From: an uncultured Lachnospiraceae bacterium
GTDB lineage: Bacteria; Bacillota; Clostridia; Lachnospirales; Lachnospiraceae
Assembly (NCBI GenBank): GCA_946615865.1
Contig: CAMOIJ010000012.1
Span: forward strand, 1-55,245
Direction of reading: 5' to 3'
Length of the DNA: 55,245 bases
Made by a program: the position numbers and the translations under genes. The notes under the pieces were generated by a model. The model did no database searches. It was not told where the DNA came from and saw only the letters and a program-made list of their open reading frames with translations. Of this stretch, positions 1-55,245 are shown in pieces. The number at the start of each line of letters is the position of its first letter. Within the stretch, counting starts at the first letter, position 1.

Positions 1-80
1 ATCTGGATCACAGCGCGGGGACTCCCCGCTTCCCAGACTTTGTACCATATTTTCTTACCGTCAAAAGATGTAAATTCCAT
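1..80 (-). CDS. alpha/beta hydrolase, N-terminal fragment (runs off the window)
   Basis: Only the first 26 codons lie in the window. The reading begins MEFTSFDGKKIWYKVWEAG and continues SPRAVIQ, which is the start typical of serine-aminopeptidase/monoacylglycerol-lipase type alpha/beta hydrolases: a short strand, a DGK turn, then a strand leading toward an oxyanion HG motif that would lie off the edge. A good ribosome binding site (GGGAGGA) stands 6 bases before the ATG, read leftwards from 81-95. It is transcribed divergently from the phosphatase at 290. The family call rests on the N-terminus alone, because the catalytic serine is not visible. Confidence 0.6.
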   Translation of the reverse strand, partial: MEFTSFDGKKIWYKVWEAGSPRAVIQ

Positions 81-186
81 TTTGTGTCCTCCCGGTGTGT
101 AAGCTTACTCGGCATTTGGACGCGTCAGTTCCTGCTGCAAAACTAATTATGGACCAGAGAGTCTCCAAATCGCAACAGGAAATCGG

Positions 187-215
187 TTCCGCTCCCATTA
201 AAAGTCGATTATAAT
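187..215 (+). promoter_or_regulatory. candidate sigma-A promoter for the phosphatase gene
   Basis: A perfect TATAAT lies at 210-215, with a poor -35 (TTCCGC, 187-192) 17 bases upstream. It is 75 bases before the chosen start at 290. Support comes only from the -10 match and its position. Confidence 0.4.
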
Positions 216-289
216 CATTAAAGTACAGAAAAACAGAAATTGAAGATCCGGGATAAATGGATTTGAGAAAAGAGGACAGGAGCAGCAAT

Positions 290-967
290 ATGGATCAGAA
301 CAAAAAGGTTACAACCCTATATCTGGTGCGCCATGGCACCACAGCCTGGAATCAGGCGCTTCGCTATCAGGGACAGACAGATAATCCGCTCGATGAGATA
401 GGAGAGAGACAGGGAGCCTGTCTTGAGGAATACTTCAAGGATATTCATGTTGATCTGGGGGTGACCAGCCCGCTGCAGCGCGCTGTCAGGACTTTGGAAT
501 ACAGTCTTGCGACCCAGGACCATGAGGTTCCCGTGCTGGTGGAGCCGGGCATCATGGAGATCGATTTCGGTCTCATAGACGGCTGGACCAAAGAGGAGAT
601 ACAGGCGGAGTATCCTGAGTTTTACAGAATGTATGTGCTCAATGAGGACAGAGGCCACGCCAGGGCGCCTGGCGGAGAGACGATGATCGAAGTCTACGGG
701 CGCGTGAGCGAAGCGATCATGAGGATCGTGAGGGAGCACAGGGGAGAGACTATTGTGATCGCCTCCCACGGCACGGCGATCCAGACTTTCCTCAACTATG
801 CCGAAGGCATCCCGGCGGATAAGATGGGCCGTTATCTGCTGTATAACGTCAGTGTCTGCTGCGTTACGGTAGACGAAGAGGACCACACAACACTGAAATT
901 TGTGGATGATAAACATCATGTGCCGAAGGAGCTTCAGTTTTCCTACAGTTCAATCCCGTCAAAATAA
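290..967 (+). CDS. histidine phosphatase family protein
   Basis: A cytosolic phosphatase of the phosphoglycerate-mutase-like (branch 1) superfamily. The phospho-accepting motif LVRHGTTAWN is near the N-terminus, SPLQRAVRT carries the second arginine and IASHGTAIQTF carries the second histidine late in the protein. The length of 225 residues is usual for the family. The start at 290 is preferred over an in-frame ATG at 257 because AGGACAGGAG sits 7 bases before it, while the upstream ATG has only a weak GGGAT. The substrate cannot be read from sequence; relatives act on phosphoglycerate, alpha-ribazole phosphate, sugar phosphates or nucleotides. It is a single-gene unit closed by the terminator at 982-1020. 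Confidence 0.85.
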   Translation: MDQNKKVTTLYLVRHGTTAWNQALRYQGQTDNPLDEIGERQGACLEEYFKDIHVDLGVTSPLQRAVRTLEYSLATQDHEVPVLVEPGIMEIDFGLIDGWTKEEIQAEYPEFYRMYVLNEDRGHARAPGGETMIEVYGRVSEAIMRIVREHRGETIVIASHGTAIQTFLNYAEGIPADKMGRYLLYNVSVCCVTVDEEDHTTLKFVDDKHHVPKELQFSYSSIPSK

Positions 968-981
968 AGAATACCGAACAG

Positions 982-1020
982 AAAAAACCTCCGGACCGCT
1001 TGCGGGTCCGGAGGTTTTTT
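982..1020. terminator. bidirectional intrinsic terminator
   Basis: A 16-bp perfect stem (982-997 with 1005-1020) around a 7-base loop has an A-run on its left arm and a T-run on its right arm. It can therefore end transcription from both convergent genes, the phosphatase and the DUF3048 lipoprotein. Confidence 0.9.
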
Positions 1021-1021
1021 A

Positions 1022-2371
1022 TTACATTTCTTCGTTTTCAGGCTCTTCAACGGGAGCGCTCTCTTCTTCGGTAGAACTGTCGGAAGCGTCCTCGCGAGGA
1101 GCGGTAATAGTAGCGTGATCTTCGGGATAGTAGGTGATTCCGTCGATATCGAAATCATCTCTGTCGTCGCGGATGATGAAGATCATGGTGCGGCCCTGGT
1201 TTACAGTGACTTCGTTTCCGTTGTCATCGTAGAACAGTGTGGGCTCATAGTCGTCTTCTTTGTTCCATGTGACATGGATCATCTTGCCGTTTGTGATGTA
1301 GAATCCGTCGTAACCGGGATCCTCGATCCTGAACCAGAGGTATCCGTGTGTGCCGTCTTCCCACTCGCGGGAGTCGTTGTTCGCATATACCCATTCAGCG
1401 CGCTGAATGAAGATGTTGGTGAACGCCATCTGCTCGCCTGTGGCCGCGTCGCACTGGTCGTTGCCGTACAGGGTCTTGTAATAGAGATGATCATCTTCGT
1501 CGTAGTAAAGCGCGGACTGAGTGACAGGGAAGGATCCCGCCATATCTACTTCTGTCGCGTTTACAGCATCCGGATACTGGGAGAGATCATTGATCTGTCC
1601 ATCCTTTGCGAAAGTGAAATGCTTGTCGTGATAATACTCTTCACGGTGCTCTTTCTCGAATCCGGCTTCTTCGATAGCGTTAAGGATGTGATCGGCATCC
1701 GTGTAGGCTGTGTGCTCGATCGCGACGCCGTCGTGAGGAATGCGGTAGAAAGCTCCGTAATCCGGTCCCATGGACGGATGTCCGGTACCGTTGATGTTAT
1801 CTACATCCTCGCGGGAGAGTATTTCTCCGGTGTAGTCGGAAGGACCGCCGAAATGAATGATGATCGGATCCCACTCAAGAGCTTCGTAGACAAAATAGGA
1901 ACGGATACTGCGGACGTTGCCGATCCTGTCAAGATCCTGCCAATCCTGCATGATACCCATCTGGCGGCTCATGTTGCCTTCTTCCATGATCTCATAGAAT
2001 ACATCGACTCTGTCGAGACCATACTGGGGCTGCGCCTGTTTATTGATGGGGAACATGAAAGCCAGAGGACGCTGTTTGAGAAGCTCCTCATCCATGACCT
2101 TTCCGGTCAGAGGGCTTCTGGGGAGTTCGGGCTCGGGTTCGGGTTCGGGCACCGGTTCCGGTACAGGTTCGGGTTCAGGCTTAGAGATCGCTTCGGTTGC
2201 TGCCTGGACGACTGTTGTGTCTGCTGCTGCAGCTTCCTCTGTCTTCTTTTCTGTTTCAACTGTAGTTTCTTCCTGCTGAGTCTGAGCGGAGGTTGAACCG
2301 CCGCAGCCGGTAAGAGCTGTGGACAATGCCAGTGTGGCGACCGTCAGAACACAAAGACTTCTTTTACCCAT
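1022..2371 (-). CDS. DUF3048 (YerB-like) lipoprotein
   Basis: A secreted lipid-anchored protein of 449 residues. The N-terminus MGKRSLCVLTVATLALS is a lipoprotein signal with lipobox LTGC at Cys23. A linker follows, including a Pro-Glu alternating stretch (about residues 66-84), then the DUF3048 body starting at SPLTGKVMDEELLKQRPLAF and including the family-typical VRSIRSYFVYEALEWDPIII and HFGG segments. An acidic tail closes the protein. The B. subtilis homologue YerB is a lipoprotein of unknown biochemical function, so none is assigned here. AGGAGG lies 7 bases before the ATG. It is divergent from the giant surface protein at 2584. Confidence 0.88.
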   Translation of the reverse strand: MGKRSLCVLTVATLALSTALTGCGGSTSAQTQQEETTVETEKKTEEAAAADTTVVQAATEAISKPEPEPVPEPVPEPEPEPELPRSPLTGKVMDEELLKQRPLAFMFPINKQAQPQYGLDRVDVFYEIMEEGNMSRQMGIMQDWQDLDRIGNVRSIRSYFVYEALEWDPIIIHFGGPSDYTGEILSREDVDNINGTGHPSMGPDYGAFYRIPHDGVAIEHTAYTDADHILNAIEEAGFEKEHREEYYHDKHFTFAKDGQINDLSQYPDAVNATEVDMAGSFPVTQSALYYDEDDHLYYKTLYGNDQCDAATGEQMAFTNIFIQRAEWVYANNDSREWEDGTHGYLWFRIEDPGYDGFYITNGKMIHVTWNKEDDYEPTLFYDDNGNEVTVNQGRTMIFIIRDDRDDFDIDGITYYPEDHATITAPREDASDSSTEEESAPVEEPENEEM

Positions 2372-2521
2372 AAAAGTCCTCCTGATATTATTCTTGTTTT
2401 ATTTGTTCAGCCAAAAGATAAGCATATGCATATTCTAACCCATAGCGTAAAAATTTGCAATAGTTTGTAATATTTATGTAACAAGGACGGGGAAAGCACG
2501 TCACTTAATATATATGGGATG

Positions 2522-2530
2522 TGGTATAAT
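2522..2530 (+). promoter_or_regulatory. extended -10 promoter for the C11/LRR surface protein
   Basis: TGGTATAAT, a TGn extended -10 element with a perfect TATAAT at 2525-2530, lies 54 bases before the ATG at 2584. No good -35 is present, which fits extended -10 promoters. The surrounding 2372-2583 intergenic sequence is AT-rich and otherwise featureless. Confidence 0.6.
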
Positions 2531-2583
2531 ACAGGTGTATGTTATTTTGACAGAATATCCGGATACTGAAGAGGTGACGCACT

Positions 2584-5500
2584 ATGAAGAAGAGAAAGAT
2601 ATCTGCATTGCTTATTTGCCTGATTCTGGCGCTCAACGCCTGCACCGGCAGCGGACCATCCTCCGCGACGGTGAGCAGCACGGGGGCGACATCAGCAGAA
2701 ACGGAGACGGCAGCTCAGATCCCGGAGCAGAATAAAAAGCCGGAGCTTGTGATAATGGGCGAAGAGGCCCAGGATTACAGCCGCGCTGTGCAGGCAAAAA
2801 AGACAGAGCAGACCAATGTCAGGAGCGGAGCGCTCTATGCGGCAAAAGACGGACCGAAAGCTCTGGCCAAGGATTTCACGGTCATGGTCTACATCGTCGG
2901 CTCCAATCTTGAGAGCCGTTACGGCGCTGCCACAAACGACATGAAGGAGATGATCGGAGCTGATCTTGATTTCACGAGGAACAATCTCCTTGTCTATACC
3001 GGCGGCAGCAAGAGATGGACCAGCGCTATATCAAATACATGCAACAGCGTCATCAATATGGAAAACGGCGAGCAGCTGGAGGTGACGGCGCAGACATCGG
3101 AGACAGCGGACATGGGCGCAGCGGGCACGCTGGCTGAATTTATCAATTACTGTACGGCCCATTACCCGGCAAAGCACTACGGACTTGTGCTGTGGGATCA
3201 CGGCGCGGGTCCCCTGTGGGGCTACGGGAGTGATGAGCTGTTCGGAAATGACAGTCTGCTTCTGGAGGAACTGAAAGGCGCGATGGACCAGACACAGTTT
3301 AACGGTGATTCCAAACTTGACTTCGTTGGTTTCGACGCCTGTCTGATGGGGTCCGTTGAGAGCGCAAGGCTCTGGAAGGATTACGCTCAGTACATGGTCG
3401 GCTCGGAGGAACTCGAGTCCGGACGCGGGTGGGACTACAGTTTCCTCAATACTCTCAATGGGACGGACGACGCCAGAACGATCGTGAGCGCGATCGTTGA
3501 GGCTTATGGAAAGTATTATGAAAACAACAAGTCGGAGTTCTTCAACCCCGATGTGACTCTGGCGGCAATGGACCTGAGCAAAACGGATCAGCTCATCGAG
3601 AGCGCGAACACACTTTTTGCGGCGATGGAGAGCGGGATCGAACAGGGAAATTACCCTGAGATCAACCAGGCGAGAGCGAAGACGAAGGCTTTCGGCCTGG
3701 CGGCGGCCAGCGGCAAAGAGGACGCCTATGACCTTCTTGATCTGAAAAATCTCGCTGAGAACGTCACGGAGCTGTATCCCGAGGAGAGCCGCGGGATCCT
3801 TGAGGCGATCGATGAAATGGTGGTGCGAAGTACATCCAATGTCAGCGGCGCGAACGGCGTCTCCATCTATCTTCCCGGCGACAATCCCGACCTTTACGGC
3901 GTATCCGGAGAACTGTATTCTGAAGAGACCTCGCTGTCCCCTGAGTATTCGGCTTTTGTCACCGCCTATATGGACAGTTGGATAGCAGGATCAAATACTG
4001 ACTGGACTCTCCCTGAGATCATGCGCGAGGAAGATGAACTGACGCTGCAGCTCACCGACGAGCAGGTGAGGAATGCCTCCCAGGCTTTCTATACAGTGCT
4101 GCAGAGGAACAGCTTCGGTGATTACGCGATCACTACGGCTAATATCGCTATAGAACCTGATGAGAACAATGTTTTGCACATTCCGGCAGACCCGATGCTC
4201 CTGAACGTCGCAACAGACATGGAGGAAGCGCCGGCTCCTCTTACATGCCTGCAGTCGCAGAGCAACAACGGAGAGTCTGTTTACAGAACTCTCAGCTGTT
4301 ACCTCACGTCCGGACATGAGTTCATGGACGTTGACTGGGACAAAGATGAAGAAGTTGTTATCACTGCGAAAAATATTGCGGGTGAGACGGAGACCTCTGT
4401 CCTCGATATCACTTCCGCTTCCGGCAGCGCCTGGGCGGGAGGCAAGGCGTCTATTGACGTCTCCAACTATGAATCTCTTATAAACGCGGGGAGCATTTCC
4501 TATAATCCCCGGCGCGATGAAAATGGCAATATGAAGCCGTTTTTCGAATGGAAATCCTCGGGATATGAAATGTACCCGCTGTGCCTGGATCACGGTTTCA
4601 GGCTGGAAATGAAGCCGGCCTCCGGCTTTGACAAGGATTTCATCTGCCAGGTTACGGTTAAGGACATTAACGGCAGAGTCCACGGATCGGAGTATATCGA
4701 TCTGGAACTGGATCACGACAGGGAATATGAAGAGGTCAGTACGGAAAACGGCGTCCTGTACGCCGAAGTCCGGGGAGAAGAGGCAGTGATAACCGGCTAC
4801 GAGGGAGAAGACACAGAGATCACAGTTCCTTCTGAGATCGCCGGCAAAAAAGTGACGGAGATCGGTGACGAAGCCTTATCAGGGCTGAGCGGGTGCAGGA
4901 AGATCACGCTTCCCGAGGGAATCAGAACGATTGGAATATCGGCTTTTCGTGGCAGCGGTATCGAATCGGTCGAGATCCCTGAGAGCGTGGAGACGATAAA
5001 GAGAGCCGCGTTTTCAAGAACGAAACTGACGTCGGTCACACTTCCCAAGGGGCTTTCATACATAGGCACCATTCCGTTCGCTGATTGCGAAAACCTTGCG
5101 GAGATATCGATCTGTGAGTGCAATGAAAACTATAAGACGGTGGACGGCGTCCTGTACACCAAGGACGGAAAGACACTTATTCAATATCCCGGCGCGAAGA
5201 GCGGTGAATACAAGGTGGAGAACGGAACGGAGACGATCGCCTACGGATCCTTTGCGGGATCGCTTATTGAGAGCGCGGTCCTGCCGGAATCTCTTAAGAG
5301 TATAGAGAACATGGCTTTCTTCGAATGCGATGGCCTTTCCTCTTTCAATCTTCCCGACAGTCTTGAGTCAGTCGGAGATTCCGCTTTCGGGGAATACATG
5401 CTGTTCAGGTTCGGGGAGGAAGAAAATCCGCTCATCGAGTCGATGCGCGTCGGACCAAACGTGCGGCATATAGGAAAAGAAGCCTTCAGCATGATGAACA

Positions 5501-7002
5501 TCGCGGCCTTTGAGGTGGATGAGAACAATCCCTATTTTGCCTCGTCGGGAGGTTTCATCACGAGCAAGGCCAAGGATATGATCATTGAGGTGCCGCAGGG
5601 GCTGGGCAAAATTGTCATGATCCCTGATGGAATCACTACTTTGCAGGATTATCTCCTCAAGTACTGCGAAGACGCCGCGGATATTGTGATCCCGGACAGC
5701 GTTTTCCGCTTCGGGAAATACGTCTTCCCGTACGAGCTCGGAGAAAAAGACGAGAATGGGCAGTATCAGTACATCTACGACGTCAAACTGCACTGCTCAG
5801 AGGGCTCTGCCGCAGAATCTTATGCAAAACAGTTTGAGATCGCCTATGACAACGTGGTGGATCCGGAGAACCTTGTCTATGAGACTGTGACGGAGGAGAT
5901 GACCGGTACGGATGGCGCGGAACCCGCGACACTGACATGGCATGTCTTTAAAGATCACGCGGAACTGGTCGCCTGCAGCGGAAATGACAAAGGAACACTC
6001 ACGATCCCGTCTGAGTTCAGAGAACTGCCCGTGACAGCGATACGCAGCGAGAAATCCCTGTACAATAACTGCTTCTATTCCAAAGTCGTCATTCCGGACA
6101 GCGTGAGCACGATTGAGAGCAAGTTCTTCTCTGACTTCTACATGCTGAAGGAACTGGAGACCGGCGCCGGCAATAAGAACTATAAATGTGTGGACGGCGT
6201 CCTGTTTGACGCTAAGGGGGAGACCCTTATACTCTATCCGAAACAGAAGGAAGACGCGGAATATACTGTCCCCGGCAAAACAGTGACGATCGGGGAAAAC
6301 GCCTTTTACCTCAATACTTTGCTGACGAAAGTCACGCTGCCCAAGTCCCTGAGGACGATCGGAAAGAGCGCGTTCGGAAGCTGCTCATCACTGTCTGATG
6401 TGGAATTTGCCAAGGGTCTCAAAGAGATCGGAGCCAGGGCCTTCAACAACTGTCCTCTAAAGGATGTGAAACTTCCTTCCTCTGTTACCTCGATCGGCTC
6501 GTCAGCCTTTACGCCGGGCGAAGGGTTTGGAAAGATCGAGCTTCCGGATAAACTGGAGAGAATGGGTTACTCTGCTTTCACCGCCAGGTACGGCGAGCCG
6601 TTCACACAGGATGTGATCCTTATTCCGGCAAATCTTGTCATCACGGAAAAATTCCTCGACAATATCCTTTTCGAGAGGTTTGAGGTTAATGAAAAGAGTG
6701 AGAAGTATATGGCGGCTGACGGGCTTTTGATGAGCAAAGACGGCAGGACGCTTGTAGCAGTTCCCACCCTCGCTGAAGGAGATCTGGTCGTTCCCGACGG
6801 AACCCTGTATATTGAGTATTCGGCCCTTGACGGCTGTGACAAGGTGACGGACATTTATCTTCCGGATTCCATTCTGAATATCGGAAATATCGGAGCTAAG
6901 GATTACGAGACCGGAGAGTACAGATTTGTCGTTCACTGCAACGCAGGCACCGAGGTCCAGAGGCGTCTGGACGCGAGGGGGATTCCCTGGGTAGAGAAGT
7001 AA
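2584..7002 (+). CDS. surface lipoprotein: clostripain-like C11 protease with LRR_5 (BspA-like) repeats
   Basis: A very large (1472 residues) exported lipoprotein with lipobox LNAC at Cys20. Residues 98-470 form a C11 (clostripain) cysteine protease domain. Visible are the strand TVMVYIVGSNLES, the catalytic-histidine motif LVLWDHGAGP (His206) and the catalytic-cysteine motif VGFDACLMG (Cys253). A beta-rich region follows. From about residue 735 to the end there are two blocks of BspA-type leucine-rich repeats with the pattern IGxxAFxxCxxLxxVxLPxxLxxI, separated near residue 1090. VDGVLY/VDGVLF segments mark the repeat breaks. C11 enzymes cleave after Arg or Lys. The repeats probably bind a host or bacterial surface ligand (inference). 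No sortase motif is seen, so anchoring is by lipid. Confidence 0.9.
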   Translation: MKKRKISALLICLILALNACTGSGPSSATVSSTGATSAETETAAQIPEQNKKPELVIMGEEAQDYSRAVQAKKTEQTNVRSGALYAAKDGPKALAKDFTVMVYIVGSNLESRYGAATNDMKEMIGADLDFTRNNLLVYTGGSKRWTSAISNTCNSVINMENGEQLEVTAQTSETADMGAAGTLAEFINYCTAHYPAKHYGLVLWDHGAGPLWGYGSDELFGNDSLLLEELKGAMDQTQFNGDSKLDFVGFDACLMGSVESARLWKDYAQYMVGSEELESGRGWDYSFLNTLNGTDDARTIVSAIVEAYGKYYENNKSEFFNPDVTLAAMDLSKTDQLIESANTLFAAMESGIEQGNYPEINQARAKTKAFGLAAASGKEDAYDLLDLKNLAENVTELYPEESRGILEAIDEMVVRSTSNVSGANGVSIYLPGDNPDLYGVSGELYSEETSLSPEYSAFVTAYMDSWIAGSNTDWTLPEIMREEDELTLQLTDEQVRNASQAFYTVLQRNSFGDYAITTANIAIEPDENNVLHIPADPMLLNVATDMEEAPAPLTCLQSQSNNGESVYRTLSCYLTSGHEFMDVDWDKDEEVVITAKNIAGETETSVLDITSASGSAWAGGKASIDVSNYESLINAGSISYNPRRDENGNMKPFFEWKSSGYEMYPLCLDHGFRLEMKPASGFDKDFICQVTVKDINGRVHGSEYIDLELDHDREYEEVSTENGVLYAEVRGEEAVITGYEGEDTEITVPSEIAGKKVTEIGDEALSGLSGCRKITLPEGIRTIGISAFRGSGIESVEIPESVETIKRAAFSRTKLTSVTLPKGLSYIGTIPFADCENLAEISICECNENYKTVDGVLYTKDGKTLIQYPGAKSGEYKVENGTETIAYGSFAGSLIESAVLPESLKSIENMAFFECDGLSSFNLPDSLESVGDSAFGEYMLFRFGEEENPLIESMRVGPNVRHIGKEAFSMMNIAAFEVDENNPYFASSGGFITSKAKDMIIEVPQGLGKIVMIPDGITTLQDYLLKYCEDAADIVIPDSVFRFGKYVFPYELGEKDENGQYQYIYDVKLHCSEGSAAESYAKQFEIAYDNVVDPENLVYETVTEEMTGTDGAEPATLTWHVFKDHAELVACSGNDKGTLTIPSEFRELPVTAIRSEKSLYNNCFYSKVVIPDSVSTIESKFFSDFYMLKELETGAGNKNYKCVDGVLFDAKGETLILYPKQKEDAEYTVPGKTVTIGENAFYLNTLLTKVTLPKSLRTIGKSAFGSCSSLSDVEFAKGLKEIGARAFNNCPLKDVKLPSSVTSIGSSAFTPGEGFGKIELPDKLERMGYSAFTARYGEPFTQDVILIPANLVITEKFLDNILFERFEVNEKSEKYMAADGLLMSKDGRTLVAVPTLAEGDLVVPDGTLYIEYSALDGCDKVTDIYLPDSILNIGNIGAKDYETGEYRFVVHCNAGTEVQRRLDARGIPWVEK

Positions 7003-7218
7003 ACTGAGGGCAGTCAGACTGTCTGCATGGGCTGTGTTTTGCGGTGAAGCGCTAAAGTGATAAAGTGTTAAAAGATTATTAATTAGTGGATATTAGCGAA
7101 AGTTTCGTATATTATATTATAAGTTTGAAGCTCGATTTTAGAGAAAGGGCTTCTGACATATAACGAACTTAATGTTAATGAAAAAAACAAGAAAAAGACA
7201 TTCAGGAGGATTTGAATT

Positions 7219-8250
7219 ATGAGAAAAAATTTTGCTGATTTGGTAAAGATCGGTGTTGTGATCCCCACACTGATCGTCTCAATGGCAGCTTGCGGAGCAG
7301 CAAGTGCCCAGGGTACACCGGCGGATGACAAGGCTGAGACAACAGAGGCTGTCGAAGCCGTAGAGAACACAGAGTCAGGCGAGCCTGCTGCCGAGTCAAC
7401 TCAGGCAACTGCAGAGCCGAAACTCTATGAGAACAGAGGCTATAAACTATCTGTTCCCGGAGAACTGGCGGATAAGATCACAGTAGAAGCACCTGACCTC
7501 AACGACGATGGCGTAATTTTTAGCGCGTATGAGACGAAATCCGTCGAGGCGGCTAAGGGCAAAGGAAATGATAATCTGGGTTATGGCTGGCTCTTTACCA
7601 TTACCGAGAGAAATGAAGAGGAAGCGCATAAGATGATGATCGATGCGATTGGCGACCAGCAGCCTATCGCAGTTACAGCGGACGGCGTCTACCTGATCTT
7701 TAACCATCCGACAGACGTCCGCTATGAGCGCGCGACCGTAGAGGATATGGATAAGGATCAGGGAGAGTGGACAGCAGCCTGTGAGTGGGCGAACTCCATC
7801 ATGAAGAACTTTGCAAAGGAAAACGGTCTGACTGTGATCGGCTTCAACAATACACTTGCAGAATCAGCGCTTGCAAAAGCTGCATTCGACAAGGAGGCCA
7901 ATTATACCATCAGCACAACAGAGCATGGTCCCCTTGCTCCCAACGGCGTTGATCCCCTCCCCTTCTACGAGAAGATGACTAAGGGAGCCCTGTACGAGAA
8001 TGTTGATGTGGCAGAAAATGAAGTGCCCGACGGCGAGTATGTCGTACTTGCATTCCCCGATGAGCAGGTGCGCTACGATTTCTTCTTCGCAGAGGGAAGC
8101 GAGAACCTCATCCGCACAGTGCAGGGACCCGAGGGCGAAGAGCAGTATACGTTCTTCACAAAGGTGACATTCGAGGATGGCACATCCAAAGCCAGCGAGA
8201 TCATGCATGAGTGGTACGACGCGATTGCTGAGGCGAACGGAATTCAGTAA
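7219..8250 (+). CDS. uncharacterised lipoprotein
   Basis: 343 residues with a lipoprotein signal (lipobox SMAAC, Cys25), an Ala/Glu/Thr-rich linker to about residue 70, then a globular domain starting YENRGYKLSVPGELADK. I recognise no family. The opening resembles the first strand of small beta-domain lipoproteins that begin with a G(Y/F)xxxxP pattern. The ribosome binding site AGGAGGA stands 8 bases before the ATG. The gene follows the C11/LRR protein by 216 bases with no clear terminator between them, so it may be co-transcribed or have its own AT-rich promoter near 7080-7130. It ends at the terminator at 8286-8319. Confidence 0.75.
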   Translation: MRKNFADLVKIGVVIPTLIVSMAACGAASAQGTPADDKAETTEAVEAVENTESGEPAAESTQATAEPKLYENRGYKLSVPGELADKITVEAPDLNDDGVIFSAYETKSVEAAKGKGNDNLGYGWLFTITERNEEEAHKMMIDAIGDQQPIAVTADGVYLIFNHPTDVRYERATVEDMDKDQGEWTAACEWANSIMKNFAKENGLTVIGFNNTLAESALAKAAFDKEANYTISTTEHGPLAPNGVDPLPFYEKMTKGALYENVDVAENEVPDGEYVVLAFPDEQVRYDFFFAEGSENLIRTVQGPEGEEQYTFFTKVTFEDGTSKASEIMHEWYDAIAEANGIQ

Positions 8251-8285
8251 GAATTAGCAAAAATTGAATAATCAGTGATATGTCG

Positions 8286-8319
8286 GAGGCTGCCGCTGTA
8301 TGCGGCGGCCTCTTTTTTT
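8286..8319 (+). terminator. intrinsic terminator after the lipoprotein gene
   Basis: An 11-bp GC-rich stem with one G.T pair (8286-8296 with 8302-8312) and a 5-base loop, followed by seven T. Confidence 0.9.
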
Positions 8320-8320
8320 G

Positions 8321-8326
8321 TATAAT
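8321..8326 (+). promoter_or_regulatory. possible -10 box for the amidase gene
   Basis: A perfect TATAAT directly follows the terminator T-run, 66 bases before the amidase start. No -35 is seen. The preceding TTTG resembles the TTGTATAAT context at 15801 and 17640. Confidence 0.35.
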
Positions 8327-8391
8327 GAGAACAAGATACCTCTGAGGCCGTTTGCCTGATCCTAAGTCGTTTGTCATAGAAGGAGGAAGAA

Positions 8392-9222
8392 ATGGGCAAT
8401 ATATTCAATGTTGTCGCAGTGCAGAAAAAGGCATATGAAACGTCGGAGCAGAACATGGATTCCGTGCGTCAGATGCTGGACGCCTATGATGGAAATCTCT
8501 GTACAGGGCCGAAGATTGATTTCCTGGTGCTGCCTGAGATATTCACCTGCCCCTATGACAACAAATGCTTTCATGAGTTTGCGGAGAGCGATGGAGGAAC
8601 TGTTTACAGATTTCTTTCGGAGCTGGCGCGTGACAGGCGGATGTATGTGATAGGAGGCTCTGTTCCGGAACTGGATGACGGAAAACTATATAATACATCT
8701 TATGTGTTTGACCGAAGCGGAGCCCTGATCGGGAAACATCGCAAAGTTCATCTGTTTGATATCGATATAGAGGGCGGGCAGTATTATAAGGAATCAGATG
8801 TGCTTTCTCCCGGAGAGAAAATGACGGTTTTCGATACGGAATACGGGAAGATGGGAGTATGTATCTGTTTCGATATCCGTTTTCCGGATCTATTCACCTC
8901 GATGCGTGATGCAGGTGTGAAGATGGTCTTCGTACCTGCGGATTTCAACATGACCACCGGACCGGCACACTGGGAGATACTTTTCAGAAGCCGGGCCCTT
9001 GACCAGCAAATCTTTATGCTTGGATGTGCGGCTGCCAGAGACGAGAATGCTTCCTATGTCGCTTACGGGCACAGCATTTTGACGGACCCGTGGGGGAGAA
9101 TTGTGAAGGAACTGGGCTCAGAGGAGGGAATTCTTGCTGCGCAGATTGACCTGGCCACTGTGGAGAGTGTCAGGCAGCAGATACCGCTGCGGCAAGTGTA
9201 TAGTTCGTATTCTTGGGAGTAA
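8392..9222 (+). CDS. carbon-nitrogen hydrolase (nitrilase/omega-amidase family)
   Basis: A cytosolic amidase of the nitrilase superfamily, 276 residues. The Glu-Lys-Cys catalytic set is complete: LVLPEIF (Glu49), KHRKVHLFD (Lys118) and CICFDIRFPDLF (Cys159). The sequence around the lysine and cysteine is closest to NIT2-type omega-amidases, which hydrolyse alpha-ketoglutaramate and alpha-ketosuccinamate; this narrower call is an inference. AGGAGG stands 6 bases before the ATG. The gene is monocistronic. Downstream there is no simple terminator but the hairpin repeat array at 9265. Confidence 0.85.
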   Translation: MGNIFNVVAVQKKAYETSEQNMDSVRQMLDAYDGNLCTGPKIDFLVLPEIFTCPYDNKCFHEFAESDGGTVYRFLSELARDRRMYVIGGSVPELDDGKLYNTSYVFDRSGALIGKHRKVHLFDIDIEGGQYYKESDVLSPGEKMTVFDTEYGKMGVCICFDIRFPDLFTSMRDAGVKMVFVPADFNMTTGPAHWEILFRSRALDQQIFMLGCAAARDENASYVAYGHSILTDPWGRIVKELGSEEGILAAQIDLATVESVRQQIPLRQVYSSYSWE

Positions 9223-9264
9223 ATGATCTCAATTCATACCGGGTGTCTTTCTTGGCGATGCAAT

Positions 9265-9623
9265 CGAGCCCTTAGAGGTATCTCTAAGGGCTCTAATACA
9301 GCAATAGTAGGCAGGAGCCTTCCTGTCTGACCAAACCGAGCCCTTAGAGCTGCCTCCAAGGGCTCTAATACAGCAATAGTAGGCAGGAGCCTTCCTGTCT
9401 GACCAAACCGAGCCCTTAGAGCCATCTCTAAGGGCACTAATACAGCAATCAAGACCACGGTATCACCGTTTGACCAAACCGAGCCCTTAGAGCCACCTCT
9501 AAGGGCTCTAATGCAGCAATCAAAGCCACGGGTATCACCGTCTGACCAAACCGAGCCCTTAGAGCCACCTCTAAGGGCTCCATTACGGCAATCACCCCCA
9601 AAAAGGCTCACTAAACAAAAAGA
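9265..9623. repeat. tandem array of five 71-72 bp paired-hairpin repeats
   Basis: Unit starts are 9265, 9337, 9409, 9480 and 9552, giving spacings of 72, 72, 71 and 72. Each unit opens with a 12-bp stem, GAGCCCTTAGAG paired with CTCTAAGGGCTC around a 4-base loop (perfect in units 1, 4 and 5, one or two changes in units 2 and 3). Then come a conserved TAAT(A/G)CAGCAAT, a second smaller hairpin and a conserved TGACCAAAC. The second hairpin has two forms: an AGGA/TCCT-type stem in units 1-2 and an ACGG/CCGT-type stem in units 3-4. Unit 5 is truncated after its first hairpin. The array fills the 477-base gap between the convergent amidase and aspartate kinase genes. Its function is unknown. Confidence 0.9.
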
Positions 9624-9671
9624 AAAAGAGAGCGCCGTCTCTGCTGATAAATCAGCAGGCGCAGCGCTCTC
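9617..9671 (-). terminator. terminator of the aspartate kinase gene
   Basis: Two nested stems, GAGAGCGC/GCGCTCTC (9628-9635 with 9664-9671) and CTGCTGAT/ATCAGCAG (9641-9648 with 9651-9658). On the minus strand they are followed by a T-rich run (9617-9627). Confidence 0.8.
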
Positions 9672-9699
9672 GCTATTCGTGAATAAATTACATTAGAAT

Positions 9700-11025
9700 T
9701 TACAAACTCTGCCTGAATTCATAAATAGCCCGGATCGCGTCCTCGTAGCGCTCTTCGGGCACGCCGATCAGGAGGTTGAGTTTGCCGGCGCCCTGGTTGA
9801 TGGTGCTGATCTCGATCCCCTTTGAAGTGAGTTTCTCCAGAACACGCACGTTTGCGTCGCTCGATTCCGTTGCTTTCTCGCCGGTCACAGCGATCAGAGA
9901 CTGATTCTCGCGAAGGCCGATGAAATCGGGATGCAGTGTCTCGCGGATCTCTTCAAAGAGATCTTCCTTGCAATCATCCAGAAGGTCTTTGCGGATCACA
10001 AGCGTGATCGAGTCGATGCCGGTAAGGCAGTATTCGAAAGGCAGCGCGCGCTCTTTCAAAATATCGAGCATCAGCGCGCTGAATCCCGAGCCGTCACTGA
10101 CCATGACCTTTTCAATCTGGATCACGGACATTCCCTTGCGGCCGGAGACGCCGGTCACGGGGTTTTTGATAACGCCGGAAGGAAGGTGGCGAACGATCAT
10201 GGTGCCGGCGTCTTCCGGACGGTCCGTGTTGCGGATGTTGATCGGGATCTCGAGTTCTGAGGCTGAGAGAACCGCGTCTGAGTGGAGCACTGACGCGCCC
10301 ATATAAGAAAGAGTCCGAAGTTCCCGGTAACTCATGTAAGAGACGGTTTCGGGGTTCTCGACAATGCGGGGGTCTGCCGCGTAAAGCCCGGAGACGTCGG
10401 TCCAGTTCTCGTAGAGATCAGCGCCGACCGCGCAGGCCGCAAGGCTTCCTGTGATATCCGAGCCGCCGCGCTCGAAGGTATGGATCACGCCGCTCATGTC
10501 CGATCCGTAGAAACCGGCGATCACAGCGCGGTTCAGCGGCAGGAGAGAAGCGCACATGGTGCGCGATGTCATCGGACCGTTCAGGTGCCCGTCCTGGTCA
10601 AAACAGACGCACCATGCAGGATCTACGAAGGTAAAACCGAGATATTTGGCCACTATTTTGGCAGTCAGATATTCGCCGCGGCTGGCGGTGTAGTCCCGCA
10701 TCGGCTCAGTCCTGAGCGACTGTTCGAGGATCTCGAATTCCTCGTCGAGGGGAAAACTGATCCCAAGGCCGTTTATGATCTCGCGAAAACGCATTTTTAT
10801 CTGCCGCAGCTCAGCGGCAAAAGGCTCGCCGGCTTTCGCTTTCTCATACAGGTCAAGGAGAAGGTCTGTCACTTTAATATCATCGCTGAATCTTTTCCCC
10901 GGCGCAGAAACGACGATAAACCTTCTGGCCGGATCGCTCCGAACAATGTCGCTGATCTTGCGGACCTGGCCGGCGTCCGCGACTGAAGTGCCGCCGAACT
11001 TGGCGACAACTATGCGCTCCTTCAT
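9700..11025 (-). CDS. lysC: aspartate kinase (aspartokinase)
   Basis: Phosphorylates aspartate at the head of the lysine, threonine, methionine and diaminopimelate pathway. The 441-residue protein opens with VVAKFGGTSVADAG, the kinase nucleotide-binding motif. It continues with a region around GGSDITGSLAACAVGA and a WTDVSGLYAADPRIV segment diagnostic for aspartokinases, and it ends in two ACT-type regulatory repeats (one including the NINQGAGKLNLLIGV segment). The start at 11025 is chosen over one 33 bases upstream because GGAGGG precedes it at the right distance and the protein then begins MKERIVVAKFGG. It is a single-gene unit. No lysine riboswitch fits in the short leader before the upstream terminator at 11099. 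Confidence 0.93.
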   Translation of the reverse strand: MKERIVVAKFGGTSVADAGQVRKISDIVRSDPARRFIVVSAPGKRFSDDIKVTDLLLDLYEKAKAGEPFAAELRQIKMRFREIINGLGISFPLDEEFEILEQSLRTEPMRDYTASRGEYLTAKIVAKYLGFTFVDPAWCVCFDQDGHLNGPMTSRTMCASLLPLNRAVIAGFYGSDMSGVIHTFERGGSDITGSLAACAVGADLYENWTDVSGLYAADPRIVENPETVSYMSYRELRTLSYMGASVLHSDAVLSASELEIPINIRNTDRPEDAGTMIVRHLPSGVIKNPVTGVSGRKGMSVIQIEKVMVSDGSGFSALMLDILKERALPFEYCLTGIDSITLVIRKDLLDDCKEDLFEEIRETLHPDFIGLRENQSLIAVTGEKATESSDANVRVLEKLTSKGIEISTINQGAGKLNLLIGVPEERYEDAIRAIYEFRQSL

Positions 11026-11098
11026 GATGATCCCTCCATGAAATAGAATATGAGGCAATTATAACATGAACAAACGGCCTTCGGGGGCGATATGCAGT

Positions 11099-11131
11099 AA
11101 AAAAGAGGGTACTGCGAAGCGCAGCACCCTC
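11099..11131 (-). terminator. terminator of the amino acid ABC operon
   Basis: GAGGGT and CTGCG arms separated by one mismatch (11105-11116 with 11120-11131), with the T-run on the minus strand at 11099-11104. Confidence 0.88.
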
Positions 11132-11145
11132 TGAGGTCAAAAGCC

Positions 11146-12021
11146 TTATTTATTCTCTGTGATATCCATTCCGAAGTACTTGTTGGAGATCGCGGCCAGT
11201 GTGCCGTCTTCTCTCAGTTCTTTCAGTGCGTCGTTGATCGCGGCGCGAAGAGACTCGGAAGAATCTCCGTAGGGCATGATCATGCCGACCTGTTCGACTT
11301 CGGGATCATAGGCGGCGATCTTGATATTTGCGTCAGGCTGCTCTTTCATGTAGTCGTTGATGGACACTTCCGCATTGAGAGTCGCATCGGCATTGCCTGC
11401 CAGCACCTCATCGATTGTTGCTGCGAGGGCTTCCACGTCCTTGACGGTAGCACCGTATTTTTCAGCGGTCAGCTGGTAGGTACTGTTGGCGGAGTTGCAG
11501 GTCGTCTTTCCTGCGAGGTCCTCCATCGACTTGATTTCCTCATTGTCGCCGCGCACGACCAGTACCGTTCTGTTGAATGCATAGAAATCGCTGTAATAGT
11601 ATGCCTGCGCCCGTTCGTCCGTATAGCCGACACCGTTTGCCATGACATCATAGCGGCCCGACTGCACGCCTCCGAGGAGGCCGCTCCACTCGCCGGTCAC
11701 ATATTCCGGTGTGACGCCGAGTTTCTCTGCCACAGCGCCTGAAACCTCGACCTCAAAGCCGACGAGATTGCCGCTCTCATCCTCATAAGTCCACGGAGCC
11801 CAGTTGCCCTCCATGGCGATCACGAGCTTTCCTTTTTTCTGTATTTTGGCCAAAAGATCGTCACCGGAGGTTTCTGCAGCTACAGTAGTCTCTGCAGCCG
11901 GTTCTGTGTTTTCCTCCTTCGCGGGGGTACCGGAACCGGATCCTCCGCATCCTGCCAGTACGGAAGCTGCCAGCGCGCCGGCGAGCAGAAGTTTAAGCCA
12001 TTTCTTTACACTTTTTTTCAC
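11146..12021 (-). CDS. polar amino acid ABC transporter, substrate-binding lipoprotein
   Basis: The extracellular receptor of a family-3 amino acid importer. The lipobox is VLAGC near residue 25. The solute-binding fold begins LVIAMEGNWAPWTYEDESG and includes GRYDVMANGVGYTDER. The start is taken as GTG at 12021, where AGGAGG lies 7 bases upstream and the protein begins (M)KKSVKKWLKLLLAG; an upstream in-frame ATG at 12060 lacks a binding site. It is the last gene of the permease-ATPase-receptor order, 81 bases after the ATPase. The overall type is like cystine or general polar amino acid receptors, but the exact ligand cannot be read. Confidence 0.9.
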   Translation of the reverse strand: MKKSVKKWLKLLLAGALAASVLAGCGGSGSGTPAKEENTEPAAETTVAAETSGDDLLAKIQKKGKLVIAMEGNWAPWTYEDESGNLVGFEVEVSGAVAEKLGVTPEYVTGEWSGLLGGVQSGRYDVMANGVGYTDERAQAYYYSDFYAFNRTVLVVRGDNEEIKSMEDLAGKTTCNSANSTYQLTAEKYGATVKDVEALAATIDEVLAGNADATLNAEVSINDYMKEQPDANIKIAAYDPEVEQVGMIMPYGDSSESLRAAINDALKELREDGTLAAISNKYFGMDITENK

Positions 12022-12102
12022 GTGTAATCCTCCTTCTTTTTGAATAGTAGATATCGTCATTTATGTAAATAATACTTGAGTTCTTTACCGGGTCAGAACA
12101 TC

Positions 12103-12846
12103 TCACGCGTCATGCTGCGTGCGGATGTTCTTTAAGAATTCCCTTGTCCGCTGCTCCCTGGGGTCAGCGAAGAATTCCTTCGAAGGTCCCTGTTCCACAA
12201 TGCTGCCGTTTTCCATGAAGATGACACGACTGGAGACATTCTCCGCGAAGCTGAGCTCATGTGTGACCACAAGCATGGTCATCCCATCCTCTGCCAGCTG
12301 CCTCATGACGGTTAGTACCTCGCCGATCAGTTCGGGATCGAGCGCTGAAGTCGGCTCGTCAAAATAGATGATCTCCGGGTTTGTCGCCAATGCTCTTGCG
12401 ATCGCGACACGCTGCTGCTGTCCGCCGGAGAGCTGGATGGGGTAGTAGTCTGCGCGGTCCGACAGGCCGACCTTGTCAAGCATTTCCATACCGATCCAGC
12501 GCGCCTTTTCTTTGTCCATCTTTCTTGCGGATGTAAGGCCGAGTGTCACATTGCCGAGCGCCGTCAGATTTGCAAAAAGGTTGTAGTTCTGGAATACAAA
12601 CGCCGTTTTCTTACGGATCGCAGCGATATCTGCTCTGTGCATATGACCGAGATCGTATGTCTCATCGTCGAATACCATTGTTCCGGAATCGGACTTCTCC
12701 AGGAAATTGATACAGCGCAGAAGAGTGGTCTTGCCGCTCCCGCTGGGACCGAGGATCGCGATCACATCGCCCTTTTCCACTGTAAGATCAATACCTTTGA
12801 GCACTGTATTTGCTCCAAATGATTTCCTTAGTTCTCTGATCTCCAT
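12103..12846 (-). CDS. polar amino acid ABC transporter, ATP-binding protein
   Basis: The cytosolic ATPase of the importer, 247 residues. Walker A is GPSGSGKTT, the Q-loop is FVFQNYNLF, the signature is LSGGQQQRVAIARAL, Walker B is IIYFDEPTSALDP, and the switch histidine is in VVTHEL. This is the GlnQ/TcyC type. The start at 12846 is chosen because a GTG 12 bases earlier would overlap the permease stop and lacks a binding site. The gene lies 8 bases after the permease stop, so the two are co-transcribed. Confidence 0.94.
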   Translation of the reverse strand: MEIRELRKSFGANTVLKGIDLTVEKGDVIAILGPSGSGKTTLLRCINFLEKSDSGTMVFDDETYDLGHMHRADIAAIRKKTAFVFQNYNLFANLTALGNVTLGLTSARKMDKEKARWIGMEMLDKVGLSDRADYYPIQLSGGQQQRVAIARALATNPEIIYFDEPTSALDPELIGEVLTVMRQLAEDGMTMLVVTHELSFAENVSSRVIFMENGSIVEQGPSKEFFADPREQRTREFLKNIRTQHDA

Positions 12847-12854
12847 AGATTTCC

Positions 12855-13547
12855 TCACTCCTGTGTGCGCACTTCGGTCTCCCTGCTGTTATAAGCGCTG
12901 AGTCTCTTTTCAAAATAGCGCTGCACGAAAGTCAGGATCGTCGAGAAGAAAAGATAGATCAGTGCCACTTCACAGTAGAGCCAGAGCGGCTCGTAAGTGC
13001 GGCCTACTATTTTTTGCGCCGCCATGAACATATCCGCGACTGTGATCTCCGCCACAAGGGAAGTATCCTTGAGCATCGCGATCACTGAGTTAGAGAGGGG
13101 AGGGAAAGCTGTGCGCAAAGCCTGCGGGATCACAACATGCTGCATGATCTGCAGATAATTCATTCCGACACAATAGCCGGCTTCCATCTGACCCTCCGGC
13201 ACTGCCTCCAGCGCAGAGCGCATGATCTCTGCGCAGTAAGCGCCCTCATTGAGGGAAAACACGACCACAGCGCAAAGAAATGAGTTCAGTACGATCCCGA
13301 TCTTGGGTAATCCGAAGTAAGCCAGATACAGCTGCACCAGAAGCGGTGTGCCTCTGAAGATCCAGATATAGAGTCTGGATAATTGACGGAGCACCGGAAC
13401 CTTGGCGTATTGCACCAAAGCCATGAACATAGCGATAATCATGGCAAACGAAAAGCCGAGCACGGTCAGCGGAATTGTGACCTTGATGCTCGCCAGCATG
13501 ATCTTGACGAAACCTTCGACAAGAATATTCCATATTCGTTCCGACAT
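12855..13547 (-). CDS. polar amino acid ABC transporter, permease
   Basis: The membrane subunit of the importer, 230 residues, with several hydrophobic spans. The HisM/GlnP family motifs are visible: WIFRGTPLLVQLYLAYFGLP in the first half, and the cytoplasmic EAA loop EAVPEGQMEAGYCVGMNYLQ, which contacts the ATPase. It is the first gene of the minus-strand operon, and AGGAG precedes its ATG. The 217-base intergenic stretch upstream is shared with the divergent PHP phosphatase. Confidence 0.92.
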   Translation of the reverse strand: MSERIWNILVEGFVKIMLASIKVTIPLTVLGFSFAMIIAMFMALVQYAKVPVLRQLSRLYIWIFRGTPLLVQLYLAYFGLPKIGIVLNSFLCAVVVFSLNEGAYCAEIMRSALEAVPEGQMEAGYCVGMNYLQIMQHVVIPQALRTAFPPLSNSVIAMLKDTSLVAEITVADMFMAAQKIVGRTYEPLWLYCEVALIYLFFSTILTFVQRYFEKRLSAYNSRETEVRTQE

Positions 13548-13718
13548 TAAACTAAAATCTCCTTCACATAGCAGAATATAAAACAGTATCTGCCAGTTTT
13601 TTGTATCTTATCATAGCTGGCAAAAGGAGACAATAGACGGAACGACCGCAAAAATGGACGTACCGGAGTTCCCGGAGCTTGAAAACCCTGTAATTACTCT
13701 TTTGGATAAGGTAAAATA

Positions 13719-13747
13719 TTGATCAGCAAATCAAAATATCTGATCAA
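13719..13747. promoter_or_regulatory. inverted repeat upstream of the PHP phosphatase
   Basis: TTGATCA (13719-13725) and TGATCAA (13741-13747) are perfect 7-base arms around 15 AT-rich bases, just before the start at 13765. It could be an operator; this is only a symmetry argument. The rest of 13548-13764 shows no other clear element. Confidence 0.3.
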
Positions 13748-13764
13748 AAAAGGGGCAGAATATT

Positions 13765-14616
13765 ATGCTTACAGATTATCACGTTCATACTAAATACAGT
13801 GACGATTCCGAGTATCCGATGGAGGAGGTCGTCAGAGACGCGATCGTGCTCGGATTGTCTGAGATCTGCTTCACGGATCATGTAGATTACGGTATTAAAC
13901 GGGACTGGGATGATCCGAGGGGAGTGGAATACCGGCGCGGAGGACCGGGAGAACCCGAGAGGATGCCCGTTGTGAATGTAAACTATCCCGAGTATGCCGC
14001 CGAGTTCGGAAGACTGAAGGAGAAGTATAAGGATCAGATCACCCTTAAAATGGGGATGGAATTCGGTATGCAGACGCATACGATCCCGCAGTATGAGAAA
14101 CTGTTCTCCTCATATCCCTTTGACTTTATCATCCTGTCCGTGCATCAGGTGGAGGACAAGGAGTTCTGGACACAGGATTTCCAGAGGGGACGGACCCAGG
14201 AAGAGTATAACCTTCGCTACTATGAGGAAATACTGGAATTGGTTCGGCGCTATCACAATTACAGCGTTCTCGGTCACCTGGACCTGATTTCCCGATACGA
14301 CAAGGCGGGGTACTTCCCGTTCGAAAAGATCCGTCCCATTGTTGCGGAAATCCTGAAAACGGTCATTGCTGACGGAAAAGGCATTGAGATCAATACTTCC
14401 AGTCATCGCTATGGACTGCGCGACCTGACGCCTTCAAGGGATATCCTGCGGCTGTACCGTGATCTTGGCGGCGAAGTGATCACCATCGGGAGCGACAGTC
14501 ACAAGAAAGAACATCTTGGAGCGTTTGTCCGCGAGACGATGGACGAGATGAAGGCGCTCGGATTTAATGCACTCTATACTTTTGACGAAATGGTCCCTGC
14601 TCCGCATTACTTGTAA
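13765..14616 (+). CDS. hisK: histidinol-phosphatase, PHP family (HisJ/HisK type)
   Basis: A 283-residue PHP-domain phosphoesterase. DYHVHTKYSDDSEYPMEE supplies the HxH metal ligands (His6, His8), FTDHVDYG the next histidine, KMGMEFGM a metal-binding glutamate, LSVHQV another histidine, and IGSDSHKKEHLG the closing Asp and His. The strand pattern matches histidinol-phosphatases of Firmicutes, which dephosphorylate histidinol phosphate. No other his gene is nearby, so the role is taken from the family. GGGG stands before the ATG. Confidence 0.82.
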   Translation: MLTDYHVHTKYSDDSEYPMEEVVRDAIVLGLSEICFTDHVDYGIKRDWDDPRGVEYRRGGPGEPERMPVVNVNYPEYAAEFGRLKEKYKDQITLKMGMEFGMQTHTIPQYEKLFSSYPFDFIILSVHQVEDKEFWTQDFQRGRTQEEYNLRYYEEILELVRRYHNYSVLGHLDLISRYDKAGYFPFEKIRPIVAEILKTVIADGKGIEINTSSHRYGLRDLTPSRDILRLYRDLGGEVITIGSDSHKKEHLGAFVRETMDEMKALGFNALYTFDEMVPAPHYL

Positions 14617-14662
14617 ACGTCACGGGAGATAAAAAATACAAAGATTCACAAGGAGGAAAGAC

Positions 14663-14860
14663 ATGGCAACAGTAGATGAACTTGTAAAGCAGTATGAAAC
14701 AGACGAGAAACTTCAGAAGGAAGTGGCCGATATCGTGGCGGACGGCAAGATCACGATCATGGAGTTCATGCATTTCGCAAGAAAGCACAACGTGAAAGTC
14801 TCACTGGAAGACCTTCCCAAGTATACCGAGCAGGCAAGAAAACTTGGCTTCATCAAGTAA
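14663..14860 (+). CDS. small acidic helical protein, faint Nif11-leader resemblance
   Basis: 65 residues, with AGGAGG 8 bases before the ATG, so it is very likely expressed. The order (DEKLQKEVADI, then ITIMEFMHFARKHNVKV, then SLEDL) loosely follows the Nif11 leader domain pattern of an N-terminal helix, a helix ending AKEAG and an F/VxxEDL end. There is no Gly-Gly cleavage site and no Cys/Ser/Thr-rich core, so it is not itself a recognisable precursor peptide. Its stop overlaps the next possible start by one base, suggesting co-transcription with the sugar isomerase. Function unknown. Confidence 0.65.
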   Translation: MATVDELVKQYETDEKLQKEVADIVADGKITIMEFMHFARKHNVKVSLEDLPKYTEQARKLGFIK

Positions 14861-14877
14861 TGGGGATTTGTGACGCT

Positions 14878-15675
14878 ATGAGTAATATAGGAAAAGATAT
14901 GGCATTCTATCCCGGTTTTGACCTGAGAGCGACAAAGGAACCTTTCGGCTTCAAATACGGCAAGGATGTCTTCGGACCGGAGCCTGAGATCAGGAGGCTT
15001 GACGATATCAGAGCATCCCTTTCAGATCCATTGAGCGAAGGTCCGGACGAGGTATATGCGATCGTGATGGATGTGGGGATGAAGGCTGACAGAGAGGAGA
15101 TCGTAAAGAGAAATCTTCTTTTTGGCGCGGTGACTTATGCGGCCGGCCTGATCGGCAAGGAACCGGTCCGGTCCCAGGGACATATGCACGCGGTGAGCGC
15201 CTCTTGCGGTGCTTCAACGCCGGAAGTATACGAGATCTGGGACGGGGAAGCAGTGATCTATATGCAGGAATCAGCTTCAGATAACCCGGGAAAATGCTAT
15301 GCGGTTTACGCGCACCCCGGTGACGTTGTCATCGTACCTCCCGGATGTGTCCACGCCGCGATCAATGCGGGAGTCAGTCAGAACATGAGCTTCGGCGCCT
15401 GGTGCGTGCGGGACTACGGTTTTGACTACGGAGAGGTGAGAAGACACAGGGGAATAGCTTTTTACCCCTATGTGGAAGACGGAACCCTGAAATGGCGCAG
15501 GAATCCTGCCTATGAAGGGGGAGAGCTCATTATCAAAGAAGCGCGGACCTGGGAAGATTTCTCTTTGGAAGCAGGAGTACCGGTCTACACGCAGTTTCAG
15601 AAAGACAAAGACAGGTTTTTGTTTGTCGCGGACCCCGTGCGCTGTCAGGAATTGTGGGAGGGCTTTGCACCGTGA
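14878..15675 (+). CDS. glucose-6-phosphate isomerase, cupin (archaeal) type
   Basis: Interconverts glucose 6-phosphate and fructose 6-phosphate using a metal-dependent cupin barrel, unrelated to the common Pgi fold. All four metal ligands known from Pyrococcus PGI have counterparts: QGHMHAV supplies His102 and His104, TPEVYEI supplies Glu116, and PPGCVHAAINAG supplies His159. HPGDVVIVPP matches the second cupin motif. At 265 residues it is longer than the roughly 190 of archaeal enzymes, owing to N- and C-terminal extensions. An in-frame ATG at 14860 overlaps the previous stop (translational coupling possible); 14878 is preferred because GGGGA lies 10 bases upstream. Confidence 0.85.
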   Translation: MSNIGKDMAFYPGFDLRATKEPFGFKYGKDVFGPEPEIRRLDDIRASLSDPLSEGPDEVYAIVMDVGMKADREEIVKRNLLFGAVTYAAGLIGKEPVRSQGHMHAVSASCGASTPEVYEIWDGEAVIYMQESASDNPGKCYAVYAHPGDVVIVPPGCVHAAINAGVSQNMSFGAWCVRDYGFDYGEVRRHRGIAFYPYVEDGTLKWRRNPAYEGGELIIKEARTWEDFSLEAGVPVYTQFQKDKDRFLFVADPVRCQELWEGFAP

Positions 15676-15779
15676 TTAACAGTTCCAAGACAATTATTAA
15701 GTAGATTTGACAGATGGATGAGCAGAATTCGGACGTCCTGTATAAGACGGAGGAGGCGCTCGACGAGGCCGCGTGAGTC

Positions 15780-15809
15780 TTCACAGAGGTATCTGATTTG
15801 TTGTATAAT
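15780..15809 (+). promoter_or_regulatory. promoter of the unknown/DACNV-like operon
   Basis: TTCACA (15780-15785), an 18-base spacer and a perfect TATAAT (15804-15809). The transcript would have a leader of about 70 bases containing CCCCATAAGTCGTATG at 15835-15850. Confidence 0.55.
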
Positions 15810-15885
15810 TTAAGGACAGGCAGAAAGCACATTACCCCATAAGTCGTATGCCGCTGTTTTGAGCTCACCACATGAGGAGGAAGGT

Positions 15886-16452
15886 ATGATCGATATAGCG
15901 AATGTTAAGGAAATTGCTGCCAGTGATGCGATTGCTGATATGCTCAGGAAATACAAATTTGTCACGGGCGCGCTGTTTAATACAGATGTGTCGGATGACT
16001 ACACTTTTCAGGACGCATACTGCGACCTTTACTGGCTTAACGACGGATACTCGGAAAAGTTCATAACTAAGTTCTTCTATTTGCTGGAAGAGATGAAGAG
16101 TATGAGCAATATATCCTTCAGGGAGGCTTTTGAAAAGCTGATGGAGGTCGAGAACGAAAACGTCATGACAGCGGCGAGTATCCTTGTGCATACGATCAAT
16201 CCCAGGTTTGCCATCTGGGACGAGAAACTGGCGAAGGAGTTCTTTAAACTTGAGATTCCGCAAAAAGGCGACTCGGTAGAGAGATTCTGCAAGCGGTATG
16301 AGGATTTCTCTGATATGTTTTACGCTTACACGAACTCCCCGGATGGAGACAAGATGGTCAAGGCATTTGACGAGAGGTTCCCCAGCGCGGAGATTCCGGA
16401 TGTGATCAAGGTTGGCTTTATAATCTGCCGGATGGAGGATCTCGAGAACTAA
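15886..16452 (+). CDS. conserved hypothetical protein, operon partner of the DACNV-like protein
   Basis: 188 residues, mostly helical, soluble, with no signal. The segment ILVHTINPRFAIWDEKLAKEFF resembles the INPxxFxIWDxxV motif of several uncharacterised helical families with a DNA-glycosylase-like (HhH) arrangement, but I cannot assign a family or activity. GAGGAGGA stands directly before the ATG at 15886. An in-frame TTG 27 bases earlier is rejected. Only one base separates its stop from the next start, so it is co-translated with the nucleotide-sensor-like protein. Confidence 0.7.
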   Translation: MIDIANVKEIAASDAIADMLRKYKFVTGALFNTDVSDDYTFQDAYCDLYWLNDGYSEKFITKFFYLLEEMKSMSNISFREAFEKLMEVENENVMTAASILVHTINPRFAIWDEKLAKEFFKLEIPQKGDSVERFCKRYEDFSDMFYAYTNSPDGDKMVKAFDERFPSAEIPDVIKVGFIICRMEDLEN

Positions 16453-16453
16453 A

Positions 16454-17572
16454 ATGGGAGATATAACAGCTTTTGTCGAAGCGATCTACGACTGTTATGA
16501 GAGGATGGGCACTGCCTTTGAAGATGATCAGAGGCTCCCTTCGAAAGATGTGCTGGAGGAAGTGTGCCAGATTCTGCTGAATATCAGCTGCATGCGCGAG
16601 GAAGGGAGATTTCCTTCCTTCAGAGTGTGCTTTATCCGGCCGGATTCAGAACTTCTGAGCGCATACATTTATTCGCACACGCTTCTGTTCAGCAAGCCGA
16701 TCGAATTCAATACCAGGGAAATGAACAAGCTCGCGCCGGCATTGAACCCGGATATGAGCTATCTGGTACTGGATATCAGCGAGAGACCATTTAAGGCGAT
16801 CGGGATCATAGCTGCTTTTACAACCTGGCAAAAAATAATCACCCGCGAGCTCACCTCGGGCAACCGGATGCCCCAGATCCCCAATATTCTGGTGGACGGG
16901 CCCGGAGAGCTGGAGGCCTGTTTCGGAGAGGGATCGCTTGTGAATTACCGCGCCGGGAACTGTGTTTTCTTCCGGACGGATACTTTCACATCGACGCTGG
17001 TGTCGGAGCAGCTCGAAAAAGGCGCACATGTAAGTGAAAAGGAACGGCTGAAGCTGCTCTACCGGATTCTGTGGATGGTAAGCGATTATCATCATGGCGG
17101 CGCTATTTTGATCGTGCCTGACGAGGAGTCGTGCAAGGAGTTCGTGGATATCAAGTATCGGCTTCCTTCCGGCTACCTTTTCAGCGACTGTGAGCGGCGG
17201 GCAGAACTGTCGGGGAATGCCCGCGAGAAAGAGATCATTACGTATGCGGACATGATCGCGAAACTGACGTCAGTGGACGGTTCAGTGGTGCTGACGAAGG
17301 ATCTGGACCTGCTGGGATTCGGCGCTGAGACGCTGGTGGATAAAATGGGCAGCAAGCACCCGGCGATGCGGTTTATGGAATTTGACAACACGGAAAACAA
17401 ACGCAAGCAGTTCAAGGACAACGGCATGCGCCACAGGGCCGGATACCGGTTCTGCAGCGCGGTGCCTGACAGCGTGGCCTTCATTATATCTCAGGATGGA
17501 ACGATCGAGGCGTGCACGCAGCATGACGGGAAGGTGGTCGTGTATGACAATGTGGCACTGCCGCTTGTGTAA
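16454..17572 (+). CDS. DisA_N/DACNV-like predicted nucleotide sensor or cyclase protein
   Basis: 372 soluble residues. The C-terminal third matches the diadenylate-cyclase-like fold. HHGGAILIVPD (213-223) is the strand typical of the DACNV branch. VDGSVVLTKDLDLLGFGAETL (about 274-294) corresponds to the DGA motif region, and GMRHRAGYRF (about 325-334) contains the RHR motif of DisA/CdaA. RHR is intact, while DGA reads DGS. The N-terminal 200 residues are unrecognised. Families with this domain are proposed sensors or synthases of nucleotide signals; whether this one makes c-di-AMP, binds a nucleotide or is inactive is open. It forms a two-gene operon with 15886 and ends at the hairpin at 17597. 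Confidence 0.7.
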   Translation: MGDITAFVEAIYDCYERMGTAFEDDQRLPSKDVLEEVCQILLNISCMREEGRFPSFRVCFIRPDSELLSAYIYSHTLLFSKPIEFNTREMNKLAPALNPDMSYLVLDISERPFKAIGIIAAFTTWQKIITRELTSGNRMPQIPNILVDGPGELEACFGEGSLVNYRAGNCVFFRTDTFTSTLVSEQLEKGAHVSEKERLKLLYRILWMVSDYHHGGAILIVPDEESCKEFVDIKYRLPSGYLFSDCERRAELSGNAREKEIITYADMIAKLTSVDGSVVLTKDLDLLGFGAETLVDKMGSKHPAMRFMEFDNTENKRKQFKDNGMRHRAGYRFCSAVPDSVAFIISQDGTIEACTQHDGKVVVYDNVALPLV

Positions 17573-17596
17573 ATGATTTATCATAATAACGATATA

Positions 17597-17640
17597 AAAG
17601 CAGATAAGTGCACACTATTGCGTACACTGTCTGCTTTTGT
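17597..17640 (+). terminator. terminator after the DACNV-like gene
   Basis: AAAGCAGA paired with TCTGCTTT (17597-17604 with 17630-17637) and an inner AGTG/CACT pairing. The T-rich tail is short and runs into the next -10 box. Confidence 0.65.
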
Positions 17641-17642
17641 TG

Positions 17643-17648
17643 TATAAT
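17643..17648 (+). promoter_or_regulatory. -10 box for the Ser/Thr kinase gene
   Basis: A perfect TATAAT within GTTGTATAATGAAGGA, 49 bases before the kinase start. No -35 is evident because the terminator occupies that position. Confidence 0.4.
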
Positions 17649-17696
17649 GAAGGAACAAACTGCCCCAGAGGTCGTTTATGTGAAAGGGGAATGGTT

Positions 17697-20453
17697 ATGG
17701 GCTTTTTTGACCTGTTCAGGAATAAGAATAAAAAAACGGCGCCTGAGGAGACGCTTACGGACGAGAGTCTGAGCCTTAGCATGAGCCTGAGTATGAGCAA
17801 AGGATCGATTCAGGAAGAGGACAGCCGACCGGACGTTCCTGAGGCGGGAATCGCCGGGGAACGGGATTCCATTACTAATGAGGAGATTGTCAGGGGGACG
17901 AGAATACTTGATACTTACGAAGTGATCTCCGACGCTGTCAGGGGCGGTATGGGAAGTGTCTGGAAGGTGCGCCACAGTGGATGGAATACGGATCTTGCCA
18001 TGAAGCGCCCTCAGCCAAGGTTTTTCTCGGAAGGAAGCGAGAAGCGGAAGGAGAACTTTGTTCACGAGTGCGAGGCCTGGATCAATCTGGGGCTCCATCC
18101 CAATATAGTTTCCTGTTATTATGTCCGCGAGATCAGCGGCGTTCCGACAATTTTTTCCGAGTGGATGGAAAACGGGAGTCTCAAGAACCGGATCGAGGAC
18201 GGTTCCCTGTACGAGATCTCAGGGGAGCAGGAAAGGACCGGAGGTGATTGGGAGCGGATCATTCAGCTGAGACTGCTGGATATCGCGATCCAGTTTGCGA
18301 GAGGCCTCCACTATGCGCATGAGTCTAAAGATCATCTAATCCACCAGGATGTCAAGCCGGACAATCTGCTGCTGACCATGACGTGGGAAGCGAAAGTAGC
18401 TGATTTCGGGCTTGCCCGTGCGCGCACTCAGCTTCTGGCAGAACAAGGGGAGGACGCCGCAGGAAGGGGCGGAACACAGCCTGCAGGCACTTTCGGGGCA
18501 GATTCCGGTGCCACATTAATCGCGGCAACAGGCGGATATACCCCCGCCTACTGTTCATCGGAGCAGTATCTTGGGGAGCCCCTTACACGCCGTACGGATA
18601 TATACAGCTGGGCACTGTCCGTACTTGAGATGTATCTGGGTACAAGGCCGTGGAAGAACGGAGCGGAGGCCGGGAGGAACTGCGGACGATATTTTGACAA
18701 AAGCCGTGTCGCCATGCCGGAGTCGCTTCGGGCGCTGTTAACCGGCTGTCTGGCTGAGAGACCGGAGGATCGGCCGCATGATTTCGGCATTATTGAAGCA
18801 GAACTTGAAAAGATCTACCAGTCAGTCAGCGGACATCCTTACCTGCGAAGTGATCCGAGGACTGCGGCAGATACCGCGGCCAGCCTCAACAATAAGGCAC
18901 TGAGTTACATAGATCTCGGCAGGGATGAGGAGGCCGACGAGCTTCTGAAGCAGGCGGTTTCCAGGGACGGAAGCGTTTTCCTGTATCACTATAATTACGC
19001 TCTGCACCGCTGGAACAGGAGACTGATCAGTGATGCTGCGTTCATGACTTATCTGCGGGGGAATGCCGATGAGAGCGACCTGCATAAAGAGGTCATGGAT
19101 AAGCTGGCCAGTATGCGCGGAAACTGGGATTTCGGCAAGAAGGTGTATTCTTACAGGAAAGATGAGCGCCCCGGAAATCTGGAGGAGCTGATGCCCCTCT
19201 CGGATACGAGCAGTGACGGCACGTATCAGGTTAAGGGCTATATGACAAAAGAGAGATTTCAGCCGGAAAAATACGGATACCGGATCGAGGATCTCAGGAC
19301 CGGAGAGATCAGGGAATACGCGAACGATTATGGGGACTACGGGGAATCAACGCCGCGGGGCGGAAGTTACATGCATCCGCATTATTACAAAAGCGACGAT
19401 GTGAAGTTCGCCGGCACAGATTCAGAGCTTGTCGTTATGCAGGCGGACGTGCTGTGGTTTTTTGACGCGAAGAGCGGCCGGCTGCTGCTTTCTATGCCTC
19501 CACTGCCTGATGAAGACGGGGATACAATGCCCTATGAAGTGCTTGGCTATACAGAGAGCGGGATCATCGAGTATATGAACTGGGAGCAGCGATGGGGGCG
19601 CTGGACCGTGGATGCCATAAGGCTCCGGCCGGAGACAGAGCTTCCTTATGAGCTGGCCGGGATCGCCACAGTGGACGCCAGACTTAAGGCAGAAGAGGAC
19701 ATGATCCGGTACTACGAGGAAGCGTTACAGTGCTGGGAAAAGGGAGATGTCGCGGGGACACATAATGCCCTGAGCAAGAGCCTTTCCGACCAGGTGCTTA
19801 CAATGCACGAGCCGTCCATGCGGCTGTGGTCTGAACTGGGCGCCTATTATAAAAGGGGGAGCCTGATCACAGTCGTGCCGACGTCCGATGAGCCCACGCC
19901 GATTCCGCAGCGCAGAGAGTGCCTGGCCAGGCAGGAATTTGCGATGACGCAGGAATATAAGAACCGGACGGATAACGGCCGGACCGAACTGATCCTGGAG
20001 TATGATCAGGAGGATGAGTTTGACAGCTGCAATGATATGTTCGAGTACACTTTCTATTACAGGCTGAGCGCATTCGATAAGGCGTCGGGCAAGCGATATT
20101 TTGACGTGAACAATCTGGAAATAGCCTGCGAGGCGGATTGGAAGAGATTCTCGAAGGATCGGTATCTCGGACTGACAGGCGATCATCTGCTGTGGTACGC
20201 GCAGGAATACGCGGATCCGGAGACAATAGACCTTGCTGAGATCAGCAGGGACAGTATGAAGTTCAAAAACGGTGTGAGCCGGGTCAGCTTCTCGCTTCCG
20301 AACGGCTATGTATTGAGAAATACAGACAAAGGAGTCGATATCGGCGGGTTTGTGTTTGAGGATGTTTTCACGGACTTCCGGCCGCTGTGGAACTCGGAAG
20401 TCATCGCGTGCAGGGATCATAATTACAGACTTGTGTATGAGTATGTTGTGTAA
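17697..20453 (+). CDS. serine/threonine protein kinase with TPR and large C-terminal region
   Basis: 918 residues, no membrane span. The kinase domain covers about 65-375: the glycine loop RGGMGSVWKV, the ATP-binding lysine in AMKRP (Lys103), the catalytic loop HQDVKPDN (216-223) and DFG (236-238). The catalytic loop has Gln where most kinases have Arg, so it is a non-RD kinase. A Gly/Ala-rich insert of roughly 35 residues sits in the activation segment before GGYTPAYCSSEQ. TPR-like helices follow (about 390-450), then 450 residues of unrecognised, probably beta-rich sequence. The start at 17697 is chosen because GGGGA lies 6 bases upstream; ATG 17691 abuts the binding site. It has its own promoter and is separate from the preceding operon. 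Confidence 0.85.
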   Translation: MGFFDLFRNKNKKTAPEETLTDESLSLSMSLSMSKGSIQEEDSRPDVPEAGIAGERDSITNEEIVRGTRILDTYEVISDAVRGGMGSVWKVRHSGWNTDLAMKRPQPRFFSEGSEKRKENFVHECEAWINLGLHPNIVSCYYVREISGVPTIFSEWMENGSLKNRIEDGSLYEISGEQERTGGDWERIIQLRLLDIAIQFARGLHYAHESKDHLIHQDVKPDNLLLTMTWEAKVADFGLARARTQLLAEQGEDAAGRGGTQPAGTFGADSGATLIAATGGYTPAYCSSEQYLGEPLTRRTDIYSWALSVLEMYLGTRPWKNGAEAGRNCGRYFDKSRVAMPESLRALLTGCLAERPEDRPHDFGIIEAELEKIYQSVSGHPYLRSDPRTAADTAASLNNKALSYIDLGRDEEADELLKQAVSRDGSVFLYHYNYALHRWNRRLISDAAFMTYLRGNADESDLHKEVMDKLASMRGNWDFGKKVYSYRKDERPGNLEELMPLSDTSSDGTYQVKGYMTKERFQPEKYGYRIEDLRTGEIREYANDYGDYGESTPRGGSYMHPHYYKSDDVKFAGTDSELVVMQADVLWFFDAKSGRLLLSMPPLPDEDGDTMPYEVLGYTESGIIEYMNWEQRWGRWTVDAIRLRPETELPYELAGIATVDARLKAEEDMIRYYEEALQCWEKGDVAGTHNALSKSLSDQVLTMHEPSMRLWSELGAYYKRGSLITVVPTSDEPTPIPQRRECLARQEFAMTQEYKNRTDNGRTELILEYDQEDEFDSCNDMFEYTFYYRLSAFDKASGKRYFDVNNLEIACEADWKRFSKDRYLGLTGDHLLWYAQEYADPETIDLAEISRDSMKFKNGVSRVSFSLPNGYVLRNTDKGVDIGGFVFEDVFTDFRPLWNSEVIACRDHNYRLVYEYVV

Positions 20454-20495
20454 AGGACCTTACGGGACCTGAAAAAACAGGAGAGGAGACAGGAA

Positions 20496-20634
20496 ATGGA
20501 TATCAAAGAAGCGATCAGGGAGCGAAGCACAAATCCAAACCTCTGTCAAAAATCTGCGATATACCGGAGGCTGATATGCCGGTCTGGTTCAAAAACGGCG
20601 TGAAGGCGGCTATGATGGCGCCGACCGCCATGAA
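20496..20634 (+). pseudogene. nitroreductase-family relic (internal deletion and frameshift)
   Basis: A good binding site (GAGAGGAGACAGG) precedes ATG 20496, and the frame begins MDIKEAIRER, the classic nitroreductase start. It then diverges and stops at 20603. In another frame, 20559-20630 reads IPEADMPVWFKNGVKAAMM then APTAM, matching the mid-to-late helix and NQQKF-type segment of the same family (usual form WFxxGVxAAxxAPTAMNQQ). About 100 codons between the two pieces are missing, and the end is cut by the terminator arm. It is a dead gene remnant. Confidence 0.7.
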
Positions 20635-20685
20635 AAAGAGACCTCCGGAGTGGGCCATTCAGCAAACCACCCCGGAGGTCTCTTT
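20635..20685. terminator. bidirectional terminator
   Basis: AAAGAGACCTCCGG (20635-20648) pairs with CCGGAGGTCTCTTT (20672-20685), with an inner GTGG/CCAC pairing. It serves the minus-strand symporter gene and read-through from the relic. Confidence 0.88.
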
Positions 20686-20711
20686 ATAGAGAAAGGAGAA
20701 CTTTTTGAAGC

Positions 20712-22127
20712 TTAACCCAGTTTCTCTCTCAGTTCCTCATTGGCCTTCTCGACGTTGAGTCTTGTCAGGATGAGAGTTATGAGGAGGTTGAAGATCATCG
20801 GCATCCAGAGATACATGATGTGCAGCATGTTCATAGTGGATGCGGACTGGACAGCCGCGCCGCCGACGTAACCGCTGAAAGCGAGAAGCCAGCCTGCGAG
20901 AGCAGTGCCGATGCCGCCGCCAAGCTTGGTGCCGAGGGAGGTACAGGAATACATGGTGCCATCTACACGCTTGCCGTGGGTCAGGTAGGTGTACTCGGAG
21001 CAGGTGGCGATCAGGGCGTTCATGTCACCCTGCAGAGGGCTCATACCGAGAGCAGCGATCGCAGTACAAACCAGCATGAGCGGCACGGAGCCCAGGTAAC
21101 CTGCGATGACGACGCCGAGACGGCCAAGTGTGCCGATGGTGTAGCCCATGAGGTTGAGCTTGTACATGCCTCCGAACTTCAGGACCAAAGCCGGTGTGAA
21201 CAAAAGACCGATGATCATCGGAATGTTGATGAACCAGGAGAAGACTCCCAGGAGGTTCGCGTTTTTGAGAACGTAGGTCATGTAGTAGATGCCCATGTTC
21301 AATGTGGCGGAGTAGATCTGCATCAAAATATAGGACGCGCAGATCATCAGATAATACTTGTTCTTGATAAGAAGCTTGAAGGCGTCAATCAGGGTGTATT
21401 TTTCTTCTTCGCCGGGTTCAGGCTTTACTTCTTCTCCTTCCGCAAGCTCCTCAGGGGTAAGTTCTTTGACAGACATGACGGAGAGAGTGTTGGAGATCAC
21501 GCCTACGATGGCATAGATGATCGCAACAGTCCGCCATGCGGCCGCGCCGCCGCCAAAGTACGCCACGAGACCGACAGTGATGGTTTGGATCAGCATGCTG
21601 GTACCGAAAGCGAACATGAAGCGGATGGAGCCCATCTGCACGCGCTCGTGGTTGTTCTTGGTGATCAGGGCGGTCAGCGCCGAGTAGGCGATGTTGTTGG
21701 CCGTGTAGAAGCCCGCGTTCAGCAGGGTGTAGGCGATGAAGAACCAGGCGTACTGGGCCGTCGCGCTGAGATTAGCGGGAATACAGAAGATCGCGACAAG
21801 GCAGATCGCGCAGCCAAAATATCCATAGAGCATCCACGGTCTTGCCTTGCCCATTTTGGTATTGGTCTTATCGATCAGGGAACCGAAAAAGATGTCGCTG
21901 ACGCCGTCAAAAAGTTTGGAGACAGCGATCAGAGTGCCGACGACGCCGGCGTTCATGCCTACTGTGTCGGTCAGGAAGATCATGACGAAGGCGGAGAGCA
22001 GAGCGTAGACTACGTTGCCCGCGATATCGCCGGAGCCGTAACCGATCTTGTTGACCCATGTCAGGTAGGTCTTTTCTTCGTGCTTGTGCTGTTCGTTTTT
22101 ATCTTTGATTTCTTTATTCTCGTCCAT
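20712..22127 (-). CDS. GPH-family sugar:cation symporter (MelB-like), probably beta-galactoside
   Basis: A 471-residue membrane transporter with about twelve spans. The start region KIGYGSGDIAGNVVYALLSA, then VSKLFDGVSDIFFGSLIDKT and GKARPWMLYGY are hallmarks of the glycoside-pentoside-hexuronide family within the major facilitator superfamily. An acidic loop near 230-245 divides the two halves. It is the second gene of the lacZ operon; only 10 bases separate the lacZ stop from its ATG, and its AAGGAGA binding site overlaps that stop. The substrate is inferred from lacZ. Confidence 0.9.
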   Translation of the reverse strand: MDENKEIKDKNEQHKHEEKTYLTWVNKIGYGSGDIAGNVVYALLSAFVMIFLTDTVGMNAGVVGTLIAVSKLFDGVSDIFFGSLIDKTNTKMGKARPWMLYGYFGCAICLVAIFCIPANLSATAQYAWFFIAYTLLNAGFYTANNIAYSALTALITKNNHERVQMGSIRFMFAFGTSMLIQTITVGLVAYFGGGAAAWRTVAIIYAIVGVISNTLSVMSVKELTPEELAEGEEVKPEPGEEEKYTLIDAFKLLIKNKYYLMICASYILMQIYSATLNMGIYYMTYVLKNANLLGVFSWFINIPMIIGLLFTPALVLKFGGMYKLNLMGYTIGTLGRLGVVIAGYLGSVPLMLVCTAIAALGMSPLQGDMNALIATCSEYTYLTHGKRVDGTMYSCTSLGTKLGGGIGTALAGWLLAFSGYVGGAAVQSASTMNMLHIMYLWMPMIFNLLITLILTRLNVEKANEELREKLG

Positions 22128-22137
22128 GGTATTCTCC

Positions 22138-25100
22138 TTATACTTTTTCAGGCCTTAGCATAAAGGCAAAGTGATAGGTATCGTCGGAAACTCTGTATTT
22201 TGGCAGAAGGTCCGGACCACAGCTCTTGGATCCGATGCCGGCCATCTTGTGGTCGAGACACAGGACAGTGCTGCCGCAGGGTTCGAGCTCGTAATTGTGA
22301 CGCTTATTTTCCAGTTCCTCAGCAGTGTAAAGAGAGGCATTAAAGGAGAAGGTCTGCGAAGGGTCTTTGTCCGCCGCGGCAGCGGTCAGGCTCAGGCCCT
22401 TGCCTTTTACGGTGACGTAGTCGCAGTCCCAGTGGCTGCCGTTTTCCTGGGGACGGATGTAGTCCTCGTGGAGGGAAGCGGCAGTTCCCTTGAAGCAGCT
22501 GTGGTAACCGGAATGATGTTTGTCGATGTAGGTCTCGCCGGGTCCCATGCCGAAATAGCTGACATTTTTCATTCCGTTGCTCAGGAAGAGCCGCAGTCCG
22601 ATGCGGGGCAGAGTCAGGATCTCCGGATCTTTGACAGCATTGATGTCCAGGAGGATCCTGCCGTCCGGATAGACCGTGACCTTGTTTACCATCCTCAAGA
22701 TGGGCTGATTGGACATGGCGCCTACAGACTGTCTGACTCTGAGAGAGACAGCACCGTTGTCAGGTGTTCCGGAATGCTCAGTTTCAGATATTTCCACCTC
22801 ATAAGCCCTGGTTACAGTGTGGTCAAGGCGTTCCAGTTTCCACTTATCCGCGATCGGCGCGTCATTATCGGTGGGAGCGCGCCACAGGTTGAAATCTATT
22901 GGTCTGTCCAGCATTTCCTGGGCACCTTCTTTCAAGGAGGTGAAAAGTCCGGCCAGAGTATCAAACCGGTAGGTAAAGCCTTCGCCCTTGAAGACAAGAT
23001 CAGTGCCGTCCTCAGTGAGTGTAAGGGGAGCGGGAGATACCTTCCCCGTTCCGGCGAGTAGTCCCGCCGCCTTAAGTGCGCGGGGCTCCGCTGTGGGAAT
23101 CCTGAGCTCGTCAAAGCCCAGTTCGTGTCCGGCGGGAAGTCCGCAGCACTCTGCTTTGAGAACATAGCTTATTGTGAGAAAACAGCGGCCCTTTTCAGGA
23201 ATAGTGAAAGCAAGCGGTATCTGAGCAGAGGCATGAGGGGCTATGGAAGGAATATCCAGAGAGCCCTGGGCGATCATGGAGCCGTCGAGGGTCAGGGACC
23301 ACGCGGCGCTTATACAGCAGGCAGGATCCTTGAAATCCAGATGGTTTTCTATGGTGAGGAGCTGCCGGTCGGGGGAATAGGAAGCGCGCAGAGGTCTGTG
23401 GACGTTTTTGTACTCCATAAGGCCGGTGTGAGGTGTCCTGTCCGGATAGACAAGGCCGTCCAAGCAGAAGTTGCCGTCGTGCTGAAGTTCGCCGTGGTCG
23501 CCGCCGTACCAATACATCGCCTTTCCATTGTCAGCCAAGCCTTTGTAGATGGCGTGGTCGCACCACTCCCAGACGAAGCCGCCGCAGAGGGCGGGGTATT
23601 TCTCGGTAAGATCCAGATACTCTTTGAAATCGCCGGGGCTGTTGCCCATGGAGTGGCAGTATTCCACAAGCAGAAGAGGCTTTTCAGGGTTGTTGTCCAG
23701 ATAGTCCGTGACTTCATTGAAGCTCGGGTACATGCGGCCGACGATGTCGATGTTCGACATGTCGTATTCGCGGTCGAAAGCAGCGTAGTAGGCGCTCTCG
23801 TAGGTGGTCAGCCGCGAGGGGTCTGTCTGTTTGGTCCAGCGAAGCGCTGTCTCGAAGGTGCACCCGTAGCCGCATTCATTGCCCATGGACCAGACAAGGA
23901 TGCAGGGGCGGTTGCGGTTTCTCAGGACCATAGAGCGGATCCTGTCCAGTGTCGGCTCGATGAAATCGGGATTGTCGGCGATCCTGACATGAGCCCTGCG
24001 CATGCGCTCGTTGTAATCGTCCTCGTTGAAGGAGAGGGGACCTGTGCCGTGGCTTTCGTTGTCCGCTTCGTCGATGACATAGAATCCCATTGCGTCGCAG
24101 AGCTGGTAGAACCAGGGCGAGTTTGGATAGTGGCTGGCGCGGACAGCGTTGAAGTTGTGGGCCTTGATCATCTGCAGATCCTTCATGGTCTGATCGATGG
24201 TTATGACCGCGCCTGTGAGCGGGTCAGATTCGTGGCGGTTGACGCCCCGGAAGGTGATCGGCGCACCGTTCAGAGTCAGAACGAGATCACGAATTTCGAC
24301 ACGGCGGAAGCCGACTTTTTCTGTGATGACTTCGCTGCCGGTATCCATGATCAGGGTGTAGAGGACGGGATCTTCCGCGCTCCACAGAGAGGGCTTGTCC
24401 ACGTGGATGGAGACAGGCTGATCCGGCCCGGGAGCGAGGGATTCGGCGAACAATGTTTTGCCATCCGGGCTCTGCAGTGTGAGGTGGACCGGGATGGGAG
24501 ATCCGCTGAATTTAAAGCGGAGCCTCAGTTCAGCATCCGAGAAGTCCTCAGAAAGGTCCGTTTCGACAACATAGTCGACGATGCGCTCTTTGGGACGGGC
24601 CAAAATATACACGTCCCGGAAGATCCCCGAGAAGCGGAACTTGTCCTGGTCCTCCAGATAACTTCCGTCGCACCATTTGAGAACAAGCACAGCCAGAAGG
24701 TTTTCGCCCTCTTTCAGGAGATCTGTGATGTCGAACTCAGCGGTGTTGTGGGAGACCTGGCTGTAGCCGACGAAGGAACCGTTGAGCCACACGTAGAAGC
24801 ATGAGTCCACTCCCTCGAAGTTCAGGAAGGAGAGCGGCGCTTTGGGATTGGGGTGCCACTCAAAACGGTGCAGGTAGGCCCCGCAGGGATTGTCCTGAGG
24901 GACGTAGGGCGGGTCGAAGGGGAAGGGATAGCGGATGTTGGTGTACTGATTACTGTCGTAACCGCGCATCTGCCAGCAGAAGGGCACCTCCTCCTTGGCC
25001 CACCATTTGCCGGCCTCATAGTCCGGCAAATAAAAAAGATCCTGCAGATCATGGATGCTGGGATACCAGGCGAAGTGCCAGGGGCATCCGCTCAACATCT

Positions 25101-25233
25101 GCAGGCGGTCGGAACTCTCTCTGTGCCAGGGCAGCATATCATTGCGTGCGGAGCATGGGATGTAGTAGGCCCTGTCCGGCATAGTATTCTGGTGGAGGAC
25201 AGAGAGGTCCTCATAGAGTCTTGGAACGATCAA
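22138..25233 (-). CDS. lacZ: beta-galactosidase, GH2 family
   Basis: Hydrolyses terminal beta-galactosides such as lactose in the cytosol; no signal peptide is present. At 1031 residues it has the full five-domain LacZ length. The acid/base is Glu453 in WSMGNECGYG and the nucleophile is Glu524 in LLVEYCHSMGNSPG. FRGVNRHESDP and VRASHYPNSP are further GH2 landmarks, and the C-terminal domain is the bgal small-chain type. The start is TTG at 25233, with AGGGGG 7 bases upstream; no ATG fits as well, so translation is probably tuned down. It is divergent from the AraC-type regulator. Confidence 0.95.
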   Translation of the reverse strand: MIVPRLYEDLSVLHQNTMPDRAYYIPCSARNDMLPWHRESSDRLQMLSGCPWHFAWYPSIHDLQDLFYLPDYEAGKWWAKEEVPFCWQMRGYDSNQYTNIRYPFPFDPPYVPQDNPCGAYLHRFEWHPNPKAPLSFLNFEGVDSCFYVWLNGSFVGYSQVSHNTAEFDITDLLKEGENLLAVLVLKWCDGSYLEDQDKFRFSGIFRDVYILARPKERIVDYVVETDLSEDFSDAELRLRFKFSGSPIPVHLTLQSPDGKTLFAESLAPGPDQPVSIHVDKPSLWSAEDPVLYTLIMDTGSEVITEKVGFRRVEIRDLVLTLNGAPITFRGVNRHESDPLTGAVITIDQTMKDLQMIKAHNFNAVRASHYPNSPWFYQLCDAMGFYVIDEADNESHGTGPLSFNEDDYNERMRRAHVRIADNPDFIEPTLDRIRSMVLRNRNRPCILVWSMGNECGYGCTFETALRWTKQTDPSRLTTYESAYYAAFDREYDMSNIDIVGRMYPSFNEVTDYLDNNPEKPLLLVEYCHSMGNSPGDFKEYLDLTEKYPALCGGFVWEWCDHAIYKGLADNGKAMYWYGGDHGELQHDGNFCLDGLVYPDRTPHTGLMEYKNVHRPLRASYSPDRQLLTIENHLDFKDPACCISAAWSLTLDGSMIAQGSLDIPSIAPHASAQIPLAFTIPEKGRCFLTISYVLKAECCGLPAGHELGFDELRIPTAEPRALKAAGLLAGTGKVSPAPLTLTEDGTDLVFKGEGFTYRFDTLAGLFTSLKEGAQEMLDRPIDFNLWRAPTDNDAPIADKWKLERLDHTVTRAYEVEISETEHSGTPDNGAVSLRVRQSVGAMSNQPILRMVNKVTVYPDGRILLDINAVKDPEILTLPRIGLRLFLSNGMKNVSYFGMGPGETYIDKHHSGYHSCFKGTAASLHEDYIRPQENGSHWDCDYVTVKGKGLSLTAAAADKDPSQTFSFNASLYTAEELENKRHNYELEPCGSTVLCLDHKMAGIGSKSCGPDLLPKYRVSDDTYHFAFMLRPEKV

Positions 25234-25290
25234 AATAGAACCCCCTTTCTGTTTCGATTTGTAAAATGGTTACTAATTCCCCTATTAAAA

Positions 25291-25319
25291 AGCATAGCGA
25301 AAAGGAATTCAGAACCATA
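25291..25319 (-). promoter_or_regulatory. candidate lacZ promoter
   Basis: On the minus strand, TATGCT (25291-25296) could be a -10. The position 17 bases upstream holds TATGGT, a poor -35 that would need an activator. It lies directly downstream of the direct repeats at 25323-25352. Confidence 0.35.
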
Positions 25320-25322
25320 TAA

Positions 25323-25352
25323 ACGAACCGACTCAAAATCTGCACTAACCGA
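25323..25352. promoter_or_regulatory. candidate AraC-type operator: direct repeats 21 bp apart
   Basis: ACGAACCGA (25323-25331) and ACTAACCGA (25344-25352) are direct repeats offset by 21 bases, two helical turns, as expected for the two half-sites of an AraC-family dimer. They stand upstream of the weak lacZ promoter, in the 226-base gap shared with the divergent regulator. Confidence 0.55.
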
Positions 25353-25459
25353 TACAGGACCTGCACAGGTATGGAAAAGGGCAGAAAGAGTAATAAAATA
25401 AAGACTAGGGGAACACAGTAAGTATGGATATGTTTTGATCAAATACGGGTAATAGAAAC

Positions 25460-26383
25460 ATGGGAGAAAATAAGAAAGAAAATGAGGTTCTGGGAAAAGA
25501 TCTGTATGTGAATTCGGGCTATCTGTTCAATACCAGAGTGCCGTTTAAGGAGAAAAAGCTGCCTCTGCGCATCCTGAGCGCGGGAACTTATCAGCTGTTC
25601 ACCTGGCCTAAGCTTCCGACCTGGAGACCCAAGGGCAGAGTGGACTGGCAGATCATCTATATCGCGGCCGGGGAAGGACACTTCATTTTGAACGGCCAGG
25701 AGGTCGTCGTGCCTGCCGGCAACATGGTACTGTACCAGCCCAAACAGCAGCAGAAGTATTTCTACTACGGGAAGGACCGCACGCAGGTGTGGTTTGTGCA
25801 TTTCACGGGAAGGCAGGTTAAGAGTATTCTGAAGCACTATGAGATCCCGCTGGACGGGTATATCCTGCACACGGGGATCTCACGGGAGTACGAGGAGTGC
25901 TTTCGCAAGATGCGCGACGAGCTGATAAAGTGCTCCTGGGGCTACGAGGAGATGCTGACGTACCTTTTCCGGGAGCTGATGCTGATGATCCACCGGCGGA
26001 TGACGGAGGCCATGCCGCAGGTCTCGGGATTCATCCAGGAGGAGATCGAGCGCGCGAAGGACTATTTCGAGGAACACTATAACGAGGAGATCAGCATCGA
26101 GCAGTATGCGGCGTCCCGCAGTATGTCGACCAGCTGGTTCAATCGGAGCTTTCGCGGCACTGTGGGCACTTCACCTATGAAGTACATCTTGGATATCCGG
26201 ATCCGCAACGCGCAGACGCTGCTTGAGACGACGGACTATTCCGTCGCCAATATCGCATCGATGATCGGCTATGACAACCCGATGTACTTCAGCAGGATGT
26301 TCCGCAAGGTTAAGGGAATGTCGCCGGCAAAATACAGAAAGACTTACAGGGAGAAGTTCCTGGCAGACATACCGAAGGACTAA
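25460..26383 (+). CDS. AraC-family transcriptional regulator of the beta-galactoside locus
   Basis: 307 residues. The N-terminal half is a cupin-type sugar-sensing domain (IIYIAAGEGHFILNGQEVVV, PAGNMVLYQPKQ). The C-terminal about 100 residues carry the double helix-turn-helix: ISIEQYAASRSMSTSWFNRS for the first, and VANIASMIGYDNPMYFSRMF with GMSPAKYRK for the second. Its position divergent from lacZ argues that it activates lacZ and the symporter gene in response to a sugar (inference). The ribosome binding site is weak. A terminator directly follows the stop. Confidence 0.9.
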   Translation: MGENKKENEVLGKDLYVNSGYLFNTRVPFKEKKLPLRILSAGTYQLFTWPKLPTWRPKGRVDWQIIYIAAGEGHFILNGQEVVVPAGNMVLYQPKQQQKYFYYGKDRTQVWFVHFTGRQVKSILKHYEIPLDGYILHTGISREYEECFRKMRDELIKCSWGYEEMLTYLFRELMLMIHRRMTEAMPQVSGFIQEEIERAKDYFEEHYNEEISIEQYAASRSMSTSWFNRSFRGTVGTSPMKYILDIRIRNAQTLLETTDYSVANIASMIGYDNPMYFSRMFRKVKGMSPAKYRKTYREKFLADIPKD

Positions 26384-26408
26384 AAGGAGGGCGCGCCCTC
26401 CTTTTTTG
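26382..26408 (+). terminator. terminator after the AraC gene
   Basis: The inverted repeat AAAAGGAGGGC/GCCCTCCTTTT, centred at about 26393 and followed by more T, begins inside the stop codon. Confidence 0.88.
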
Positions 26409-26437
26409 CAGGATTTATTCGTATTATAATTATAGAG

Positions 26438-26446
26438 TGGTATAGT
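26438..26446 (+). promoter_or_regulatory. extended -10 promoter of the PTS gene
   Basis: TGGTATAGT (TG at 26438, -10 at 26441-26446). The leader then contains a small hairpin, CCGGGG/CCCCGG (26450-26455 with 26465-26470), immediately before the AAAGGAGG ribosome binding site. That hairpin might affect translation. Confidence 0.5.
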
Positions 26447-26483
26447 ATCCCGGGGGTCGTCCTGCCCCGGAAAGGAGGAAATC

Positions 26484-28013
26484 ATGAAATATCTGCAAAA
26501 GCTAGGCAAGGCGATCATGCTGCCGGTGGCCTGCCTGCCTCTTTGCGGCATTCTTATGGGCGTAGGGTATCTGCTGTGTCCGGCTTCCATGCAAGGCGGC
26601 GAGATGACGGGAGCAGTGCCGATGATCGGTATGTTCCTTGTAAAGGCGGGCGGAGCGCTGATCGACAATATCGCGGTATTGTTCGCGGTGGGCGTCGGCG
26701 TCGGAATGGCGGACGAGAGGGACGGCACGCCGGCAATCGCTGCGCTTGCCTCATGGCTGATGATCACGACGCTTCTGAAGCCGGATAACGTGAAGCTGAT
26801 ACTTGAGATGTTTTCAGCTAATGAATCTGCACTGCTGGCTTTTGTCAAAATAGAGAACCCGTTTATAGGTATTCTTTCGGGTCTCATAGGAGCATGGAGT
26901 TTCAACCGCTTCAAAGACACATCGCTTCCTGAGTGGCTGGCGTTTTTCAGCGGGAAAAGAAGCACGATCATCGTGTCCGGACTTGTGTCAGTAGCTGCCT
27001 CTGCTGTTTTGATGGTCATTTGGCCGACGCTGTTCGGGGGACTGACCGGGCTGGGACTCTGGATCGTCGGAATGGGAACTGCGGGAGCAGGAATATACGC
27101 TTTTTTGAACAGGCTACTGATCCCGGTAGGCCTGCACCACGCGCTGAACAATGTCTTCTGGTTTGACACGATCGGGCTGGGAGATATCACACACTACTGG
27201 GCGGGGCATACGTCGGCGGACATCTCCTGGTCGCTGGGAATGTATATGTCGGGATTCTTCCCCTGCATGATGTTCGGAGTTCCGGGCGCGGCTCTTGCGA
27301 TGGTACACTGCGCGCCCAAAGAAAAGAGAAAAGCTGTGATCGGAATGGTCGCGTCCACTGCGCTGTGCGCTTTTGTATGCGGTATCACCGAGCCTTTTGA
27401 ATTTTCGTTTATGTTCGCAGCACCGGTATTGTATTTTGTGTACGCGGTTCTGTACGGGATTTTCAGCTATATAACAGTTCTGAGCGGATTCCGGGCAGGG
27501 TTTGCGTTCTCGGCGGGAGCGACCGACCTGATGTTCTCGGCCTCTCTTCCCGCGGCTCAGAAGACATGGCTGATCATTCCTCTCGGGGCAGCAGCATTTG
27601 TTACTTTCTATCTGGTGTTCCGTTTTATGATCACGGCGTTTGATCTCAAGACGCCCGGGCGGGAGGACGACGCCGGTTCGGGGTCAGGCACCACTGCCGC
27701 AGCCGGCACCACTACCGCTGCGGGGTCAGGCACCGCCGCCGATACGGCTGCCGCGGCGCGAGAGCCTGTGATCGTGGAGGGCTGCGATCTGAACGCAATA
27801 CTGGATGGACTCGGCGGCAGGCAAAACATAGATACTTTGGACAACTGCGTCACCAGACTTCGTGTTGAGGTGAAAGACTCGGAGGCGGTCAAAGATGATG
27901 TGCTTAAGGTAGCAGGCGCTAAGGCAGTCGTCAGGACCGGAGCGAACAGTGTTCAGGTGGTGATCGGCCTCAAGGTCCAGAAAGTGGCGGATGAATTGAG
28001 AAAGATGATGTAG
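26484..28013 (+). CDS. PTS EIICB component, glucose/N-acetylglucosamine family
   Basis: A membrane permease and phosphotransferase of the PEP-dependent sugar system, 509 residues. EIIC (about 1-385) has the family segments ALIDNIAVLFAVGVGVGMAD, PVGLHHALNNVFWF and the substrate-site motif GITEPFEFSFMF. An Ala/Thr/Gly-rich linker (about 395-425) leads to EIIB, whose phospho-cysteine is in LDNCVTRLRVEV. The AGHTSADISWSLGMYMSGFF stretch is more like NagE (GlcNAc) than PtsG, but this is only a lean. No EIIA domain is attached, so one must be supplied in trans. It is a single gene between its own promoter and terminator. Confidence 0.9.
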   Translation: MKYLQKLGKAIMLPVACLPLCGILMGVGYLLCPASMQGGEMTGAVPMIGMFLVKAGGALIDNIAVLFAVGVGVGMADERDGTPAIAALASWLMITTLLKPDNVKLILEMFSANESALLAFVKIENPFIGILSGLIGAWSFNRFKDTSLPEWLAFFSGKRSTIIVSGLVSVAASAVLMVIWPTLFGGLTGLGLWIVGMGTAGAGIYAFLNRLLIPVGLHHALNNVFWFDTIGLGDITHYWAGHTSADISWSLGMYMSGFFPCMMFGVPGAALAMVHCAPKEKRKAVIGMVASTALCAFVCGITEPFEFSFMFAAPVLYFVYAVLYGIFSYITVLSGFRAGFAFSAGATDLMFSASLPAAQKTWLIIPLGAAAFVTFYLVFRFMITAFDLKTPGREDDAGSGSGTTAAAGTTTAAGSGTAADTAAAAREPVIVEGCDLNAILDGLGGRQNIDTLDNCVTRLRVEVKDSEAVKDDVLKVAGAKAVVRTGANSVQVVIGLKVQKVADELRKMM

Positions 28014-28034
28014 GATAGGGGCTCTATGAGCATA

Positions 28035-28090
28035 AAAAATCTCCGGTGTGATTTGCGGACATATGTCTGTAAACCACACCGGAGGTTTTT
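28035..28090. terminator. bidirectional terminator
   Basis: CTCCGGTGTG pairs with CACACCGGAG (28041-28050 with 28075-28084), extended by A/T runs on both sides, with an inner GACAT/ATGTC hairpin. It is shared by the PTS gene and the minus-strand membrane protein gene. Confidence 0.9.
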
Positions 28091-30058
28091 TTACTCTGAT
28101 GTTTCTATATTGATATGCTCTCTGAGGAATCCTTCGGGATCCCAGTCTTCAGGGATCTCATGCTCGAAACGAAGATCCAGTGTGACTTCTCCATCAGGAG
28201 TCTCGATCCGGTACATGAAGAGAGCGACATCTTCGGTGGATTTGCGCATTTTCCCGGTGCCTGCCATCGACAGGAAATAGACAGTGTTGTCTTCTAATAA
28301 GAACTGCGCGCGGCCCGTTTCTACGGCAGGCTCTATATAGTTCCCGCGGTCATTCTCATTTTCAAGGGCATAATCGATCCATTCTTCATAGCCGCCGAGA
28401 TCCTCAACAGAACTGTAAGCCAGATAGTTAAGATCGAGCTGCATCAGAGGATCGCCGTAACCGCCGTACTCACCGATGCCGAAAGCGGCGAGATTCTTGT
28501 AAAAATTTCTGCTGTATTTGAGATCACCGAGATCGGAAACATCGATCTCCGCTGAGCAGTTGTTAGGGCTGTTGTAGACGCGCGATTTGGTGAACAGGTG
28601 TCTGCTCGCATCTATGGCCTCGAAATCCTCTGTATGGAAAGTCAGCATTCCGTAGAGATTTGAAAGAGCTTCTTTACCATCCGCGACTTCGTCTCTTTCG
28701 CACCGGCACACCGCAATAAAGGCGGATCCCAGCGGCTTCTGCTCAAAGGAATACACATCGAGGATCTCGCGGCCGATACTGTCTTTATAAGTGACCGTCA
28801 GGTATGTTACATAGTGGTCAGCAACTGCGGCCATCTCTATTTTGCCAATTTTACAGTCATTGTAATTGTCCTTGGAGTCAGAATCCGGATCAGTAAAACC
28901 GCGGATCACCGCTTCGAAGAATTTGCCCTGATCAGCCAGCTGTGGAGGAAGCAGGATATCCGGCATGCCGTAAGGATTGGCGTCTTCGGGATCGGCGTAC
29001 ATGATCGTATAGCCAAGGTCTTGGTAAGAGTCCGTGTTCATGTAACCGAGAGTGATCCATGTAGGATACACGCTGCTGTAGAAGAGCTTCTTTCTCTCAT
29101 CCGCCGGCTGCTCCGCAGTCCCGAATAAGGCTTCCGGGGCGATCACACACAGTTCATTATATCGGGCAGAATCTCCGGACTGTTCGTAGGAAGCAATATA
29201 TTTCGGCGTGTAGAAGTCGCTGTAATCGTATCCGTAGTCTGCCAAAATATCGCTTCCCGAATTTCCTTTCCCGCTGTCATCGCCGCCGACAAAGACGGGC
29301 GGATCGACCGGAATGTTGTCCGGGCCTGTAGCTGCATTCCTTATGAAGAAGAATGTGCCTGCTGTAATTAAAATCGTAATGACGATTACGAGAGAAAGAA
29401 TGAGAACAGGGTTTCCTTTACTGCGAACAGCCGGTTTAGCCTGCATTGATTTGCGGACGCTCTCGTAGGTGGAAGTAGCCTTTTTGACACCGGCGGATAC
29501 TGCGGAACGGGAGCGGCTTGCGCCGCTCTTTCGCCTGAAGCGTGACCGGCTGCCGGAGTTTACGCCTGACTGGGTGCCGGAGCCCGTATTGCCTGCATAG
29601 CTGGTGGGGCCTTGCCCGCTCAGGATATCCCAGGCTTCGCTGCGTCTGGAAGTCCTGTTCGAAGCATGGCTCGCGACGGGACGGGAGCTGCGGCTGCCTG
29701 TCCGATTGAAGCTGCTGCTTGTGTGACCAGAGCTGCTGCCTGTCTGATCGGAGCCATTGTCCTTTCGTTCGATCTCAGTGCCCGGTTTCTCCGGAAGCGC
29801 GCCGGTGAGCTGCTGATCTGAGACGTAAGGCACCATGCCGGCTTTCCACAGGAAACTGCGGGTCTCTTTGGATACCTGTAGAGAAGTTCCGTCGAGGCCC
29901 ATATTGGGGGCCATGAGTTTGCGCTCCCAGGCCTTGGATTCTTCGTCTCTTAAATAGGACGGATCCTGCCTCGAAACAGATATATCTGTCAGATCCTCAT
30001 ACGGCCATCCGTTCGTATTCATTTTTTCTGAATAGTTCGCGTCTCGATCTTTTTCCAT
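28091..30058 (-). CDS. single-span membrane protein with large extracellular domain, unknown
   Basis: 655 residues, starting at 30058 where AAGGGTG stands 8 bases upstream. Residues 1-90 form a conserved-looking cytoplasmic part (YLRDEESKAWERKLMAPNMG, FLWKAGMVPYVSDQQLTG). Residues 100-210 are Ser/Gly/Arg-rich low complexity, basic near the membrane. Residues 217-239 are the one membrane span. The remaining about 415 residues should face outside by the positive-inside rule. I recognise no family for the outer domain. The low-complexity linker may span the cell wall region or act as a phosphorylation target for the kinase at 17697, but nothing here shows that. Confidence 0.72.
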   Translation of the reverse strand: MEKDRDANYSEKMNTNGWPYEDLTDISVSRQDPSYLRDEESKAWERKLMAPNMGLDGTSLQVSKETRSFLWKAGMVPYVSDQQLTGALPEKPGTEIERKDNGSDQTGSSSGHTSSSFNRTGSRSSRPVASHASNRTSRRSEAWDILSGQGPTSYAGNTGSGTQSGVNSGSRSRFRRKSGASRSRSAVSAGVKKATSTYESVRKSMQAKPAVRSKGNPVLILSLVIVITILITAGTFFFIRNAATGPDNIPVDPPVFVGGDDSGKGNSGSDILADYGYDYSDFYTPKYIASYEQSGDSARYNELCVIAPEALFGTAEQPADERKKLFYSSVYPTWITLGYMNTDSYQDLGYTIMYADPEDANPYGMPDILLPPQLADQGKFFEAVIRGFTDPDSDSKDNYNDCKIGKIEMAAVADHYVTYLTVTYKDSIGREILDVYSFEQKPLGSAFIAVCRCERDEVADGKEALSNLYGMLTFHTEDFEAIDASRHLFTKSRVYNSPNNCSAEIDVSDLGDLKYSRNFYKNLAAFGIGEYGGYGDPLMQLDLNYLAYSSVEDLGGYEEWIDYALENENDRGNYIEPAVETGRAQFLLEDNTVYFLSMAGTGKMRKSTEDVALFMYRIETPDGEVTLDLRFEHEIPEDWDPEGFLREHINIETSE

Positions 30059-30143
30059 GAGAATCACCCTTGCGGAATACTCGTGCACTCCTGAAAACCG
30101 GGAAACTGTATCCGGGAACCGGCCTTGGACCGTTCCCGCTCTC

Positions 30144-30152
30144 ATTGTACCA
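30144..30152 (-). promoter_or_regulatory. extended -10 promoter of the 28091-30058 gene
   Basis: Minus-strand TGGTACAAT (-10 TACAAT at 30144-30149, TGG at 30150-30152), 86 bases before the ATG at 30058. Confidence 0.5.
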
Positions 30153-30227
30153 TAGCATCTGCGCGGTAGTTGATATTTGTGCACGAAATGAGATAACATG
30201 GAAGGGAAGGTTTTACAGGAGGAATGA

Positions 30228-31457
30228 TCAGGCGCCCTCGCAGAGCATTTTCCTTACATTTTTGTCAGTAGGATCAACGCTGTATGGCCATTCGATCAGC
30301 TGAACGCTGTTTGCCGTGCAGAGTTCTTTTTTGACGCGGTCCAGGTCCCGGCGCTGGGTGAGCGCCTCCTCCCCGCCAAAAAAATCCACCGGCAGATAAT
30401 GCTGGATCCCCTGGTACTCGATCGCTGTCCTGAGTGAGGGAATGTAGAGATCCAGGCTCTGCCTGCCCAGCCAGTCCGGCCGATACTGGTACAGAGTGTC
30501 AGGATAGAGACCGCGCACCGCGTGGAACAGGGTCAGTTCATGCTTCCACTTAGGCTTGATGACGCCCTCTGCCGTGAGCTTGGTTCGGATCTTCGTCCGG
30601 GCGAGCCGCCAGTTCGCGCGCAGGCCGTCCTTCTCCTCATAGAGAGCAAGATCGGTGTACCACCACTGGAAGAAGGGCATAATGACTTTGGTCAGGCTCA
30701 GGAAGAAATCAAGTTCCGACTTGAAATAACCGCATTCCAGAATGTGTTCGATATTGCGCCTTACATGGACTGTCTTGACCGGGTTGTGATGAAAGGGCAG
30801 GTTTCCCTGAAACTTCGCCAGCCGGTCGGGCAGATACGGCGAGCGCAGTACGACTCCTTCCTGCCATAGGTGCGTCTGATACCAGGACAGTGAATAATCA
30901 TAGAGTGAATAGCCGCCGAAAACTTCCTGGGACGTGTTCGTGTAGAGAAGATGGTACATCAGGAGCACGGTATCCATATTCTCCTTGTCAAAGACTGCCA
31001 GGTAATGAACCTTCTCCTCGTCAGGGAAAAGGCTGTTGACGGGGCGGAAGACCTCAGCCTGTTTGCAGACTTCTGCTATGACAAAAAACTGAGAGACGAA
31101 GCTTTCCGGAAAGAGAAAACAGGCCTTGCGGTCAGTGTCGATGTCGTCGAACTGGCTCAGGAAAGCGTCCACATAGGGATTGGAAGAGAACTCATCATTT
31201 TCAATCAGCTTCATCGTCGCATAACGGTAAGAGAGGTCTGACCAGGACAGCTGAACGAGAAAACGCTCATAGTCGTTGGAAATATACTCCTCCCGTAGGT
31301 CTTCAAAGTCCTTCTGATAGGACTCATGTTCCTCAAGCAGATCATCGAGAGTGGAGAAGGTGGTCATTTCATGGTATTGAGGATAGCGCTCCCAGAGCAT
31401 CCTGAGGCGGTCGAAGGAATATGTGATTGTCGGCTTTTCGTGGATCGGCGGGTACAT
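30228..31457 (-). CDS. protein with C-terminal Vsr/PD-(D/E)XK-like endonuclease domain
   Basis: 409 residues, soluble. The C-terminal about 80 residues contain SLDLYIPSLRTAIEYQGIQH followed by YLPVDFFGGEEAL, RRDLDRVKKELC and VQLIEWPY. This is the pattern of Vsr-like restriction-endonuclease-fold domains: Asp in a strand, E-x-Q in the next strand, Lys-Cys in a helix. The aromatic-rich N-terminal 320 residues are not recognised. No methylase or other restriction or defence gene is adjacent. A role in DNA repair or defence is possible but unproven. AAGGAG precedes the ATG. Confidence 0.7.
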   Translation of the reverse strand: MYPPIHEKPTITYSFDRLRMLWERYPQYHEMTTFSTLDDLLEEHESYQKDFEDLREEYISNDYERFLVQLSWSDLSYRYATMKLIENDEFSSNPYVDAFLSQFDDIDTDRKACFLFPESFVSQFFVIAEVCKQAEVFRPVNSLFPDEEKVHYLAVFDKENMDTVLLMYHLLYTNTSQEVFGGYSLYDYSLSWYQTHLWQEGVVLRSPYLPDRLAKFQGNLPFHHNPVKTVHVRRNIEHILECGYFKSELDFFLSLTKVIMPFFQWWYTDLALYEEKDGLRANWRLARTKIRTKLTAEGVIKPKWKHELTLFHAVRGLYPDTLYQYRPDWLGRQSLDLYIPSLRTAIEYQGIQHYLPVDFFGGEEALTQRRDLDRVKKELCTANSVQLIEWPYSVDPTDKNVRKMLCEGA

Positions 31458-31592
31458 GGCGGCTCCTTTTTAAAAAATCAAATGTATTTTACTATAAGGC
31501 CCTGTACATTTGTCTGTACAGAGAATTGAGAATTTAGAAAACAGTAAATTACGACAATAATAAAATTACCAGAAGCAGAGGAGGAGAATAAC

Positions 31593-32051
31593 ATGCTTGA
31601 AACCGGAATAAAGGCACCTGAATTCACACTGCCGGATCAGAACGGCGAGATGCATTCACTCAAGGACTACAGAGGAAAAAAGGTAATTCTGTATTTTTAC
31701 CCGAAAGATAACACTGCCGGCTGCACGAAGCAGGCCTGCGGCTTCGCGGAGAGATATCCGCAGATTCAGGAGAAGGGCGCGGTTGTGCTCGGGATCAGCA
31801 AGGACAGCGTGAAGTCGCACAAGAATTTTGAGACAAAATACAGCCTTCCGTTTACAATTCTCTCGGATCCCGATCACGCGGTGATCGAGGCCTATGACGT
31901 CTGGAAAGAGAAGAAAAATTACGGTAAGGTTTCCATGGGAGTTGTGAGGACGACATATTTGATCGATGAAGAGGGAGTGATCGTCAAGGCGATCGGCAAA
32001 GTAAAGGCGGCGGACAATCCGCAGCAGATGCTGGACGCGCTTTCGGAGTAA
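31593..32051 (+). CDS. bcp: thioredoxin-dependent thiol peroxidase (Bcp/PrxQ peroxiredoxin)
   Basis: Reduces hydrogen peroxide and organic hydroperoxides with thioredoxin as donor. 152 residues. APEFTLPDQNGEMHSL, then YFYPKDNTAGCTKQACGF with the peroxidatic cysteine (first C) and the resolving cysteine five residues later, the PrxQ arrangement. VVRTTYLIDEEGVI near the end carries the conserved Arg. AGGAGG precedes the ATG. It may be co-transcribed with the HD protein 64 bases downstream, as there is no terminator between them. Confidence 0.95.
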   Translation: MLETGIKAPEFTLPDQNGEMHSLKDYRGKKVILYFYPKDNTAGCTKQACGFAERYPQIQEKGAVVLGISKDSVKSHKNFETKYSLPFTILSDPDHAVIEAYDVWKEKKNYGKVSMGVVRTTYLIDEEGVIVKAIGKVKAADNPQQMLDALSE

Positions 32052-32115
32052 TGGACAAGCTGCGGTTTTGATTAAATTGAGCTAAAAGAGGGATGGAAAA
32101 CCAGGGGAGGTTATT

Positions 32116-32577
32116 ATGAGCAGACTCAAAGAACTGAGAAAAGTTGTGGATGCGGAACTCAATAAGATGGAGAATCCGGACAAACGTAATGGCGCAGTCA
32201 ATCATCTGTACGGAGTGTCACTGGCGGCTACAATGATCGCTAAGAAGCGCGGTCTGGATCCGGAACTGGCCGCGATGGCTGCGATGATGCACGACCTGGC
32301 GGCTTATAAATCCGGGTCTTATGACGACCATGCCCACAGGGGTGCTGAACTGGCAAGAGGAATTCTGGAGGAACTGGGGCTGACCGGTGCGGAAGAGACA
32401 GATCTGATCTGTTCGGCGATCTATCACCACGATGACAAACTGGTCGTGGATGGCCCGATGGACGAAGTGCTCAAGGATGCGGATGTGATCCATCACTGCA
32501 TGAACGATCTCTCGAAGGCGGTGAAGGACAAGGAGAAGGTAAGATTTGAGGCGCTCTGCAAAGAATTTGGCATGTGA
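32116..32577 (+). CDS. HD-domain phosphohydrolase
   Basis: 153 residues, cytosolic. The HD metal-binding series is visible: His30 in VNHLYGVSLAA, His59-Asp60 in AMMHDLAAY, His72 and His74 in DDHAHRGAELAR, the AIYHHDD histidines, and the closing Asp in LKDADVIHH. The order matches small HD hydrolases of the uncharacterised-metabolite type, with the final KDAD motif. The substrate is unknown; relatives act on nucleotides or nucleotide signals. Confidence 0.85.
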   Translation: MSRLKELRKVVDAELNKMENPDKRNGAVNHLYGVSLAATMIAKKRGLDPELAAMAAMMHDLAAYKSGSYDDHAHRGAELARGILEELGLTGAEETDLICSAIYHHDDKLVVDGPMDEVLKDADVIHHCMNDLSKAVKDKEKVRFEALCKEFGM

Positions 32578-32664
32578 GGCTGCGGAGGAGATCGGCAAAG
32601 TATCGACTATTTCGGGGAATTGTTGTATCCTGTTTGAAGATTGATCTTGAAAGGATGGTTTGTT

Positions 32665-33159
32665 ATGGCTTTTATTATTCTCGTTCTGATGGTATTCTTC
32701 GCGATGATCGCGCTGCAGCAGCAGATGACCAAAAAGGGGGTCGAAGCCGGAGCGAAGGATTCTGAGATCAAGATGATCCTCTCGTACTATAAGATACTTC
32801 GGGAGCACCAGAGCGAGACGAAAGCTAACGCTTTTGTGATCGGCTATGCGCAGAAACGGCACGGCTCGGAACTTCGCGACAGGCTGGATGCGCTGGCTGT
32901 GAGGATCCTTGACGATAAGGGTACGCGCAGAGAAGGGGCAGAGAAACTGGAGATGCAGGTCATCCAGATCAAGGACAAGTATTATTATCAGTTCCCTATC
33001 GATCTCGGGCTCAAAATGCGGGATGCCGAGATGGCGGCAGTGCTGGAGAGGACCAAGCAGAAAATCGAAGAGAGATACCCTGATGACTTTGTCGGAAAGG
33101 CAGTCAACTATATCACCGTAGTGATCGACGGCAAAAAAGCGCTGAACCTGCTCAAATAA
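32665..33159 (+). CDS. membrane-anchored hypothetical protein
   Basis: 164 residues. The N-terminal span (MAFIILVLMVFFAMIAL) is followed by a cytoplasmic, largely helical part rich in charged residues. AAAGGATGG precedes ATG 32665; an in-frame TTG at 32641 is rejected. I recognise no family. It may be part of the bcp/HD transcription unit (87-base gap, no terminator) or use a weak promoter near 32615-32635, where GTTGTATCC resembles the TTGTATAAT context seen elsewhere. It ends at the terminator at 33191. Confidence 0.65.
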   Translation: MAFIILVLMVFFAMIALQQQMTKKGVEAGAKDSEIKMILSYYKILREHQSETKANAFVIGYAQKRHGSELRDRLDALAVRILDDKGTRREGAEKLEMQVIQIKDKYYYQFPIDLGLKMRDAEMAAVLERTKQKIEERYPDDFVGKAVNYITVVIDGKKALNLLK

Positions 33160-33190
33160 TAGAAAACCTGATATCAGATCAAGCAATAAA

Positions 33191-33224
33191 AAAACGAGGC
33201 ACCGTGTAACGGATGCCTCGTTTT
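33191..33224. terminator. bidirectional terminator
   Basis: AAAACGAGGCA (33191-33201) pairs with TGCCTCGTTTT (33214-33224), with inner CCG/CGG. It lies between the convergent hypothetical gene and the minus-strand esterase. Confidence 0.92.
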
Positions 33225-33278
33225 ATTTATGCTATGGTAGTTTTGCCATATGGTTATGCCGTGTATATTTTGCCGGAT

Positions 33279-34040
33279 TTACTTCCATAAAAAGTCCATG
33301 AAGTCCGGTACTTCCTTCTCCCAGTCGGCCTCGCAGTGCCCGCCGCCGGGCTGGCAGTAGAGGCGGGTGATCGCTCCCTTTCTGTTCAGAAGTTTCTCCA
33401 CCTTCCGGTTTGAATTGGTAAGGAACTTGCAGTAACCGGAGTCCGGATCGGTTCCGCCTTCCTTTTCTCCCCAGGAGAGGTAAACGCGGGTATCGGGATC
33501 GATGTCGCTGTGGTAAATGTCGTCCATGAGAGGCTGCATGACCATGAAGATGGAAGAGGAGACGCAGGCTGCTTTGGAGAAGACGTTATTGTATTTGGTG
33601 ACAGCGTAGAGTGACATAAGTCCGCCCATGGAGGAGCCGGCGATCGCAGTGGCCTCTCTTGAGGAATAGGTGCGGAACTTTCTGTCGATAAAGGGTTTGA
33701 GGCTCTTTGTGACCCAGTCAAGGGTCTCATCGCCTTCGCCGCGGATCTTTTTACCCAGGAGGTTGGCGTCATAGGGACAGTACTCGTCGAGTCTGTGATC
33801 GCCCTTGTGGGAGCACTCAAGTCCGACGATGATCATGTCTTTGTCCCAGCCGTCCAGAAATTCGCGAAGACCCCAGGACTTGCCGAAAGTGGCGTCGGAA
33901 TCATAGAAGAGATTGTGGCCGTCCCAGAAGTAGGTGACGGGATAGCGCTCGTCTGTGCTGTCGTAGTTGTCCGGAAGATAGATATGAAGGCCGCGGGGCT
34001 CGGCCGCGGGTGCGTACCAGATCGTATCTTTTATAACCAT
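33279..34040 (-). CDS. esterase, alpha/beta hydrolase (esterase D/enterochelin-esterase-like)
   Basis: 253 cytosolic residues. RGLHIYLPDNYD and RYPVTYFWDGHNLFYD are the opening strands typical of the putative-esterase family (related to enterochelin esterase and esterase D). The nucleophile elbow is AGSSMGGLMSLYA (Ser137), and the catalytic histidine is in PGGGHCEADW near residue 236. It has no signal. It is divergent from a second esterase and the ATP-grasp gene, sharing a 155-base promoter region, so the three probably work together. The ester substrate is unknown. Confidence 0.85.
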   Translation of the reverse strand: MVIKDTIWYAPAAEPRGLHIYLPDNYDSTDERYPVTYFWDGHNLFYDSDATFGKSWGLREFLDGWDKDMIIVGLECSHKGDHRLDEYCPYDANLLGKKIRGEGDETLDWVTKSLKPFIDRKFRTYSSREATAIAGSSMGGLMSLYAVTKYNNVFSKAACVSSSIFMVMQPLMDDIYHSDIDPDTRVYLSWGEKEGGTDPDSGYCKFLTNSNRKVEKLLNRKGAITRLYCQPGGGHCEADWEKEVPDFMDFLWK

Positions 34041-34075
34041 TTATTGTACTCCTTGTCTTTGTTTTTACGCCCGAT

Positions 34076-34104
34076 ACTGTATCAGTTTGTTAAAAACAAA
34101 TCAA
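34076..34104 (-). promoter_or_regulatory. promoter of the minus-strand esterase
   Basis: Minus-strand TTGATT (34099-34104), a 17-base spacer and TACAGT (34076-34081), 36 bases before the ATG. Confidence 0.5.
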
Positions 34105-34156
34105 TAGTTGTTTTGACAATAATACACTTCCGTTTTCTGCTCATATTAGAAAATTA

Positions 34157-34165
34157 TGCTATACT
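34157..34165 (+). promoter_or_regulatory. extended -10 promoter of the plus-strand esterase/ATP-grasp operon
   Basis: TGCTATACT (TG at 34157-34158, -10 at 34160-34165), 31 bases before the ATG at 34196. Confidence 0.55.
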
Positions 34166-34195
34166 TACCTTTAGTATCCCGAAAGGAGTCAACTT

Positions 34196-34948
34196 ATGTA
34201 TAAGGAAGAAATCACACATTACAGCAATTGCCTGAGCAGAGATATGCACATCTGCATATACGGCCACGGCGGCGTGCCGTTTCTTGCGTTTCCGACTCAG
34301 GATTCGAAATGCCACAATTATGAAGAGTTCGGCATGATTAATGAACTGAGCGACTATCTGGAAGATGGCAAGATCCAGTATTTCGTGGTGGATACCATCG
34401 ACAAGGAAAGCTGGTCGGAGGGAGACTGGGACCTGGGACGCAGGGCCTGGAAGCAGGAACTGTATTTCCATTACATCGTTGATGAAGTGATGCCCATCAT
34501 ACTGGAGAGGACCGGCGGAAAGCTGCCAATGACTACAGGCTGCAGTCTTGGCGCGAACCATGCTGTGATCACGATGCTCAGAAGGCCTGATCTGTTCTCA
34601 GGATGCCTGGCTCTGTCCGGCGTCTATGACAGCAATGTCTTCTTCAAGGGCTGGATGAACGAGACGCTCTACGACAATTCTCCGGAGTGCTTTTTGCCCA
34701 ATATGTCTCCTGATCATCCCTATATCGACGAGTACAATCAGAAGCAGATCATCATCTGCGTAGGCCAGGGCGCCTGGGAAGAGGACGGCGTCCGTTCGCT
34801 TAGATATCTCGAGAGCGTTTTCCGCGAGAAGGGTATCGGCGCGTGGTGCGATTTCTGGGGCTATGACGTAAACCACGACTGGCCCTGGTGGTTCAAGCAG
34901 ATGCGCTACTTCATCCCGATCATCCTCGAGAGATGGGGCGTGCAGTAA
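34196..34948 (+). CDS. second esterase of the cluster (alpha/beta hydrolase)
   Basis: 250 cytosolic residues. The ICIYGHGGVPFLAFPTQDS start and the elbow TTGCSLGANHAVITML (Ser in GCSLGA) define a distinct putative-esterase subgroup; NHDWPWW near residue 230 supplies the catalytic histidine. It is only distantly similar to the divergent esterase at 33279, so this is not a recent duplication. GAAAGGAG precedes the ATG. It lies 86 bases upstream of the ATP-grasp gene on the same strand. Confidence 0.83.
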   Translation: MYKEEITHYSNCLSRDMHICIYGHGGVPFLAFPTQDSKCHNYEEFGMINELSDYLEDGKIQYFVVDTIDKESWSEGDWDLGRRAWKQELYFHYIVDEVMPIILERTGGKLPMTTGCSLGANHAVITMLRRPDLFSGCLALSGVYDSNVFFKGWMNETLYDNSPECFLPNMSPDHPYIDEYNQKQIIICVGQGAWEEDGVRSLRYLESVFREKGIGAWCDFWGYDVNHDWPWWFKQMRYFIPIILERWGVQ

Positions 34949-34990
34949 CCGCGGCGATGCAGGCGGAGCGCGTCTTCACGCGGCGCTGAG

Positions 34991-35008
34991 ATATTTTGGC
35001 CAAAATAT
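34991..35008. promoter_or_regulatory. perfect 18-bp palindrome before the ATP-grasp gene
   Basis: ATATTTTGGCCAAAATAT is fully self-complementary and sits 29 bases before the ATP-grasp ATG. It may be an operator or part of an internal promoter; there is no evidence beyond its symmetry. Confidence 0.45.
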
Positions 35009-35037
35009 AAATTCTATATAAGGAAGGTGCCACTATG

Positions 35038-36228
35038 AACTTTATTTTCATTTCGCCCAACTTCCCCCACACTTACTGGAACTTCTGCGACCGGCTCAAA
35101 AAGAACGGCGTGAATGTCCTGGGCATCGGCGACGCGCCGTATGACGGTCTGGAGGACGGACTCAAGGGTGCGCTGACGGAATACTACAAGGTCGATTCCC
35201 TCGAGAATTACGATCAGGTATTCAGGGCAGTCGCGTTCTTCTCATTTAAGTACGGAAAGATCGACTGGATCGAGTCCCTCAATGAGTACTGGCTGGAGCA
35301 GGACGCGCAGCTGCGCACGGACTTCAATGTGACGACCGGCATTCAGAGCGACCGCATCAGCTTTATCAAGGAGAAATCCCTGATGAAGAAGCTCTATCAG
35401 GACGCAGGCATCCCTACGGCCCGTCAGAGCAAAGTGACGACCCGCGAGGCCGCGCTCAAGTTTATCGACCAGATCGGGGGCTATCCCGTGATCGTCAAGC
35501 CTGACATCGGCGTCGGCGCGAACGACACCTGGAAACTGAATAATGACGAGCAGCTTAACAAATTCTATGACAATCTTCCGGGCGTTCCTTACGTTATGGA
35601 GGAGTTCATTGTCGGCGACCTGATCTCCTACGAGGCGATCCTGAATTCTAAGTTCGAGCCTCTGTTTGAGAATATGACCACATGGCCCACTCCGATCATG
35701 GAGATCGTAAACGACGACCTGAACCTCAAATACTACACAAATCCGGACGTGCCTGAAAAGCTCCGCGAGATCGGCCGCAGGACTTCTAAGGAGTTTGGCG
35801 TCGACCGCCGTTTCGTCCATCTGGAGTTCTTCCGCCTGACCAAAGCCCGCAAGGGTCTTGGAAAGAAGGGCGAATATGCCGGCCTTGAAGTAAACATGCG
35901 CCCGCCGGGAGGATATACGCCCGACATGATGAACTTTGCTCACTCTACAGATGTCTACCAGATCTACGCGGATATGGTGGCTTTCGATGAGAGACATCTG
36001 CCCGAGTCCGACGACAAGTATTATTGTGTCTACGCGGGAAGAAAAGACGGGCATGATTACGTTCACACCCATGAGGAGATCATGGCAAAATACGGACCGG
36101 CGATGGTCATGCAGGAGGAAATGCCGCCTGTAAACTGGCCGCAGATGGGCCGTGTCATGTACACTGTCAAACTTAAAACTCTCAAGGAAGTAAACGAGTT
36201 CATCAGTTTCGTACATGACGAGAAGTGA
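35038..36228 (+). CDS. ATP-grasp carboxylate-amine/thiol ligase
   Basis: 397 residues, cytosolic. The start is ATG 35035, with AAGGAAG before it; the sequence opens NFIFISPNFPHTYWNFCDRL. SDRISFIKEKSLMKKLYQDA and GIPTARQSKV precede the ATP-grasp core, where GGYPVIVKPDIGVGANDTWK is the lysine-bearing strand, VMEEFIVGDLISYEAI the hinge Glu region and GLEVNMRPPGG the metal-binding Glu/Asn loop. Such enzymes join a carboxylate, through an acyl phosphate, to an amine, thiol or other nucleophile. With two esterases in the cluster, a small conjugated metabolite is the likely product (inference). Confidence 0.87.
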   Translation, partial: NFIFISPNFPHTYWNFCDRLKKNGVNVLGIGDAPYDGLEDGLKGALTEYYKVDSLENYDQVFRAVAFFSFKYGKIDWIESLNEYWLEQDAQLRTDFNVTTGIQSDRISFIKEKSLMKKLYQDAGIPTARQSKVTTREAALKFIDQIGGYPVIVKPDIGVGANDTWKLNNDEQLNKFYDNLPGVPYVMEEFIVGDLISYEAILNSKFEPLFENMTTWPTPIMEIVNDDLNLKYYTNPDVPEKLREIGRRTSKEFGVDRRFVHLEFFRLTKARKGLGKKGEYAGLEVNMRPPGGYTPDMMNFAHSTDVYQIYADMVAFDERHLPESDDKYYCVYAGRKDGHDYVHTHEEIMAKYGPAMVMQEEMPPVNWPQMGRVMYTVKLKTLKEVNEFISFVHDEK

Positions 36229-36257
36229 TGATCACAAGATAAGGAGCTCTGATCGAT

Positions 36258-36884
36258 ATGGATCTCAACAAATTTATGCAGGCATTCGGTCTGCTGTTCG
36301 TAGCCATCGGCACTGTGGTCGGTTTAGGATTCGCGGTTTCCGGCGTTGTGGCGGGCATGGGGTCCCTGGTTTTTATGGGAGTATGTTTTCTCGTGCTTTT
36401 CTGCGGGATCGGCGGCTTCTTCGCGTGGACCGGTATTAATAATATGAACCGGGAGCGGAAGATCAATGAGAAGGGCTACGCCGTGATGGGCAAGATCTTC
36501 GACTATGTGCCGGATAATCAGATGACTTTAAACGGGCAGCCGACGCTCTCCCTGATCGTGCGTTACAAGGAGGACGGGATCATCAAACAGGCTGTTGTCC
36601 GGACCGGCCAGGTCGATACTGCAGCTTTCCCCAGAGGAGCGACTGTAACGATCAGTCTTTTTGAAGGGGAAGCCGCGCTGGTACCCGGAAGTGTATCAGA
36701 TGTCCGGCTTCCGGATGAGGAGAATCTTCTTAACCCGGATATCGATCCGGAGAAGATCCATTCTTCGATCGGAGCTTCATGCCCTTCCTGCGGAGCGATG
36801 CTGATGGTCCCCGTCGGAATGTCGGCGATCTGCCCCTATTGCGGCAGGAAAGTAAAGGCAGACGAAAGCGGATCTGTCCGATAA
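36258..36884 (+). CDS. membrane protein with DUF3592-like domain and C-terminal zinc ribbon
   Basis: 208 residues. Two N-terminal spans (about 8-34 and 37-60) are followed by a beta domain with a GKIFDYVPDNQMTLNGQPTL pattern similar to DUF3592 (a variant SH3-like/OB membrane-associated fold). A C-terminal zinc ribbon with CPSCG and CPYCG completes it. Function unknown. AAGGAG is 11 bases before the ATG. It may be transcribed with the ATP-grasp gene (29-base gap), but this need not mean shared function. The terminator is at 36897. Confidence 0.75.
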   Translation: MDLNKFMQAFGLLFVAIGTVVGLGFAVSGVVAGMGSLVFMGVCFLVLFCGIGGFFAWTGINNMNRERKINEKGYAVMGKIFDYVPDNQMTLNGQPTLSLIVRYKEDGIIKQAVVRTGQVDTAAFPRGATVTISLFEGEAALVPGSVSDVRLPDEENLLNPDIDPEKIHSSIGASCPSCGAMLMVPVGMSAICPYCGRKVKADESGSVR

Positions 36885-36896
36885 GCCAATTAAACG

Positions 36897-36937
36897 AAAA
36901 AGAGTCGTACAGCATGCCTGCAGTACGACTCTTTTTT
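36897..36937. terminator. bidirectional terminator
   Basis: AAAAAGAGTCGTAC (36897-36910) pairs with GTACGACTCTTTTT (36923-36936) around a 12-base loop, between convergent genes. Confidence 0.93.
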
Positions 36938-36969
36938 GTTTCATTATGGACGCGCGAAGAAGTGCGGTG

Positions 36970-37803
36970 TCACTCGTTTGAGTTAGCAGCTATATAGTCG
37001 CGCGCATGACCGAGAATGTTGCGCAGCTCCCGCAGAACGCCGTTCTTGGCATAGGAGCGCTCTACCAGGTCGGCGGCTTCCTTGAGTTCCTGCCTTGCAT
37101 TTGCGACAGTGGCGGCAATGCCGGTCTCCTTAAAAGCGGAGAGGTCGTTCAGGTTGTCGCCAAAGTAGACGGTCTCCTCTTTTTTGATCCCGAGATACTC
37201 CTGGAGAAGCGCATAGGCCTCGCCCTTGCCGGCTTCACGGGGCGTGATATCCAGCCACCATGCGCCGGAGATGGTCATGGAGAGGTGGGCAAAGCGGGGA
37301 TCCTTGCGGATCTGCTCTGTGGAAGTCTCGATGGAAGTGGGGTGGTAGATCGCGAACTTCGTGACCTTGTCAAAAGGCAGCTTCGTTACATCATCGACAT
37401 TCTCGATGTCGTAGTGATAATTGTCGCGCATCAGAAGAAAGAGCTGACTGTCATCGCCCGCGTCCGTGTAGCAGGTACCGGGCGTTTCCATAACGAAACT
37501 GGCTCCTTCGATCCGGCGGATCGCCTCGATGATGGGGAGGATGATATCCTGCTCGAGATGCCAGCTGTGGAGAAGTCTCTCTTTGGTGCGGACTACCGTG
37601 CCGTTCCCTGAGATAAAGAAAATATCGTCGGCTACCGGCCTGAATAGGTCCAGCATGCTGGCGTACTGTCTGCCGCTGCAGGCGCAGAAACGGATACCGA
37701 CCTTCTTCAGCTCTTCGATAACTTCAAAATACTCGGGGCTGATCTCGTGAGATCCTTCCTTTACAAGTGTACCGTCGATGTCGCTTGCGATTAATTTGAT
37801 CAT
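36970..37803 (-). CDS. Cof-type HAD hydrolase
   Basis: 277-residue sugar- or flavin-phosphate phosphatase of the haloacid dehalogenase superfamily, Cof/IIB cap type. IASDIDGTLVKEG holds the nucleophile and acid/base Asp pair, FCACSGRQYASM is motif II, and GKGEAYALLQEYLGI then VYFGDNLNDLSAF carry the lysine and metal-binding aspartates. The start is ATG 37803 (MIKLIASDIDG); an in-frame GTG 27 bases upstream is less likely. The substrate cannot be read. Confidence 0.9.
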   Translation of the reverse strand: MIKLIASDIDGTLVKEGSHEISPEYFEVIEELKKVGIRFCACSGRQYASMLDLFRPVADDIFFISGNGTVVRTKERLLHSWHLEQDIILPIIEAIRRIEGASFVMETPGTCYTDAGDDSQLFLLMRDNYHYDIENVDDVTKLPFDKVTKFAIYHPTSIETSTEQIRKDPRFAHLSMTISGAWWLDITPREAGKGEAYALLQEYLGIKKEETVYFGDNLNDLSAFKETGIAATVANARQELKEAADLVERSYAKNGVLRELRNILGHARDYIAANSNE

Positions 37804-38017
37804 AATCTTTTTCTTTCTCAGATTTCTCACTGCTAAGCCGGTCTTTTCATACAGAACGGCAGGTCAATAACTTCTTTACATAGCGCAATTATACATAAAA
37901 ATGAACAAAAAAGAAATAATGTAATAAGGTGAGAGGATTTTCGTCTTATTGAGCGTAAATACCAATGAAATATCGAACAGATAACTGAACAACCATTATT
38001 CAGGAGGTATACTTATT

Positions 38018-38578
38018 ATGAGTGATAAAAATATAGTGATCGCTGTTTTGGCAGGTTCGATGCTCGCTCTGGCAGCATGCGGCGGTATTAATTCCATAAA
38101 GACCGGAGGCACAGAAGAGACTGCAGTTCAGAGCACAGTGGAAATGCCTAATCCCTGGAGCGAGACAGCAGACCTTGACGAAGCGGAGAAAGCGACGGGG
38201 GTAGATTTTGACCCGCCTGTAGACAATTCTCTTCCGGAAGGGTATGAGTTTGTGACATACCGCTACACGGATAAACTGCTCGAGGCAGTTTATAAAAAGG
38301 GAGACGATGAGATCGTGATCCGCGTGTCCACACAGGTGAGCGGAATAGAACTGAATGGCGACTACAACAAGTACAGCAAGGAGTGGGAAGAGAACTTCAA
38401 GGGTCTCACAGTCAATTGCAAGGGCGACGGCACCCTGATCAACTGCGCGAACGCGGATGTTGAGACAACGCATTTTGCGGTTCTCATTAACCCCGGACAG
38501 GAAGGCAAAGGCCTGACAGCGGATGAGCTTAAGAGCATTTTCATGGGAATGCAGGCAGGCCCGCTTGAGACGAAATAA
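38018..38578 (+). CDS. uncharacterised lipoprotein
   Basis: 186 residues with lipoprotein signal and lipobox ALAAC (Cys21). After a short linker there is a domain with ATGVDFDPPVDNSLPEGYEF, a pattern seen in small beta-domain lipoproteins where an N-terminal strand precedes a P-x-G turn. No catalytic motif is visible. AGGAGG is 9 bases before the ATG. It is followed 68 bases later by the small membrane protein, likely in the same transcript. Base composition and style resemble the lipoprotein at 7219, but the sequences are not clearly related. Confidence 0.72.
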   Translation: MSDKNIVIAVLAGSMLALAACGGINSIKTGGTEETAVQSTVEMPNPWSETADLDEAEKATGVDFDPPVDNSLPEGYEFVTYRYTDKLLEAVYKKGDDEIVIRVSTQVSGIELNGDYNKYSKEWEENFKGLTVNCKGDGTLINCANADVETTHFAVLINPGQEGKGLTADELKSIFMGMQAGPLETK

Positions 38579-38646
38579 AGCGTTATAAATATTCTGAACA
38601 GGAATCTCTGCAGCTTTTAGGACAACCGGAAAGGAGGCTGAAAATT

Positions 38647-38922
38647 ATGATCAGAAATCTTGGATATCTCGCGGCAGGTGTCGCGGTGGGGCTTGTGGTC
38701 ACGGGACTGATCGTGAACAAGGAGATCCGTGATCAGAAGGAGAGAGAAGAAGTAATCGAGGACGGCCTTTTTGCGGAAGTACAGGGAAATACTGTACGAC
38801 TCTACAAAGTGGAGGACGGCCGCTTCTGCGGATACCACAAGACCCGGGAGTTCGAAAGCCAGGAAAAGGCTGTCGAGTGGGTCATGAAAGAGACGAATGC
38901 AAAGCTGCAGTTCATGCAGTGA
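38647..38922 (+). CDS. small single-span membrane protein
   Basis: 91 residues. The N-terminal span is about 4-22 (YLAAGVAVGLVVTGLIV), followed by charged residues and a small C-terminal domain with TVRLYKVEDGRFCGYHKT. Family and function are unknown. GGAAAGGAGG precedes the ATG. It is the last gene before the terminator at 38971. Confidence 0.65.
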   Translation: MIRNLGYLAAGVAVGLVVTGLIVNKEIRDQKEREEVIEDGLFAEVQGNTVRLYKVEDGRFCGYHKTREFESQEKAVEWVMKETNAKLQFMQ

Positions 38923-38970
38923 CCGGAACCGGATAAGCGTTACATTGTTATTCCTGCGGGAAGCATTATC

Positions 38971-38998
38971 AGACGTCACATCAGTGACGTCTTTTTTT
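38971..38998 (+). terminator. intrinsic terminator
   Basis: A perfect 9-bp stem, AGACGTCAC/GTGACGTCT (38971-38979 with 38984-38992), with a 4-base loop, followed by a T-run. Confidence 0.93.
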
Positions 38999-39135
38999 AT
39001 GCAAAATACAGGCAAATAATGAATAAAAATCTGCCAAAACGCATAAAAAATGAAATATCGATAATATTATGGTAAAAATATACGTAAATCGGCAGACTGC
39101 ACGGGCTGAATCAGTGCAGTTTAGCCAATTAATGT

Positions 39136-39164
39136 TTGACCAATACAACGTGTGTGAGTATAAT
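39136..39164 (+). promoter_or_regulatory. strong promoter of the DUF3798 transporter operon
   Basis: TTGACC (39136-39141), a 17-base spacer and TATAAT (39159-39164), the best promoter in the window. Just upstream, CTGCAC/GTGCAG arms (about 39096-39119) could form an operator or hairpin. Confidence 0.75.
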
Positions 39165-39180
39165 GATTCTAATGATTCTA
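39163..39180. repeat. tandem 9-bp repeat at the transcription start region
   Basis: ATGATTCTA occurs twice in tandem (39163-39171 and 39172-39180), followed by ATGTCATTATTC. It overlaps the -10 end and the likely start site, so it could bind a regulator. Confidence 0.5.
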
Positions 39181-39208
39181 ATGTCATTATTCTTTTAAGG
39201 AGGGAGTT

Positions 39209-40483
39209 ATGAAAAAGAAACTGATGAGCATCTTTCTCGGAGCAGTGATGGCTGTTACGCTGGCAGCATGCGGCGGCAGCACCGGAGCTACGATCGAGAA
39301 CACCGAGTCAAAGGAAGAGACGGCAGAGGCTGAGGCTCCTGCAGAGACAGCAGAGGCAGAGGCAGCTGGTGAAGATTTCCACATCGGTATCGTTACCGGT
39401 TCCGTTTCCCAGTCCGAGGACGACAGGCGCGGAGCGGAAGCTTTCCAGGCGAAATACGGCGAAGAGAACGTAATCCTTGCGATCTATCCCGACAACTTCA
39501 CTGAGGAGCAGGAGACCACGATCCAGACTATCGTCAACCTTTCCGATGATCCGGCTATGAAGGCGATCATTGTTAACCAGGCAGTGCCCGGAACAACTGA
39601 AGCTTTCCGCCGAATCAAGGAGAAGAGACCTGACATCATCTGCATCGCAGGTGAGTCCCACGAGGATCTTCCCGAGATCGGTTCTGCAGCAGACCTCGTT
39701 GTCAACAACGACTTCGTAGCACGTGGATATCTGATGATCCGCACCGCTCACGAGCTCGGCTGCGATACATTCGTACACATTTCCTTCCCTCGTCACATGT
39801 CCTATGAGACCATGAGCCGCCGTGTCGCGATCATGAAAGAGGCATGCAACGAGTTCGGTATGAAGTTCGAGATGGAGACTGCTCCCGACCCGACTACCGA
39901 TGTCGGCGTCCCCGGAGCGCAGGCTTACATCCTTGAGCATGTTCCGGAGTGGATCGAGAAGTACGGCACGAACTCCGCTTACTTCTGCACCAACGACGCT
40001 CACACAGAGCCCCTGCTGAAGATGCTCCTTGAGCATGGCGGATACTTCATCGAAGCTGACCTTCCGTCTCCTCTGATGGGCTATCCCGGAGCACTCGGAA
40101 TCGACCTGACTGCTGAGGCAGGCGACTTCGAGAAGATCCTTGCAAAGGTTGAGGCAGCAGTCGTTGAGAAGGGCGGCGCAGGCAGATTCGGTACATGGGC
40201 ATATTCCTATGGCTACACCGTTTCCGCAGGTCTTGCTGAGCATGCAAGAAACGTCATCCTTGGAACCAGCGAACTGAATGATATCGATGCCATCTCCGCA
40301 GCTTACGGCGTATTCTCACCCGGCGCAGAGTGGAACGGCTCCAATTACACCAACGTAGATACCGGCGTTAAGTCTGACAACGTATTCCTGATCTATCAGG
40401 ATACCTATATCATGGGCGATCCCGGACACTACATGGAGTCCACCAAGGTCGAAGTTCCCGAGAAGTATTTCACTGTTAAGTGA
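39209..40483 (+). CDS. DUF3798 ABC transporter substrate-binding lipoprotein
   Basis: 424 residues. Signal and lipobox TLAAC (Cys21), an Ala/Glu/Thr-rich linker to about residue 55, then the DUF3798 body starting FHIGIVTGSVSQSEDDRRGA, which looks like a type-1 periplasmic-binding fold similar to sugar receptors. The ligand is not known for this family. AGGAGGG precedes the ATG. It is the first gene of a five-gene importer operon. The stem-loop at 40547, between it and the ATPase gene, probably gives excess receptor over the membrane complex (inference). Confidence 0.88.
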   Translation: MKKKLMSIFLGAVMAVTLAACGGSTGATIENTESKEETAEAEAPAETAEAEAAGEDFHIGIVTGSVSQSEDDRRGAEAFQAKYGEENVILAIYPDNFTEEQETTIQTIVNLSDDPAMKAIIVNQAVPGTTEAFRRIKEKRPDIICIAGESHEDLPEIGSAADLVVNNDFVARGYLMIRTAHELGCDTFVHISFPRHMSYETMSRRVAIMKEACNEFGMKFEMETAPDPTTDVGVPGAQAYILEHVPEWIEKYGTNSAYFCTNDAHTEPLLKMLLEHGGYFIEADLPSPLMGYPGALGIDLTAEAGDFEKILAKVEAAVVEKGGAGRFGTWAYSYGYTVSAGLAEHARNVILGTSELNDIDAISAAYGVFSPGAEWNGSNYTNVDTGVKSDNVFLIYQDTYIMGDPGHYMESTKVEVPEKYFTVK

Positions 40484-40546
40484 TAGGAATTTCGGGCGGC
40501 TTTCATGAACTGGCACTGAAGCGTGTCGGAACTGAATGAATCAGTC

Positions 40547-40585
40547 AGATGAGGAGGAGCCCTTGTTCCTCCTCATCTTGTTTGT
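40547..40585 (+). terminator. internal stem-loop/partial terminator between receptor and ATPase genes
   Basis: AGATGAGGAGGA (40547-40558) pairs perfectly with TCCTCCTCATCT (40567-40578), followed by TGTTTGTT. The T-run is imperfect, so partial termination or 3'-end protection of the receptor mRNA is likely. Confidence 0.75.
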
Positions 40586-40665
40586 TGTTCAGAGCAGGGT
40601 TGGACCGGCCTTGAGCACCAACACATATTTAGAAACTGTCAACATGTAGTTAGGAAGGCATTGGA

Positions 40666-42258
40666 ATGAACAATGAAAAAGCGCCGCTTCTTGAGATGCG
40701 GAATATCAAAAAGGACTTTTTTGGCAACCAGGTGCTGACAGACATTAACTTGAAACTGAATGAGGGCGATGTCCTCGGTCTGTGCGGCGAGAATGGCGCA
40801 GGAAAGTCAACGCTGATGAAGATCCTCTTCGGTGCTTCGGATATCACTTCGACGGGCGGCTACGGCGGCGATATCCTGATCGACGGACAGAAGGTCTCTT
40901 TTGCTTCTCCCTTTGAGGCTATCGCAGCGGGCATCGGTATGGTGCATCAGGAATTCTCCCTGATCCCCGGATTTGACGCTACCGAGAATATCCTGCTTAA
41001 CCGGGAACCCAAGAAGGGTAATGTCGTCTCAGAAGTGTTCGGGGACAGACTCGATACCTTAGACCGCGGGGAAATGGACGACAGAGCGAGGGCAGCGATC
41101 GAAAAGATGGGTGTCTCGATCGATCAGCACATGATGATCAACAGCATGCCTGTCGGTCACAAACAGTTTACTGAGATCGCGAGAGAACTCTCCAAGGAGC
41201 AGCTCCGGATCTTGATCCTCGATGAACCCACCGCGGTTCTGACCGAGAAAGAGGCAGAGGCGCTTCTGGACTCGATCCGCGGTATGTCCGCAAGAGGGAT
41301 CACAGTCATCTTCATCACACACCGCCTGCACGAGATCCTGTCTGTGTGCAATAAAGTCGCTGTAATGCGTGACGGTGTCCTGGTTCAGGAAGTTCCTGCC
41401 AGTGAGACAAGCGTAGAGCAGATCACGCACTGGATGGTCGGCCGCGACGTGAAAGGCGGCGGAGCGAGTATCTCCACACGGAATTTTGACGATGCGAAGA
41501 CCATTCTCAAGATAGAGAAACTCTGGGTGGATATGCCCGGAGAGACAGTGCGCAATGTCAACCTGGAAGTAAAGGAAGGGGAGATCCTCGGTATCGGAGG
41601 ACTCGCCGGCCAGGGCAAACTGGGAATTCCGAACGGCGTGATGGGACTCTATGAAGCCGGAGGCAAGGTGACTTTCGAAGGTGGTGAGATCCCTTTGAAC
41701 AATCCCAGAAAGTGCCTTGATTCATCCTTTGCCTTTGTTTCTGAAGACAGAAGAGGTGTCGGACTTCTGCTCGACGAATCTCTGGAGTGGAACGTCGCGT
41801 TCCCTGCTATGCAGATCCAGAATAAGTTCCTTAAGAATTATCTGGGCGGGCTGATCAAGTGGAGAGATGAGAAGGCGATCCGTGAGATAACCGAGAAGTA
41901 TATCGATGAGCTGAAGATCAAGTGCACGAGTTCCAAGCAGAACGCAAGAGAATTGTCAGGCGGCAATCAGCAGAAGATCTGCCTTGCCAAGGCATTCGCG
42001 CTGGAGCCAAAGGTGCTCTTTGTATCGGAACCTACCCGCGGAATCGATGTGGGTGCCAAGGCACTGGTTCTTGACGCCCTCAAGAAATTCAACCGCGAGA
42101 ACGGCGTAACGGTAATCATGATCTCCTCCGAGCTGGAGGAACTTCGCCAGACCTGTGACCGTATTGCTATCGTCTCCGGCGGCAGGATCTCGGGAATCCT
42201 TCCCGCATCCTCCTCCGTGGAAGATCTCGGCGCAATGATGCTTAGCAACGTTATTTAA
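40666..42258 (+). CDS. sugar-type ABC transporter ATPase with two NBDs
   Basis: 530 residues, RbsA/MglA-like double ATPase. The first NBD has Walker A GENGAGKST and Walker B LILDEPTAVLTEKEA. The second has the degenerate P-loop GLAGQGKLG usual in this family, signature LSGGNQQK and VLFVSEPTRGIDVGAK (Ser-Glu in place of the usual Asp-Glu). The signature of the first half is also degenerate (RELSKEQL). It powers the two permeases downstream, and its substrate follows that of the DUF3798 receptor. Confidence 0.92.
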   Translation: MNNEKAPLLEMRNIKKDFFGNQVLTDINLKLNEGDVLGLCGENGAGKSTLMKILFGASDITSTGGYGGDILIDGQKVSFASPFEAIAAGIGMVHQEFSLIPGFDATENILLNREPKKGNVVSEVFGDRLDTLDRGEMDDRARAAIEKMGVSIDQHMMINSMPVGHKQFTEIARELSKEQLRILILDEPTAVLTEKEAEALLDSIRGMSARGITVIFITHRLHEILSVCNKVAVMRDGVLVQEVPASETSVEQITHWMVGRDVKGGGASISTRNFDDAKTILKIEKLWVDMPGETVRNVNLEVKEGEILGIGGLAGQGKLGIPNGVMGLYEAGGKVTFEGGEIPLNNPRKCLDSSFAFVSEDRRGVGLLLDESLEWNVAFPAMQIQNKFLKNYLGGLIKWRDEKAIREITEKYIDELKIKCTSSKQNARELSGGNQQKICLAKAFALEPKVLFVSEPTRGIDVGAKALVLDALKKFNRENGVTVIMISSELEELRQTCDRIAIVSGGRISGILPASSSVEDLGAMMLSNVI

Positions 42259-42272
42259 GAAAGGAGGAAGAG

Positions 42273-43319
42273 ATGACAACTCAAAAGGTTAAAGCCGCAC
42301 TTAAGAATTTCGGCCTTCCGCGTTTGATCATCGCAGGATTCCTGCTCCTCCTGCTGATCATGGCTCCGTTTGTCGGGGCGGATCTGCCGACGCAGATCTC
42401 CAATATCATCAACCGTTTCAGCTGGAACGGTATTCTCGTACTTGCAATGGTACCTATGGTCCATTCGGGCTGCGGACTGAATTTCGGCCTTCCGCTGGGT
42501 ATTATTTCCGGCCTTCTCGGCGCCACGCTCTCCATTGAGTTTGGCTTTACGGGACCGCTTTCATTCCTGGCCGCGATCCTGATCGCGACTCCCTTCGCGC
42601 TGATCCTCGGCACGCTGTACGGCTGGCTCCTCAACAAGATCAAGGGCGGAGAGATGATGATCGCGACTTACGTCGGTTTCTCATCGGTATCCTTCATGTG
42701 CATGATGTGGCTGATCCTGCCTTACCACAGCCCGAATATGGTCTGGGGTCTGTCCGGCAAGGGACTTCGTACAACGATCTCCCTGGAAGGCTACTATATC
42801 GGCGCGCTCGCCAATTTCCTGCAGATCAATATCGGATCGATCTCGATCCCGACCGGAACGCTTCTGTTTTTTGCCCTGCTGGCATTCTGCATTTGGGCGT
42901 TCCTGCACACCAAGACCGGTACAGCTATGACGGCTGTCGGTTCAAACCCTGCTTTCGCAAAAGCGGCAGGAATCAATGTAGACAAGATCCGCATGCTGTC
43001 GGTCATCATGTCTACATGGCTGGCGGCTATCGGAATTCTGGTCTATGAACAGGGCTTCGGTTTCATCCAGCTGTATATGGCGCCTTTCTACATGGCGCTG
43101 CCCGCGGTCTCCGCGATCCTGATCGGCGGAGCTTCGGTCAACAAGGCAACGATCATGAACGTCATTGTCGGTACGATCCTTTTCCAGGGTATCGTCACGA
43201 TGACACCTACCGTCATGAACAACATGATCCACATGGATATGTCGGAAGTTATCCGAATCATCGCCTCCATGGGCATGATCCTGTTCGCACTGACAAGAAA
43301 GACGGAGGGGTCCAAATGA
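42273..43319 (+). CDS. ABC transporter permease, BPD_transp_2 type (first)
   Basis: 348 residues with about eight to ten spans. It carries the sugar/branched-chain permease motif, with the cytoplasmic AVGSNPAFAKAAGINVDKIR loop that contacts the ATPase and the ILIGGASVNKATI segment. AGGAGG precedes the ATG, 14 bases after the ATPase gene. The stop overlaps the next start by 4 bases. Confidence 0.9.
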   Translation: MTTQKVKAALKNFGLPRLIIAGFLLLLLIMAPFVGADLPTQISNIINRFSWNGILVLAMVPMVHSGCGLNFGLPLGIISGLLGATLSIEFGFTGPLSFLAAILIATPFALILGTLYGWLLNKIKGGEMMIATYVGFSSVSFMCMMWLILPYHSPNMVWGLSGKGLRTTISLEGYYIGALANFLQINIGSISIPTGTLLFFALLAFCIWAFLHTKTGTAMTAVGSNPAFAKAAGINVDKIRMLSVIMSTWLAAIGILVYEQGFGFIQLYMAPFYMALPAVSAILIGGASVNKATIMNVIVGTILFQGIVTMTPTVMNNMIHMDMSEVIRIIASMGMILFALTRKTEGSK

Positions 43320-44458
43320 AGAAGAGTAATAATACAAAAAATTCTACGGATATCCGTTTACTTGTCCAGAAGTTTTCCGTGCCGCTTATGTTCATCATCA
43401 TCTGCGCGATCTGCATCCCGCTCTCGGGTCTGTCCGCAAATATGCTGATCAACGAGATAGTCACACGTATAGGAAGAAACGCGTTCCTGATCCTGAGCCT
43501 GCTCATCCCGATCATGGCAGGTATGGGACTGAACTTCGGTATGACACTTGGTGCCATGGCAGCAGAGATCGCGCTGATCTTCGTATCTGACTGGCAGATC
43601 GTCGGAATCCCCGGAATGGTTCTTGCGGCGATCGTATCTGTCCCGATTTCTGTACTGCTCGGTATCTTCTGCGGCAAGATCCTCAATGAGGCCAAGGGCC
43701 GTGAGATGATCACCAGCTATATCATGAGCTTCTTTGTAAACGGTATTTATCAGCTTGTTGTTCTGTATCTGATGGGCAGCATAATCCCGATCAAGCACGG
43801 CGCGATCAAGCTTCCCAGAGGCTACGGCATCCGCAATACGGTATCCCTTCTGAGCATGCGCCAGAAGCTGGACAACCTGCTCGCCATCAATGTGGCAGGA
43901 GTCAAGATCCCTGTGCTCACATTCATCATCATCGCCCTTCTGTGCCTGTTCATTGTCTGGTTCAGCAGGACCAAGCTCGGCCAGGATATGCGTGCAGTCG
44001 GCCAGGATATGGGTGTCGCACGAGATGCAGGTATCAACGTTGAGCGCACGAGGATCATCTCCATCGTTATGTCAACGGTCCTTGCAGGCTTCGGTATGAT
44101 CATCTACCTGCAGAACATGGGCAATATCGCAACATACAGCGCGCACAGCCAGATCGGTATGTTCTGTATCGCAGCTCTTCTGGTTGGCGGCGCATCCGTT
44201 GACCGCGCTTCGATCGGAAACGTTTTCCTCGGTGTCATCCTTTTCCACACGATGTTCATCGTGGCACCTAAGGCAGGCGCGGCGATCACAGGTGACTCCA
44301 TGATCGGCGAATATTTCCGCGTATTCGTATCCTACGCAGTTATCACAATTGCCCTTGTTATGTATGAGACTAACAAGCGCAGGGCTAAGAGCGCTGCAGG
44401 ACAGCAGCTTCAGGCCGCACAGGATGCAGAAGAAGCAGCCGGAAAGGAGAAAGCATGA
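43316..44458 (+). CDS. ABC transporter permease, BPD_transp_2 type (second)
   Basis: 380 residues. It shares the permease architecture (AVGQDMGVARDAGINVERTR loop, LLVGGASVDRASIGN), so it forms a heterodimer with the preceding permease. An extra hydrophilic Ala/Glu/Gln-rich tail of about 25 residues closes the protein. It overlaps both neighbours by 4 bases (ATGA type), so the three genes are translationally coupled. Confidence 0.9.
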   Translation: MKKSNNTKNSTDIRLLVQKFSVPLMFIIICAICIPLSGLSANMLINEIVTRIGRNAFLILSLLIPIMAGMGLNFGMTLGAMAAEIALIFVSDWQIVGIPGMVLAAIVSVPISVLLGIFCGKILNEAKGREMITSYIMSFFVNGIYQLVVLYLMGSIIPIKHGAIKLPRGYGIRNTVSLLSMRQKLDNLLAINVAGVKIPVLTFIIIALLCLFIVWFSRTKLGQDMRAVGQDMGVARDAGINVERTRIISIVMSTVLAGFGMIIYLQNMGNIATYSAHSQIGMFCIAALLVGGASVDRASIGNVFLGVILFHTMFIVAPKAGAAITGDSMIGEYFRVFVSYAVITIALVMYETNKRRAKSAAGQQLQAAQDAEEAAGKEKA

Positions 44459-44922
44459 AAAACAAGAGACAGCTTTTATTCCGGATCGCAGCGATCGTGA
44501 TCATTTTGGCCGTAGCAGCAGTGATGTTTGTGATCGGACGCGGACACACGATCTATTTTGACAACAAAGAGACTTCTTACAACGGACAGACAGTGGAGGC
44601 CTTTTACAAGGTCACAGTCACTACTGGAGAAGAGAAGCCTTCCAAGCTCTCCAAGGGAGACAGGGGTATGACCTCGATCATGGGACAGACCCTCTCCATG
44701 ACGCTGGAGATCACGGACGCGGAGGGCGAACAGCCTCACGCGCACAAGGTCAGCATGAAAGTTCCTTACGGAATGGACGGTATCACTATTAACATTCCGG
44801 CTCTGATGGCAGGACTTCCTCAGGACGCGTATCTGAGCGAGTTCGTCATCGAAGTTCCCGATACGGGCGCGACAGATGAAGAGATCGTGACAGACGAGTT
44901 CGACATGGGCGCGGATATGTAA
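44455..44922 (+). CDS. DUF6672-like accessory protein of the importer
   Basis: 155 residues. One N-terminal span (about 8-26) and an extracellular beta domain with IYFDNKETSYNGQTVEAFYK. It matches my memory of the DUF6672 family, which occurs with DUF3798 importers; this should be confirmed by a profile search. It may help substrate delivery or stabilise the receptor. It is the last gene of the operon, starting within the preceding stop, and is followed by the terminator at 44931. Confidence 0.7.
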   Translation: MKNKRQLLFRIAAIVIILAVAAVMFVIGRGHTIYFDNKETSYNGQTVEAFYKVTVTTGEEKPSKLSKGDRGMTSIMGQTLSMTLEITDAEGEQPHAHKVSMKVPYGMDGITINIPALMAGLPQDAYLSEFVIEVPDTGATDEEIVTDEFDMGADM

Positions 44923-44930
44923 TGAAAATC

Positions 44931-44967
44931 AAAAATCGGCTTCGCACTGAGTGCGGAGCCGATTTTT
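44931..44967. terminator. bidirectional terminator
   Basis: AAAAATCGGCTTCGCAC (44931-44947) pairs with GTGCGGAGCCGATTTTT (44951-44967) with one T.G pair and a 3-base loop. It serves the importer operon and the minus-strand CapA operon. Confidence 0.92.
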
Positions 44968-44997
44968 TGCATTTTATCAGATTACAGGAGACTGCAG

Positions 44998-46161
44998 TTA
45001 CATCTGTTCCAGGATAAAACTTTTCACACCTTCGAGGGAACTCTCTTTCCAGGCACCTTCTTCGGCCTTCTCGGCGATCGGGCATATAATGTGAAAGTCC
45101 AGACCTTCTCCGATCACGCGGCCGCTGCGTTTGGGATTCATAAGATTCTCTTCCCAGTCTTTATCAGTAGCGTTTTTGTATTTATCCGGATAAAGGAAGA
45201 CCTGCTGGCGCTTGGTGGCGGCGATGAACATTTTGCAGGCCAGAGGAATGAGTTTGTTGTACTCGTCCTCCTGAATGTCCACGAAGATCTTCGGAAGATC
45301 CGCACTCACGATATGCTCATTGGTGCGATCGATCTTAAGACCATGAGCTGTGAAGGAATAACTGTCTTTCGTAAAGTGCAGCTGCAGGACAATGCCCTTA
45401 TCGGTGTTGAACTGCGCGCGCTGGTAAGGCGTATCAAAAATGAAATTGCCCAGAGAGTAGAAGATCGCCTTATCCCCGACGAGCTCATAGTTCATAGGAA
45501 CATGCGGGTGGTGGGAGACGACGATGTCGGCGCCCATATCAAGGTACGCAAGGTAGCGGTCCCTGGTGTAAGGGGAGGGAATCGCCGTGAATTCTTCTCC
45601 GCCGTGGGCGACAACGACGCACCAGCGGCACTTTTTCCTGATCTCTGTAATGACTTCCCGGATCGAATCCATGTCGCTCCAGCTTAGGCAGCCGGCTTTG
45701 TCGGGGCCTGCAGGTTTACAGCCTCGCTGATAGCCGACGCCGAAAAGGCCGATGCCTCCCGCCTCGTCGAGGATGACCGGCCGTTTCGCCCTTTCGAGGT
45801 CCATCTCTGCGCCGATCGTCCTGACGCCGCGCTTTTTGGCTTCTTCCAAGGTCATCTCAAGTCCGTCCGGTCCCACATCCATGATGTGATTATTGGCGAG
45901 GTTCCAGATATCGGCGTGGATCTTCTCAAGCACGACAGCGGCTCTCGGGTCGATCGTGTGCATCAGCCTCATTTCGGCGGCTTTGACTCTGACAGCATCT
46001 TCGCCGGCCAGCGGGCCTTCCACGTTCGCGATGACGTGATCGGAAGATGTCAAAACATCGAGCAGCGCGGGATCGATGAGGTTTTCGTCCTCCCACTTAT
46101 TCTGCATATAGTGGTCAAAACCGATATCGCCGGTGAAGGCGAGGGTAGTGGCTTCTTTCAT
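44998..46161 (-). CDS. CapA-family protein (poly-gamma-glutamate synthesis type metallophosphatase fold)
   Basis: 387 residues, no signal peptide. LAFTGDIGFDHYMQ, DHVIANVEGPLAG, IWNLANNHIMDVGPDGLEMT, VVAHGGEEF, DIVVSHHPHVPMNYE and FYSLGNFIFD are the ordered motifs of the CapA/PgsA fold, resembling calcineurin-like metal centres. CapA takes part in poly-gamma-glutamate export, yet here no transmembrane part or CapB/CapC is present. The gene follows a MurD-like ligase by 18 bases. It may act on a peptide or a glycan precursor; its role is open. Confidence 0.87.
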   Translation of the reverse strand: MKEATTLAFTGDIGFDHYMQNKWEDENLIDPALLDVLTSSDHVIANVEGPLAGEDAVRVKAAEMRLMHTIDPRAAVVLEKIHADIWNLANNHIMDVGPDGLEMTLEEAKKRGVRTIGAEMDLERAKRPVILDEAGGIGLFGVGYQRGCKPAGPDKAGCLSWSDMDSIREVITEIRKKCRWCVVVAHGGEEFTAIPSPYTRDRYLAYLDMGADIVVSHHPHVPMNYELVGDKAIFYSLGNFIFDTPYQRAQFNTDKGIVLQLHFTKDSYSFTAHGLKIDRTNEHIVSADLPKIFVDIQEDEYNKLIPLACKMFIAATKRQQVFLYPDKYKNATDKDWEENLMNPKRSGRVIGEGLDFHIICPIAEKAEEGAWKESSLEGVKSFILEQM

Positions 46162-46179
46162 GGCGGTCCTTTCCGCAGG

Positions 46180-47367
46180 TCAGTTTTTGACCAGCTGCTG
46201 GAACACGTCGCCGCGCTCCTCAAAGTTTTTGAAGTAGCCGTAGGATGCGGCTGCAGGCGACAGGATGCAGGCTTTGCCGGAAGGCGTGATCTCTTTGGCC
46301 AGAGCGACAGCGCCCTGCAGATCCTCAGTGTAGCGGCAATAGGGAAGTGTGCCGACTTCCTTGTAGATCCGCTCGCCGGACTTATACATGAGAATGTAAT
46401 TGTACTCGCCGTGTTCCCGGATATAATCGATCAGGATGTCGTAATCTATATTTCTGTCCATTCCTCCGAGCAGGATCGTGCCGGCATTGGGGATGCTGCG
46501 GATCGCTGCGATGGCTGCCTCCGGGATCGTGGAGATGGAATCATCGTAATAATCGACGCCGTCATAGTTTCCGGCAAATTGCATACGATGCCTGAGGCCG
46601 GTGAATTCGCCGAGAGCTTCACGCACCTTATCGGGATCGCAGCCAAAAAGCTGAGTGCTGATGGCATAGACAAAGCGCGCGTTGAACTGGTTGTGTTCGC
46701 CCTTGAGCTTCATGTCAAAGTGCATCGGATCGTCGTAGGAGATCACGGTTTTGGCTGCTTTGGTATCCAGCGGGGGCACATTGTTTCCGACGAAAAGATA
46801 GTCGCCGGGCTTTTGGTTCAGGGTAATATTGGCCTTGGCCCGGAAATACTTGTCCATTGTCTGATAGTAGTCCAGATGCTCTTCATAGAGATTGAGAAAG
46901 ACCGCGATGTGGGGCGAAATTCCCGCATGGGCAAGCTGATGGCAGGACATCTCGAAGACAATGATGGTGTCATCTGTGATGGAGCCGTAATAGTCCAGCG
47001 CAGGCAAACCGATGTTGCCCACAAGAAGCGCAGGCCGGTCAGTGCATTTGGACAGAACTGTGTAGAGCAGAGAAGAGGTCGTGCTCTTGCCCTTGGTGCC
47101 GGTGATCCCTATAACCTGTCCGGAAAACTCGCTCAAAAACAGGTCGGTCATGGAAGTAAACTTGTCGCTGAGGTCCCAGGCCACAATGCCGGGGCTCTTG
47201 ATGATGTAATCGTAGGCGTCCTCGTCGATCTCATCGCGTTTTCCCTGGAAAACCTTAAGCTCTGCGACGTCGCAGTATTTGTTAATGAATTTCTCGGTGG
47301 ACTTGCCCTCGAGGCCGTAGCCCCAGAGAAGGATTCGTTTGCCTTTTAAGATTTCTGTGATTTTCAT
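46180..47367 (-). CDS. Mur ligase family protein, MurD-like (short)
   Basis: 395 residues. The Rossmann-like start is RILLWGYGLEGKSTEKF. The ATP-binding loop GITGTKGKSTTSSLLYT (87-96 holds the P-loop), the FLNLYEEHLDYY segment carrying the metal-binding histidine, the YDDSISTIPEAAIAA strand and the LLGGMDRNIDY loop follow MurD (UDP-MurNAc-L-Ala:D-Glu ligase). At 395 residues it is shorter than the usual 430-460 of MurD, and it is not in a dcw cluster. It could be a second MurD, or a ligase adding Glu to another acceptor. AGGAGG precedes the ATG. It heads the operon with CapA. Confidence 0.85.
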   Translation of the reverse strand: MKITEILKGKRILLWGYGLEGKSTEKFINKYCDVAELKVFQGKRDEIDEDAYDYIIKSPGIVAWDLSDKFTSMTDLFLSEFSGQVIGITGTKGKSTTSSLLYTVLSKCTDRPALLVGNIGLPALDYYGSITDDTIIVFEMSCHQLAHAGISPHIAVFLNLYEEHLDYYQTMDKYFRAKANITLNQKPGDYLFVGNNVPPLDTKAAKTVISYDDPMHFDMKLKGEHNQFNARFVYAISTQLFGCDPDKVREALGEFTGLRHRMQFAGNYDGVDYYDDSISTIPEAAIAAIRSIPNAGTILLGGMDRNIDYDILIDYIREHGEYNYILMYKSGERIYKEVGTLPYCRYTEDLQGAVALAKEITPSGKACILSPAAASYGYFKNFEERGDVFQQLVKN

Positions 47368-47437
47368 ATGAGGGATAGCCTCCTGGTTGTGGTTTGTTCA
47401 GGATCAGAACTGATCGGTGTAATAATTCCAATAGAAA

Positions 47438-47446
47438 ATTATACCA
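47438..47446 (-). promoter_or_regulatory. extended -10 promoter of the MurD-like/CapA operon
   Basis: Minus-strand TGGTATAAT (TATAAT at 47438-47443, TGG at 47444-47446), 71 bases before the ATG at 47367. Confidence 0.65.
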
Positions 47447-47489
47447 TGGATAGCATAGAAGTGCCAATTGAGTGGAGACGGACGATATT

Positions 47490-47519
47490 TTGACCGACAT
47501 CGGCCGTCGGTATGATATT
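47490..47519 (+). promoter_or_regulatory. promoter with inverted repeat (candidate operator) for the IDI fusion gene
   Basis: TTGACC (47490-47495) is followed by GATATT (47514-47519) 18 bases later. An inverted repeat, ACCGAC (47493-47498) and GTCGGT (47506-47511), fills the spacer, a usual place for a repressor site. Confidence 0.5.
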
Positions 47520-47574
47520 ATTACTGTATTGAAGTATTACCGATAATCAGTCAGAAAAAGTATTAAGGGTTAAC

Positions 47575-48708
47575 ATGGAAGATTTGATCGCTTTGGTTGA
47601 TATAAATGACCGGATAACAGGATATGAAACAAAAGGGGAAGTCCACCGCAGAGGACTTTTACACAGGGCTTTCTCCGTATTTATCGTGCGGAACGGCAAG
47701 ATGCTGATCCAGAGGAGAAATCCCGATAAGTATCATTCCGGAGGCCTCTGGAGCAATACCTGCTGTTCTCACCAGAGAAAAGGGGAAGAACTGCAGGAGT
47801 CGGTGCATCGCCGGATGATCGAAGAGATGGGGATCGACTGCGAACTCACGGAACTGTTCAGCTTTGTCTACCGGACCCAGTTCCGCACGGACCTGACCGA
47901 GTACGAGTACGACCATGTCTTTGCGGGATCCTATGAAGGCGAAGTGAGCGTAAACCCGGAGGAGGCTTCGGAGATCAAATGGATTCCGCTTGAGGAGCTG
48001 GAGGAAGCTCTGGTGAAAACGCCCGAGAAGTTCTCGAGCTGGTTTATCATCAGCGCGCCGGAGGTAATGAAGAAACTGCGCGGCAAAGAGGCAGCAAGGA
48101 ACAGCACGCTGGAATACTACAACCGAAACGCGGGCAGTTTTACATCGACCACAGTCGATGTGGAGTTCACGGATATTCAGGACTGGTTTCTGAAGTTTCT
48201 GGAGCCCGGTGCGCTGATCCTGGACTTCGGCTGCGGATCGGGCAGGGACAGCAGGTATTTTTTGTCAAAGGGATTCAGGGTTGAAGCCTGCGACGGTTCG
48301 GAAGAGATGGTGCGCGCCGCTTCAAAGACAGCTGGGATCCCGGTGCGGAAAATGCTCTTTGAGGAGCTCGACGAGGAGGAGAGGTATGACGGGATCTTCG
48401 CCTGCGCCTCGATCCTGCATGTGCCGTTTGAAGAGCTGCCCGATATTCTGGCAAAGATGGAACGGGCTCTGAAAAAGGACGGCGCTGTATATGTCTCCTT
48501 TAAGTACGGGACCTTTGAGGGAGAGCGGAACGGACGCTTTTTCACGGATATGACAATGGAGCGGCTGCAGGAGCGCCTTGAGGCGGCTGCCGGAAAATAC
48601 GGCGGCAAAGGGCTGCATATTGTCGGGAGCCGGGTGACAGGGGATGTCAGGCCCGGAAGAGAAAGTGAGAAATGGCTCAACGCGATCCTGCAAAAAAACG
48701 GTTCATAA
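47575..48708 (+). CDS. isopentenyl-diphosphate isomerase (type 1)-methyltransferase fusion
   Basis: 377 residues in two domains. Residues 1-170 are a type 1 IDI (Nudix fold) interconverting IPP and DMAPP. By alignment to E. coli Idi the metal and catalytic residues all appear: His24, His30, His66, the catalytic Cys64 in WSNTCCSHQ, and Glu109 and Glu111 in TEYEYDHVF. From about 178 a class I SAM-dependent methyltransferase follows (STLEYYNRNAGSF, then motif I LILDFGCGSGRDSRYF, ACDGSEEM and ASILHVPFEELPDIL). The two domains are continuous in one frame with no stop. The substrate of the methyltransferase is unknown. RBS AAGGG is 6 bases upstream. Confidence 0.85.
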   Translation: MEDLIALVDINDRITGYETKGEVHRRGLLHRAFSVFIVRNGKMLIQRRNPDKYHSGGLWSNTCCSHQRKGEELQESVHRRMIEEMGIDCELTELFSFVYRTQFRTDLTEYEYDHVFAGSYEGEVSVNPEEASEIKWIPLEELEEALVKTPEKFSSWFIISAPEVMKKLRGKEAARNSTLEYYNRNAGSFTSTTVDVEFTDIQDWFLKFLEPGALILDFGCGSGRDSRYFLSKGFRVEACDGSEEMVRAASKTAGIPVRKMLFEELDEEERYDGIFACASILHVPFEELPDILAKMERALKKDGAVYVSFKYGTFEGERNGRFFTDMTMERLQERLEAAAGKYGGKGLHIVGSRVTGDVRPGRESEKWLNAILQKNGS

Positions 48709-48713
48709 AAAAC

Positions 48714-48815
48714 GGGTCCCAAGGCAAAAGCCCCGGAACCCTGACGGACAGCGCTGCAGCCGCTCCGGTCTTGCGCAGAGACGGTAACGTACAGGTTGGG
48801 TGCTTTTCTGACTCA
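48714..48815 (-). ncRNA. unidentified structured non-coding stretch, candidate minus-strand small RNA
   Basis: This 102-base stretch lies in the 201-base gap between the IDI fusion and LUD genes and is GC-rich compared with its AT-rich right flank. On the minus strand it has a stem within CCGGAGCGG...CGCTGTCCG, then GGGTTCC/GGGACCC arms (48735-48741 with 48714-48720) enclosing GGC/GCC. This hairpin is followed by GTTTTTT (48707-48713), so it looks like a minus-strand terminator. No known RNA family motif was recognised. It may equally be a 3' structure of the IDI gene. Confidence 0.35.
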
Positions 48816-48909
48816 TTGCAGGAAATGCCTCACTAAAAAATAATATGGTTATGAGATCTGTTCTCATCATATCATAAAAAGAAATATAAAACTTAAGGAG
48901 AGATGAATC

Positions 48910-49539
48910 ATGAATCCAAATATCACGAAGCGCAACGAACTTCTGGCGCAGAAGGTAATCAAAGGACTCGAGTCCCGCGGCATGACAGGTTACTATGCGG
49001 CGGATAAAGAAGCGGCTTTAAAGCAGGCTCTCGCATTGATCCCTGAGGGGAGTACAGTGACGATGGGCGGAGGCATGAGCGTACACGAGATCGGCCTTGT
49101 TAAAGCTCTGGTTGAGGGAAACTATAACTTTATCGACAGAGACGCTGTAGAGGACAAGCGGGCGGCAATGCTGGCTGCCTATGATGCCGATTTCTATCTG
49201 ATGAGCGCAAATGCGATGACTGAGGACGGAATCCTTGTCAATATCGACGGCAACTCCAACAGAGTTTCTGCACTGGCGCAGGGACCTCGCAAGGTGATCG
49301 TGATCGCGGGCATGAACAAGGTATGTGATGATGTGGACGGCGCGATGAAGAGGGCGAGAAATGTAGCTGCTCCGATCAACGCGCAGAGATTCGGGCTCAA
49401 TACGCCCTGCGCGAAGACAGGTTCCTGCATGAACTGCAAGTCTCCTGACACGATCTGCTGTCAGTTCCTGATAACGCGCTTTTCCAGACACCCCGGGAGG
49501 ATCCATGTGATCCTTGTGAACGACAACCTGGGATTCTGA
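48910..49539 (+). CDS. LUD-domain protein (LutC/YkgG-like)
   Basis: 209 residues, single LUD domain: ITKRNELLAQKVIKGLESRG, the glycine-rich VTMGGGMSVHEIGL, DFYLMSANAMTEDGILVNID and KVIVIAGMNKV. It ends in a cysteine-containing region (CAKTGSCMNCKSPDTICCQF), which may bind metal or an iron-sulfur cluster. LutABC relatives serve in lactate oxidation, but no lutA or lutB lies here, so this is a stand-alone LUD protein of unknown role. AAGGAG precedes the ATG. It is preceded by the structured stretch at 48714, whose effect on it is untested. Confidence 0.85.
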   Translation: MNPNITKRNELLAQKVIKGLESRGMTGYYAADKEAALKQALALIPEGSTVTMGGGMSVHEIGLVKALVEGNYNFIDRDAVEDKRAAMLAAYDADFYLMSANAMTEDGILVNIDGNSNRVSALAQGPRKVIVIAGMNKVCDDVDGAMKRARNVAAPINAQRFGLNTPCAKTGSCMNCKSPDTICCQFLITRFSRHPGRIHVILVNDNLGF

Positions 49540-49640
49540 GCCGGCATTAACAAACACAGAGATATCCAGTATAATCATTAACAGAAAGTAGCTTTTCACT
49601 GTTTTACGACCGATCCGGATATCGGAGAGAGGAGCGGCAA

Positions 49641-50450
49641 ATGGGATTATTTGATAAGAAATATTGCGACTTCTGCGGAGGCAAGATCGGACTTTTGGGC
49701 AACAGGAAACTGGAAGACGGCAATATGTGCAAGGAGTGCGCGTCCAAACTCTCACCCTGGTTCAGCGAGAGACGCCACAGCACAAAGGCGGAGATCGCGC
49801 AGCAGCTCGCCTATAGGGAGGAGAATAAGGACGCGGTCAGGAACTTTACGACTACAAAGTCCATCGGCAATTATATGAAGCTGCTGCTGGATGAGAATCA
49901 CCGGAAGTTTATCGTGACCAGCGCGAGTAATCTGGAAAAAGCCAACCCGGATGTTATGGATTTTTCCCAGGCCAGAGGCTGCTCTCTGGAGATCAAGGAG
50001 AGCCGCACAGAACTTAAGACCAAGGACAAGGAAGGACATTTTATCAGCTATAATCCGCCTCGCTATGAGTATTCCTACAATTTCTTCGCAAAGATCGATG
50101 TGAACAGTCCGTATTTTGACGATATCAATTATTCCATCAGCAACGGCTATATCAAGGTCGGCGAGCGGCCGATGACCGGTGTACAGAGCAATTGGCGGGT
50201 GACTTCGAGCTTTGTCGGAATTAATAATGAGAATAAGTATTACGAGAACCTGAATCTCGGAAATGAGATCAAGGAAGCGGTCGACTTCATGATGAGAACC
50301 GCGAGGGGTGAGGCCGGAGCTGGAACAGCTCCCGCTCAGCCGGCTGCGGAGCAGCCGCAGAGAGCCCCTGTCACATGTCCTTACTGCGGTGCCACGACAA
50401 CGCCGGACGCAAACGGCTTTTGTGAGTACTGCGGAAGCAAACTTGTCTGA
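49641..50450 (+). CDS. DUF4428 zinc-ribbon protein with C-terminal zinc ribbon
   Basis: 269 residues. The N-terminal DUF4428 zinc finger CDFCGGKIGLLGNRKLEDG ends with CKEC. A central beta domain of unknown fold (about 70-235) follows, then a Pro/Ala linker and a C-terminal ribbon with CPYCG and CEYCG. The double-ribbon layout suggests assembly or binding rather than catalysis; it is found widely in Firmicutes but uncharacterised. GAGAGGAG stands 8 bases before the ATG. The next gene begins 42 bases after its stop and probably shares the transcript. Confidence 0.82.
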   Translation: MGLFDKKYCDFCGGKIGLLGNRKLEDGNMCKECASKLSPWFSERRHSTKAEIAQQLAYREENKDAVRNFTTTKSIGNYMKLLLDENHRKFIVTSASNLEKANPDVMDFSQARGCSLEIKESRTELKTKDKEGHFISYNPPRYEYSYNFFAKIDVNSPYFDDINYSISNGYIKVGERPMTGVQSNWRVTSSFVGINNENKYYENLNLGNEIKEAVDFMMRTARGEAGAGTAPAQPAAEQPQRAPVTCPYCGATTTPDANGFCEYCGSKLV

Positions 50451-50491
50451 ATCCGGGAGGGCAGCCGGTAAGGAGCCTGGGAGGAACTGTA

Positions 50492-51673
50492 ATGCCTAGG
50501 AATATTCGCATCTGCGATATAGGAACAAAGATACTTGAGTTTTTTCTGGTCACCAGCACTGCGCTGGTGATCAGTGTTATATGGTTCGGACCGATCACCC
50601 GCAAATGGGACTTCCTCGCCAACCCCGCCGCATGGCTTGCGGCAGGCACAGCGGTCTTTCTGATCGAGTCCGCGCTATTTTGGGTCGGGATCATACTGGT
50701 CTACACGTCTTCTTTGCAGCTGGGCTTTAAAAAGAGGGTCATCGGCGCGATCTGCGGTTGGATCCCTTTCATAAATCTGTTCATGCTGGTCGGGATCATC
50801 AGGACCTGCAGGGAAGAAGTGTCGTTGGAGAGGAGCCTCGCTCTGCGGGATAAGGAAAGAGCGGGAAAGCAGATCTGCAAGACAAAGTACCCGCTGCTTC
50901 TTGTGCACGGCGTGTTCTTCCGCGATTTCGACCACTTCAACTACTGGGGGCGTATCCCCGCGGAACTGGAGAAAAACGGCGCGACGATCTACTACGGTGA
51001 GCACAACAGTGCGGCGGCAGTAAACGACAGCGCGCTGGAACTGGAAAAGAGGATAAAAGAGATTGTCCAACAGACGGGATGCGGCAAGGTAAACATCATC
51101 GCCCACTCCAAAGGGGGACTCGACTCCCGCACAGCGATCGCGACGACCTCTGCAAGGCAGTACGTTGCTTCCCTGACGACTATCAACACACCCCACAGGG
51201 GATGCGAATTCGCGGACTATCTGCTTGGCGAGATTCCCCAAAAGCAGCAGGAAATGATCGCGAAGCAGTACAATACAGTCGCCGCTAAACTGGGCGACAA
51301 AAATCCGGATTTCCTTGCGGCGGTTTACGACCTCACTTCGGAAAAATGCCGCGAGCGCAACGAAATCATTCACGATGATCCTGATATTTATTATCAGTCT
51401 GTCGGATCGGTCATGAATGAGGCGTCGTCGGGGCAGTTTCCTCTCAACTTTACCTATCGTCTGGTCAAGTATTTTGACGGTGAAAATGACGGCCTGGTCG
51501 GTATAGATTCCTTTAACTGGGGATCCTCTCTGCAGATGGTCCGCCTGGAGAAAAAGGGCCGCGGGATCTCCCACGGAGATATGATCGACCTCAACAGAGA
51601 GAACCTGAAGGGACTGGATATTCGGGAATTCTACGTGCAGCTGGTGAGCGACCTGCGTGAGCGGGGGTTCTGA
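50492..51673 (+). CDS. membrane-anchored lipase-like alpha/beta hydrolase
   Basis: 393 residues. The N-terminal about 110 hold three hydrophobic spans (14-33, 46-70 and 78-105). Then comes an alpha/beta hydrolase of the triacylglycerol-lipase type: YPLLLVHGVFFRDFDHFNYW with the oxyanion HG, nucleophile IIAHSKGGLDSRTA (Ser of HSKGG), catalytic Asp in YFDGENDGLVG and His in GRGISHGDMIDL. Catalysis is on the cytoplasmic face if the N-terminus lies inside. Likely substrate: a lipid or ester. It may be co-transcribed with the DUF4428 gene and msrC. Confidence 0.85.
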   Translation: MPRNIRICDIGTKILEFFLVTSTALVISVIWFGPITRKWDFLANPAAWLAAGTAVFLIESALFWVGIILVYTSSLQLGFKKRVIGAICGWIPFINLFMLVGIIRTCREEVSLERSLALRDKERAGKQICKTKYPLLLVHGVFFRDFDHFNYWGRIPAELEKNGATIYYGEHNSAAAVNDSALELEKRIKEIVQQTGCGKVNIIAHSKGGLDSRTAIATTSARQYVASLTTINTPHRGCEFADYLLGEIPQKQQEMIAKQYNTVAAKLGDKNPDFLAAVYDLTSEKCRERNEIIHDDPDIYYQSVGSVMNEASSGQFPLNFTYRLVKYFDGENDGLVGIDSFNWGSSLQMVRLEKKGRGISHGDMIDLNRENLKGLDIREFYVQLVSDLRERGF

Positions 51674-51697
51674 TGCTGCGGACCTAAGGAGTACAAT

Positions 51698-52165
51698 ATG
51701 ACGGATTATGCATTAATAAAGGCACAGGCGGAGGCTATCATCGAGACAGAGCCGCACTATGTGGCTGCGCTGTCCAATATCTCAGCGCTGATCTATGAAT
51801 CTCTTGACCGTCTCAACTGGGCGGGGTTTTATCTTATGGACAGGGGCAGCCTTCTGGTGGGTCCCTTTCAGGGAAAGACCGCCTGCATACGGATTGAGAT
51901 TGGAAAGGGCGTATGCGGCACAGCGGTGAAGGAAGAGAAGATCCAGCGGGTGGCAGACGTGCATGCTTTCCCGGGTCACATCGCCTGTGATTCGGCTTCC
52001 AATTCTGAGATCGTGCTGCCTGTCCGCAGCAGCGGCAGGATAGTCGGAGTGCTGGACATTGACAGCCCTGAGCTGAGCCGGTTCAGCGAAGAAGATGAGA
52101 AGGGGCTTGCGGACCTTGTGAATTGCATTGGAGACAAGGTGGATTTTGACGGACTGCGCGGATGA
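51698..52165 (+). CDS. msrC: free methionine-(R)-sulfoxide reductase (GAF domain)
   Basis: 155 residues, fRMsr/YebR family. LNWAGFYLMDRGSLLVGPFQ opens the GAF pocket. The three family cysteines are in ACIRIEIGKGVCGTA and GHIACDSASNSEIVLPV; the last is the catalytic one. The enzyme reduces free Met-R-sulfoxide using thioredoxin. AAGGAG precedes the ATG. Its stop overlaps the MATE start by 4 bases (ATGA). Confidence 0.92.
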   Translation: MTDYALIKAQAEAIIETEPHYVAALSNISALIYESLDRLNWAGFYLMDRGSLLVGPFQGKTACIRIEIGKGVCGTAVKEEKIQRVADVHAFPGHIACDSASNSEIVLPVRSSGRIVGVLDIDSPELSRFSEEDEKGLADLVNCIGDKVDFDGLRG

Positions 52166-53562
52166 GGAATGACAGTATAGAGAATGTGAATACGAATCGG
52201 GAAGCTGTAAATCCGATCACTGAGGGAGTGATCTGGAAGCGGCTTCTTCTGTATTTTGTCCCTCTTTTGGGCGCGTCATTTCTGCAGCTCCTCTACAACA
52301 CGGCAGATACGATCATCGTGGGCCGTTTCGTCGGCAAAACAGCGCTGACCGCAGTCGGCGGCTCCGCGGGACAGATCTATGCGATGGTGACGGAGTTTAT
52401 GATCGGCGTGTCGGGAGGCGCGGGAGTGATCCTGTCCCAGGCATACGGCGCCAAAAACGAAAAACTTCTGGACGACGGCCTGCACAATGCGGTCGCTTTG
52501 GCGCTTGTGCTGGGAACTGTCTTTATGACGGTCGGACTGATCGTGTCCGGACCTGTTCTCAGGATTGCGGGAGTACCGCCGGAGACCATGAAAGAGTCGG
52601 TATTGTACCTGCGGATCGTGCTGTGCGGACTCGTTTCGAACGCGCTCTACAACATGGGCGCGAGCGCGCTGCGGGCCGTGGGTGACTCCAAAAGACCCTT
52701 CCGTTTTTTATTGTTCTGCAGTGTGCTGAACATCGCGCTGGATCTTATATTTGTGGCAGGACTTGGGCTTGGGATCGGAGGAGCTGCGCTGGCTACGATC
52801 CTGAGCCAGACGCTCAGCGCCCTGCTTGTCCTGTGCACTCTGATCCGGGGGACCGGCCGGGAACTTATGCCGTGCCTGGATCCGCGCAGACTCCGCCTGC
52901 AGAGGAATATGGTCCTGAAGATGCTGCGCCTCGGATTACCTTTGGGATTCGAGACACTGATGTACACTTTTTCCTGTGTTGTGCTGACTTCCGCTGTCAA
53001 TACCTTCGGTACGGACACAGTGGCCGCCTATGCGGGATTTGTCCGAATAGAGTCCTTCTACTGGATGCTTGAAGTGGCTTTGGCGGTGTCCATCACAACT
53101 TTTGTGGGGCAGAACTTCGGGGCCGGCAGGATGGACAGGGTGCACAGAGTTGCCCGGGAAGGTGCTGCGCTGATGTATCTGTTTATGGGGACGACAATTG
53201 TGATCATGTACACCGGCTGTCCGGTATGGCTGGGACTCTTCACCACAGACGCCGGCGTTATTTCGATCGGCGTCGACATGATGTGGTACCTCCTGCACTT
53301 CTATATTTTGTATGTGCCCAGCGGTGTGTTCTTCGCTGCGCTCCGGGGGATGGGAGAGTCTCTGCGCCCTACACTGATCACCTTCTTCGGTGTATGCGTC
53401 CTGAGGATCCTGTGGGTGGCATTCGTATTCCCGCGCGCTTCTTCCATGCGGGTCCTGCTGTTTTGCTTCCCTGTCTCCTGGACCGTCACGTCGGTCACAT
53501 ATGCCTTTTACTATTCCTGGTTTATGAGAAAGAGGGCAAAACAGAGAAGGCAGAAGGCATAA
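52162..53562 (+). CDS. MATE-family efflux transporter
   Basis: 466 residues with twelve spans. FVPLLGASFLQLLYNTADTI then IVGRFVGKTALTAVGGSA is the NorM/DinF start, and VSGGAGVILSQAYGAKN and ALYNMGASALRAVGDSK complete the repeat pattern. It exports cationic drugs or metabolites with Na+ or H+ antiport. Translationally coupled to msrC. The substrate is not known from sequence. Confidence 0.93.
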   Translation: MRNDSIENVNTNREAVNPITEGVIWKRLLLYFVPLLGASFLQLLYNTADTIIVGRFVGKTALTAVGGSAGQIYAMVTEFMIGVSGGAGVILSQAYGAKNEKLLDDGLHNAVALALVLGTVFMTVGLIVSGPVLRIAGVPPETMKESVLYLRIVLCGLVSNALYNMGASALRAVGDSKRPFRFLLFCSVLNIALDLIFVAGLGLGIGGAALATILSQTLSALLVLCTLIRGTGRELMPCLDPRRLRLQRNMVLKMLRLGLPLGFETLMYTFSCVVLTSAVNTFGTDTVAAYAGFVRIESFYWMLEVALAVSITTFVGQNFGAGRMDRVHRVAREGAALMYLFMGTTIVIMYTGCPVWLGLFTTDAGVISIGVDMMWYLLHFYILYVPSGVFFAALRGMGESLRPTLITFFGVCVLRILWVAFVFPRASSMRVLLFCFPVSWTVTSVTYAFYYSWFMRKRAKQRRQKA

Positions 53563-53646
53563 AACAATTTTTTGATAATTTGCACAACAATAATCGAAAT
53601 AATCCTCGGACATTCATAAATCCGTTTATTTTAAAGGGCATATATC

Positions 53647-53674
53647 TTGTAATTGGCAATTGAGATGATATAAT
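53647..53674 (+). promoter_or_regulatory. promoter of the Opp operon
   Basis: TTGTAA (53647-53652), a 16-base spacer and TATAAT (53669-53674), preceded by TGA so that it is also an extended -10 (TGATATAAT). A leader of about 95 bases follows before ATG 53778. Confidence 0.65.
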
Positions 53675-53777
53675 TTATTTTTGTATACAGTTATCCATTG
53701 TAGATCATTTATGGAGATGCTGTTTACTTTTAAGCTTAAAACGCTTTAGGAAATTACAACTGTGAAAGGGGAAAACC

Positions 53778-54689
53778 ATGACTCGGTACATTGTTAAAAG
53801 AGTCCTTCTGGCGATCGTTAGTGTATTTATAATCTGCGCGATCACATTCTTTGCCATGAATGCGATTCCCGGAGGACCCTTCAACTCAGAAAAGGCACTT
53901 TCAGAAGCAACAAAGCAGGTTCTGGAGCAGCGCTACAACCTGGACAAGCCTGTCCCGGTGCAGTTTGCCCTGTATCTGAAGAATCTCATGCATGGAGATT
54001 TCGGCGTATCGCTTAAGACCGGCCGCGATATTAAGGATACACTTTTTTCCTGTTTCAAGGTGTCCGGGCGTCTGGGCCTTACCGCAGCTGTACTGGCAGT
54101 TATCGCCGGCATTATACTGGGTTCAATGGCGGCCCTGTTCAGGAACGGGCCGATCGACCGTATCATCGTCTTCTTCACAACGCTGTTTACGGCAATGCCT
54201 TCCTTCGTGTTCGCGACATTCCTGATGCTGGTATTCTGCATCAAGCTGCAATTGCTTCCGGTATGGGATGCGTCGAGTAAGTCTCTGATCCTGCCGGTCA
54301 TAGCGCTGGCGGCATATCCGACGGCTTATGTCACGCGTCTTACCAAGACGTCCATGCTCGACTCACTTGGTCAGGACTATATCCGCACCGCGCGGGCCAA
54401 GGGCGTTCCGATGGTCAAGGTCATCTTTAAGCACGCGCTCAGGAACGCGCTGATCCCCGTCATCACATATGTGGGACCTATGCTCGCCTATATTTTGACA
54501 GGTTCCCTGGTCGTCGAGAATATCTTTACGATCGGCGGTCTCGGACAGCAGTTCGTAAAATCCATCAATAACCGTGACTATCCCATGATCATGGCAACCA
54601 CCATCTTCCTGGCAGTCGTAATGGTCATCTGCAACCTGCTCAGCGATATCGCTTACAAGGTTGTCGATCCCAGGATCACTTTGGACTAA
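53778..54689 (+). CDS. oppB: oligopeptide/dipeptide ABC transporter permease OppB
   Basis: 303 residues with six spans. TRYIVKRVLLAIVSVFIICA, PGGPFNSE and LEQRYNLDKPVPVQFALYL are the classic OppB/DppB start; the EAA-type loop is YIRTARAKGVPMVKVIFKH, and FTIGGLGQQFVKSINNRDYP lies near the end. AGGGG precedes the ATG. OppC follows 15 bases later. Confidence 0.94.
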   Translation: MTRYIVKRVLLAIVSVFIICAITFFAMNAIPGGPFNSEKALSEATKQVLEQRYNLDKPVPVQFALYLKNLMHGDFGVSLKTGRDIKDTLFSCFKVSGRLGLTAAVLAVIAGIILGSMAALFRNGPIDRIIVFFTTLFTAMPSFVFATFLMLVFCIKLQLLPVWDASSKSLILPVIALAAYPTAYVTRLTKTSMLDSLGQDYIRTARAKGVPMVKVIFKHALRNALIPVITYVGPMLAYILTGSLVVENIFTIGGLGQQFVKSINNRDYPMIMATTIFLAVVMVICNLLSDIAYKVVDPRITLD

Positions 54690-54704
54690 GGAGGGCAGGT
54701 AAGT

Positions 54705-55245
54705 ATGGAAGCAAAGAAAAATCCTTTAAGCATGCAGATCGATCCCGCCCTGTTTGAAGCCGCTACAGAAGACGAAAAGCGGCAGGCGGACGTCATGAGC
54801 GAATCTACCACCTTTTTTAAGGATGGTATGAGAAAACTCATGAAGAACCCGCTGGCAGTGGGATCTATTATTGTCCTTGTGCTCATCATCATCACGATCA
54901 CTCTCGCTCCTTTGGTCGTACCTTATTCTTATTCGGAGATCATCAAGGTTAACGGCAGACGTGACAGATCCAACAAGAACCTCGCTGCGTTCGAGTACTC
55001 GGAAATGGAACAGAATTACATTGAGGAAGGCGGAAAGGTATTCCCGCATATCCTGGGAACGGATTCCCTGGGACGTGACTACTTTATCCGTGTGGTCTAC
55101 GGCGCGAGGATCTCCCTGACCGTCGGTCTCTTTGCCAGTATCCTGGTCCTGATCATCGGCGTCATATACGGGTCAATAGCAGGGTATACAGGAGGGCGAA
55201 CGGATCTGATCATGATGCGTATCGTCGATATCATATATTCGCTGC
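54705..55245 (+). CDS. oppC: oligopeptide ABC transporter permease OppC (truncated by the window end)
   Basis: About 180 residues are visible. After a soluble N-terminal stretch (EAKKNPLSMQIDPALFEAAT) comes a membrane span with NPLAVGSIIVLVLIIITIT, then the conserved LGTDSLGRDYFIRVVYGARI loop and SLTVGLFASILVLIIGVIYG. This is the OppC/DppC permease, co-transcribed with oppB. The remaining C-terminal permease part lies beyond the window. Confidence 0.9.
   Translation, partial: MEAKKNPLSMQIDPALFEAATEDEKRQADVMSESTTFFKDGMRKLMKNPLAVGSIIVLVLIIITITLAPLVVPYSYSEIIKVNGRRDRSNKNLAAFEYSEMEQNYIEEGGKVFPHILGTDSLGRDYFIRVVYGARISLTVGLFASILVLIIGVIYGSIAGYTGGRTDLIMMRIVDIIYSL

Follow-up and report, generated by a model that had tools for sequence, protein, structure and literature searches.

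A tandem array of REP-like palindromic repeats in a Lachnospiraceae genome and its likely association with a PD-(D/E)XK-like protein

REP sequences and RAYT Y1 transposases together form the REPIN-RAYT systems (PMC3116915, PMC2817692), and RAYTs are the enzymes tied to bacterial palindromic repeats in the literature consulted here (PMC3116915, PMC2817692, PMC3733652). In Pseudomonas SBW25, three RAYTs each lie beside their own REPIN cluster (PMC3116915). Furthermore, a bias of REPs towards unidirectional and convergent gaps near 3' ends has been reported (PMC3733652).

We analysed a stretch of 55,245 nucleotides from an uncultured Lachnospiraceae bacterium (the window; its genome is G000 below). 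A tandem-repeat scan of the window found an array with a period of 72 and a tandem score of 402, with unit starts at 9265, 9337, 9409, 9480 and 9552. An earlier reading, made from the sequence alone (the sequence-only reading), had placed five 72-bp units here, in the 477-base gap between two convergent genes. The gap (9223-9699) and the five copies (9265-9592) stood, and the uniform unit length gave way to spacings of 72, 72, 71 and 72. The features of the region are as follows.

8392-9222, + strand: left neighbour, carbon-nitrogen hydrolase (PF00795, E 1.3e-58)
9223-9264, + strand: left flank resembling a spacer (CAATTCATACCGGGTGTCTTTCTTGGCGATGCAATC), a decayed older unit; 83% match along 36 nt to a full spacer of another array, L023
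9265-9336, + strand: unit 1, stem 9266-9293, spacer hairpin 9308-9329
9337-9408, + strand: unit 2, stem 9338-9365 with one mismatch, spacer hairpin 9380-9401
9409-9479, + strand: unit 3, 71 nt, stem 9410-9437 with one mismatch, spacer hairpin 9457-9469
9480-9551, + strand: unit 4, stem 9481-9508, spacer hairpin 9528-9541
9552-9592, + strand: unit 5, cut off behind the CATTACGGCAAT box, stem 9553-9580, no second hairpin by eye
9608-9680, - strand: intrinsic-terminator-like hairpin and U-run of the kinase gene, outside the repeat (-31 kcal/mol, z -4.25, tail UUUUUCUUUUUG)
9700-11058, - strand: right neighbour, aspartate-kinase-like (AA_kinase, PF00696, E 1.7e-29, and ACT, PF22468, E 2.8e-8)

Each unit consists of a 12-bp stem, a 4-nt loop and a TAATACAGCAAT-like box, followed in units 1-4 by a 21-22-nt spacer and TGACCAAAC. 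Pairing of the first stem, GAGCCCTTAGAG/CTCTAAGGGCTC, is complete in units 1, 4 and 5; units 2 and 3 each contain one mismatch. Two boxes had been described as conserved: TAATACAGCAAT is exact in units 1-3 and varied in units 4-5, and TGACCAAAC is present behind units 1-4 and absent behind unit 5. The folding energy of every unit from 1 to 4 is lower than that of its dinucleotide shuffles (z -3.6 to -5.7), which together with the tandem score shows that the array is not due to chance. The left flank CAATTCATACCGGGTGTCTTTCTTGGCGATGCAATC is nearly identical in the gaps of two other genomes (G003 and G032). As the match to L023 identifies 9223-9258 as an old spacer, the array probably once reached further upstream. 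A 125-aa ORF at 9234-9611 (- strand) spans the array; it is probably spurious, because the 72-nt units repeat in frame by themselves, and reading frames of this kind may enter annotations as false proteins. Two further short tandem repeats are located in the window, at 2125-2176 and 29710-29754 (6/18-nt and 21-nt period).

The second hairpin had been interpreted as a compensatory change of one stem, from AGGA/TCCT to ACGG/CCGT. Such a hairpin is possible in units 1-2 (AGGA/TCCT) and in units 3-4 (ACGG/CCGT), and the three distinct spacers of the window gave shuffle p values of 0.015, 0.06 and 0.08. The paired columns of the hand alignment are shifted by about 1, however, and unit 5 is without a second hairpin. 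Moreover, a set of 57 distinct spacers, collected from this genome and its relatives by a pattern requiring a GACC-type box behind them, had a mean folding z of +0.11, with p<0.05 in 2 of the 57, and covariation of the second stem was rejected as a feature of the family. Hence, given the shifted pairing, the missing hairpin in unit 5 and the null result for the family, these are two distinct spacers rather than paired substitutions in one stem. The second hairpin of units 1-4 is a local trait. Spacer length was constant (23-24 nt in 57/57) across arrays with differing spacers.

The idea of a multi-hairpin terminator fared poorly. The main stems run into TAATACAGCAAT-like boxes, and the T-run that follows the GC-rich hairpin of an intrinsic terminator was absent behind them. 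A terminator scan gave two weak hits on the - strand, including the unit 3 spacer hairpin, compared to 2.6 expected in shuffles. This reading of the array was thus not supported. The kinase gene has its own hairpin at 9608-9680, which was unflagged by the consensus terminator scan; the gaps of G003 and G032 contain a similar sequence. Rfam 15 gave no matches above the gathering score in the window, and an E-value search returned sub-gathering matches only, nearly all of miRNA type.

A repeat family spread through the genome, another of the suggested readings, was confirmed. BLAST and a covariance model found 35 units of this palindrome (the GAG family) at 13 places in the genome itself. The covariance-model search of this genome and its relatives, which the sequence-only reading had proposed as a check, used a model built from 45 aligned core units and revealed a dispersed family. 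GAG was present in at least 5 of 62 genomes of the genus, its own included, and in at least 1 of 397 Lachnospiraceae genomes at family level, where its own genome was the match. A sister family, GTG (GTGCCC...GGGCAC; arms TGCCG/CGGCA), has a period of 70 nt and at least 95 matches in the same genome (both strands counted; 96 of 953 candidates scored), and it had matches in at least 8 of the 62 genus genomes; the genus and family searches scored part of the candidates, so that a zero there does not prove absence. Scanning named genome contigs with a pattern yielded 17 stretches, all from four Lachnospiraceae MAGs, and an exact scan of IMG/VR viral contigs with one pattern yielded no contig. A phage origin was rejected on this zero and on the candidate partner protein introduced below, which gave only partial C-terminal matches in three phage records and one plasmid record.

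Units inside one array are near copies. Several species have gaps in which a GTG unit directly adjoins a GAG unit (L026, L064, L192, L193), as if arrays attract each other. Two contigs end within arrays, at L024 (C43:1) and L025 (C59 end), and both match one locus of G003 (L053). This implies that assembly probably breaks at arrays and that copy numbers are lower bounds.

Copy number varied between relatives. The orthologous gap of the window array contains one unit in G003, one in G032, and none in G079 and G077. At further shared loci, model counts were 3 vs 1 units (L021/L059, near a contig end), 7 vs 2 (L022/L061), 6 vs 1 (L053/L069), 4 vs 1 (L190/L200), 2 vs 1 and 1 (L027/L206/L201), and 1, 1 and 1 (L029/L066/L197). 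In total, unit number differed at six of the seven shared loci counted, including that of the window. The inner units of the window array have spacers unlike the local flanks. In the G079 gap (L163), the 3' end of the hydrolase gene seems to have been replaced through a deletion; by eye, the hydrolase frame continues into the old 3' flank of the unit, with a new stop there. The variable copy number and the near identity of units within an array are what tandem repeats without any partner would show if they grew and shrank by slippage. Such a passive origin is nevertheless very improbable given the dispersal to 13 places, the constant spacer length across arrays with differing spacers, and the protein association and tree signal reported below.

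We classified 63 arrays of six genomes by the orientation of the flanking genes. Thirty were located in tandem gaps, 24 in convergent gaps and 6 in divergent gaps, while three were undetermined. The 80 array-free background gaps of at least 100 nt comprised 45 tandem, 10 convergent and 25 divergent gaps. Arrays were thus commoner in convergent gaps (24/60 vs 10/80, p 0.0002) and rarer in divergent gaps (6/60 vs 25/80, p 0.002), with gene calls made by a codon-usage script rather than a gene finder and sister-species copies counted separately. The genome of the window alone had 10 tandem, 8 convergent, 2 divergent and 1 undetermined arrays. Ten loci at contig ends or in sister copies were left out of the count (L024, L054, L059, L061, L062, L064, L065, L066, L192, L204). 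Of the six divergent arrays, five have one of two genes downstream of them: a PF12784 gene or a gene for an unnamed protein of ~350 aa.

The proposal that structure is selected held modestly for the first stem of GAG and well for the GTG family, whereas it failed family-wide for the second stem. The GAG stem is conserved, with 9 two-sided cells compared to 4.0 in shuffles (2 of 500). Its covariation score was 0.085 against 0.059 in shuffles (0 of 500), while a control slid by +1 scored higher, at 0.115. Pairs with a two-sided change were no better than shuffled (3 vs 2.2), and 88.5% were paired vs 87.4%, with loop-side pairs often broken. Hence, the pair-change signal of the GAG first stem is modest and mixed. 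The two-sided pair changes of GTG are clear. Among 48 representative units, pair 17-33 is a C-G pair in 21 and a G-C pair in 13, with standard pairing in 38/48 vs 24.4 expected; the units are author-chosen best-strand rows, of which 48 of 94 distinct ones, more than 5 differences apart, were kept. Arm symmetry could also be kept through DNA-level conversion between the arms.

These pair changes, together with the stable stems and the preference for gene 3' ends seen in the gap counts, are compatible with an RNA element, in which transcribed hairpin arrays would shield the 3' ends of mRNAs or act as insulators between convergent genes, under RNA-level selection. We consider this quite unlikely. 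The stems have no U-run, and sister species have one unit or none at the site of the window array. Moreover, the palindromes are near-symmetric, which makes a structure in RNA indistinguishable from a palindrome at the DNA level.

Compared with REPIN-RAYT systems, the GAG and GTG repeats are likewise short, dispersed, intergenic palindromes in multiple copies, some of them clustered in ordered tandem. Paralogous enzyme genes are likewise each accompanied by their own repeat type, and the repeats flank the gene, inverted in several cases. In contrast, the enzyme here is PD-(D/E)XK-like rather than Y1, the unit is without a GTAG-type head, regular tandem arrays of ~50-75 nt are common, and the host is a member of the Lachnospiraceae. 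The parallel with Pseudomonas SBW25 is thus a close one, but since the enzyme differs from RAYT, the GAG system is not a member of the REPIN-RAYT family. Similarly, GTAG/CGTC-tagged REPs (PMC3733652) resemble the present repeats in their position between unidirectional or convergent genes near 3' ends and in their tandem clusters with flanking DNA, and differ in having the tag, whereas the unit here is 70-72 nt long and untagged. Among the 45 aligned core units, no GTAG/CGTC tag was found at the stem end; the flanks are GACCNAAC-like and TATTACAGCAA-like, and the complement of the latter is TGTAATA, not GTAG. The main text of PMC3733652 contains neither 'Firmicutes' nor 'Clostridi'.

A transposase of the Y1 type (IS200/IS605 or RAYT) might still move the units as REP- or MITE-like repeats, with the nuclease link a side effect of variable regions. 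The location bias is REP-like, as in PMC3733652, and the genome of the window has three Y1_Tnp matches. However, none of the 10 Y1 loci of G000 and G003 was flanked by a unit within at most ~3 kb per side in these incomplete genomes, and we rejected Y1 as the partner. A tandem array was absent at all eight further Y1 loci, and Y1 was present in 25 of 41 genomes, with the repeat found in two of those. Matched same-contig controls had an array in 1 of 40 cases. This explanation is therefore highly doubtful.

CRISPR and TIGR systems (TIGR-Tas, PMC12045711) share a regular array beside a nuclease-like gene. We compared them by their arrays only; the spacers within one GAG array are near copies, so the unique spacers between identical repeats that mark CRISPR were not found. 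Other palindromes offer a looser parallel. BIME- and ERIC-type interspersed palindromes form mosaic clusters near genes, and the GAG and GTG arrays are palindrome clusters near genes as well, although here a single type of unit is repeated directly, head to tail, and two types meet at some junctions (L026, L193).

The unnamed ~350-aa protein has a PD-(D/E)XK-like C-terminus and its own N-terminal part. A relative with 52% identity adjoins two GAG units at the end of C43 (184-1290, - strand). Both pairings, of the ~350-aa protein with an array and of the C43-type relative with GAG units, recur in G003. Beside relatives elsewhere, arrays of quite different sequence were found, with periods of 72 nt (G035, G001), 71 nt (G077, G062) and 61-62 nt (G031, G062, G001). 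In total, 39 of the 74 loci fetched for the protein alone had a tandem array of 40-110 nt, compared to 1 of 40 same-contig controls (p 7e-9); the 74 loci include C-terminal-only relatives, and locus and control lengths vary from about 2 to 6.5 kb. The genus set of 16 contained five loci that had prompted the hypothesis or had been retrieved for their arrays, and these were left out of the 74. By set, arrays occurred at 8/11 full-length genus loci (9 including a 40-nt array), 10/21 C-terminal-only genus loci, 8/13 further relatives and 13/29 family-level loci. In the narrower band of 55-80 nt the same sets gave 8/11, 3/21, 6/13 and 8/29, and the controls 0/40. Other yardsticks at 40-110 nt were aspartate kinase loci (3/25), Y1 (0/8) and PF12784 (1/10). 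At one locus (L378) the array is ~1.7 kb off the gene. Hairpin potential was clear in only part of the protein-side arrays (6/12, 8/13 and 2/10 at shuffle p<=0.1), and the single array among the controls has it as well.

A close relative of the protein (>=44%) was present in 5 of 8 repeat-bearing genomes and in 2 of 54 others. Homologs at E<=1e-20 occurred in 117 of 397 sampled family genomes, most as C-terminal matches. The array period class tracks the protein tree, with 11 changes vs a shuffled mean of 16.3 (0 of 200 as low); this quick test used 31 rows with an array and a detectable ORF, some near-copies remaining, and omitted the orthologs L226, L237 and L053, the 40-nt case L279, and L319 and L321, which are without an ORF. 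In G134 a single weak match was found away from the array next to the gene, so that only certain lineages show spreading in trans.

Several neighbouring cases were observed. Other nuclease relatives with 63-nt arrays unlike GAG and GTG occur at L367 (G000 C10:1-5000), L375 and L376, and the arrays on the two gene sides are inverted in L367 and L375. At L369 (G000 C1:116500-121000) and L374 (G032), 62-nt arrays with GTTGGGCACTG-type units lie beside a C-terminal-only relative. PF12784 (PDDEXK_2) was also considered as a partner, with an array upstream of the genes in G000 and G003. It was rejected, because arrays at 1/10 loci elsewhere imply that this pairing is not general. The PF12784 genes at L219:3795-4802 and L226:3423-4478 have a GTG array upstream, and their AEGR motif is repeated 2x in the genome of the window and 6x in G003.

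The C-terminal ~100 residues of the ~350-aa protein match the C-terminus of the PADLOC phage-defence candidate PDC-S68 in 15/15 members and PDC-S69 in 10/15. The PDC-S68 models span 1202-1273 positions, whereas the protein is much shorter and has an N-terminal part of its own, whose structure matches were coiled-coil-like, many with an rmsd near 9-10. A PHROGs search gave nothing significant. A literature search by titles and abstract starts, with subscription journals and preprints outside its scope, found no description of arrays beside the protein.

At 33 loci with an array and an ORF, the array lay within 300 nt 5' of the gene in 19 cases, only within 300 nt 3' in 7 and only farther away in 7. 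Where arrays occurred on both gene sides, three pairs were inverted, two were direct and one was ambiguous. The frequent 5' position, the match to a phage-defence candidate and the agreement of period with protein tree would all suit an operator: a nuclease-like protein, perhaps of defence or addiction, would repress or time its own gene via the upstream array, and the dispersed copies would be decoys or the result of passive spread by slippage or recombination. We regard this as unlikely, since some arrays are located 3' of the gene and others flank it, with three inverted cases, and the tens of dispersed units favouring gene 3' ends are left unexplained.

We therefore favour, with a probability of about 0.5, the interpretation that a dispersed palindromic DNA repeat of REP-like kind forms a tandem cluster in the window, and that its likely partner is the C43 PD-(D/E)XK-like protein, which may copy, maintain or rearrange the arrays. 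The suggestion that the array binds a protein hence gains a candidate. We infer binding of the arrays by the ~350-aa protein, nuclease activity of this protein and a driving role in copying the arrays. A C43-type protein would bind the palindromes via its N-terminal part and would nick or cut them. Repair or replication at the break could then copy, spread, lengthen or shorten the arrays. The window array itself would be mainly a tolerated by-product, kept where it is least harmful, between two gene 3' ends. It is most likely a colony at this position.

More tentatively, at slightly less than even odds, the Lachnospiraceae may have a REPIN-RAYT-like system built on a different enzyme family, of PD-(D/E)XK type and resembling TnsA and homing nucleases. 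Each member would have its own array, with a period set by the protein lineage, and in some genomes arrays would escape in trans and colonise gene 3' ends, the window array being one such colony. The spread of homologs through the family indicates that the question is probably approachable in cultured relatives. If true, a second, unrelated enzyme family that co-varies in period with its arrays would point to more than one origin of REP-like systems and would provide a defined protein-DNA pair for testing.
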